From an uncultured Pseudomonadota bacterium (GTDB taxonomy: Bacteria; Desulfobacterota; Desulfobacteria; Desulfobacterales; Desulfobacteraceae): 37,145 nt of DNA. The notes under the pieces are model-generated. The model saw only the letters and a program-made list of their open reading frames with translations, ran no database searches and had not been told where the DNA came from. Both the position numbers and the translations under genes were made by a program. This document shows, piece by piece, positions 1 to 37,145 of this stretch. The stretch covers positions 1 to 37,145 of the forward strand of contig CALGRI010000107.1 in assembly GCA_937880875.1 (NCBI GenBank). The letters run 5' to 3'. The number at the start of each line of letters is the position of its first letter. The first letter of the stretch is position 1.

Positions 1-11
1 CAGGTAAAACA

Positions 12-680
12 ATGGAAGTAAATATTCAAAAAAGAGTCCTTGAAGCAAATGAAACCCAGGCAGATAAAAATAGAAGTTTTTTTAAAGAGCAGAATGTTTT
101 TGTTCTTAACATGATGTCATCTCCTGGTTCGGGAAAGACACAGCTTCTTTGCAAAAGTCTCAATAAGTTGATGCCCAATGTAAGAGTAGGGGTGATCGTG
201 GGAGATATCTGCACCAGAAACGATGCTGACCGGCTTGAAATAACCGGCGCCAAGGCCATTCAGATCAATACAGACCAGTTTGGAGGTGACTGCCATTTGT
301 CAGCGAACTTGATTCTTGCATCGGCAAAAGAGCTGGGATGTTTTGACCTTGATCTTGTCATAGTGGAAAATATTGGAAATCTTGTCTGTCCGGCTGAATT
401 TGATATTGGGGAAGATGCAAAGGTTGTAGTGTTAAGCGTCACCGAAGGGGAAGACAAACCCTTGAAATATCCTCTGATGTTCAGGGTGGCAGATGTGGCG
501 ATTCTAAATAAAATTGACTTGCTGCCATATCTTGATTTTGATGCTAAATTGGTCGTGGATAATATGAAACAGGTGCATCCCCATTTGCCCGTGTTTGAGG
601 TTTCAGCTAAGACCGAAGAAGGACTTGAACCCTGGCTTGAGTGGTTGAAGATTAAAGTGTTTGAAAAAACAGGCAAATAG
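12..680 (+). CDS. hypB: Hydrogenase nickel incorporation GTPase HypB
   Basis: A 222-residue SIMIBI-class GTPase that delivers nickel during [NiFe]-hydrogenase maturation in the cytoplasm. The P-loop MSSPGSGKT lies near residues 35-43. It is followed by the HypB signature GDICTRNDADR and the metal-binding GGDCH pair near residues 91-95, then VVLSVTEGEDKP and the guanine-specificity motif NKID near residue 166. There is no His-rich N-terminal nickel-storage stretch, so this is the short form. The ATG lies 11 bases into the window with AGG just upstream, so the gene is probably complete; any hypA or other hyp genes would lie to the left. It fits the presence of MvhD/HdrA at the far right, which usually work with a hydrogenase or formate dehydrogenase. 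Function is confident from family motifs. Confidence 0.95.
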   Translation: MEVNIQKRVLEANETQADKNRSFFKEQNVFVLNMMSSPGSGKTQLLCKSLNKLMPNVRVGVIVGDICTRNDADRLEITGAKAIQINTDQFGGDCHLSANLILASAKELGCFDLDLVIVENIGNLVCPAEFDIGEDAKVVVLSVTEGEDKPLKYPLMFRVADVAILNKIDLLPYLDFDAKLVVDNMKQVHPHLPVFEVSAKTEEGLEPWLEWLKIKVFEKTGK

Positions 681-745
681 CTTTAAAAAATAATCAAGAA
701 TTTTAATAATATCAACAGAGCAATGGAGAAAGGAAAGGCCAAATC

Positions 746-1600
746 ATGGAAAAAAAGAAAATGGCTTTTGCCGGTTCCTGGTACCCTGCAAATGCTGCTG
801 AATGTGAAGCATCCATTAAAGGCTTTTTAAAAGAAAAGCCAGGGCCCTTAGATGGCAGTTTTATTGGTGGTATTGTTCCCCATGCAGGCTGGTATTATTC
901 CGGATCAATTGCATGCCGGGTCATTGCCTCTCTTAAATCAGATGAAAAAATCGACACCATTATCCTGTTTGGTGCTCATATGCACAAACAGTCCGAACCT
1001 TTTATCCTGACCCATGGTGCCGTTGAAACACCCTTTGGCCCGATTGAAGTGGATGAGGAACTCACAGATAAAATTATAGCCGGTATCAGTATCCGCAAGA
1101 TGCCGCCCTTTAAATTCCCCGACGAAAATACCTTTGAGCTTCAATATCCATTTATAAAATACTTTTTTCCAGATGCAAAAATAGTGGTCTGTGGTGTAGC
1201 CCCATCATTTTTTGCTGCTATTATCGGCAGCATGGCAGTTGAGGAAGCCAATAATTTGTCAAGAAATGTCAGGATAATCGGATCCACGGATATGACCCAC
1301 TATGGCCCGGATTTTGGCTTTACAAATGCTGGAACAGGTACAAAGGCCGTGGAATGGGTGAAAAATGAAAATGATAGAAATGCTATTCAGGCAATGATGG
1401 AAATGGATGAATCAAAAATTATTGCCCAGGGCCTGGAAAATAAAAATATGTGCTGTGCCGGTGCTGTTGCAGCCAGTGCTGCTGCCTGTAAAAAACTTGG
1501 CGCAGTCAAGGCTGTTGAATTTGACTACGCCACAAGTTTTGAAAAATCTGCTTCTGCAAGTTTCGTCGGATATGCAGGGGTTCTTTATTCTTTATCCTGA
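746..1600 (+). CDS. amrB: MEMO1 family protein (AmmeMemoRadiSam system protein B)
   Basis: A 284-residue member of the MEMO/class III dioxygenase-like fold family, annotated as AmmeMemoRadiSam protein B when found with AMMECR1 and a radical SAM protein. Visible family motifs are FAGSWYPA at the N-terminus, PHAGWYYSG near residues 45-53, a His-containing loop GAHMHKQSE, STDMTHYGPDFG near residues 180-191, and a conserved Cys in the CCAGAVAA stretch. These match the His/His/His/Cys pocket known for the family. A strong purine-rich site (GGAGAAAGGAAAGG) lies upstream. No AMMECR1 or radical SAM partner is present in this window. It converges with gltX and the two 3' ends overlap by 16 bases. The biochemical role is unknown; assignment to the family is firm. 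Confidence 0.88.
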   Translation: MEKKKMAFAGSWYPANAAECEASIKGFLKEKPGPLDGSFIGGIVPHAGWYYSGSIACRVIASLKSDEKIDTIILFGAHMHKQSEPFILTHGAVETPFGPIEVDEELTDKIIAGISIRKMPPFKFPDENTFELQYPFIKYFFPDAKIVVCGVAPSFFAAIIGSMAVEEANNLSRNVRIIGSTDMTHYGPDFGFTNAGTGTKAVEWVKNENDRNAIQAMMEMDESKIIAQGLENKNMCCAGAVAASAAACKKLGAVKAVEFDYATSFEKSASASFVGYAGVLYSLS

Positions 1601-2988
1601 ATAAGCTGGATAGCGCTTTTAATTCTTTGAATAGTTTTGTCTTTTCCAAGGGCCAGAAGCATTTCAAAGATGCCGGGGCTCATAGTTGTGCCTGTTATGG
1701 CAACCCTTAAGGGCTGGGCAATCTTTCCGAACTTGAGATCGGTTTCCTCCATGATTCTTTTAAAAACGTTTTCAAGCTCTTCCTGGGTGTATGCTTCAAG
1801 GCCTTCAATATAGTCTGCAGATTTTTGCAATATAGCCTTTATATCTGGTTTGAGAAATTTATCGGCTGCCTTTTCATCAAATGTTACATCATCCTGGTAA
1901 TAAAAAGCGGCACCCTGAGCCATTTCAACAAGGGTTTTGCTTCTGGGCTGAAGGGTTTGGATAACCCCTTGAGTAAAGGCATTATTTTCAGCATTAATTC
2001 CCAGATCTTTTAAATGAAATAAAAGAGGGTCTGCCAGCTCTTCAGGGGTTTTGCTTTGAATGTGTTTTGAGTTAAGAGCAAAAAGTTTGTCCATATCAAA
2101 CATTGAGGCAGACCTGCCCAGGTGTTCAAGATCAAATTTGTCAATGAGATCGTCTCTTTCAAAGAATTCCTGGTCACCATGGGACCAGCCCAGGCGGACC
2201 AGGTAATTGATCATGGCATCGGGTAAAAACCCCATGTTTTTATATTCGCCCACTGACATGGCACCATGGCGTTTGCTCAGGCGGGATTTGTCAGATCCCA
2301 GGACCATGGGGACATGGCCGAAGACGGGCATGGGGGCCCCAAGCGCTTTATATATCAGCATCTGTTTGGGGGTATTGATCAAATGATCATCCCCCCGGAT
2401 GATGGTATTGATTCCCATGGTCAGGTCATCCACTACAACTGCCAGGTTGTACATGGGCGACCCGTCACTTCTCTGGATAATAAAATCATCCATTTCAGTG
2501 TTTTGAAATGCAGTATCGCCTTTTACAACGTCTTTGACAATGGTAACCCCCTGGTCCGGTGTTTTAAGGCGAACAACCGTGTTTTCACCTTTTTTAAGAT
2601 TTTTTTGCCGGCAAATGCCGTTGTACATGGGTTTTAATCCCCTGGCCTTTGCCTCTTCTCTCATGGCATTGACCTGGTCCGGGGTGCAGGAGCAATAATA
2701 GGCAGACCCTGATTCCACCAGTTTTTCTATGTATTCATTGTAGATGGAGTATCTTTCACTTTGAAAATAGGGGCCTTCATCCCAGTCCAGGCCGAGCCAT
2801 TCCAGGGATTCCAATATGGCATCCAAAGACTCTTTTGTGGATCTTGCAGCATCCGTGTCTTCTATCCTTAAAACAAATTTTCCCTTGTTTTTTCTGGCAT
2901 ACAGCCAGTTAAAAAGAGCTGTTCTTGCGCCGCCAATGTGCAGATATCCTGTGGGGGAGGGGGGGAACCGTGTGACAATTGTATCCAT
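1585..2988 (-). CDS. gltX: Glutamate--tRNA ligase
   Basis: A 467-residue class I aminoacyl-tRNA synthetase that charges tRNA-Glu (and possibly tRNA-Gln where an amidotransferase exists). It shows the HIGH-type motif as PTGYLHIGGARTALFNW near residue 12, a zinc-site Cys pair YYCSC with a later Cys in YNGICRQ, and the KMSKS-type motif KSRLSKRHG near residue 240. The C-terminal part is the helical anticodon-binding domain. The start is fixed by the family N-terminus, MDTIVTRFPPSPTG. Length is normal. The gene is monocistronic, convergent with the MEMO gene and divergent from rpmF. Confidence 0.97.
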   Translation of the reverse strand: MDTIVTRFPPSPTGYLHIGGARTALFNWLYARKNKGKFVLRIEDTDAARSTKESLDAILESLEWLGLDWDEGPYFQSERYSIYNEYIEKLVESGSAYYCSCTPDQVNAMREEAKARGLKPMYNGICRQKNLKKGENTVVRLKTPDQGVTIVKDVVKGDTAFQNTEMDDFIIQRSDGSPMYNLAVVVDDLTMGINTIIRGDDHLINTPKQMLIYKALGAPMPVFGHVPMVLGSDKSRLSKRHGAMSVGEYKNMGFLPDAMINYLVRLGWSHGDQEFFERDDLIDKFDLEHLGRSASMFDMDKLFALNSKHIQSKTPEELADPLLFHLKDLGINAENNAFTQGVIQTLQPRSKTLVEMAQGAAFYYQDDVTFDEKAADKFLKPDIKAILQKSADYIEGLEAYTQEELENVFKRIMEETDLKFGKIAQPLRVAITGTTMSPGIFEMLLALGKDKTIQRIKSAIQLIQDKE

Positions 2989-3069
2989 TTGTTCTCCATA
3001 AAAATAATATTGTGTAAAATCGAGACCTTAACTACCACAAAACTTTGAATCGGGCAATGGTTTAATTTC

Positions 3070-3098
3070 TTGACTCTTTTTGGAAATTGGGGTAAATA
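3070..3098 (+). promoter_or_regulatory. Candidate sigma-70 promoter upstream of rpmF
   Basis: TTGACT at 3070-3075 and TAAATA at 3093-3098 are separated by 17 bases, about 70 bases upstream of the rpmF start. The -35 matches the consensus at five of six bases; the -10 is poor. This is the only sizeable gap before the long rpmF-to-pabBC gene run, so a main promoter is expected here. Prediction by eye only. Confidence 0.4.
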
Positions 3099-3106
3099 TG
3101 TTACCT

Positions 3107-3128
3107 TTATTATATTGGAATATAATAA
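3107..3128. promoter_or_regulatory. AT-rich perfect inverted repeat between promoter and rpmF
   Basis: Arms TTATTATATT and AATATAATAA are exact reverse complements around a central GG. The repeat sits just downstream of the candidate -10 and about 40 bases before the rpmF ATG, the usual place for an operator. In an AT-rich leader a chance palindrome is possible, and I do not recognise a regulator for it. Confidence 0.35.
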
Positions 3129-3167
3129 TTAAAAATTCAAATAAAATAATATACTTAGGAGAGATCA

Positions 3168-3353
3168 ATGCCAGTACCAAAGCAAAAGAGTTCCAAGGCC
3201 AGGGGTAGAAAAAGACGGACACATTACAAAATAAGCGCACCCACGGTGAGCGTGTGCCCTGAATGCCAGGAACCCAAACTTCCCCATACAGCCTGCCCTG
3301 AATGCGGCGCTTATAAAGATAGAAATGTATCCACTGTTGACGACGAGAAATAG
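3168..3353 (+). CDS. rpmF: 50S ribosomal protein L32
   Basis: A 61-residue zinc-ribbon ribosomal protein of the large subunit. The N-terminus MPVPKQKSSKARGRKRR is typical, and CPEC...CPEC (residues about 30-46) supplies four zinc-binding Cys, so this is the zinc (C+) form. SD sequence TAGGAGAG lies just upstream of the ATG. It is followed after 21 bases by acpP. In many bacteria rpmF is followed by plsX-fabD-fabG before acpP; here those genes are missing between the two. Confidence 0.97.
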   Translation: MPVPKQKSSKARGRKRRTHYKISAPTVSVCPECQEPKLPHTACPECGAYKDRNVSTVDDEK

Positions 3354-3374
3354 TTAAAGGAGATAGTCTAAAGC

Positions 3375-3608
3375 ATGACGATTGAAACAAAAGTAAAAAA
3401 AGTGATTGCAGAAAAAATTCCTAATATTGATATTGAGGATATTGTTTCGGAAGCATCGTTGATTGACGATCTAGGTGCTGATTCTTTAACAATCGTTGAG
3501 CTTGTCATGTCAATGGAAGAAATGTTTGAAATTGAAATTGATGATGACGATGCAGAAAAATTGATCACAGTCCAGGATGTCATTGATTTTATAAAATCAA
3601 AATTTTAA
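3375..3608 (+). CDS. acpP: Acyl carrier protein
   Basis: A 77-residue acidic carrier protein of type II fatty acid synthesis. The phosphopantetheine attachment Ser is in GADSLT near residue 37, preceded by DDLG as in all primary ACPs and followed by the acidic recognition helix (VELVMSMEEMFEIEI). Length and composition match a housekeeping AcpP. It sits 14 bases upstream of rpiB. The usual neighbours fabG upstream and fabF downstream are absent, so the fatty acid genes must be elsewhere. It could in principle be a secondary ACP, but the sequence looks canonical. Confidence 0.93.
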   Translation: MTIETKVKKVIAEKIPNIDIEDIVSEASLIDDLGADSLTIVELVMSMEEMFEIEIDDDDAEKLITVQDVIDFIKSKF

Positions 3609-3622
3609 AAATTGGGGAAAAA

Positions 3623-4063
3623 ATGGAAACAGGCAAGCCCATTATTATTGGATGTGATCATGCTGCCTATGAGCTGAAGGAAAAAATAAAAGCCTATCTC
3701 ATGGACAAGGGGTATCCGGTTTTCGATGCCGGTACCAAAAGCCAGGTATCTGTTAATTACGTGGATTTTGGGAAAAAAGTAGCCCATGCTGTCTCCAAGG
3801 GTAAATATTCAAAAGGAATATTGCTTTGCGGCACGGGGCTTGGCATGTCCATGGTGGCCAACAGGTTTGCAGGTGTGAGAGCCGCCCTTTGCTCAGATCT
3901 TTTTGCAGCAAAGATGAGCCGGCTCCATAATGATTCCAATATCCTGGTTCTTGGAGGTCGTGTTCTGGGAGATATCCTTGCCTTTGAAATTATTCAAACC
4001 TGGCTGGATACAGGGTTTGAAGGTGGACGGCATCTGGAACGGATTCAAACTATAGATAATTAG
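3623..4063 (+). CDS. rpiB: Ribose-5-phosphate isomerase B
   Basis: A 146-residue RpiB/LacA/LacB-family isomerase interconverting ribose-5-phosphate and ribulose-5-phosphate in the pentose phosphate pathway. The N-terminus [16 protein letters not shown] carries the catalytic-region DHA motif, and the active-site Cys is in [12 protein letters not shown] near residue 72; the [12 protein letters not shown] segment is also diagnostic. It is in the same direction and closely spaced with acpP and glyA. Ribulose-5-phosphate made here is the substrate of RibBA encoded downstream. Confidence 0.95.
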
Positions 4064-4086
4064 ATCTGCACAAAAAGGGAACTAAA

Positions 4087-5319
4087 ATGGGGATTATTGG
4101 TAAGACAGATTCACAAATAGAAAAGATTATCCAGCAGGAGGCAGACCGGCAGGAATATGAATTAAACCTGATTGCTTCTGAAAATATAGTCAGCCCGGCA
4201 GTCATGGCAGCCCAGGGCTCTATTCTTACGAATAAATATGCAGAAGGGTATCCTGCCAGAAGATATTATGGCGGTTGTGAATATGTGGATCAGGCAGAAG
4301 ACCTGGCCATTGAGCGCGCCAAAAAACTATTCAAGGTAGAATATGCTAATGTCCAGCCCCACTCTGGCTCAGGGGCCAATATGGCAGCCTATTTTGCAGT
4401 GTTGAATCCAGGGGACCGGATTCTTGCCATGGATCTTTCCCATGGCGGTCATCTGACCCATGGCGCTGCAGTCAGCTTTTCCGGCAAACTCTATGATTTT
4501 GTACATTATGGACTGTCTCCTGAAACCGAGAGAATTGATCTGAACCAGGTGGAAGCACTGGCAAAAAAACATAGGCCGAAATTAATTGTGGCAGGCGCCA
4601 GTGCCTATCCCAGAATCATTGATTTTAAAGGCTTTTCTCAAATTGCCAAATCTGTGGATGCCCTTTTTATGGTGGATATGGCCCATATTGCAGGACTTGT
4701 TGCAACGGGTGTCCACCCAAGTCCCGTGGGCTTTGCAGACCTGATTACTTCTACAACCCATAAAACCCTCAGGGGCCCCCGGGGCGGTCTTATCCTGTCC
4801 TCGGAAAGATATGCAAAGGCCATTGGAAGCCAGATATTCCCCGGTATCCAGGGCGGGCCTTTAATGCATGTTATTGCGGCAAAAGCAATTGCCTTTAAAG
4901 AAGCCCTTGGCCAATCCTTTACAGACTACCAGAAACAGGTGGTCAAAAATGCTTCTGCCCTTGCCGCTGTAATGATGGAGAGGGGATATAAACTGATTTC
5001 AGGAGGAACTGATAATCACATGGTGCTTGTTGATTTCAGTCAAAAGGATATTTCCGGCAAAGATGCTGAAGAAAGACTTGGCAGGGCCGGTATTACTGTG
5101 AATAAAAATACAATTCCCAATGAAAAACGCGGGCCCTTTGTTACCAGTGGTATCCGCATCGGGCTTCCCCTTGTTACTTCCAGGGGTATGGATGAAAAGG
5201 CCAGTAAAAGAATCGCAGGTTTTATCTGTGATGTTCTGGATGACCAGGAAAATATTGAAATTACAGCAGGGAAAGTAAAAGACCTTTGTTTGCAATATCC
5301 CTTGTATAAAGGAAAATAG
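4087..5319 (+). CDS. glyA: Serine hydroxymethyltransferase
   Basis: A 410-residue PLP enzyme converting serine and tetrahydrofolate to glycine and methylene-tetrahydrofolate. Characteristic segments are [45 protein letters not shown], the DMAHIAGL cofactor loop and the PLP-lysine motif [13 protein letters not shown] near residue 230. Length matches the bacterial family. The dCMP deaminase gene starts five bases after the stop, so the two are probably co-translated. Confidence 0.97.
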
Positions 5320-5323
5320 ATCA

Positions 5324-5785
5324 ATGACTGAGCACTTGTCAGACAGGCCCTCATGGAATGAATATTTTATGGGAATTTGTGATCTTGTTGCCACCCGTTC
5401 AACCTGCATCAGAAGAAATGTAGGGGCAGTCCTGGTAAAGGGAAAACGGATTCTTTGCACAGGCTATAATGGTGCGCCGGCTAAAGTTCCCCATTGTCGG
5501 GAGGTGGGATGTTTAAGGGTACAACTGAATGTGCCTTCCGGGGAAAATCATGAACTCTGCCGTGGTGTTCATGCAGAACAAAATGTCATTATCCAGGCAG
5601 CCTACCACGGAATCCAGGTGAATGGGGCAGTCCTATATTGTAGCAATCAGCCTTGTTCCATTTGTTCAAAAATGATTATTAATGCCGGGATTAAAACAGT
5701 ATATTATAAAGATGGATATAATGACCCCCTGACTTTGGATATGTTTGAAAAGGCCAGGGTAGAACTCATCCGGCTTGAGCCTTAA
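5324..5785 (+). CDS. Deoxycytidylate (dCMP) deaminase, ComEB-like
   Basis: A 153-residue zinc-dependent cytidine/dCMP deaminase that makes dUMP for thymidylate synthesis. The first zinc motif HAEQNVI lies near residue 86, and the second, PCSICSKM, near residue 111. The N-terminal [18 protein letters not shown] and GYNGAP motifs are typical of dCMP deaminases of the ComEB type. A position between glyA (methylene-THF supply) and nrdR (dNTP regulation) agrees with a deoxynucleotide role. Confidence 0.9.
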
Positions 5786-5802
5786 ACAAAAAAGAGACCC
5801 AC

Positions 5803-6309
5803 ATGAAATGCCCATTTTGCGGAAAACCAAACACAAGCGTTATTGATTCGCGTCCGGGCAAGATTGAATTTGAAGTTCGTCGACGCAGAGAATGCCAGGA
5901 ATGTGCCCAGCGGTTTACAACTTATGAACGCTTTGTAAAGGTTCCCATTATAATCGTAAAAAAAGATGGCCGCAGGGAAGATTTTAACCGGGAAAAAGTA
6001 TTGACGGGCATTAAAAAAGCCTGTGAAAAAAGAGCCATCAGCATAAATCGGATTGAAGAAACAGTGGACGCCATTGAGCAGGATTTAAGGGAAACCAATA
6101 ACCGGGAACTGCCTTCAAAAATTGTGGGTGAAAAAATTATTGCAGCCTTAAAGCAAATCGATGATGTTGCCTATGTCCGGTTTGCATCGGTTTACAGGGA
6201 ATTTAAGGATGTAGCCGATTTTATACAGGAGCTTAAGGGACTTGTCCCCAAAGAGTGCCTGCCCCTTGAATTTGATGGGATCCTGGATAAGGCCGATGAC
6301 AGATCATGA
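5803..6309 (+). CDS. nrdR: Transcriptional repressor NrdR
   Basis: A 168-residue repressor of ribonucleotide reductase genes. It has an N-terminal zinc ribbon (CPFC at residues 3-6 and CQEC near residue 33), the DNA-binding arginine run FEVRRRRECQ, the RFTTYERF signature, and an ATP-cone domain from about residue 46 (VKKDGRREDFNREK onwards) that senses ATP/dATP. Its 3' end overlaps the chosen ribD start by 14 bases, suggesting translational coupling. No nrd gene or obvious NrdR box pair is in this window. Confidence 0.95.
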   Translation: MKCPFCGKPNTSVIDSRPGKIEFEVRRRRECQECAQRFTTYERFVKVPIIIVKKDGRREDFNREKVLTGIKKACEKRAISINRIEETVDAIEQDLRETNNRELPSKIVGEKIIAALKQIDDVAYVRFASVYREFKDVADFIQELKGLVPKECLPLEFDGILDKADDRS

Positions 6310-7393
6310 ATACATGCAGCAGGCTTTATCCCTTGCACAAAGAGCAAAGGGATATACATCTCCTAATCCCTGTGTAGGAGCGGTTGTTGTAAAAGATGGA
6401 AGGGTTGTTGGAAAAGGGTTTCACAGGGCAGCAGGCTTGCCCCATGCTGAAGTTGTGGCCCTGGATGATGCCGGACCCAGGGCAATGGATGCAACCCTCT
6501 ATGTCACTCTGGAACCCTGCAACCATTTTGGAAAAACCCCTCCCTGTACCCATAAAATTATTAAGGCTGGAATTAAAAAACTTGTTGTGGGGTGTATTGA
6601 TCCCAATCCCAATGTTTGCGGCAGCGGTATAAGCTATCTTAAGGAAAATGGCATCAAGGTTGTTTCAGGCATTCTTGAAAAAGAATCCAAACTCCTTATT
6701 GAAGAGTTTTCCTGGTATGTTCAACATGATAAAAAACCCTTTGTTATTTTGAAGTGCGCTTCCACTCTGGATGGGAGAATCGCAACATCTACCGGGGATT
6801 CAAAATGGATCACCAATGAAAAATCCAGGAATTATGTACATAAGATCCGCCATGAAGTGGATGCCATTTTAGTGGGATCAGGAACCCTGCATGCGGACAA
6901 TCCCTCGCTCACATCGAGAATTAAAGGAGTTCAGACAAAAGATCCGTTAAGGATTGTTCTGGATACCCATTTAAGTATTAAAGAAAATGCAAATCTTATT
7001 AACCAGGAATCCACTGCTAAAACCATTATTGTTACAGGCCCTGGCGTTTCCAGAGAAAAAAAAGCACTCCTTGAAAAAAGGGGGGTTCAAATTCTCGAAA
7101 TCCCTTTAAAGGACAATAGACTTGATTTAAATGAACTGATGATTAAGTTAGGCCAGATGTCAATTTTAAGTCTTTTGATAGAAGGCGGAAGCAGGGTGGC
7201 AGGATCAGCGCTCAAGGCTGGAATTGTAAACAAGGTCTTGTTTTTTCTGGCACCCAAATTTTTAGGCGGCAGCGATGGTACTCCGGTATTTAATGGCAAA
7301 GGCCCTTTGTTGATAAAAGATGCCTTTAAACTTAAAGACGTAATGGTTACTCAATTTGATGATGATATTCTTGTTAAGGGATATTTAAAATAA
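6296..7393 (+). CDS. ribD: Bifunctional riboflavin biosynthesis deaminase/reductase
   Basis: A 365-residue enzyme for the second and third steps of riboflavin synthesis: deamination of the pyrimidine intermediate, then NADPH reduction of the ribosyl side chain. The deaminase domain shows HAEVVAL and EPCNHFGKTPPC zinc motifs; the reductase domain begins near residue 145 with LKCASTLDGRIAT and contains ITNEKSRNYVH and LIEGGSRVAGS. I chose the ATG at 6296 (MTDHEYMQQAL) because it matches the family N-terminus and has GGATAAGG upstream; the frame is open further upstream inside nrdR. A later ATG at 6314 is also possible. Confidence 0.94.
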   Translation: MTDHEYMQQALSLAQRAKGYTSPNPCVGAVVVKDGRVVGKGFHRAAGLPHAEVVALDDAGPRAMDATLYVTLEPCNHFGKTPPCTHKIIKAGIKKLVVGCIDPNPNVCGSGISYLKENGIKVVSGILEKESKLLIEEFSWYVQHDKKPFVILKCASTLDGRIATSTGDSKWITNEKSRNYVHKIRHEVDAILVGSGTLHADNPSLTSRIKGVQTKDPLRIVLDTHLSIKENANLINQESTAKTIIVTGPGVSREKKALLEKRGVQILEIPLKDNRLDLNELMIKLGQMSILSLLIEGGSRVAGSALKAGIVNKVLFFLAPKFLGGSDGTPVFNGKGPLLIKDAFKLKDVMVTQFDDDILVKGYLK

Positions 7394-7395
7394 AA

Positions 7396-8061
7396 ATGTT
7401 TACAGGAATTATTGAAAGTTTTGGAACCATTAAACGCATCGAGTCCAGGGGTGAAGGCAAAGTACTTTACATTGGCTGTGACCTGGATTTGTCTGAATCA
7501 AAAATTGGAGATTCCATTGCTGTAAACGGTGCCTGTCTTACTGCTGCTGGTCTTGAAAAAAATATTTTCAAAGTTGATATGGCGCCTGAGACAGTTGAAC
7601 GGACAATTTTTAAACGATTAAGGCCGGGTTCAAGGGTCAACATTGAGCGGGCTTTAAAATTGTCGGACCGCATTGACGGTCATCTGGTTTCAGGACATAT
7701 TGATGGGACAGGAATTATTTCTTCCATAAAAAGAAATAGCAATGCCATTATTATTAAAATTGATGTTCCGTCCAAACTCGCCGCAGACATGATTGAAAAA
7801 GGCTCTGTTGCCATTGACGGGGTCAGCCTGACCATCAATACATGTTCAGACAAGGATTTTGAAGTCAGTATTATTCCCCACACCGCAGATATAACAACCA
7901 TCGGCTTAAAAAGGGTCGGTGATGAAGTCAATATAGAAACCGATATGATCGGTAAATATGTAAAAAAGATTTTAATGGGAAGTGTTTCAAAAAATGATGC
8001 TTTACCCAATGGGAAAAAAGATATCAGTATGGGACTTCTCGCAAGGAATGGATTTTTATAA
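7396..8061 (+). CDS. ribE: Riboflavin synthase, alpha subunit
   Basis: A 221-residue enzyme that dismutates two 6,7-dimethyl-8-ribityllumazine molecules into riboflavin. Two lumazine-binding repeats are visible: the first begins MFTGIIESFGTI and includes VNGACLT, the second begins after SGHIDGTG near residue 97 and includes IDGVSLTIN. The ATG follows the ribD stop by two bases. The C-terminal tail runs slightly beyond the second repeat. Known as ribE in many annotations and ribC in E. coli. Confidence 0.95.
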   Translation: MFTGIIESFGTIKRIESRGEGKVLYIGCDLDLSESKIGDSIAVNGACLTAAGLEKNIFKVDMAPETVERTIFKRLRPGSRVNIERALKLSDRIDGHLVSGHIDGTGIISSIKRNSNAIIIKIDVPSKLAADMIEKGSVAIDGVSLTINTCSDKDFEVSIIPHTADITTIGLKRVGDEVNIETDMIGKYVKKILMGSVSKNDALPNGKKDISMGLLARNGFL

Positions 8062-8077
8062 ACCTAAGGATTTATAT

Positions 8078-9280
8078 ATGCCGCATTTAACAATTGAACA
8101 GGCTATTGAAAATATTAAAAATGGTAAAATGGTTATTCTTGTGGATGATGAAGATCGTGAAAACGAAGGTGATCTCACCATGGCAGCACAAGCGGTAACC
8201 CCAGAAGCCATAAATTTCATGGCTAGATATGGAAGGGGACTGATCTGCCTTTCCCTTGACTCAACAATTGCAGACCAGCTGGACCTGCCCATGATGGTGG
8301 ATAATAACACCTCACAATATGGAACAGGATTTACCGTGTCCATTGAAGCCAAAAAAGGTGTTACCACAGGGATTTCCGCAGCAGACAGGGCAACAACCAT
8401 CCTAACTGCAGTGGCAGATGATACCACCCCTGATGATATTGCAAGACCCGGCCATATTTTTCCATTGCGGGCCCGGGATGGCGGGGTCATGGTGAGGATA
8501 GGGCAGACAGAAGGATCTGTAGACCTGGCTCGCCTTGCAGGGATGAAACCTGCCGGGGTGATTTGTGAAATCATGGATGATGACGGCACCATGGCAAGGA
8601 TGCCCTCCCTTGAAAAATTTGCAAAAAAACATGGTATAGGTATCTGTACCGTTGCAGCGCTTGTAAAATACAGACTTAAAACAGAAAGTTTTGTCAAAAA
8701 AGCGGCCCAGACTATAATTCCCACTAAGGTTGGTGGAGAGTTTACCATCATTGCCTATGAAAATGATTTGGATAATCTGACCCATATCGCCCTTGTGAAA
8801 GGTGAAGTTGACCCTGAAAAATCAATTCTGGTGAGGGTTCATTCAGAATGTATGACAGGGGATATTTTTTCCTCCCTTCGCTGTGACTGCCAGGATCAGC
8901 TCCATAGCGCCATGGCCATGATGGAACAAGAAGGCAGCGGGGTTCTTTTATACCTTCGCCAGGAAGGCCGGGGCATTGGCCTGGTAAACAAATTAAAAGC
9001 CTATGAATATCAGCGTCAGGGCATGGATACTGTTGAAGCCAATGAGAAACTTGGGTTTAAGGCAGACATGAGAGATTATGGTGTTGGGGCCCAGATACTG
9101 GTGGACCTGGGTGTTAAAAAAATGCGGCTTCTGACCAACAACCCTAAAAAAATGATCGGCCTTGAGGGGTATGGATTAAGTGTTGTTGAACAAGTTCCCA
9201 TTGAAGTTGAATCCAATTGCCATAATCAGGGATACCTCAAATGTAAGCAGGCTAAAATGGGGCATTTGCTCCACATGTAA
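8078..9280 (+). CDS. ribBA: Bifunctional 3,4-DHBP synthase / GTP cyclohydrolase II
   Basis: A 400-residue fusion supplying both precursors of riboflavin. The N-terminal RibB half has DDEDRENEGDL near residue 27 and RPGHIFPLRA; it converts ribulose-5-phosphate to 3,4-dihydroxy-2-butanone-4-phosphate. The C-terminal RibA half has HSECMTGD, SLRCDCQDQL (zinc Cys) and RQEGRGIGL; it opens GTP. I placed the start at 8078 (MPHLTIEQAI) since this matches the family and has AAGGA upstream, although the frame is open back to 7982 inside ribE. Both halves retain their motifs. Confidence 0.95.
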   Translation: MPHLTIEQAIENIKNGKMVILVDDEDRENEGDLTMAAQAVTPEAINFMARYGRGLICLSLDSTIADQLDLPMMVDNNTSQYGTGFTVSIEAKKGVTTGISAADRATTILTAVADDTTPDDIARPGHIFPLRARDGGVMVRIGQTEGSVDLARLAGMKPAGVICEIMDDDGTMARMPSLEKFAKKHGIGICTVAALVKYRLKTESFVKKAAQTIIPTKVGGEFTIIAYENDLDNLTHIALVKGEVDPEKSILVRVHSECMTGDIFSSLRCDCQDQLHSAMAMMEQEGSGVLLYLRQEGRGIGLVNKLKAYEYQRQGMDTVEANEKLGFKADMRDYGVGAQILVDLGVKKMRLLTNNPKKMIGLEGYGLSVVEQVPIEVESNCHNQGYLKCKQAKMGHLLHM

Positions 9281-9420
9281 ATTAAATGACCTCATTGAAA
9301 TATTAATCGGGTAAGGATTTTGTTATTGATGTTATTGACCGGAAAAGTATGATTAAACCGGAAACGTATAAGATAATATTAATAATGACAGCTTGACCCA
9401 ATGTTATAAGGAAAAGAAAA

Positions 9421-9894
9421 ATGCCAAAAATTATAGAAGCAGGGTTACAGGCCCAGGGGAAGAAATTTGGAATCATTGCTTCCCGTTTTAATGATTTTAT
9501 CACAGCCAGGCTGTTAGATGGCGCCATTGATGCATTAATCAGAAGCGGAGCAGAGGATAAAGACATCACTATTTTAAAAGTGCCAGGCGCTTTTGAAATT
9601 CCTTTGGCTGCAAAGAAGATGCTGAAACATGGAACCTATGATGCTATTATCTGTATAGGGGCTGTCATTCGTGGCGCCACGAGCCACTATGATTATGTGT
9701 GCGCAGAAGTATCCAAGGGCATTGCCACTGTCAGTCTTGAGGCTGATATTCCTGTGATGTTTGGGATTCTCACCACAGAAAGCATTGAACAGGCCATTGA
9801 AAGGGCAGGTACTAAGGCCGGCAATAAAGGATTTGATACTGCCCTTGCTGCTGTGGAAATGGCAAATCTTTCCGAAAGTTTGAAAAAAGGTTAA
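9421..9894 (+). CDS. ribH: 6,7-dimethyl-8-ribityllumazine synthase
   Basis: A 157-residue lumazine synthase, condensing the RibD-pathway product with 3,4-dihydroxybutanone phosphate. Motifs: ASRFNDFIT near residue 21, KVPGAFEIP near residue 53, [17 protein letters not shown] near residue 78 and the FGILTTE segment. It is preceded by a 140-base non-coding gap after ribBA, the largest gap inside this gene run, in which I see no convincing promoter, terminator or riboswitch. A good purine-rich SD (AAGGAAAAG) precedes the ATG. Confidence 0.96.
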
Positions 9895-9902
9895 ATGATA
9901 TT

Positions 9903-10319
9903 ATGGGTGACCGCAGGCAGGCAAGGGAACTTGCACTTCAGGCCCTTTTTTTCTTTGACATGGACAAATCTGATCCAGATAAAAATCTGTTGGATTTTTG
10001 TGCCAATAATGAAGAAAAGCTTACACCAGGGGTCAAACCCTTTTTTCTGGATCTGGTAAAAGGGGTTGTGGAAAACAGCGCTCAAATAGATGCATTGTTA
10101 AATAAATATTCAAAAAACTGGAAACTTTCCAGGATGCCGGTGGTGGACAGAAACATCATGCGCATGGCAACATTTGAATTTTTGAAGTGCCCTGATATAC
10201 CCCCCAGTGTCACCATAAATGAAGCAGTTGAGATTGGTAAAAACTACGGCACAAGGGATTCCGGCTCTTTTATCAACGGGGTGTTGGATCGTATTAAATT
10301 ACTTGAAGGTTTTGAATAA
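9903..10319 (+). CDS. nusB: Transcription antitermination factor NusB
   Basis: A 138-residue all-helical protein of the rRNA antitermination complex, binding boxA RNA with S10/NusE. The N-terminus GDRRQARELALQALFFFD, the VVDRNIMRMATFE segment near residue 78, SVTINEAVEIGKNYG and the terminal SGSFINGVLDRI are diagnostic. Location directly after ribH is the standard bacterial order. Confidence 0.95.
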   Translation: MGDRRQARELALQALFFFDMDKSDPDKNLLDFCANNEEKLTPGVKPFFLDLVKGVVENSAQIDALLNKYSKNWKLSRMPVVDRNIMRMATFEFLKCPDIPPSVTINEAVEIGKNYGTRDSGSFINGVLDRIKLLEGFE

Positions 10320-10320
10320 C

Positions 10321-10349
10321 CAAAATTTTCAGACTTTAGGACAGGCACT
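10321..10349 (+). repeat. Dispersed repeat, copy A (right-end segment)
   Basis: This 29-base stretch just after nusB matches 16328-16357 at 25 of 28 aligned positions (shared core AAAATTTTCAG followed by CAGGCACT). Only the right-hand part of the element found at 16313-16357 is present. It lies between nusB and the SD of the next gene. Confidence 0.55.
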
Positions 10350-10353
10350 AAAC

Positions 10354-10359
10354 AGGAGG
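10354..10359 (+). promoter_or_regulatory. Shine-Dalgarno site for a TTG start
   Basis: A perfect AGGAGG lies five bases upstream of the TTG at 10365 and decides the start of the metallo-hydrolase gene, since no ATG fits the family N-terminus. Confidence 0.8.
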
Positions 10360-10364
10360 TTGTC

Positions 10365-10985
10365 TTGATTATAAAGAAACTTGAGGTTGGCCCGATTATG
10401 GCCAATTGTTTTATTTTAGGATGTGAATCCACAAAAGAAGCTGTTGTGATTGATCCAGGAGATGATGCAGACCGAATCCTGATGGAGCTGTCTAAATCTG
10501 AATTAAAAGTAAAATATCTGATAAATACCCATGGGCATTTTGACCATGTGGGTGCCAATAAAAGAATGAAAGAAGTGACAGGGGCACAGCTTGCCATTCA
10601 TCCCGAGGACGAGCCCATGCTGAACGAGCTTTCCCATTCTGCATTAATGTTCGGACTCTCAGCAGATAATTCACCACCGGCAGATATTTTATTAAAAGAC
10701 GGGGATGAAATAAGTTTTGGTGAGATTACCTTAAAAGTGATCCACACGCCCGGTCATTCAAAAGGCGGTATCTGTCTTTATACCAAGGGACATCTCTTTG
10801 CCGGGGATACTTTATTTGCCGGGTCTATCGGCAGGACAGATCTTTCCGGGGGTGACTATGATACCCTGATTTCAAATATTAAGGAAAAGCTGTTAGTTTT
10901 TGATGAGGATACGATCGTGTATACGGGTCATGGCCCTGAAACAACCATAGGTAATGAAAAGAGAATGAATCCTTTCTTGAGATGA
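10365..10985 (+). CDS. MBL-fold hydrolase, glyoxalase II-like (YcbL type)
   Basis: A 206-residue metallo-beta-lactamase-fold hydrolase. The metal motif NTHGHFDHVGA lies near residues 53-63, the third His is in HTPGHSKGG near residue 131, the bridging Asp in FAGDTLFAGSIGRTD, and the last His in YTGHGPETTIG. This arrangement and the short C-terminus match the YcbL/type II glyoxalase group rather than full GloB. It begins with TTG after a perfect SD. The substrate cannot be deduced. Its stop overlaps the pabBC start (ATGA), so the two genes are translationally coupled. Confidence 0.88.
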   Translation: MIIKKLEVGPIMANCFILGCESTKEAVVIDPGDDADRILMELSKSELKVKYLINTHGHFDHVGANKRMKEVTGAQLAIHPEDEPMLNELSHSALMFGLSADNSPPADILLKDGDEISFGEITLKVIHTPGHSKGGICLYTKGHLFAGDTLFAGSIGRTDLSGGDYDTLISNIKEKLLVFDEDTIVYTGHGPETTIGNEKRMNPFLR

Positions 10986-13261
10986 GTGGTCTTGAGATGA
11001 ATCACCTGAAGATGGATGGATTGATAAAACATCTTCCTTTGTTAAAACAGATTCATCAGGAAATAATTGAGCTTGACCGGCCTTTTGAACAGATAGCAGC
11101 ATCATTTGCCGACGATACCGGGACGGTGCTGCTATTATCCGGATCAAATCTTGACTGCTCACAATATCATATCCTTGCAGTAAAACCATGGCTTGAAGTG
11201 GTTAGCCGGCAGGATAAGGTGTCCATCCAATATCAGGGGAAAAAGACTCAGCTTCATCAAGATCCATTTCTTGTTATTCAGGCTCTTTTGAACCGGTTCA
11301 AACTGGATGGAGATTGTTTTAACCTACCGATCCACGCAGGCTTGTTCGGGTATTTTTCCTATGACTTAAAAGATCACATTGAAACTCTTCCCAGGACCTG
11401 CATGGATACCGGTCTTCCTGATTTATGTTTGTATGCCCCTTCCATTCTTGTGATTCAGGATAAAAAAACAGGTGAGACCCGGCTTTGTATCCCTGTGTTG
11501 GCCCACAAGACAATTCTTCAAAAAACAGATGATATTATAGGGGATATCAAAGGATTTTTCTTTGACAGAATAAAAAGCCCAATTAAAAGAAAACCTTTTT
11601 CCATAGACAGTTCAGGGTTTAAATCAAGTTTTACAAAACCAGAATATATTCTTTCTGTAAAAAAAATCATTGATTATTTAAAGGCCGGTGATATTTACCA
11701 GGCTAATCTTTCCCAGCGTTTTGAATCCGGGTTTTCAGGAGATGCTTATTCATTGTTTCTGGATTTGTTTGAACGAAATCCTGCCTCTTTTTTCAGTTAT
11801 ATTCATGCCAATGATCACAAAATTGTGTCTACCTCTCCTGAACGCTTTATCAAACAGATTGGCCGGCAGGTTGAAACAAGGCCAATAAAAGGCACCATAG
11901 CCCGGGGCAGGACACAAAAACAAGACCGGGAAAATGGATTAAAATTGACCCAAAGTTTTAAGGACGATGCCGAGCTGACCATGATCGTGGACCTGATGAG
12001 AAATGACCTTTCCCGTGTGACCCTGCCCGGATCAGTCATTGTCAAAGAGCACAAGCGTCTTGAGGCATATGAAAATGTATTTCATCTGGTTTCTATTGTG
12101 GAAGGCCTGCTTGAAGACGGGAAAACTTCTGTGGATCTTTTAAAAGCCACTTTCCCAGGAGGCTCCATCACGGGTTGTCCCAAGATTCGTTCCATGGAGA
12201 TTATTGATGAGCTGGAATCAGTAAAGCGCCATATATATACAGGATCCATTGGATATATCAGTTTTCATGACACCATGGATTTATCAATTGCCATAAGGAC
12301 TGCCACTATTGCCAATGACAGGGTGGTTTTTTCAGTGGGTGGCGGCATTGTGTATGATTCAGACCCTGAAAAAGAGTACCAGGAAACCCTTGATAAAGGA
12401 AAAACATTGATGGAATCCTTGTCCGGAGGCTTAAAAAAGTATGTGGACAATAAACCCAAAGCCTGGGTGAACGGGAAACTCATTGATCAGGATCAGGCCA
12501 TGGTATCGGCCACAAGTTCGGGATTTCAATATGGGGCAGGGCTGTTTGAAACCCTTTGCGTGGAAAAAGGAAGGATATTTCGCCTGAAAGATCATGTGTC
12601 TCGTTTGAACAGGGCCTGGAAAACCATTTTTTCTGAGGCCTTGCCCGATATAACATGGGAGAATGTGATCTTTTCTTTAATAAGTGCAAATAAGTTCCAG
12701 GATAAATCGCTTGCAATCAAACTATTGGTATCACGAGATGAACAGGATAATGGAAATAAGGTATTTCTGGCTGCTTTTGCAAGGGAATATACCCACAGGC
12801 TTAAGATGCTGGGCAAAAAGGGACTGGACCTTATCACCTATCCACATCCCAGGCAGACACCTCTGGCAGATTATAAAACCTTGAATTATCTTTATTATGA
12901 GCTGGCCCGAAGATTTGCCAAAGAGCAGGGTGCCGACGAGGCCCTCATCTTGAACCCGGATCATACAATTTCTGAAACCAATACCGCAAGTATATTTGCA
13001 ATAGGGGACAACATTGTGATGGTCCCAGAATCCAACCATGTGCTGGCCAGTGTGACACTAAAGTCTGTGCTGGCGATCCTGGCAGATAAGGGGTATGTTA
13101 TTTGCCAAAAACCTGTATCCCTTGAGGATTTTTATTCATATTCCAATATTATGGTGGCAAATGCCTTGATGGGAGTGGTTAAGGTATTGAGTATTGACCA
13201 AAAAAAAATAGAACACAAAAACGAAATCTGTTCCATGATCAATAAACAGCTGTTTAAATAG
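10982..13261 (+). CDS. pabBC: Fused aminodeoxychorismate synthase component I / aminodeoxychorismate lyase
   Basis: A 759-residue fusion for p-aminobenzoate synthesis, the aromatic precursor of folate. Residues about 1-480 are the chorismate-binding PabB domain: YQANLSQRFE, the signature KGTIARG, DLMRNDLSRV and GGSITGCPKIRSMEIIDELE. From about residue 493 a class IV PLP aminotransferase (PabC) follows: WVNGKLIDQDQAMVSATSSG, GAGLFETL, the PLP Lys in LADYKTLNYLYYE, and ISETNTASIFA. The glutamine amidotransferase PabA is not nearby. It overlaps the preceding MBL gene by four bases and is the last gene of the run that starts at rpmF. Confidence 0.93.
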   Translation: MSGLEMNHLKMDGLIKHLPLLKQIHQEIIELDRPFEQIAASFADDTGTVLLLSGSNLDCSQYHILAVKPWLEVVSRQDKVSIQYQGKKTQLHQDPFLVIQALLNRFKLDGDCFNLPIHAGLFGYFSYDLKDHIETLPRTCMDTGLPDLCLYAPSILVIQDKKTGETRLCIPVLAHKTILQKTDDIIGDIKGFFFDRIKSPIKRKPFSIDSSGFKSSFTKPEYILSVKKIIDYLKAGDIYQANLSQRFESGFSGDAYSLFLDLFERNPASFFSYIHANDHKIVSTSPERFIKQIGRQVETRPIKGTIARGRTQKQDRENGLKLTQSFKDDAELTMIVDLMRNDLSRVTLPGSVIVKEHKRLEAYENVFHLVSIVEGLLEDGKTSVDLLKATFPGGSITGCPKIRSMEIIDELESVKRHIYTGSIGYISFHDTMDLSIAIRTATIANDRVVFSVGGGIVYDSDPEKEYQETLDKGKTLMESLSGGLKKYVDNKPKAWVNGKLIDQDQAMVSATSSGFQYGAGLFETLCVEKGRIFRLKDHVSRLNRAWKTIFSEALPDITWENVIFSLISANKFQDKSLAIKLLVSRDEQDNGNKVFLAAFAREYTHRLKMLGKKGLDLITYPHPRQTPLADYKTLNYLYYELARRFAKEQGADEALILNPDHTISETNTASIFAIGDNIVMVPESNHVLASVTLKSVLAILADKGYVICQKPVSLEDFYSYSNIMVANALMGVVKVLSIDQKKIEHKNEICSMINKQLFK

Positions 13262-13302
13262 TGTTCCACCGAAAACCGCTAATTTTGGAAGCAGAAGCTC
13301 CT
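13260..13302 (-). repeat. Dispersed repeat, copy C (degenerate, inverted)
   Basis: Read on the minus strand this segment aligns with 16313-16357 over its whole length with roughly two-thirds identity and small gaps. Shared blocks are AGGAGC, GCT, CAAAATT, TTTTCGGT and CACT. It starts at the pabBC stop codon. The rest of the gap up to 13427 shows nothing else I can name. Confidence 0.4.
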
Positions 13303-13427
13303 TTGCGAACCCATTATTGCCTTGGTCCCCAAAAAATGGAACAAGATCATACTTGAAATTTAACGGGAAGCAGTATAGATTATTCTTTTTGTTTTACTAT
13401 TAATTTTTCAGGGGAACCTTATAAATT

Positions 13428-14129
13428 ATGAAAAAGAAAATTATTCTCATTACTCTTTTCATTGCCGTATTTTTTTTGCCCCAACCAGGACTGGCCCAAC
13501 CTAAAGTTTTGATTGATTATCCTGTTTTTACTTTTGAATCAGTACCGGAAGGGGTTTCTATACCCCATGAGTTCAAAATTAAAAATATCGGAGACACCCT
13601 TTTGCATATTAATAATGTCCTGCCTCCCTGAGGGTGTGACCAGCACTCCTTTGACAGGCAAATTCCCCCGGGCGGGGAAGGTAAAATCAAGCTTAGTTTT
13701 AAAACGAATGGGTATGGCGGAAAAACCATGAAAAAAGTGATCGTGGTCAAGACAGATGATCCTGAGAAAAAACAATTCAACCTGGTTGTCACTGGCCCTG
13801 TTGAAAAAATTGTCGATATCAACCCTGAATCTGTTTATCTGAAAGGGAATCCAGGCGATACCTTAGAGGCTGTCGTCAACATTACCCCTTTTGAAAAATA
13901 TCCGTTTTTGATCCTGGGAATGGAGACGAGAGGCAATGCCGGGATTCAAACCAGTCTTATTGAATCAAAGGATGATAAGAAATCCTGGCAGGTTAAAATC
14001 AAAAGCACATCAGACAAGGCACAGAACCTGTATGATGTGTTGACCCTTAAAACAGACAGCCAGTATAAACCAACATTGACCATAAGGGTATATGCCATTT
14101 TTAATGAAAAAAAGGCACCAAAATCTTAA
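13428..14129 (+). CDS. Secreted DUF1573-like protein, predicted selenoprotein (in-frame TGA at codon 68)
   Basis: Reading through the TGA at 13629-13631 gives 233 residues. Residues 1-24 are a signal peptide (charged MKKK, hydrophobic core, LAQ near the cleavage site), so it acts outside the cytoplasm. The region after it (FTFESVPEGVSIPHEFKIKN, then an Ig-like strand pattern) resembles DUF1573. That family normally carries a Cys-Gly-Cys motif after the IxNVxP strand; here the sequence is NVLPP-Sec-GC. Downstream of the TGA the same frame continues with typical family spacing (PPGGEGKIKLSF, VVTGPVEK) to 14129. This makes Sec more likely than a stop, but a nonsense mutation, or an assembly error at this codon, is not excluded, and no convincing SECIS is visible. 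The biochemical role is unknown. It lies upstream of a HAD gene and sat. Confidence 0.7.
13629..13631 (+). other. Predicted selenocysteine codon (TGA) in DUF1573-like gene
   Basis: The TGA replaces the first Cys of the expected CGC motif and is followed by GGG TGT (Gly-Cys). Coding continues in frame for 165 further residues. A GC-rich hairpin (arms TTCCCC at 13663-13668 and GGGGAA at 13674-13679) begins 31 bases after the TGA, but its GGG-type loop lacks the usual GU, so it is only a weak SECIS candidate. Confidence 0.6.
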
Positions 14130-14162
14130 ACTTGCACACGTTTTTTTAAAGAAAATTTTAAT

Positions 14163-14792
14163 ATGGACATTATAAAAATAAAAGCAGTTGTGTTTGACTG
14201 TGACGGTGTCATGTTTGACACGGCCGTGGCCAACAGGAAATATTATGATGAGGTTCTTAAGTGCTTTGATAAGCCCGCACTCAATGAAGAACAATTTGTC
14301 AATATTCACATGATGACGGTAATTAATGCCATTGACTATCTTTTCCCGGAAATGGATGATCTTTCAACGGTATATGACAGCCTTAAAAATATCGGGTATA
14401 AAAAATTTATCAAGCACATGAGCATGGAAAAAGGGCTCAAAGAACTTCTTATAAAGCTGAAAGATAATGGTTATATCAGAGGGATTGCTACCAACCGGAC
14501 CAATACCATGGAAAAGGTTTTGGAAGACTTTGATCTGGAAGCGTATTTTGAAGTGGTAGTGACCGCTGCAACCGTAAAAAAACCAAAACCTGATCCTGAG
14601 CAATTGTTGCTGATAATGGAAAGATTTGAATTAAAACCGGATGAGATTTTTTTTATCGGGGACTCTGATTATGACCGGCAGGCGGCAGCCAGTGCAAAAG
14701 TAGGATTTGCAGCATTTAGAAATCCAAAGCTTAAAGCAGATTTTAACGTGGATTCAATGGACGAAATTGCCAGGATTTTACTGATAAATTAA
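14163..14792 (+). CDS. HAD-superfamily hydrolase
   Basis: A 209-residue haloacid dehalogenase-like phosphatase. Motif I is DCDGVMFDT (nucleophile and acid Asp, residues about 12-20), motif II is ATNRTN near residue 104, the Lys of motif III is in TVKKPKPDP, and motif IV is FFIGDSDYD near residue 166. A helical cap lies between motifs I and II. It resembles phosphoglycolate phosphatase/pyrophosphatase-type subfamily I enzymes, but the substrate cannot be told. The ribosome site is weak. It is located between the DUF1573-like gene and sat, from which it is separated by a probable sat promoter. Confidence 0.85.
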   Translation: MDIIKIKAVVFDCDGVMFDTAVANRKYYDEVLKCFDKPALNEEQFVNIHMMTVINAIDYLFPEMDDLSTVYDSLKNIGYKKFIKHMSMEKGLKELLIKLKDNGYIRGIATNRTNTMEKVLEDFDLEAYFEVVVTAATVKKPKPDPEQLLLIMERFELKPDEIFFIGDSDYDRQAAASAKVGFAAFRNPKLKADFNVDSMDEIARILLIN

Positions 14793-14800
14793 TAAAATTC

Positions 14801-14829
14801 TTGACAAATTTATTAATCATCATTACATG
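14801..14829 (+). promoter_or_regulatory. Candidate sigma-70 promoter of sat
   Basis: A perfect -35 TTGACA (14801-14806) and a weak -10 TACATG (14824-14829) with a 17-base spacer lie in the gap upstream of sat. A separate promoter is expected, since ATP sulfurylase is made in large amounts in sulfate reducers. The exact -10 is uncertain. Confidence 0.45.
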
Positions 14830-14859
14830 TTACAGGATTTTTTAGAATTGGAATTTTAG

Positions 14860-14883
14860 ATAAATGTTTGAGTAAACATTTAT
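14860..14883. promoter_or_regulatory. Perfect 10-base inverted repeat upstream of sat
   Basis: Arms ATAAATGTTT and AAACATTTAT around a four-base GAGT centre, ending 36 bases before the sat ATG and downstream of the candidate promoter. The position suits a repressor operator or a 5' UTR hairpin. The TGTT...AACA half-sites recall Rex sites, but they are two bases closer together than in the Rex consensus. Confidence 0.5.
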
Positions 14884-14919
14884 TAAGGTAGTTAAACATA
14901 AATAGGGAGAATAAAGTAT

Positions 14920-16197
14920 ATGTCTAAATTAGTAGCACCTCATGGCGGAAAAGGACTTGTAATTTGTAAACTTGAAGGCGCAGCACTTGAAGCTGAACTT
15001 AAAAAAGCCGCAGGCCTTAAAAAAATTGAGATTTCATCCCAGGTAAAGGGCGACCTGATCATGCTGGGAATAGGTGGTTTCAGCCCTCTTAACGGATTTA
15101 TGACCAAAGCGGACTGGAAAGGGGTTTGTGCAGATTTCCTTCTGGCCGACGGTACTTTCTGGCCTGTACCGGTTATGCTGGATGCCAGCAAAGATGATGC
15201 GGCAGGAATCAAAGTCGGTGATGAAATTGCCCTTGAAAGAAAGGGTGAAATCTTTGCCACAATGAAAATCACCGAAAAATTTGAAATGTCTGAAGATGAA
15301 AAAAAATGGGAATGTGAAAAAGTTTATAAAGGTCAAGGCGAAGAGTCTGCCGATGACGTATTCTGGAAAATTGCCATGGAAGATCACCCAGGTGTTCAAA
15401 TGGTTATGGCCAGAAAAGAATTTTGTCTGGCAGGTCCAATAAAGGTTCTTTCCGAGGGTGAATTTCCGGAAAAATTCAAAGGGGTTTACCTGACACCTGC
15501 TGAAACCCGTGCGATTTTTGATGAAAAAGGCTGGGCAACCGTTGCTGCCATGCAGCTGAGAAACCCCATGCACAGATCCCACGAACATCTTTGTAAAATT
15601 GCTCTTGATGTATGTGACGGAGTTCTGATCCATTCTCTCATTGGTAACTTAAAAGCAGGTGATATCCCGGCAGACGTTCGTATTGAATGTATTGACACTC
15701 TGATCAAAGGTTTCTTTGTTCCAGAGCATGTTGTTAATGGCGGATATCCCCTTGATATGAGATATGCAGGTCCAAGAGAAGGACTTCTCCATGCAACCTT
15801 CCGTCAGAACTATGGCGTTAACCGAATGATCATCGGTCGAGACCATGCAGGCGTCGGTGATTTTTATACACTGTTTGAAGCACAGGAAATATTTGATACG
15901 ATTCCCATGCCTTCAGAACCCGGCAAAGCACTGCTTTGCCAGCCTCTGAAAATCGACTGGACATTCTATTGCAAAAAATGTGATGGCATGGCTTCCATGA
16001 GAACCTGCCCCCATGGCAAAGATGACAGGGTTATCCTTTCCGGAACCAAATTGCGCCATGCCCTGTCCAACAACCAAGAAGTTGTTGATCACTTTGGCCG
16101 TGAAGAAGTTCTGGTTATCCTGAGAAAATACTATGCATCCTTGACTGAAAAAGTTGAAGTTAAACTCCAGAGTCATGCAGAAGGATCTAAAATGTAA
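14920..16197 (+). CDS. sat: Sulfate adenylyltransferase (ATP sulfurylase), dissimilatory type
   Basis: A 425-residue enzyme that activates sulfate to APS with ATP, the first step of dissimilatory sulfate reduction in the cytoplasm. The nucleotide motif [13 protein letters not shown] near residues 206-218 contains the HxxH-type pair, [11 protein letters not shown] lies near residue 307, and a zinc-site segment [16 protein letters not shown] lies near residues 350-365, followed by LSGTKLR. Length and the metal-binding insert fit the Sat of sulfate reducers. A good SD (AGGGAGA) precedes the ATG. It is monocistronic, with its own leader and a strong terminator. Confidence 0.97.
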
Positions 16198-16229
16198 TTG
16201 GTATTGTTAAATTATATTTTAAGTAGATA

Positions 16230-16271
16230 AAAAAAGGGTTGTTTCTTCTATCAAGAGACAACCCTTTTTTT
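16230..16271 (+). terminator. Intrinsic terminator after sat
   Basis: A long hairpin with arms GGGTTGTTTCTT (16236-16247) and AAGAGACAACCC (16253-16264), one G-U pair and a five-base loop, is followed by seven Ts and preceded by six As. It stops sat transcription; because of the flanking A-tract it may also act on minus-strand transcripts running out of rsmI. Confidence 0.93.
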
Positions 16272-16312
16272 ATGCCACATAGTTGGTGTTCTTCCCTGTA
16301 CTCAGCTCAAAG

Positions 16313-16357
16313 AGGAGCCTGGGCTCACAAAAATTTTCAGATTTTCGGTCAGGCACT
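16313..16357 (+). repeat. Dispersed repeat, copy B (with internal palindrome)
   Basis: It contains the perfect palindrome GAGCC-TG-GGCTC (16315-16326) followed by the AT-rich core and the CAGGCACT end shared with 10321-10349. It also aligns, inverted, with 13260-13302. It lies between the sat terminator and the rsmI stop codon. The small size, hairpin and intergenic location resemble a REP-like element; no transposase is nearby. Confidence 0.5.
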
Positions 16358-16373
16358 GGTTAACTTGAAATCA

Positions 16374-17243
16374 TTATGAATCGCTCTGGTTTGATTTGAG
16401 TATGGTATCATACACCTGTTTTTTTGACACCTTGAATTCTTTTGAAATCTGTCTGGCTAAATCTGATGTGCCAAGGTCTGTGGTTGAAAGGCGATCAAGT
16501 ATGATTTTTTCAAGTTGTCCCTCGTCAATAGTCTCTTGTTCCATTTGGCCCTGAATAAACAGGGAACACTCCCCTTTGACGGTTTCTTTTTTTTCCAGTG
16601 CTTTAAGAATATCCGTCAGATTGCCCCGGATGTATTCTTCGTGGAGTTTGGTGATTTCCCTTGCCAGAAAGGCCTTTCGATCCCCTAAGATGTTGATCAT
16701 GGTGGCAATAAGATTTTTAATCCGCCTTGGGGACTCATAAAAGACGAGGGTCGCACTTTGATTTTTTATGGCTTCAAGGGCTTGTTTTTGCTTCTGCTGT
16801 TTTTTGGATAAAAATCCTAAGAACAGAAAAGAATCGGTGGGAAGCCCGGAAACGCTCAACCCGGCAATGGCAGCACTGCATCCGGGTATGGGGATGACGT
16901 TGATCTGTTCTTTGGCAACAGCTGTGACAAGGTTATATCCCGGGTCTGAAATAGATGGGGTACCGGCATCACAAATCAGGGCAATGTTAAGACCATTTTT
17001 TAAATGGGTGATGAGTTGGGGGGTTTTGTTAATTTCGTTGTGCTCATGGCAGGACACAAGTTTTGTTCGTATGTCGTAATGGGAAAGCAGTTTCTTTGAA
17101 TGCCGGGTGTCTTCTGCTGCAATAAGGTCTACTTCTTTTAAGATTTTAACTGCCCTGAAGGTAATATCTTCCAGGTTTCCCACCGGGGTGGCAACAATAT
17201 AGAGGGTTCCGAATGAAGTTTGCCTGTCCATTTCAATGGCCAC
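16374..17243 (-). CDS. rsmI: 16S rRNA (cytidine1402-2'-O)-methyltransferase
   Basis: A 289-residue SAM-dependent methyltransferase of the tetrapyrrole-methylase fold that 2'-O-methylates C1402 in the ribosomal P site. Motifs: LYIVATPVGNLEDITFRA at the N-terminus, LIAAEDTRHSKKLL, SCHEHNE, CDAGTPSISDPGYNLV and VIPIPGCSA. The ORF opens with GTG (17243); an in-frame ATG at 17231 is an alternative, and neither has a strong SD. It is the last gene of the minus-strand ribosome operon. Confidence 0.95.
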   Translation of the reverse strand: MAIEMDRQTSFGTLYIVATPVGNLEDITFRAVKILKEVDLIAAEDTRHSKKLLSHYDIRTKLVSCHEHNEINKTPQLITHLKNGLNIALICDAGTPSISDPGYNLVTAVAKEQINVIPIPGCSAAIAGLSVSGLPTDSFLFLGFLSKKQQKQKQALEAIKNQSATLVFYESPRRIKNLIATMINILGDRKAFLAREITKLHEEYIRGNLTDILKALEKKETVKGECSLFIQGQMEQETIDEGQLEKIILDRLSTTDLGTSDLARQISKEFKVSKKQVYDTILKSNQSDS

Positions 17244-17258
17244 GTCTAATAATCCGTT

Positions 17259-17624
17259 CTAAAAAGCCTGGAAAGCATTTTTAATTAAATTAATATCAAA
17301 GCTGCCATTTTTTTCAAGAACTTCAATCACATCGAACCGGACTCTGGAATTCATCTGCTTTTTTTCTTTTAGATAAATGGAGGCTCCCAGGATGATTTTT
17401 TTTTGTTTTGAATAGGTGACCGATTCTTTTGGCAGTCCTTTTTTAAGGCTACGTCTTGTTTTGACTTCAATAAAACAAATGCAGTCCTTGTCTTTGGCAA
17501 TAATGTCTATTTCAGCTATTTTTGTCTTATAGTTGGTCTCAAGAATGGTAAATCCTTTGGTTTGAACAAAGGATATAGCTGCTGTTTCACCACGATGTCC
17601 TAAGTTTTTTCGGTCATCGGGCAT
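17259..17624 (-). CDS. yraN: UPF0102 (YraN) family endonuclease-like protein
   Basis: A 121-residue protein with a restriction-endonuclease-like fold. Motifs: N-terminal GHRGETAAISFVQTKGF, then ILETNYKTKIAEIDIIAKD and the PD-(D/E)XK-like CFIEVKTRR near residues 50-58. The family is of uncertain function. It follows rnhB with an 11-base overlap, the usual order in bacteria, which suggests an RNA or DNA repair-related role. Confidence 0.9.
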   Translation of the reverse strand: MPDDRKNLGHRGETAAISFVQTKGFTILETNYKTKIAEIDIIAKDKDCICFIEVKTRRSLKKGLPKESVTYSKQKKIILGASIYLKEKKQMNSRVRFDVIEVLEKNGSFDINLIKNAFQAF

Positions 17625-18234
17625 TGATCACCCCTTTTACCCCCTTAAAAGTACGCCTGTGAACTGGGCAGGGGCCATATTTTAAAATGGCTTCTTTGTG
17701 GGCTTTGGTGGGGTAGCCTTTGTGCTGGATAAAATTGTATTGGGGATATAATTCATGAAGCTCTTTCATGATGGCATCCCTTGTGATCTTTGCAATAATG
17801 GAGGCGGCAGCAATGGAAATGCTTCTTGAATCCCCTTTGACAATCGCTGACTGTTCAATGTCCATGTCCAGGGTGAAATTACCATCAATAAGAAGAAAAT
17901 CCGGGGCAAGGAAATCAGGTGGGTTTGAAAGATTTTCAACGGCCCGTTTCATGGAAAGCAAAGATGCCTGAAGAATATTAATTTTATCAATCTCATCGTG
18001 GGAGGATATACCAGTAGAAACAGCAATAGCCTGTTCCATGATGATCGGAAAGAGAGCATTTCTTTTTTTTTCTGACAGCTTTTTGGAATCATTGATCCCA
18101 ATACATGCAAAATCATGCGGCAGGATCACTGCAGCAGACACGACAGGGCCGGCAAGGGGTCCCCTGCCGGCCTCATCAACACCTGCTATCTTTATATACC
18201 CGTGGTTTTTTGCTTTGTGTTCAAATTGCCACAT
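17614..18234 (-). CDS. rnhB: Ribonuclease HII
   Basis: A 206-residue RNase HII, removing ribonucleotides from DNA. Catalytic carboxylates are in AGVDEAGRGPLAGPVV near residues 17-33 and in LLIDGN and the HELYPQYNFIQHKGYPT region; IKGDSRSISIAAASIIAK-type sequence is also present (as VKGDSRSISIAAASIIAK). Length is normal. It is encoded between rplS and yraN in the standard order. Confidence 0.96.
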   Translation of the reverse strand: MWQFEHKAKNHGYIKIAGVDEAGRGPLAGPVVSAAVILPHDFACIGINDSKKLSEKKRNALFPIIMEQAIAVSTGISSHDEIDKINILQASLLSMKRAVENLSNPPDFLAPDFLLIDGNFTLDMDIEQSAIVKGDSRSISIAAASIIAKITRDAIMKELHELYPQYNFIQHKGYPTKAHKEAILKYGPCPVHRRTFKGVKGVINAR

Positions 18235-18257
18235 CAGCGAAACCTTTTAAGGGGTTT

Positions 18258-18608
18258 TTAAGCAAACCGTTTTTCTTTGATCCTGGCTGCTTTACCACGA
18301 AGATTTCTAAGATAATAGAGTTTGGACCTTCTGACCCTACCCTTTGTTACCACTTCAATTTTATCAATGGAAGGGGAAAAAAGCGGAAATATTCTTTCAA
18401 CACCAATGCCGCCGGAAATCTTTCTTACGGTAAATCTGGCACTTGCATATCCTTTGGTTTTTTTAATCACTACGCCCTGGAATAGCTGGATACGCTCTTT
18501 ATCACCCTCTTTGATTTTTACATATACTATTACAGTATCACCTGAATCAAATGCAGGGATATCAAGACGCAATTGTTCTTTTTCTAATTTTTCGATTATA
18601 TTACTCAT
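18258..18608 (-). CDS. rplS: 50S ribosomal protein L19
   Basis: A 116-residue ribosomal protein at the 30S-50S interface. Characteristic segments are [45 protein letters not shown] and [28 protein letters not shown]-like sequence ending in [18 protein letters not shown] clear SD (AGGAGG, minus strand) precedes the ATG. Confidence 0.97.
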
Positions 18609-18647
18609 GTTTCCTCCTAGTTACCTTCCCTTTTAGCAAATATTATC

Positions 18648-19211
18648 TTATCTGCCATTTATAATCCTGTCTAAATATATTGATGCAGCAGACCTGACAG
18701 AAAGATGATTGTAATCCGTTTTCCCGGAAATCGGGTCTAAAATAAAATCACAGGTATCAATCAATTCATCTGCCAGTCCCCATGCCGTTCCAAAAATAAT
18801 GACATGGGAAGCTTTATTCTCAAGCTTTTGCTGTAACGTCTCTATTGTTATTGAGCCGGGTTTTTCTTTTGCGCTTGTGGCAATGGTCACAACCGGCTCT
18901 TTTCTTTCCTGTTTAATTGAGGAAACCGCATCCTCAAAGGTTTTGGTCACCCGAATGAGTTCCAGGGCATTCTTCCTGAACGGATTTAGCTTAGCCCCAA
19001 CTCCTTTTGTCCAGTGTTCAATCACCTGATTGGCCAGCGTTGCCTGGTCTTCATAAGGGGTTATGACATAAAACCCTCTTACACCAAAGGTGATGGATGC
19101 CCGTGCAATATCATGCAAGTCTATGGTTGTCAAAGCTGATCCAATGGGTTGATCTTTCTTGTTCATCACAGGAAAATGGATTAATGCCACGTAAAGATTA
19201 TTCTCTAACAA
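18648..19211 (-). CDS. SPOUT-type RNA methyltransferase (Methyltrn_RNA_4 family)
   Basis: A 187-residue protein of the SAM-dependent RNA methyltransferase family often found between trmD and rplS in Deltaproteobacteria. Visible features: LYVALIHFPVMNKKDQPIG, TIDLHDIARASITFGV near residue 29, VIIFGTAWGLADELI (knot-type SAM-binding region) near residue 138 and NHLSVRSAASIYLDR near the C-terminus. The frame opens with TTG at 19211, inside the end of trmD with GGAG upstream; GTG at 19190 is an alternative start. The target nucleoside is unknown. Confidence 0.82.
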   Translation of the reverse strand: MLENNLYVALIHFPVMNKKDQPIGSALTTIDLHDIARASITFGVRGFYVITPYEDQATLANQVIEHWTKGVGAKLNPFRKNALELIRVTKTFEDAVSSIKQERKEPVVTIATSAKEKPGSITIETLQQKLENKASHVIIFGTAWGLADELIDTCDFILDPISGKTDYNHLSVRSAASIYLDRIINGR

Positions 19212-19950
19212 GATTTTCCAACTCCTGACCCCATTGTTTTAATATCTTTTTTTCTTCAACATCCAGTTTGCCTTTTTGTAAAAGATCCGGTCGTTTCAGA
19301 AATGTCCTCTGAAGAGACGAACTTTTTCTCCATAATCTTATCTTTTCATGGTTTCCGGACAATAACACCTCGGGAACCTTTAGCCCTTCAAATTCTTCCG
19401 GTCTTGTATATTGTGCATACTCAAGCCTGTCATCTGTAAATGAATCTGATTGCCAGGATTCACAACTTCCCAATACGCCCGGAATTAACCTGGCTATGGA
19501 ATCAATGATGACCATTGATGCAAGCTCTCCGCCGGTCATGACATAATCCCCGATGGATATCTCTTCATCAATAAGCGTGGTGTATACCCGTTCATCAATC
19601 CCTTCATACCTTCCGCAGACAAAAATAAGCCCCTCATTTCCAGAGGCAAGTTCAAATGCCTTTTCCTGGCTGAACCGGGTCCCCTGGGGGGTCATTAATA
19701 CGACCTGTGATGCAGGAGCTTTTTTTTTGGCATGCAAAATAGCGGCCTGTAAGGGTTCCGGCTTCATTACCATTCCGCTTCCGCCACCATAGGGTCTGTC
19801 ATCAACCGTGTTATGGCGGTTGCATGAAAAATCCCTGATATTAATGCAATGTCCTTTTATCAGGCCTTTTTCAATACCCCTTGAAATCATGCCATGCTCA
19901 AAAAACGAGGTGATGAGTTCCGGAAACAGGGTCAGTATAGTAAAGTCCAT
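19198..19950 (-). CDS. trmD: tRNA (guanine37-N1)-methyltransferase
   Basis: A 250-residue SPOUT methyltransferase that makes m1G37 in tRNAs reading CNN/GG codons, preventing frameshifts. Motifs: FTILTLFPELI, DDRPYGGGSGMVMKPEP near residue 50, FVCGRYEGIDERV near residue 110, and SIGDYVMTGGELA near residue 132. Its ATG shares one base with the rimM stop (TAATG), so the two are coupled. Confidence 0.97.
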   Translation of the reverse strand: MDFTILTLFPELITSFFEHGMISRGIEKGLIKGHCINIRDFSCNRHNTVDDRPYGGGSGMVMKPEPLQAAILHAKKKAPASQVVLMTPQGTRFSQEKAFELASGNEGLIFVCGRYEGIDERVYTTLIDEEISIGDYVMTGGELASMVIIDSIARLIPGVLGSCESWQSDSFTDDRLEYAQYTRPEEFEGLKVPEVLLSGNHEKIRLWRKSSSLQRTFLKRPDLLQKGKLDVEEKKILKQWGQELENLVRE

Positions 19951-20462
19951 TAGTAATCCTCGGGCAAGGTTGTCAGCATGGTCTTTTTTCCAATATCAAC
20001 GGATTCAACAAAGTATTTATGCATTGGCACCAGGGTTTCCTGACCCTTGTCTACTACAACCAGAACGTCATTTGCGCCCGTTGGAAAGATATCGGTTATC
20101 TTGCCGATAAACCCTTTTTGGTGATCAAACACATCCATCCCCAAAAGGTCTTGCCAATACCAGGTGTCTTCTTCTGGTTCGGACAATTGATCCCGGTCAA
20201 TGAGAATCTCTTTCCCGATAAGATCCTCGGCAAGGTTTCGGCTGTCAACACCTTCAAGGGATAGTATGACCCCTTTTTTATGAGGCAATGCCTGAAAGAT
20301 AGTGAACATTTTGCCCTGTTCATCTTCTGTTTTTAAAAGAACGCTTGTGCCCGGGGCAAAGGTATCAACCGAGTCTGCAAAGGACCAAACCTTAAGATTA
20401 CCATTAAGTCCATGAACTCCGGTTACCTTGCCTATAGTAAACGAAGTGGCTTTGTTCATCAT
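19950..20462 (-). CDS. rimM: Ribosome maturation factor RimM
   Basis: A 170-residue 30S assembly factor binding S19. The N-terminal barrel begins IGKVTGVHGLNGNLKVWSF, followed by VESVD/GVDSRNLAEDLIGKEI; the C-terminal PRC-barrel includes WYWQDLLGMDVFD and GANDVLVVVDKGQETLVP. It starts directly at the stop of the KH-domain gene with no spacer and is coupled to trmD at its end. Confidence 0.94.
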   Translation of the reverse strand: MMNKATSFTIGKVTGVHGLNGNLKVWSFADSVDTFAPGTSVLLKTEDEQGKMFTIFQALPHKKGVILSLEGVDSRNLAEDLIGKEILIDRDQLSEPEEDTWYWQDLLGMDVFDHQKGFIGKITDIFPTGANDVLVVVDKGQETLVPMHKYFVESVDIGKKTMLTTLPEDY

Positions 20463-20693
20463 CTATTCAATAATTTCAAGAACCATGCGTTTTTTTAGCT
20501 TGGTGGATGCCGCACTTAAAATTGTTCGCATGGCCCGGGCAGATCTTCCCTGCTTACCGATTACTTTGCCTAGATCCTCTTTAGCCACCTTAAGTTCTAA
20601 AACAGAAGTTTGATCGCCGCTGACTTCTGATACTTGAACTTGATCAGGATTGTCTACCAGTGCTTTTGCAATGTATTCTATCAGCTCTTTCAT
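20463..20693 (-). CDS. khpA: KH domain RNA-binding protein KhpA (YlqC)
   Basis: A 76-residue single KH-domain protein. The GxxG loop is in [17 protein letters not shown] near residues 44-60. It is encoded between rpsP and rimM, as in most bacteria that have it. KhpA binds RNA broadly, often with KhpB/Jag, which is not in this window. The minus-strand SD GGAGAT is close to the ATG. Confidence 0.94.
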
Positions 20694-20756
20694 AAATAGA
20701 TCTCCTTAAATAGGATTTTGAGAATACCTGGTTTGCTTATAAAAAACAGCATATGC

Positions 20757-21005
20757 TTAAGCCTGGCTGACTCCCTGCCTTTTCAATATACTCTGGACAG
20801 TTGTTGAAGGTTTAGCACCTTCGCTCAACCAATACTTTATCCTGTCTTCTTTCAGCGTAATTGCAGCCGGTTCAACCATTGGATCGTAGGTACCTAAGAG
20901 CTCTAAAAATCTTCCATCTCTTGGGTTTTCAATGTCAGCAGCCACTATTCTGTAAAAAGGTTTCTTCTTTGTTCCTTTTCTGGTCAATCTGATTCTTACG
21001 GACAT
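20757..21005 (-). CDS. rpsP: 30S ribosomal protein S16
   Basis: An 82-residue 30S protein with the diagnostic N-terminus [20 protein letters not shown] and [22 protein letters not shown]. The C-terminus ends soon after [30 protein letters not shown] precedes the start, and ffh ends 16 bases upstream. Confidence 0.97.
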
Positions 21006-21021
21006 ATTCTTTTTTTTCTCC

Positions 21022-22347
21022 TTAAAACGGCAGCATGTTTTTCAATGATCGCATGCCGCCTTTATTAAACTTCTTTATCATCTTCATGGACTGGGAATAG
21101 CTTTTTAGAAGCTTGTTAACATCCTGAACCGTGGTTCCGCTTCCATTGGCAATTCTTTTTTTTCTTGACCCCTTGATAATGGCGTGAACACGTCTTTCTT
21201 CAGGTGTCATTGAATTGATAATTGCTTCAATCCTGGCAAATTCCCTGTCATCTATATTTAAGCCTTTAAGCTGTTTCTTATTCATCCCTGGCAACATCCC
21301 GATGAGGTCTTTTATTGACCCCATTTTTCGGACTGATTTCATCTGGTTCTTAAAATCTTCCAGGGTAAAGGCATTCTTCCTTAGTTTTTTCTCAAGCGCC
21401 TTGGCCTCTTTTTGGTCAACGGCTTTCTGTGCCTTTTCAATAAATGAAAGCGCATCCCCCATTCCCAGGATTCTGGAAGCCATCCTGTCTGGATGAAATG
21501 CCTCCAGCGCCGTTGATTTTTCACCCACACCGATGAATTTTAGCGGTTTACCCGTAACAGCTTTTATGGAGAGCGCTGCACCACCGCGAGCATCACCATC
21601 CATTTTGGTAAGCACAACACCGGTAAGATCAAGTGCTTTGTCAAATGATCCGGCAATATTCACGGCATCCTGACCTGTCATGGCATCGGCCACAAGAAGG
21701 ATTTCTGATGGATTGATCCCCTTTTTGATGCCTTTTAACTCAGCCATTAATTCTTCATCAAGATGCAGTCTTCCAGCTGTATCCAGCAACAGGGTGTCAC
21801 ATCCTAGTTCCCTGGCTGCCAATTGTGCATCCTGACAAATTTTTAAAGGCTTCATATCTATTGTGGATTGGAATACTGGAACATCCAGTTGTTTTCCAAT
21901 CTTTTTCAACTGATCAATTGCCGCAGGTCTGTAAACATCCACTGGTACCAGGAACGGTTTTCTGCCCTCGTTCCGAAGATAGAGTGCAAGTTTTCCTGCT
22001 GTTGTGGTTTTACCAGAACCCTGCAGCCCAATAAGCATAACAGAACCCAAAGACTTCCCATCAAAATTTAAGCCTTGATGCTCAGACCCCATCATCTTGG
22101 TAAATTCATCGTTTACAATTTTTATGACCTGCTGACCAGGTGTAAGACTTTGCATTACTTCCTGGCCCAAAGCCCTGCTTTTTATATCTGAAATAACAGA
22201 TTTTGCAACCTTATAATTGACATCAGCCTCAAGCAGTGCCATCCGCACCTGTTTAAGACCATCATCAATGTTCTTTTCATTCAGGGTGCCGTGACCTTTT
22301 AGCTTTTTAAAGACCGAATCAAGTCTGTCACTCAAATTTTCAAACAT
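21022..22347 (-). CDS. ffh: Signal recognition particle protein Ffh
   Basis: A 441-residue SRP54 GTPase that binds signal sequences and the SRP RNA for co-translational membrane targeting. N-domain residues 1-90, G-domain with [15 protein letters not shown] near residue 107, [13 protein letters not shown] near residue 190, [13 protein letters not shown] near residue 246; the Met-rich M domain follows with the RNA-binding region [12 protein letters not shown] near residue 394. It is the first gene of the minus-strand operon. Confidence 0.97.
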
Positions 22348-22384
22348 AAAGAGGCCAACCTCAAAATATCAAATCAAATCATTG

Positions 22385-22413
22385 AAATTAGTATATATTC
22401 CGTGTTATGTCAA
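22385..22413 (-). promoter_or_regulatory. Candidate promoter of the ffh-rpsP operon
   Basis: On the minus strand a perfect TTGACA (22408-22413) is followed after 17 bases by TAATTT (22385-22390), about 40 bases before the ffh ATG. The gap is divergent with rlmN. The -35 is ideal, the -10 moderate. Confidence 0.5.
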
Positions 22414-22444
22414 GAAAATATTAACTTTAGGTAGATAAAAATAT

Positions 22445-23482
22445 ATGGAAAACATACTGAATTTTACTAGGAATGATCTTGTTGGTTGGCTTGATAGCAA
22501 CGATATTCGACCGTTCAGGGCCGGGCAGATATTCAAGTGGCTCTACATCCGTCAGGCAGATGCCTTTGAACAGATGACGGATCTTTCAAAGGAGATGCGC
22601 AAAACTTTGGAAGATAATTTTTATATCCAGCGTCTTATCCTTGATGAAAAATTGGTTTCTGTTGATGGGACTGAAAAATTTTTACATAGACTTTCCGATG
22701 GCCAGCATATTGAATCCGTCTTGATTCCTGAAAAAGATCATTTCACCCTTTGTGTGTCTTCACAGGTTGGATGTGTTCAGAATTGTCAGTTTTGTTTAAC
22801 AGCTAAAGGTGGATTCATCAGGAATTTAAATATTTCTGAAATGATTGCCCAGATCAGGGATGCAAGGTATTACCTGATTCAAAAAGATCTTGATCCCAAA
22901 AAACTTTCCAATATCGTGTTCATGGGAATGGGGGAACCCCTTGCCAATTATAAAAATCTTGTAAAGGCATTAGAGATTATCACAGACAGTGATTATGGAC
23001 TCAAATTTTCATCCAGGCGGGTAACGGTCTCTACCTGCGGCTTTGTCCCGAAAATAACACAATTGGGCCTTGATACGGATGTGAATCTGGCCGTATCTTT
23101 AAACGCAACCACGGATGAGATGCGATCCAGGTTGATGCCCATCAATAAAAAATATCCTTTAAACCAGCTGCTGGAGGCCTGTCGAACCTTTACCATGAAA
23201 CCAAGGAAGAAGATTACCTTTGAATATATTTTAATGAAAGGAGTGAATGATACAAAAGAAGATGCGCTCAAGCTTGCAAAGCTTTTGGCTCCCATTAAAG
23301 CAAAAATAAATCTGATACCCTTTAATGAATATGACAACAGTGATTTTAAACGCCCGTCTAAAAATCAAATCAGTGAATTTCTGCAAGTTTTACTTGACAG
23401 AGATTTCACAGCAATTACAAGAAAAAGCAAAGGTGATGATATTTTAGCTGCCTGCGGGCAGTTAAAAGCAAAATTGTATTGA
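22445..23482 (+). CDS. rlmN: Dual-specificity 23S rRNA/tRNA adenine-C2 methyltransferase
   Basis: A 345-residue radical SAM enzyme making m2A2503 in 23S rRNA and m2A37 in tRNA. The radical SAM cluster is CVQNCQFC near residues 112-119; FMGMGEPLANYKNL follows near residue 160, and the conserved second Cys pair includes the C-terminal AACGQL Cys that forms the methyl-intermediate. The N-terminal helical domain (RPFRAGQIFKWLY) matches RlmN. It is divergent from ffh. Confidence 0.96.
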   Translation: MENILNFTRNDLVGWLDSNDIRPFRAGQIFKWLYIRQADAFEQMTDLSKEMRKTLEDNFYIQRLILDEKLVSVDGTEKFLHRLSDGQHIESVLIPEKDHFTLCVSSQVGCVQNCQFCLTAKGGFIRNLNISEMIAQIRDARYYLIQKDLDPKKLSNIVFMGMGEPLANYKNLVKALEIITDSDYGLKFSSRRVTVSTCGFVPKITQLGLDTDVNLAVSLNATTDEMRSRLMPINKKYPLNQLLEACRTFTMKPRKKITFEYILMKGVNDTKEDALKLAKLLAPIKAKINLIPFNEYDNSDFKRPSKNQISEFLQVLLDRDFTAITRKSKGDDILAACGQLKAKLY

Positions 23483-23557
23483 ATCTTTCTGTATATGAAT
23501 TATACTATGATCCTATGATCATATAAAAATATAACCCCTAATGGATTGGAAAGAAAT

Positions 23558-24043
23558 ATGTCAGATATAAGTTTGGAAAACAAAAAAGTTCTGATTGTTG
23601 ATGATGAGCCTGATGTTCTTGATTCCTTGGAAGAATTGCTCGATATGTGTACAATTGTAAGAGCCCAAAGCTTTGAAGAAGCAAATAATTTTCTTGAGAC
23701 CCAGGAGTTTGATATAGCGATCCTTGATATCATGGGTGTTGACGGCTATCAGTTGTTGGAAATCGCCAACAAGAAAAATGTGATAACTGTAATGCTTACA
23801 GCCCATGCGCTCAGCCCGGATAATATTAAAAAATCATATCTTGGCGGTGCCTGCTCATATATACCAAAAGAAGAAATGATCAATATTGAAACATTTCTTA
23901 TTGATGTGCTAACAGATAAAAAGGAAGGTAAAAATCCCTGGACAAACTGGTACAAAAGGCTTGGATCATTTTGTGATAAAAAATTCGGCCCGGACTGGGA
24001 CAAGGATGAAAAAGAATTCTGGGAAAAGATGATTTATTATTAA
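23558..24043 (+). CDS. Orphan single-domain response regulator
   Basis: A 161-residue protein with a receiver domain (residues about 7-115): acidic pair VDDEPD, phosphoacceptor Asp in IAILDIMGVDGY near residue 56, Thr in VMLTAHAL and Lys in SYIPKEE. No DNA-binding or enzymatic domain follows; instead a 40-residue tail rich in Trp, Phe and charged residues (KNPWTNWYKRLGSF, FGPDWDKDEKEFWEKM) ends the protein. ATG 23558 has GGAAAG upstream; a TTG four codons earlier is less likely. No histidine kinase is adjacent, so input and output are unknown. Confidence 0.88.
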   Translation: MSDISLENKKVLIVDDEPDVLDSLEELLDMCTIVRAQSFEEANNFLETQEFDIAILDIMGVDGYQLLEIANKKNVITVMLTAHALSPDNIKKSYLGGACSYIPKEEMINIETFLIDVLTDKKEGKNPWTNWYKRLGSFCDKKFGPDWDKDEKEFWEKMIYY

Positions 24044-24073
24044 ATTGATTACCACTTGTTTTAAAAAACAGTT

Positions 24074-24109
24074 AACCCTCATTAAGTCTGGCTTAATGAG
24101 GGTTTTTTT
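24074..24109 (+). terminator. Intrinsic terminator after the response regulator
   Basis: A 13-base-pair hairpin with arms AACCCTCATTAAG and CTTAATGAGGGTT around TCTGG, followed by a run of seven Ts. The run reaches the stop codon of the convergent PP-loop gene at 24108. Confidence 0.93.
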
Positions 24110-25121
24110 ATATCATTGATTCTTTAAATTCTATCGCCTTGATTGTTTTGACACTGAGAATGGTTTCAATATTTTTTTTTGTGACTATTATGTCAGCATT
24201 TTCTCCTGGAATTGATTTGGTATAGCTTGCGCAGATCATTGCCGCCGTTTCAATATTTTTTTTGGTATCCTTTCCTGTAAGAATTACATCAGGGCCTGGT
24301 ATTTTGGCAGGCCTCAATAAAAGGTCCTTGTCCTTTTCAAAATAATTAAGCAGATTCTGGTTGTCCTTTTCTGAACGTCCCACAATAACTTTTGTTTTTG
24401 AATCCAGTCTGAAATGCCTTCCATGTTTTAAATAATAGAGTTCTCTTTTATTAAAAAGTTTTTGAGTATTCATCAAATCTTTCAGCCTGTCTGAAAAAAT
24501 TTTATCCGTTAAAAGGCATCCACCTGCCGGGGCCGGGTATTGCTTAATCCCAAAAGCTTTCGCCATCTGCATTTGAATTTTCCTTGATCTGCCTGAGATA
24601 TTCATCAGTTTTTGTCTGTCAACCAGGCCCTTTTGTTCGATAAGGGTTTCAGGTAACAGCTTTGCACACAAAGGCCTTAAAATTTGACCTTCAAAGCCTG
24701 AGTTTTTTTCCACGTATCGCAAGGAATTTTTGTTCTGGGATTTGGGTCTTTGGCCCAGCACTTCTCCGCTGAACAGAAAATGAAATCCATTATTTATAAG
24801 AACTTCTCCTGCTTTGGAAAACATCAAGGCATGGCAGTCCATACAGGGATTCATGTTTTTCCCAAACCCGGCTTTGGGGCTTTTCATCATTTCCATATAA
24901 TCATCTGTGATATCTACTGTCATGAGCGGGATACCCGTCCCGCGAGAAGCTTTCTGGGCTGATTCAGATGAAAAAAAAGGGGTTTCAAAGCAAATCCAGG
25001 TGATGTCAATTCCCTGACGTTGAAGCAAAAGGCCTGACAGAATACTGTCCAGCCCACCGGAACACAGGCCCAAACCTTTAATCTGTCCTTTAATCTGTCT
25101 TGAGGTTTCATCAATATTCAT
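24108..25121 (-). CDS. PP-loop ATPase, ThiI/MnmA-like tRNA thiolation family
   Basis: A 337-residue protein with the PP-loop motif LCSGGLDSILSG near residues 17-28 and the paired-Cys segment NMNPCMDCHALMF near residue 87, both typical of tRNA 2-thiouridylase (MnmA)-like domains. CLLT with AGG before it near residue 200 is also family-typical. The C-terminal ~120 residues (KHGRHFRLDSKTKVIVGRS, then DLLLRPAKIPGPDVILTG) match the NFACT-R/DUF814-type RNA-binding domain seen on these proteins. I chose the ATG at 25121; the open frame extends to 25202 but would overlap divergent nth. Likely a tRNA sulfur-transfer enzyme, but the nucleoside is not determinable. Confidence 0.8.
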   Translation of the reverse strand: MNIDETSRQIKGQIKGLGLCSGGLDSILSGLLLQRQGIDITWICFETPFFSSESAQKASRGTGIPLMTVDITDDYMEMMKSPKAGFGKNMNPCMDCHALMFSKAGEVLINNGFHFLFSGEVLGQRPKSQNKNSLRYVEKNSGFEGQILRPLCAKLLPETLIEQKGLVDRQKLMNISGRSRKIQMQMAKAFGIKQYPAPAGGCLLTDKIFSDRLKDLMNTQKLFNKRELYYLKHGRHFRLDSKTKVIVGRSEKDNQNLLNYFEKDKDLLLRPAKIPGPDVILTGKDTKKNIETAAMICASYTKSIPGENADIIVTKKNIETILSVKTIKAIEFKESMI

Positions 25122-25134
25122 ATATAAGTGCTCT

Positions 25135-25770
25135 ATGACATTAAGTGCATTAAAAATAAAAACAATTCTTAAAATATTAAGAGACAGGTACCCTGTTGTC
25201 AAGACCCAGCTTGAACATGAAACACCTTTTCAACTGCTCATTGCCACTATTATGTCTGCCCAGTGCACGGATAACCAGGTGAATAAAGTATGCAAAAATC
25301 TGTTTGGGAAATATCCTGATCCTGAGGCATTGGGAAAGGCCCCCTTGAATGACATCAAACAGATTGTTTATTCCACGGGTTTTTATAATAATAAAGCTAA
25401 AAATATTAAAGCCTGTGCCCTTGCCATTCTTGACGAACATCAGTCAAAAGTGCCCCAGGAGATGGTCAAGCTTATTGCCTTGCCGGGCGTGGGCAGAAAA
25501 ACGGCCAACGTTGTGCTGTCCGCCGCCTTTGGTCACCACACAATTGTTGTGGATACTCATGTATTGAGAATTAGTAGAAGACTTGGTCTGACTCAAAGCC
25601 TTGATCCGGTAAAAGTTGAGTATGAATTAATGGAGATCATCCCAAAAATATCCTGGAGCGATTTGTCCTTGCAATTGATTTATTTTGGCAGGGAAATTTG
25701 TGATGCTAAAAAACCGCTTTGTGAAAACTGCCCTTTGTTTAAAATCTGTCCAACAAAAGGGAAGGGATAG
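25135..25770 (+). CDS. nth: Endonuclease III
   Basis: A 211-residue DNA glycosylase/AP lyase of base excision repair, acting on oxidised pyrimidines. The helix-hairpin-helix LPGVGRKTANVVLSAAFG near residues 115-132 contains the catalytic Lys (GRKTAN), the catalytic Asp is in VVDTHVLR near residue 139, and the 4Fe-4S loop is CENCPLFKICP with an upstream Cys (CDAKKPLC). It is divergent from the PP-loop gene with a 13-base gap. Confidence 0.96.
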   Translation: MTLSALKIKTILKILRDRYPVVKTQLEHETPFQLLIATIMSAQCTDNQVNKVCKNLFGKYPDPEALGKAPLNDIKQIVYSTGFYNNKAKNIKACALAILDEHQSKVPQEMVKLIALPGVGRKTANVVLSAAFGHHTIVVDTHVLRISRRLGLTQSLDPVKVEYELMEIIPKISWSDLSLQLIYFGREICDAKKPLCENCPLFKICPTKGKG

Positions 25771-25858
25771 GATCTTCATGGGTCGGCCTGTTTTCATTCA
25801 AACACTATATTGGTTGAGCTCGTCTGCAGGCGGCCTTGTTCAGATGATAATAAGCCTG

Positions 25859-27559
25859 TCAGAGCCGTCCTTTTCGAACGATGGCTATCAAAAGCCATAT
25901 CCCCATGACAGCAGCAGCAATAAATCCTGCAATTCCGATTACAGACACCCCGAAAAGAAGCGGTGGGAGATTGGAATTAATGAGCATTGCCGACCCTAAT
26001 ATCAATGCGGCTATAATTATGGAAAAAGCAATCCTGTTGCTGGTCTGATCCTGGGTGCTCAACATTTTATCAAATCCTTCAATTCTCATATTGAAAGATA
26101 GTTTCCCGGATTTTGTAAGCCGCATTATCTCAATGGCATCTGTGGGGAAGATCTGAAATAATTTATAGGATTCCCTTGCAATCCCCATAAAGTCTTTAGC
26201 CATTCTTGAGGGTGTGAATTTCCTGTATTTTGCAGCCGCAACATAGGGGATGGCATGGGAAATTATATCAAAATCAGGATCAAGCTTTTTGGCAAGTCCC
26301 TCTATGGATATAAATGCTTTTATCATCAGGAAAAAATCCGGTGGAATCTTTAATTTATGATTTGCACACAGTTCAAGAAACTGGTTCACCATTTTGGCGG
26401 TTTTAATATCTTTTAAGGATTTTAAAAGGTGAGTGGATACAAATAAGGAGATATCCTTTTCAAGCCTTATCAGGTCTGGCTGGTTTTCATATTCAGAAAG
26501 CTCGCACAATAGTTTTGCTGTAAGTTTAAAGTCGTTTGTGGCAATACTGTGGATCAGATCCACAAATACCTCCCGGGTGTGTTGATCCACAAATCCTGTC
26601 ATCCCGAAGTCCACTGGGCCGATGCGGTTTTTTCCCAGGATAAAGATATTGCCGGGATGGGGATCAGCATGAAAAAATCCATGCTCAAATACCTGTTTCA
26701 TATAGAAATCAGCCCCCCGCTGTGTGATCAATTTTTTGTCAAGCCCGGCCAGTTCAATGGCATCCACATCATCGGCCTTGATTCCGTGGATATATTCCAT
26801 GGCCAGGACCCTGGCACTGGATTCGGCAAAATATACTTTGGGAATATAAATGGTTTTGTCATCTTTGAATTGTTCGGCCATCCGATCCATATTGGATGCT
26901 TCAATGGTGTAGTCCAGCTCTTTTTCAAGAGTTTTGGCAAATTCTTCCACAATTTTTACGGGTTTGAAAAAAGCCGCCTCCTCAATATTATTTTCCATGA
27001 TGGAAGCGATGTGAAGCATAATCTCAAGATCTGTTTCAATTATTTTTTGAATACCAGGCCTCTGGATTTTTACAGCAATCTGATCATTGCTGTTTATCTG
27101 TGCCCGGTGAACCTGTCCAATGGAAGCACTGGCAAAAGGGGCTTCTTCAATTGATTTAAAAATTTTGTCGTGGGGCTGGCCAAATTCAGATTCAATAATG
27201 GCTTTTACCTGGTCAAATCCAAAGCACGGGACATGATCCTGCAATTGCGCAAGTTCATTTAAAAGATCAACGGGAATAAGGTCGGGGCGGGAGGAAAGAA
27301 CCTGGCCCATCTTGATAAAGGTGGGCCCGAGTTCTTCAAACACCATTCTTATGCGCTGGTTTTTGGAAAGTTTTTCAACTTTTTCGTGGCTTTTAACAAA
27401 GGGGATGAGCTGGAGACCGGATTCAATGTAACGGTCAATATGCATTGAATCAATGATATTGCCAAAGCCATACTTTAAAATGATGCCAATAATCTGCTGA
27501 TACCGCCAAAGATGGCGGTATCGTTTGCCTACCCTGCCAATGTTTTTAATACTCAGCAT
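25859..27559 (-). CDS. UbiB/ABC1 (ADCK)-family atypical kinase
   Basis: A 566-residue member of the UbiB/ABC1 family, membrane-associated proteins needed for quinone synthesis in many bacteria. Diagnostic features: the KxGQ motif in FIKMGQVLSSRPDLIP near residue 82, the Ala-rich loop APFASASIGQVHRAQ near residue 142, MEYIHGIKADD, and the catalytic HADPHPGNIFI with VDFGMTG near residues 297-320. Two predicted transmembrane helices end the protein. In Desulfobacterales the quinone is menaquinone. It is probably transcribed with the phasin-like gene upstream (17-base gap). Confidence 0.92.
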   Translation of the reverse strand: MLSIKNIGRVGKRYRHLWRYQQIIGIILKYGFGNIIDSMHIDRYIESGLQLIPFVKSHEKVEKLSKNQRIRMVFEELGPTFIKMGQVLSSRPDLIPVDLLNELAQLQDHVPCFGFDQVKAIIESEFGQPHDKIFKSIEEAPFASASIGQVHRAQINSNDQIAVKIQRPGIQKIIETDLEIMLHIASIMENNIEEAAFFKPVKIVEEFAKTLEKELDYTIEASNMDRMAEQFKDDKTIYIPKVYFAESSARVLAMEYIHGIKADDVDAIELAGLDKKLITQRGADFYMKQVFEHGFFHADPHPGNIFILGKNRIGPVDFGMTGFVDQHTREVFVDLIHSIATNDFKLTAKLLCELSEYENQPDLIRLEKDISLFVSTHLLKSLKDIKTAKMVNQFLELCANHKLKIPPDFFLMIKAFISIEGLAKKLDPDFDIISHAIPYVAAAKYRKFTPSRMAKDFMGIARESYKLFQIFPTDAIEIMRLTKSGKLSFNMRIEGFDKMLSTQDQTSNRIAFSIIIAALILGSAMLINSNLPPLLFGVSVIGIAGFIAAAVMGIWLLIAIVRKGRL

Positions 27560-27576
27560 AAACGGTCCCGGTTTGT

Positions 27577-27879
27577 TTATGCTTGATCAGACAATTTTTT
27601 TGTCAGAGCATCGATCCTGTCGTTAAGGGTTTTTATATCTGACTTTGACGGCAGATCCAGTTTTAAGAGTATTTTTTCTATGGTTCCTTCGATTTTTTTA
27701 TCAAAGCTGGTCTTTGCATCTTCATATTTTTGCTGACATTCCGTTAAAAAATCTTTGGCCTCACTCTGGCTCATTTTGGATTTTTCGGCAAATTCTTTTG
27801 CCAGGTCTTCAATTTCATTTTTGGACCTTAATGCAAGTCCAACCCCTGTCAACAGTCCTTTTTTTAGATATTCAAACAT
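27577..27879 (-). CDS. Phasin-like small coiled-coil protein
   Basis: A 100-residue, highly charged helical protein. The N-terminal part (MFEYLKKGLLTGVGLALRSK) has an amphipathic helix, the middle is a long helix rich in Lys/Glu, and the C-terminus (LPSKSDIKTLNDRIDALTKKL) is the coiled-coil typical of phasin/PhaF-like and UbiK-like proteins. A strong GGAGGG SD precedes the ATG. It lies between the UbiB-like and acyl-CoA dehydrogenase genes. It may help organise UbiB at the membrane or bind lipid/polyester surfaces; which one is open. Confidence 0.75.
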   Translation of the reverse strand: MFEYLKKGLLTGVGLALRSKNEIEDLAKEFAEKSKMSQSEAKDFLTECQQKYEDAKTSFDKKIEGTIEKILLKLDLPSKSDIKTLNDRIDALTKKLSDQA

Positions 27880-27903
27880 ATTCCCTCCACCCTAAAAAAT
27901 ATT

Positions 27904-29751
27904 TTATTTTGATCCAAAAGACACGTCCAGAATATCCTCCACACTGGAGTCGCCTTCCAGGATAGCATCCATCTTACCATAACTTGATGGAAGAAGGGTA
28001 TTAATAAAAAATTTAGCAGATTCAATCTGGCCCGCGTAAAAGGCAGCATCTTTGTTTTTTAAAGCCTTGGCTGCAACGGCGTCCTTATCCAGGCTGCCAA
28101 CTTTTTGGGCAAGCCTGGGTGCAGCAATAGAGGCCCGCCACAGATGCATCCATGCAAAGGTGACATCCCCGGTTACTTCAAGAAAGGGATGGGCAAAGGC
28201 ATATGCATTCAACGCTTTTTCAGACCTGGCTCTTTGTCCGATTTGTTGACCAAGGGCTTCAAGCCTTGATACAGCATGGTCAACCTTTTCAACCAGTCTC
28301 TCAATGCCTTTAATTTTCCTGGCCTCTTCAATGGTTTTTTTCATCTGGTCAATAAAGTATTTAAAGCTTTCACCATTATTCATGGAAAGTTTTCTTCCGA
28401 TCAGATCCATGGCCTGGATACCATTGGTGCCTTCATAAATCATGCAAATCCTTGAATCTCTCATGAGCTGTTCAACAGGGAATTCACTGATATAGCCATA
28501 GCCGCCATAGACCTGTACGCCATGGGAACAGACTTCCAGGGATTTGTCTGTGATATATCCTTTAACTATGGGCGTTAAAACTTCAATCAATGCACTGGTA
28601 TCTGTTTTGAGTTGTTCGTCCTCTGTTACGTGGACAATATCAGAGCATTTGCCATAATAATAGATCAAAGACCGCATCCCTTCTGTATAGACTTTCATGT
28701 TCAAAAGCTGGCGTTTTACATCTGGATGCTGGATAATGGGAACGCTTTTTGCCGCCGGGTCCTTTCCTGCCAGAAGATGTCTTCCTTGAATCCTGTTTCT
28801 GGCGTAATCAAGGGCATACATATAAGAAGCTGATGCCACTGCAAACCCCTGCATTCCGATAAACGCACGGGCTTCATTCATCATCTGGAACATCTCAGGC
28901 ATGCCTTTGTTTTCTTTGCCCAGAAGGGTGCCTATACATTCCCCTTTTTCTCCTAGGGAAAGAGAGGCCGTGGCATTGCCATGAATCCCCATTTTATGTT
29001 CCAGGCCCGTACATAGGATATTATTAAATTCACCTAGGCTGCCGTCATCATTCACATTGTATTTAGGAGCCAGGAATAGTGAAATTCCTTTAGTTCCTGC
29101 AGGCGCGCCTTCAATTCTTGCCAGTACCGGGTGAATGATATTTTCGCACAGATCATGGTCTCCTCCAGAGATAAAAATTTTTGATCCCTGAATGGAATAG
29201 GTTCCATCCTCTTTTTTTGTTGCCGTGGTGGTGAGCGCTCCCACATCAGATCCTGCTTCAGATTCAGTCAAGAGCATGGTTCCGCCCCAAATGCCGGCAA
29301 ACATTTTTTTCATATAACGCTTTTTCTGGTCATCATCACCAAAGGCTTCCACAAGTTTGGCTGCACCGTGTGTCATGCCATAGTAGAGCATAAATGCAGA
29401 ATTTGCTCCCACCATGTATTCAAGAGCAGCACATCCGATGAGTTTTGGCATTCCCTGGCCGCCAACCTCAGGATCATCGCACATGGCCAGCCATTCACCT
29501 TCACAATAGAGTTTCCATGCCCGTTTAAAGGATTCCGGAACCGTGACCTTTCCATTTGCAAGTTTGCATCCGATTTCATCCCCGTCCTTAAACGCGGGAA
29601 GGATTTCTTTGATAGCCAGGTTTCTGGCTTCAGAAACAATCAGGTCCATTGTTTTTTTATTGAATTCTTCAAACAATTCATGTTCAACCATTTTGATCTG
29701 TTCATGCAGGACAAAATCAACATCCCGTCTGTCTGCTATAAGTTGTGCCAT
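27904..29751 (-). CDS. Acyl-CoA dehydrogenase, DmdC-like large form
   Basis: A 615-residue FAD-dependent acyl-CoA dehydrogenase of the long (about 600-residue) subfamily, related to 3-methylmercaptopropionyl-CoA dehydrogenase and fatty acyl-CoA dehydrogenases of Deltaproteobacteria. Visible: GMPKLIGCAALEYMVGANSA, LTESEAGSDVGAL (FAD/substrate loop), VQVYGGYGYISEFPVEQLMRD-like stretch and the catalytic Glu in IYEGTNGIQAMDLIGRKL. The C-terminal extra domain is present. Substrate chain length is not deducible. A TATAAT box (minus strand, 29799-29804) lies about 48 bases before the ATG, but its -35 is weak. Confidence 0.9.
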   Translation of the reverse strand: MAQLIADRRDVDFVLHEQIKMVEHELFEEFNKKTMDLIVSEARNLAIKEILPAFKDGDEIGCKLANGKVTVPESFKRAWKLYCEGEWLAMCDDPEVGGQGMPKLIGCAALEYMVGANSAFMLYYGMTHGAAKLVEAFGDDDQKKRYMKKMFAGIWGGTMLLTESEAGSDVGALTTTATKKEDGTYSIQGSKIFISGGDHDLCENIIHPVLARIEGAPAGTKGISLFLAPKYNVNDDGSLGEFNNILCTGLEHKMGIHGNATASLSLGEKGECIGTLLGKENKGMPEMFQMMNEARAFIGMQGFAVASASYMYALDYARNRIQGRHLLAGKDPAAKSVPIIQHPDVKRQLLNMKVYTEGMRSLIYYYGKCSDIVHVTEDEQLKTDTSALIEVLTPIVKGYITDKSLEVCSHGVQVYGGYGYISEFPVEQLMRDSRICMIYEGTNGIQAMDLIGRKLSMNNGESFKYFIDQMKKTIEEARKIKGIERLVEKVDHAVSRLEALGQQIGQRARSEKALNAYAFAHPFLEVTGDVTFAWMHLWRASIAAPRLAQKVGSLDKDAVAAKALKNKDAAFYAGQIESAKFFINTLLPSSYGKMDAILEGDSSVEDILDVSFGSK

Positions 29752-29902
29752 ATAATTATTCCCCTTTTGATATAATCATTTCTGATTTACTTTGAAAAAT
29801 TATAGTGTTTTCCTAAGCAAAATAAACAAAGTTGTCAACCTGTGGGCGTAAAAAATCAATTATTGGGTAGACGAAGAATTTATGTTGTGATACAGGAGAA
29901 CA

Positions 29903-30742
29903 ATGGATATTAAATGTTGGGGCTCAAGAGGGTCTATATCTGTATCAGGTGATCAATACTCTAAATATGGAGGTGATACTACCTGTATTGAGATTACAGC
30001 GAAGTCAGGAGAAACCATAATTATCGATGCAGGGACAGGTATCCGCTGCCTGGGCAATTCCTTTATTGAAAGGGAGATAACCCAATACTATCTTTTGTGG
30101 ACCCACGCCCATTGGGACCATATCCAGGGGTTTGCTTTTTTCAGGCCCCTGCTTTTCAGTAAAGTTAAAATAATGATTCAGGACCGCAAATTTTTAAGCA
30201 TCAATACCAGGGATCTTTTAAATAAAGTTATGGAAATGCCTTTTTTCCCCATTGGTTTAGGGGACCTGAAAGCAGATATCAAATTTGATCCGACATTGAA
30301 TGGTAAATTTAATATCGGGTCTGTAAAGATAGAAACCATTCCAACCAGCCATCCGGGCGGCGGCCTGGGATATAAATTCATTGAAGACGACAAATCCTTT
30401 GTGTTTTTAACGGATAATGAGCTTGGAGTTGATCACCCTGAAGGCGCGGGGTTTGATGCATACCTGAATTTTTCACAAAATGTGGATCTCTTGTTTCATG
30501 ATGCAGAATATACCAAGGATGAATATAAGCGAAAGAAGAACTGGGGGCATTCTTCGATTCAGGACGTATTGGATCTTTCATTAAAAGCCAATGTTAAAAA
30601 ACTTGGGCTGTTCCATCTGAACCAGGATAGAACGGATGAGCAGATGGACAGGATTGTCCGTGAATGCCGGGCAGACCTGAAAAAGAAAAATTCAACCCTT
30701 GATTGTTTTGCCGTTCCCTGCAATATGAAAATTCATCTTTAA
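29903..30742 (+). CDS. MBL-fold metallo-hydrolase
   Basis: A 279-residue metallo-beta-lactamase-fold protein. It starts KCWGSRGSISVSGDQYSKYGGDTTCIE, then IIDAGTGIRCLG, the metal motif WTHAHWDHIQGF near residues 71-82, SHPGGGLGYKF with the third His, and a late His in WGHSSIQDVLDL. The N-terminus with GSRGS and GGDTTC is characteristic of a phosphodiesterase-like COG1235 group found beside signalling genes. Substrate unknown. It is divergent from the acyl-CoA dehydrogenase with a 151-base gap; SD ACAGGAGAAC precedes the ATG. Confidence 0.85.
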   Translation: MDIKCWGSRGSISVSGDQYSKYGGDTTCIEITAKSGETIIIDAGTGIRCLGNSFIEREITQYYLLWTHAHWDHIQGFAFFRPLLFSKVKIMIQDRKFLSINTRDLLNKVMEMPFFPIGLGDLKADIKFDPTLNGKFNIGSVKIETIPTSHPGGGLGYKFIEDDKSFVFLTDNELGVDHPEGAGFDAYLNFSQNVDLLFHDAEYTKDEYKRKKNWGHSSIQDVLDLSLKANVKKLGLFHLNQDRTDEQMDRIVRECRADLKKKNSTLDCFAVPCNMKIHL

Positions 30743-30770
30743 TGATAAAGCCTGCGCTTAAACCAAATAC

Positions 30771-32063
30771 ATGAAACACCCATCCAACAGCCCTTCCTTG
30801 TCGCAGACCATCAGGGTCATACTGTCCTGGAAAATGCTGGTCATGTTTTTTTTCGGGTTTTCCTCGGGTTTTCCCTATTATATTATCAAGGATGTATTAA
30901 AATTCTGGATGATGGATGCCAATGTGGATATTGCCAAAATTGGCCTGTTTGCATTGGTGGGCATGCCATATACACTGAAATTTGTATGGTCTCCAGTGAT
31001 GGATGGATTTATTCCCCCATTCCTGGGTCGCAGGAGGGGATGGATCCTTATGGCGCAAATTGGCCTGATGATCACCATTGCCTTGCTGGGGCAATTTGAT
31101 CCGGAACAATCTCTTTTGTGGATAGCCGTGTTTGCTCTCTGTCTCAATTTTTTCGGGGCCAGCCAGGACATTGCCCTGGATGCTTTCAGACGTGAATACC
31201 TGACCAGTAATGAATTAGGGTTTGGCACGGGCGTATGGATGAATGCATGGCGCCTTGGCACCTTTGTTTCCGTCGGGCTTTCTGTTCTTGCTGACTTTAA
31301 TTTTACATGGCAGACAATTTTCTTAATGCTCACTGCTGTCATGGGTGTGGGCGTAATCACCACACTTTTGGTTCCTGAGCCCGTGGTTGAGGAACGCTTG
31401 CCTGTAAACATGAAAGAAGCGATTATTGAACCCTTTGTAGAATTTTTTCAAAGGAATAGCGCCATTCTGATTTTATTGTTCATTCTGCTGTATAAGATAG
31501 GGGATAATATGGCAAGTGCCATGACGATTCCATATATTGTTCAAATGGGATTTACCAAGGCCCAGTATTTTGTCATTGTTAAAGGGGTCGGCATGCTCGG
31601 GCTTTTTGGCGGTGTTCTTGTGGGGGGCTTTATCATGATTCGTCTGGGTATAGCAAAGTCTTTGTATGTTTTTGGCATTCTCCAGGCGATTTCTACGGCA
31701 TTTTTCCCTGTCCTGAATATTATTGATCATGGATCTTATTTCTGGCGCGAGCACAGCCAGGCATTATTGGGCGGCATTGTAGCATTTGAATTTTTTGCTA
31801 CAGGTCTTGGACAGGCTGCATATGCAACCTATATGGCAATCCAGACCAATAAACGGTTTACTGCAACGCAATATGCCCTGTTAACAAGTCTTATGGGGGT
31901 GCCTGGTGTTTTTGCAGCAGCGTTAACAGGCTATATGTCCAAATATCTGGGATGGAACTCCTTTTACTATTTGTGTGCCCTTGTCGCAATTCCGGGAATA
32001 CTTTTATTGTTTAAAATTGCTCCCTGGAATGCAAGTAATGAAGCATTGGAACAAGGAAGGTAA
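30771..32063 (+). CDS. AmpG-like MFS transporter
   Basis: A 430-residue membrane protein with about 12-14 hydrophobic segments in two blocks, of the PAT/AmpG branch of the major facilitator superfamily. Motifs: FGFSSGFPYYIIKDVLKFWM in TM1 region, GMPYTLKFVWSPVMDG, the loop RRRGWILMAQ, then FGASQDIALDAFRREYL near residue 125. Relatives carry muropeptides (AmpG) or acetyl-CoA; the substrate here is not certain. The start is not marked by a good SD. It follows the MBL gene by 28 bases and may be co-transcribed with it. Confidence 0.85.
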   Translation: MKHPSNSPSLSQTIRVILSWKMLVMFFFGFSSGFPYYIIKDVLKFWMMDANVDIAKIGLFALVGMPYTLKFVWSPVMDGFIPPFLGRRRGWILMAQIGLMITIALLGQFDPEQSLLWIAVFALCLNFFGASQDIALDAFRREYLTSNELGFGTGVWMNAWRLGTFVSVGLSVLADFNFTWQTIFLMLTAVMGVGVITTLLVPEPVVEERLPVNMKEAIIEPFVEFFQRNSAILILLFILLYKIGDNMASAMTIPYIVQMGFTKAQYFVIVKGVGMLGLFGGVLVGGFIMIRLGIAKSLYVFGILQAISTAFFPVLNIIDHGSYFWREHSQALLGGIVAFEFFATGLGQAAYATYMAIQTNKRFTATQYALLTSLMGVPGVFAAALTGYMSKYLGWNSFYYLCALVAIPGILLLFKIAPWNASNEALEQGR

Positions 32064-32129
32064 ATTAGCCTGACAACAGATAACCTTGAAATTATAAATA
32101 GTTTCTGGTTTACAGAATTTAAATAGTGC

Positions 32130-32158
32130 TTGACAAAAAACAACCTTTTTTTTACTAA
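32130..32158 (+). promoter_or_regulatory. Candidate promoter upstream of the hdrA-mvhD operon
   Basis: TTGACA (32130-32135) and TACTAA (32153-32158) are separated by 17 bases, giving a leader of about 160 bases before the hdrA ATG. The -35 is perfect; the -10 shares three of six bases with consensus. Confidence 0.5.
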
Positions 32159-32184
32159 ATGCTGTGGAAAAATTTAGATAAAGG

Positions 32185-32223
32185 CCTGTTAAATTAAAAA
32201 AAAATAATTATCAGGTTTTTTTT
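32185..32223 (+). terminator. Weak terminator- or attenuator-like hairpin in the hdrA leader
   Basis: CCTG (32185-32188) pairs with CAGG (32212-32215), with a further 3-base pairing inside across one mismatch and a large A-rich loop, followed by eight Ts. It lies downstream of the candidate promoter, so it could attenuate the operon or merely end ampG transcripts. The stem is weak. Confidence 0.3.
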
Positions 32224-32274
32224 GTCCAAATCCTTGTCTGTTTTATTGGGAATAATTTGGAACAGGCAGAGTTC

Positions 32275-32296
32275 ATAGCTTTATGTGTAAAGCTAT
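32275..32296. promoter_or_regulatory. Perfect inverted repeat just upstream of the hdrA start
   Basis: Arms ATAGCTTTA and TAAAGCTAT around TGTG, ending 26 bases before the ATG and 12 bases before the AGGAGG (32309-32314). Could be an operator or an RNA hairpin near the ribosome site. I do not recognise the regulator. Confidence 0.5.
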
Positions 32297-32322
32297 TATA
32301 AAACGGTTAGGAGGTAAGAATA

Positions 32323-35300
32323 ATGACTCAAAAGTCAACACCAAAGGAAGATCTTACAGGTTCTGTCATGGTCCTTGGTGGCGGAATCGCAGGAATGCAG
32401 TCTGCCATTGATTTGGCCAATTCAGGGTATTATGTATATCTGGTCGAAAAATCTTATGCCATCGGCGGTATGATGGCGCAACTGGATAAGACATTCCCCA
32501 CCAATGACTGTACCATGTGAGTAATTTCACCCAAACTGGTCGAGGTCGGCCGGCATCTGAATATTGAATTGTTAACAAACACGGAGCTTCTTGAACTTGA
32601 AGGGGAAGATGGAAATTTTATTGCCCGGGTGAAAGAAAACCCAAGATTTGTTGATTTGTTGAAATGTACGTCATGTGGGGAATGTACAGCGGTTTGTCCG
32701 GTGGAAATACCCAGTGAACATAATCAGGGGTTAGCTCTTCGAAAGGCTATCTTCAAGCAATACGAACAGGCAATACCGGGAGGGTATGGGATTTCTAAAC
32801 GATCCACGGCTCCGTGCAAGGCCACCTGCCCGGCCCATGTGAGTATTCAGGGGTTTATTGCCTTGATGAATCAGGGAAAGCATGCAGAAGCACTGAAACT
32901 GTTCAAACAAGAGCATCCTTTCCCAGGTTCCTGTGGCCGTGTCTGCCACCATCCTTGTGAAGCGGCTTGTACAAGGGGTGATGCAGACGAGCCTGTTGCT
33001 ATCCAATACCTTCACAGATATCTGGCCCAGCTTGATTTTGACAGTGATGAAACCTTTATTCCTGAAATTGCAGACAAGCGCGATGAAAAAATAGCTATTG
33101 TAGGTTCAGGACCTGCAGGACTGACCTGCGCCTATTATATGGCCCAAAAGGGATATGGGGCCACTATATTTGAAAAATTGCCTGTCAAAGGCGGCATGAT
33201 GACAGTGGGTATCCCAGAATACCGGCTGCCCAAAGCCGAACTTGCAAAGGAAATTGAGGTTATTGAAAACCTGGGTGTTGAGATTCAAACCTCCGTTGAA
33301 TTTGGTAAGGATGTTACACTTCAAAGCCTTAAAAAAGATGGGTATAGCGCATTGTTCATGGCGACGGGCCTCCACGGCTCCCGTGGATTGGGTGTAAAGG
33401 GAGAAGATCTGGACGGGGTAATCAAAGGTGTCGATTTGTTAAGAGACGCAGCCCTGGGCAAAGCTGAAAAACTTATTGGCAAGGTCATGGTCATCGGCGG
33501 TGGTAATGTGGCAGTTGATGTTGCCCTTACTGCAAGGAGACTCGGCGCAGATGATGTGACCATGGTCTGTCTTGAAAAACGGGATGAAATGCCTGCCTGG
33601 GATTATGAAATTGAAGAAGCCCTTGAAGAAAAGGTCAAAATTGTCAACAGTCTTGGACCCTTAAGATTTCTGGGTATAGATGGAAAGGTTAATGAAGTTG
33701 AATTCCAGGAATGTATTTCTGTATTTGATGAAAACGGAAGGTTCAGCCCCCAATATGATGATTGCAAATTAACTTCCCATGAAGCAGACATAGTCATTGT
33801 GGCCATTGGCCAGATGGGTGAGTTTGATTTTGCAGATAAACAAGGTATTGCCTTAACCCCGCCGGGCGGACTTGAAGCTGATCCAGTCACCCTGCAGACA
33901 CCCATTGACTGGGTATTTGCCGGTGGCGATGCATACTATGGCCCCAAATCAGTTGTGGATGCCATTGCCAGTGGAAAGACTGCGGCGGAAAGCATGCATC
34001 GATTCATCAATGGCGAAGATTTGAAAAAAGATCGTGAAAAATCCTGGGATTTTGAAAAACCTGATATTGATAATGTAACGAAAATTGAACGGGCAAAACC
34101 CGTTAAAATCAGTGTGGATGAAAGAGAAGGTAATTTCAAGGAAGTCACTTTGGATCTTGCCAGAGAAGCCATTGAAAGAGAAGCGGCCCGGTGTCTTTCC
34201 TGCGGGATCTGCTCGGAATGCTACCAGTGCGTTGATGCCTGCCTTGCAGGAGCAATTAATCATGAAGAACAGCCAAAGATAAGAGATTTGAATGTGGGAT
34301 CTGTCATCATGACCACCGGTGCCACAACCTTTGATCCGTCAGGTCTTGATGATATCTATATGTATAAGAGATCGCAAAATGTGATGACATCTCTTGAGTT
34401 TGAAAGAATTTTAAGTGCTGGCGGCCCCACCATGGGGCATCTTGTCAGGCCTTCCGATGAAAAAGAGCCTGAGAAAATTGCATGGCTTCAATGTATCGGG
34501 TCAAGGGATACCAATAAGTGCGGTAATGGGTACTGCTCATCCGTCTGCTGTATGTATGCCATTAAAGATGCCATGATTGCCAAGGAACATTCAGAGCTTG
34601 AACTGGATGCAGCCATATTTAATATGGATATGCGAACTTTTGGCAAGGATTATGAAAAATATTATAACAGGGCCGCAGACCAGGAAGGGGTCAGGTTTGT
34701 AAAATCAAGAATCCATTCTGTGATTGAAGAACCCGGGACGGACAACCTGATTCTCAATTATGCTGATGAAGAAGGTAAAATGCAGCAGGAAATCTTTGAC
34801 ATGGTTATTCTGTCTGTGGGCCTTGTCATTCCAAAGGAGAGTGTGGATCTTGCCAACAGGATCGGAGTTGAGCTGGACAAGTATAATTTTGTCAAAACGT
34901 CGACCTTCAACCCCTTACAGACATCCCGGCCAGGGGTTTATGTATCGGGTACTTTCCAGGGTCCAAAGGATATTCCTTCCTCGGTGACAGAGGCCAGCGG
35001 TGCAGCCGCTGCAGCCGGAATAAAACTTGCCGGAGCGCGTCATACCTGTACAAAAACCGTTGCCAAGCCGGAAGAAAGAGATGTCCTGGGGGAAGAACCG
35101 AGAATCGGGGTGTTTATCTGCAAATGCGGTATCAATATTGCCGGTGTGATTGATGTTGAAGATGTTGAAAATTATACCAAGACACTCCCCAATGTTGTTT
35201 ATACCGGTGGAAATCTGTTTACTTGTTCCCAGGATACCCAGGTTTCCATTAAGGAACTCATTGATGAGCATCAGCTTAACCGTGTTGTAGTGGCATCCTG

Positions 35301-36768
35301 CACCCCGAAAACCCATGAGGGTATCTTCATGGATACCCTGGAAGATGCGGGGTTAAATAAATATTTGTTTGAAATGGCCAATATCCGAAACCAGGATTCC
35401 TGGATGCATTTTCACGAACCTGAAAAAGCCACAAAAAAAGCCAAGGATCTGATTCGAATGGCTGTGGCAAGGGTGGCAACTCTGGGGCCGCTCCATGATA
35501 AAACGATCACAGTGATTGATAAGGCATTGGTGATCGGCGGTGGTATTGCAGGCATGACGGCTGCCAAAGGACTGGCGGATCAGGGCTATGAGGTTACCCT
35601 GGTTGAAAAGGAAGCTCAGCTGGGCGGACTTGGAAATCGGCTGTACCATACCATTGAAGGCGATGATATCCAGGTCTATGTGAAAGAGCTTATTGAGACG
35701 GTTGAAAATCACGACAAAATAGATATCCTTAAACAGGCTCTGATCGTAGGATTTGGCGGGTATAAAGGCAACTTCAAGACCACAGTTCTTGTGGGTACAT
35801 CCATGGAAGAAAGAAAGATTGACCATGGTGCTATGATTGTGGCAACCGGCGCAACGGAATACCAGCCCACAGAATTTCTTTACAATGAAAGCGAAGCGGT
35901 TGTCACCCAGCTTGAACTTGCCGACATGATTGAGGAGAACAAGACCCGTGATCTGGACCGTGTCATCATGATTCAATGCGTAGGTTCAAGAAACGAAGAG
36001 AATCCGAATTGTTCACGAATCTGTTGTCAGAATGCTGTCAAGAATGCCATTGCCCTGAAAGAACAAAATGCAGATATAGATGTATTTATTCTTTATCGGG
36101 ATATGAGAATGTACTCCATGCTGGAAGAATTTTACACAAAAGCAAGAAATCTGGGTGTAATCTTTTCACGGTTTGATCCTGAAAATCCACCCGAGGTGGC
36201 CAAGGGCGAAAACGGTGGGATGGCAGTGACGTTCAGGGATCATGTACTGGGACAAAAAGTTGAAGCAAGTGCGGATCTTGTTGTATTAAGCGCCGGTGTC
36301 AAGGCAGCAGATACGGAAGAATTGGCCACCATCATTAAAACCGGCAGAAATGCCGAAGGTTTTTTTATGGAAGCCCACGTAAAACTACGACCGGTTGAAG
36401 CGCCCACGGAAGGTATTTTTATCTGCGGTACGGCCCATGGACCAAAATTGATTACTGAAACTATTGCACAGGCCATGGCGGCAGCATCAAGGGCAACCAC
36501 ATTCATTTCCCAGGAATTTTTGACCCTGTCTTCCGTAACCGCTGAAGTTGAACAGGAAAATTGTGCCTCATGTCTTGCCTGCGTCAGATCCTGTCCCTAT
36601 CATGTGCCGGTTATTAATGAATTTGGTGTCAGTTACATTGACCCGGCGCTTTGTCAGGGGTGTGGGATTTGTGCATCTGAATGTCCTGCTAAAACAATAA
36701 AACTAAACTGGTATGAAGATAACCAGCTGCTCAGCAAGGTTGAGGCTTTGCTGGAGGGGGTAATATGA
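32323..36768 (+). CDS. hdrA: Giant HdrA-type flavoprotein with GltD/NfnB-like insert, selenoprotein (Sec66)
   Basis: Reading the TGA at 32518-32520 as Sec gives 1481 residues. Module 1 (1-157) is the HdrA/QmoA-type FAD domain: GGGIAG at 19-24, TNDCTM-Sec at 60-66 and ferredoxin Cys 115/118/121/125. An inserted GltD/NfnB-like module (about 158-655) has Fe-S Cys 165, 169, 204, 208, 212 and 216, GSGPAGL near 261, NAD(P) motif GGGNVA at 392-397 and a Cys-rich segment 624-640. HdrA sequence resumes with QCIGSRD and a Cys set at 733-743. Module 3 (from about 933, CKCG) is a QmoB-like unit with GGGIAG at 1072-1077 and two terminal 4Fe-4S motifs (1414-1424, 1444-1454). A cytoplasmic electron-bifurcating role is inferred. 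SD AGGAGG fixes the start. It overlaps mvhD by four bases. Confidence 0.93.
32518..32520 (+). other. Predicted selenocysteine codon (TGA) of HdrA
   Basis: It lies in TNDCTM-Sec-VISPKLVEVG, where HdrA proteins have Cys (consensus TNDCxMCxLxPK). The frame continues for 1415 residues of uninterrupted HdrA/GltD sequence. Sec at this site is known in some methanogen HdrA proteins. Confidence 0.95.
32536..32553 (+). promoter_or_regulatory. SECIS element of hdrA
   Basis: Six base pairs (CUGGUC with GGCCGG, including two G-U pairs) close a six-base loop GAGGUC. The loop begins 21 bases after the TGA, within the bacterial SECIS window, and its GGUC resembles the loop of E. coli fdhF, where SelB contacts the GU. 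Confidence 0.82.
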
Positions 36769-37145
36769 CAAAAGAGTTTGAGCCGGTTATTCTGGCATTT
36801 TGCTGTAATTTCTGAGGGTATTCAGCTGCGGACCTGGCAGGTTCCATGCGATTGAAGATCCCGGCAAATTTTAGAATTGTCCGTGTCCCCTGTACCGGAA
36901 AGGTTGATATTATTCATGTTTTGAGAGCATTTGAAAAAGGGGCTGACGGGGTCTATGTGGTCGGCTGTATGGAAGGGGATTGTCACTACAATGAAGGGAA
37001 TTTTAGAGCAAGAAAACGAATCGAGCAGGCAGCTATTATTCTTGACAAGGTCGGTGTGGGAGGCGAACGTGTGAAAATGTTCAATCTTTCATCCGGTGAA
37101 GGCCCTTTGTTTGCACAGTATTCCATTGAAATGAATAATAAAATT
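36765..37145 (+). CDS. mvhD: MvhD-type delta subunit, predicted selenoprotein (Sec17), partial
   Basis: The N-terminal 127 residues of a MvhD/FrhD-family electron-transfer subunit, cut by the window edge. The start codon overlaps the hdrA stop (ATGA). In ILAFCCNF-Sec-GYSAADLAG, the TGA at 36813-36815 (codon 17) stands where MvhD has Cys in the motif CCNWCSY. The other family signatures follow in frame: VRVPCTGKVDIIHVL and VYVVGCMEGDCHYNEGN. In the HdrABC-MvhAGD complex of methanogens MvhD carries an Fe-S cluster and passes electrons to HdrA. Coupling to an adjacent HdrA here implies the same electron path, from a hydrogenase, formate dehydrogenase or other donor encoded outside the window. 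Confidence 0.9.
36813..36815 (+). other. Predicted selenocysteine codon (TGA) of MvhD
   Basis: The TGA is at codon 17, replacing the third Cys of the CCxxC motif. If it were a stop, the product would be 16 residues long and the following conserved frame (112 sense codons to the edge) would be left without a start. Confidence 0.93.
36827..36850 (+). promoter_or_regulatory. Candidate SECIS element of mvhD
   Basis: GGA/CCU pair with AGG/UCC in a hairpin with a three-base GGC loop and a bulged U (36842), extended by UGC with GCG across an AU bulge. The loop begins 20 bases after the TGA. The bulged U and spacing suit bacterial SECIS, but the loop is smaller than usual and alternatives can be drawn. 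Confidence 0.5.

Follow-up and report, generated by a model that had tools for sequence, protein, structure and literature searches.

The hdrL–mvhD locus and an in-frame TGA

The window (the whole 37,145-nt stretch analysed, contig CALGRI010000107.1, forward strand), from a sulfate-reducing bacterium, carries near its end hdrL and, directly 3′ of it, a truncated mvhD, each with an in-frame TGA and a downstream hairpin (Table 1). The hdrL frame runs from an ATG at 32323 through 65 codons to TGA at codon 66 and then through 1415 sense codons to the TGA stop at 36766–36768, with a single internal TGA. The mechanical list of open reading frames cuts it into pieces of 65 and 1399 residues (the latter starting at a TTG), which makes hdrL a confirmed example of a gene broken by ORF calling that treats TGA as a stop. 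The motif around codon 66 is TFPTNDCTM-U-VISPK, and in the four structure-chain alignments shown, the residue opposite Sec66 is Cys in 5odc_A (residue 197), 8rvu_a and 8rvv_A and is given as X in 9sfi_A. The first-pass annotation had joined the two pieces across a TGA placed at an HdrA cysteine and had proposed a bacterial Sec-containing HdrA. Re-reading of the window sequence confirmed the frame, and the alignments put Cys at that position. Sec decoding is likewise supported, as set out below, but the protein is the HdrA-GltD-HdrA fusion HdrL and not a plain HdrA. The TGA in mvhD is an addition to what that annotation described.

Table 1. Features of the hdrL–mvhD region, in window coordinates
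Feature	Position	Strand	Basis
AGGAGGT, ribosome-binding-like site 5′ of the ATG at 32323	32309..32315	+	by eye
hdrL (HdrA-GltD-HdrA fusion), 1481 aa with predicted Sec66	32323..36768	+	ORF translation, profile searches, structure-chain alignment, orthologues
First HdrA half, proximal: FAD/TrxR domain with CxxU and inserted ferredoxin motif (Cys115/118/121/125)	32323..32802	+	alignment to 5odc 142–295
In-frame TGA, predicted Sec66, aligned with HdrA Cys197	32518..32520	+	translation, alignment, relatives
Putative SECIS hairpin, 6 pairs, GAGGUC loop, 15 nt 3′ of the TGA (codons 72–77)	32536..32553	+	folding, conservation, synonymous diversity
GltD/NfnB-like insertion (Fer4_20 and Pyr_redox_2), residues 163–636, borders approximate	32809..34230	+	domain searches, alignment
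First HdrA half, distal; Glu694 and Lys748	34210..35052	+	alignment
HdrA N-terminal cluster domain ahead of second half (Cys933, 935, 968, 993)	35092..35520	+	each Cys in 54/54 aligned rows
Second HdrA half: TrxR domain lacking both CxxC/U at the Cys197 place and the bifurcation Glu, followed by C-terminal 2x[4Fe-4S]	35521..36768	+	domain searches, alignment
mvhD (FlpD), overlapping the hdrL stop (ATGA), cut by contig end	36765..37145	+	translation, profile searches
Second in-frame TGA, predicted Sec17 of MvhD (CCNFU)	36813..36815	+	translation, relatives
mvhD hairpin GGACCT-GGC-AGGTTC	36830..36844	+	conservation count

Conservation of the codon and the hairpin

TGA occupies codon 66 in 30 of 30 best-match loci among 116 related genomes (window included), and in a second collection 68 of 77 loci hold the motif, 56 of them with TGA and 12 with Cys (counted from the listing). 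The codon at 138 distinct sites is TGA (106), TGC (19) or TGT (13), as found with a search pattern that would also accept TAA or TAG. The six-pair hairpin with a GAGGUC loop that the earlier annotation had noted is present (CTGGTC-GAGGTC-GGCCGG, with two G-U pairs; RNAfold adds a seventh pair, leaving a 4-nt loop). Every one of the 106 distinct TGA sites, that of the window among them, retains the full six pairs, as does just 1 of 32 Cys sites (L164). The same 18 bases recur at 103 of these 106 sites, a very clean SECIS signature, and in 55 of the 56 TGA loci of the second collection.

The evidence for the hairpin is comparative, not energetic. Its folding energy is unexceptional (z −1.44, with 17 of 200 shuffles as good, for 46 nt; z −0.73, with 53 of 200, for a longer 61-nt segment) and was set aside as too weak a proof, and Rfam at gathering and relaxed thresholds gave no SECIS match there, returning unrelated low-scoring matches only. 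Since the hairpin is nearly invariant and shows no covariation, synonymous constraint was used as the test. Among 45 Sec genes, codons 71–77 (the six hairpin codons and the preceding one) have a synonymous diversity of 0.000 against a gene mean of 0.533, account for the two lowest-ranking six-codon windows out of 931 and form the sole run of hdrL without scored synonymous variation, whereas in the Cys genes (n = 9) codons 72–77 stand at 0.538 against a gene mean of 0.545 (rank 342 of 755). Residue 75 within the hairpin also differs by group, being Val in Sec genes and Ala or Cys in 20 Cys genes. In a quick tree of 54 rows, Sec HdrL and Cys HdrL fall on opposite sides of one branch; the Sec sequences are thus related rather than independent events, and the Sec/Cys contrast could in part reflect lineage. 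Lineage as the full cause of the hairpin contrast is weakened because the codons flanking the hairpin vary freely in the same Sec genes. The mvhD hairpin, at which Rfam at both thresholds named nothing, has one and the same sequence at all 53 distinct Sec sites of this MvhD motif and recurs at none of 10 Cys sites.

The search for selA, selB, selC and selD that the first-pass annotation had called for found all four in the same genome, each above its curated cut-off (599, 346.8, 74.1 and 370 bits, respectively). selC lies on another contig (C89), ARAGORN finding no tRNA in the window, and selD contains one TGA, at its G-U-AAK motif. Together, the conserved TGA, the conserved hairpin, the four sel genes and the Cys of the homologues support Sec decoding, and the hdrL product is almost surely a selenoprotein. 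SelB carrying Sec-tRNA would presumably bind the hairpin just 3′ of the UGA, giving a 1481-residue HdrL.

Three other accounts of the TGA were rejected on the codons of the relatives, the conservation of the hairpin and the Sec machinery. Were the TGA a true stop, with two separate ORFs, one of 65 codons and one beyond it, or a decaying gene, a TTG at 32569 could serve as a start; however, this start would drop the GGGIAG FAD motif, and the frame is open and similar on both sides of a codon that is only TGA, TGC or TGT in relatives, so that we regard such a stop as very improbable. An error turning TGC or TGT into TGA would take a single base in a genome assembled in 528 contigs, yet 106 distinct sites share both this TGA and its hairpin, and such an error is scarcely credible. 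Equally negligible is a wholesale recoding of TGA to another amino acid, which is favoured by the open frame and nothing further: the Sec machinery is complete, the examined TGAs (in hdrL, mvhD and two further MvhD, both of a fourth MvhD, and selD) fall on Cys positions or recognised Sec motifs, and hdrL itself terminates at TGA.

Domain layout and the predicted role of Sec66

Domain searches and alignment resolve HdrL into two HdrA units, with the GltD insertion inside the first. Its domains align with those of 5odc HdrA, which we take to be from Methanothermococcus and which has Cys in place of Sec and lacks GltD. HdrL scores below the curated NCBIfam cut-offs for methanogen HdrA (NF040770, 924 against 1100 bits; NF041778, 709 against 1400; NF041891, 676 against 1300). 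The two halves are complementary: the Cys197 position, occupied by Sec, is found in unit 1 and the N-terminal cluster domain in unit 2, neither unit having both. In the first half, E694 and K748 are present in 54 of 54 rows and align with Glu356/Lys409, the mark of a bifurcating flavin (PMC9430772; this and the other papers given by PMC number are cited from excerpts of their text). At the corresponding place of the second half, found by eye, Glu occurs in 0 of 54 rows (Asp in 8) and Lys in 45.

Within the dimer of the methanogen structure, Cys197 crosses over to complete the [4Fe-4S] cluster of the N-terminal domain. A complementary Cys197/N-domain rule is described for fused HdrA (PMC9012536). 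Because HdrL pairs the Cys197 position of unit 1 with the N-domain of unit 2, as across the methanogen dimer, Sec66 is, by homology, most likely a ligand of a [4Fe-4S] cluster common to both HdrA halves. This selenolate-ligated cluster, between two halves of one chain, would sit on the low-potential (ferredoxin) branch of the flavin that bears the bifurcation signature Glu694/Lys748. Fused ANME HdrA3/4 follows the same complementary rule, but its N-domain half comes first, and that of HdrL last (PMC9012536). If Sec66 is a cluster ligand, HdrL would allow a test of whether selenium tunes an iron-sulfur cluster that takes part in electron bifurcation. The open literature searched yielded no statement that Sec is an HdrA cluster ligand.

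Gene neighbourhood and proposed function

Among 61 related loci with at least 1.2 kb of downstream sequence, Sec and Cys together, 55 have both metV and metF no more than 2.5 kb downstream. In the genome of the window they are on another contig, at the start of C508, which is 92% identical to a related locus (L109) and starts 75 nt past the match of the window's end. Of the genes expected of an Hdr-type methylene-tetrahydrofolate (THF) reductase (HdrBCA-MvhD-MetVF), metV and metF are thus found in the cluster in relatives and hdrB and hdrC are not; at three loci examined (L111, L129, L157) there is no room for the latter between hdrL, mvhD, metV and metF. Building on the observed TGA, hairpin conservation, Sec machinery, domain layout and gene order in relatives, we consider it probable that hdrL is the first gene of hdrL-mvhD-metV-metF and that its Sec protein acts, with Sec66 as a cluster ligand, in an Hdr-type methylene-THF reductase. 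HdrL would be the flavin/NAD(P)H/ferredoxin module of this enzyme and, in a putative complex with MvhD and MetVF, may link the Wood-Ljungdahl conversion between methyl- and methylene-THF to both NAD(P)H and ferredoxin, by bifurcation or confurcation. A more specific proposal, to which we give slightly less than even weight, is that the reductase is doubly selenium-dependent (Sec-HdrL and Sec-MvhD) and that Sec is a structural [4Fe-4S] ligand joining the two halves on the low-potential branch, where selenium would tune the electron split and take no part in substrate chemistry. The arrangement suggests two Sec proteins serving one Wood-Ljungdahl step in sulfate reducers. Points against the proposed reductase are that metV-metF lies off the window's contig and that hdrB/hdrC are missing between these genes, unlike in Moorella. 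In addition, neither NAD(P) nor ferredoxin was co-reduced in washed membranes of Sporomusa with its Hdr-type enzyme, the HdrA of which lacks GltD (PMC9430772).

A genuine Sec-HdrL might instead have another partner or role, such as passing electrons to sulfite reduction, with metVF as incidental neighbours. For the HdrL1 locus of Desulfobacterium autotrophicum, electron transfer from NADH to sulfite has been proposed (PMC2702500); L172 and L180 have no metV or metF within 2.5 kb; and for a second Sec-HdrL of the related genome G042 (L220), the genes that come next are a Cys-MvhD and others, the 14 kb fetched containing no MetV or MetF match. Against these stand the 55 of 61 loci with both genes and the other, 62%-identical orthologue in G042, which has the TGA and the identical hairpin and is followed by a Sec-mvhD, metV and metF. 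We therefore judge a different partner unlikely.

Selenoproteins of the same kind as this HdrL are already known. A 2006 report describes bacterial Sec-HdrA and counts 16 bacterial HdrA selenoproteins (PMC1794560), and a CxxU motif has been described in Sec-HdrA (PMC13188914). HdrL resembles the Sec-HdrA of methanogens and Deltaproteobacteria in its CxxU and its adjoining Sec-FrhD/MvhD (PMC1794560, PMC13188914), but the operons excerpted from PMC1794560 hold the hydrogenase genes frhG/frhA where metV/metF stand here. The HdrA-GltD-HdrA fusion, with Sec and beside mvhD, was named HdrL in D. autotrophicum in 2009; in strain HRM2, HdrL1 and HdrL3 contain Sec, mvhD follows the HdrL genes and four mvhD have Sec (PMC2702500). 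HRM2 HdrL thus shares Sec and the downstream mvhD with the present gene, whereas the excerpts of PMC2702500 contain neither a link between hdrL and metVF nor a ligand role for Sec.

The same layout is described for Moorella thermoacetica HdrA (to residue 1487), in which extra ferredoxin and TrxR-like parts are interrupted by GltD and followed by an HdrA-like C-terminal half (PMC9430772). The MetFV-HdrABC-MvhD system of Moorella shares this layout, mvhD and metVF in the cluster, and the complementary Cys197 and N-domain (PMC9430772, PMC9012536, PMC5736913), but, as excerpted, has hdrB/hdrC, which are absent between hdrL, mvhD, metV and metF here. The selenoproteins tabulated for M. thermoacetica include FrhD and an HdrA, possibly the one with this layout (PMC1794560), and Thermacetogenium phaeum has hdrA without hdrBC beside metFV (PMC6895022, as excerpted). 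The metF-HdrABC of syntrophic sulfate reducers (Seep-SRB1g) likewise places Hdr genes beside metF, with the same type of reaction proposed, but HdrABC and not HdrL is described and the word selenocysteine has no occurrence in the text (PMC10553843). The open literature searched yielded no Sec-HdrL-MvhD-MetVF operon of sulfate reducers. The genome of the window also carries an HdrL paralogue on a further contig (C238), its start cut by the contig end.

The hdrL frame across its TGA

The hdrL frame consists of 65 codons, an in-frame TGA and 1415 further codons before its stop, in agreement with the earlier proposal that one gene is read across the TGA. The residues flanking the TGA are TFPTNDCTM and VISPK, and the aligned residue in the solved chain 5odc_A is Cys197 of TNDCSIC. 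Among the 4 of 18 matched PDB sequences whose alignments were compared here, 8rvu_a and 8rvv_A also have the Cys that the first-pass annotation expected in HdrA homologs, and 9sfi_A has X. A true stop in homologs would have spoken against that annotation; the 138 distinct sites left after removal of identical stretches read TGA (106), TGC (19) or TGT (13).

When 116 related genomes were searched, TGA occupied the site in all 30 best loci, the window's own among them; it also does so in 39 of 40 further stretches preselected for a reported TGA (the remaining one misses the site) and in 18 more loci preselected in the same way. Twenty stretches preselected for no reported TGA have TGT or TGC. 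In a second collection, not selected by codon, the motif was found in 68 of 77 loci, 56 with TGA and 12 with Cys. A quick 54-row tree places Sec and Cys HdrL on opposite sides of one branch (SH-aLRT 100), the nearest rows to the window protein being genus-less Proteobacteria/Deltaproteobacteria bins and Desulfobacula bins; the wider set includes Desulfotignum, Desulfospira, Desulfocicer, Desulfamplus, Desulfobacterium and Desulfonema.

The selA, selB, selC and selD genes on which the Sec reading depends are accounted for in the window's own genome (528 contigs, 96% complete, 5% contamination): in profile searches, SelA, SelB, tRNA-Sec and SelD all score above their cut-offs, which were taken as the test because weaker matches of the same families arise in control genomes too. 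The SelD gene itself has one TGA, within a G-U-AAK motif.

Conservation of the hairpins

The SECIS-type hairpin claimed earlier is energetically ordinary, with a folding energy barely above chance (z −1.44; 17 of 200 shuffles equally good; z −0.73 for a longer surrounding stretch), and an Rfam search named no family there. Comparison among relatives, however, shows that it is more than chance. All six pairs are kept at 106/106 distinct Sec sites versus 1/32 Cys sites (locus L164); 103 of the 106 hairpins are identical, two have a loop change and one has a U-to-C change that retains pairing. At 46–50% identity (one at 58%), 16 of the 18 additional loci still have the same 18 bases, and two differ by one loop base. 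Each residue of the hairpin is encoded by a single codon in 69 Sec genes (Ala at codon 73 in one row) and by 2 to 5 codons in 20 Cys genes; the encoded peptide is alike in both except at codon 75, which is Val in Sec genes and Ala or Cys in the 20 Cys genes. Furthermore, synonymous diversity in 45 Sec genes is zero at codons 71–77, against an average of 0.533 over the gene, and this stretch supplies the lowest two among 931 windows, a whole-gene scan finding three single codons elsewhere likewise at zero; in 9 Cys genes, codons 72–77 rank 342 of 755.

A second in-frame TGA (Sec), absent from the first-pass annotation, lies in mvhD, which overlaps the hdrL stop. Its hairpin is identical at 53/53 distinct Sec sites versus 0/10 Cys sites of the same motif.

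Features of hdrL and mvhD (HdrL domains from Pfam, NCBIfam and PDB matches)
Feature	Nucleotides	Codons or residues
hdrL (+)	32323-36768	1481 aa
hdrL in-frame TGA	32518-32520	66
hdrL hairpin CTGGTC-GAGGTC-GGCCGG	32536-32553	72-77
hdrL stop	36766-36768	
HdrA FAD domain with inserted ferredoxin motif		1-160
GltD/NfnB-like insertion		about 163-636
Remainder of first HdrA unit		up to about 910
HdrA N-terminal cluster domain		924-1066
Second TrxR-like unit, then double ferredoxin		C-terminal part
mvhD (+), cut by contig end	36765-37145	
mvhD in-frame TGA	36813-36815	
mvhD hairpin GGACCT-GGC-AGGTTC		

HdrL and a proposed role for Sec66

The window protein is the HdrL fusion of PMC2702500, which in its excerpted text reports Sec in HdrL1 and HdrL3 and mvhD after HdrL genes; its layout is that described for Moorella HdrA (PMC9430772, in excerpt), and it does not reach the curated cut-offs for methanogen HdrA. 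It belongs to an already described kind of protein, since bacterial Sec-HdrA (PMC1794560), Sec-HdrL with Sec-MvhD (PMC2702500), Sec HdrA and Sec MvhD of Desulfococcus multivorans (PMC5109826) and Hdr-linked methylene-tetrahydrofolate reductases of Moorella, Sporomusa, Thermacetogenium and Chloroflexi (PMC9430772, PMC6895022, PMC5736913) are in print, as is metF-HdrABC of syntrophic sulfate reducers (PMC10553843).

According to excerpts of PMC9012536, Cys197 of one HdrA ligates the N-terminal-domain cluster of the other in the dimer, electrons to ferredoxin run through this cluster, and fused HdrA, including the Moorella MetFV-linked one, splits Cys197 and the N-domain between its halves. In HdrL, half 1 contains Sec66 and lacks the N-domain, and half 2 contains the N-domain, with Cys933, 935, 968 and 993 each in 54/54 aligned rows, and lacks CxxC at the Cys197 place; ANME HdrA3/4 have the opposite order of halves (PMC9012536). 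PMC9430772 gives a Glu/Lys pair as the signature of flavins that bifurcate. Half 1 has both residues (Glu694 and Lys748, 54/54 rows), and the Glu is found in 0/54 rows of half 2, at a place located by eye. From this split and the pair in half 1, we propose that Sec66 may be a ligand of a cluster shared by the two halves, on the branch leading to ferredoxin. In the open literature searched, mostly at listing level, neither this idea nor a Sec-HdrL-MvhD-MetVF operon of sulfate reducers was found to be described.

The metV-metF neighborhood and paralogs

In relatives, mvhD is followed by metV (PF12225) and metF (PF02219). Of 77 loci, 16 with <1.2 kb downstream were left aside; among the remaining 61, Sec and Cys combined, 58 have metV no more than 2.5 kb away and 55 have both genes in that range. 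Sequence stops ahead of metF in L131, metF lies slightly past 2.5 kb in L140 and L166, neither gene is within 2.5 kb in L172 and L180, and the match in L171 covers two joined pieces with metV-metF inside that span. In the window's genome, contig C508 opens with metV-metF, which shares 92% identity with relative locus L109 from 75 nt past the match of the window's end, so that by sequence the operon very likely continues on C508.

A second, distant MetF-like gene (28–32% identity) lies immediately upstream of hdrL in L129 (9015-9989), and similarly in, for example, L130, L132, L169, L170, L181, L184 and L185; the window has an AmpG-like transporter gene there. A further metV-metF pair lies ~7 kb downstream of the first in L132, L181, L185 and L219. 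Locus L220, from a relative (G042), encodes a second Sec-HdrL (48% identical) with the same 18-nt hairpin, then a Cys-MvhD and, farther along, a gene resembling DsrC by eye. Elsewhere in the window's genome, the MvhD of L215 (contig C198) has two in-frame TGAs, one at a CTW-U-AY site and the other in place of Cys in a G-C-H-x-G-x-C motif, and L212 (C450) and L214 (C403) have TGA at the latter site only; multiple Sec in the MvhD family has been reported from archaea (PMC13188914, in excerpt).
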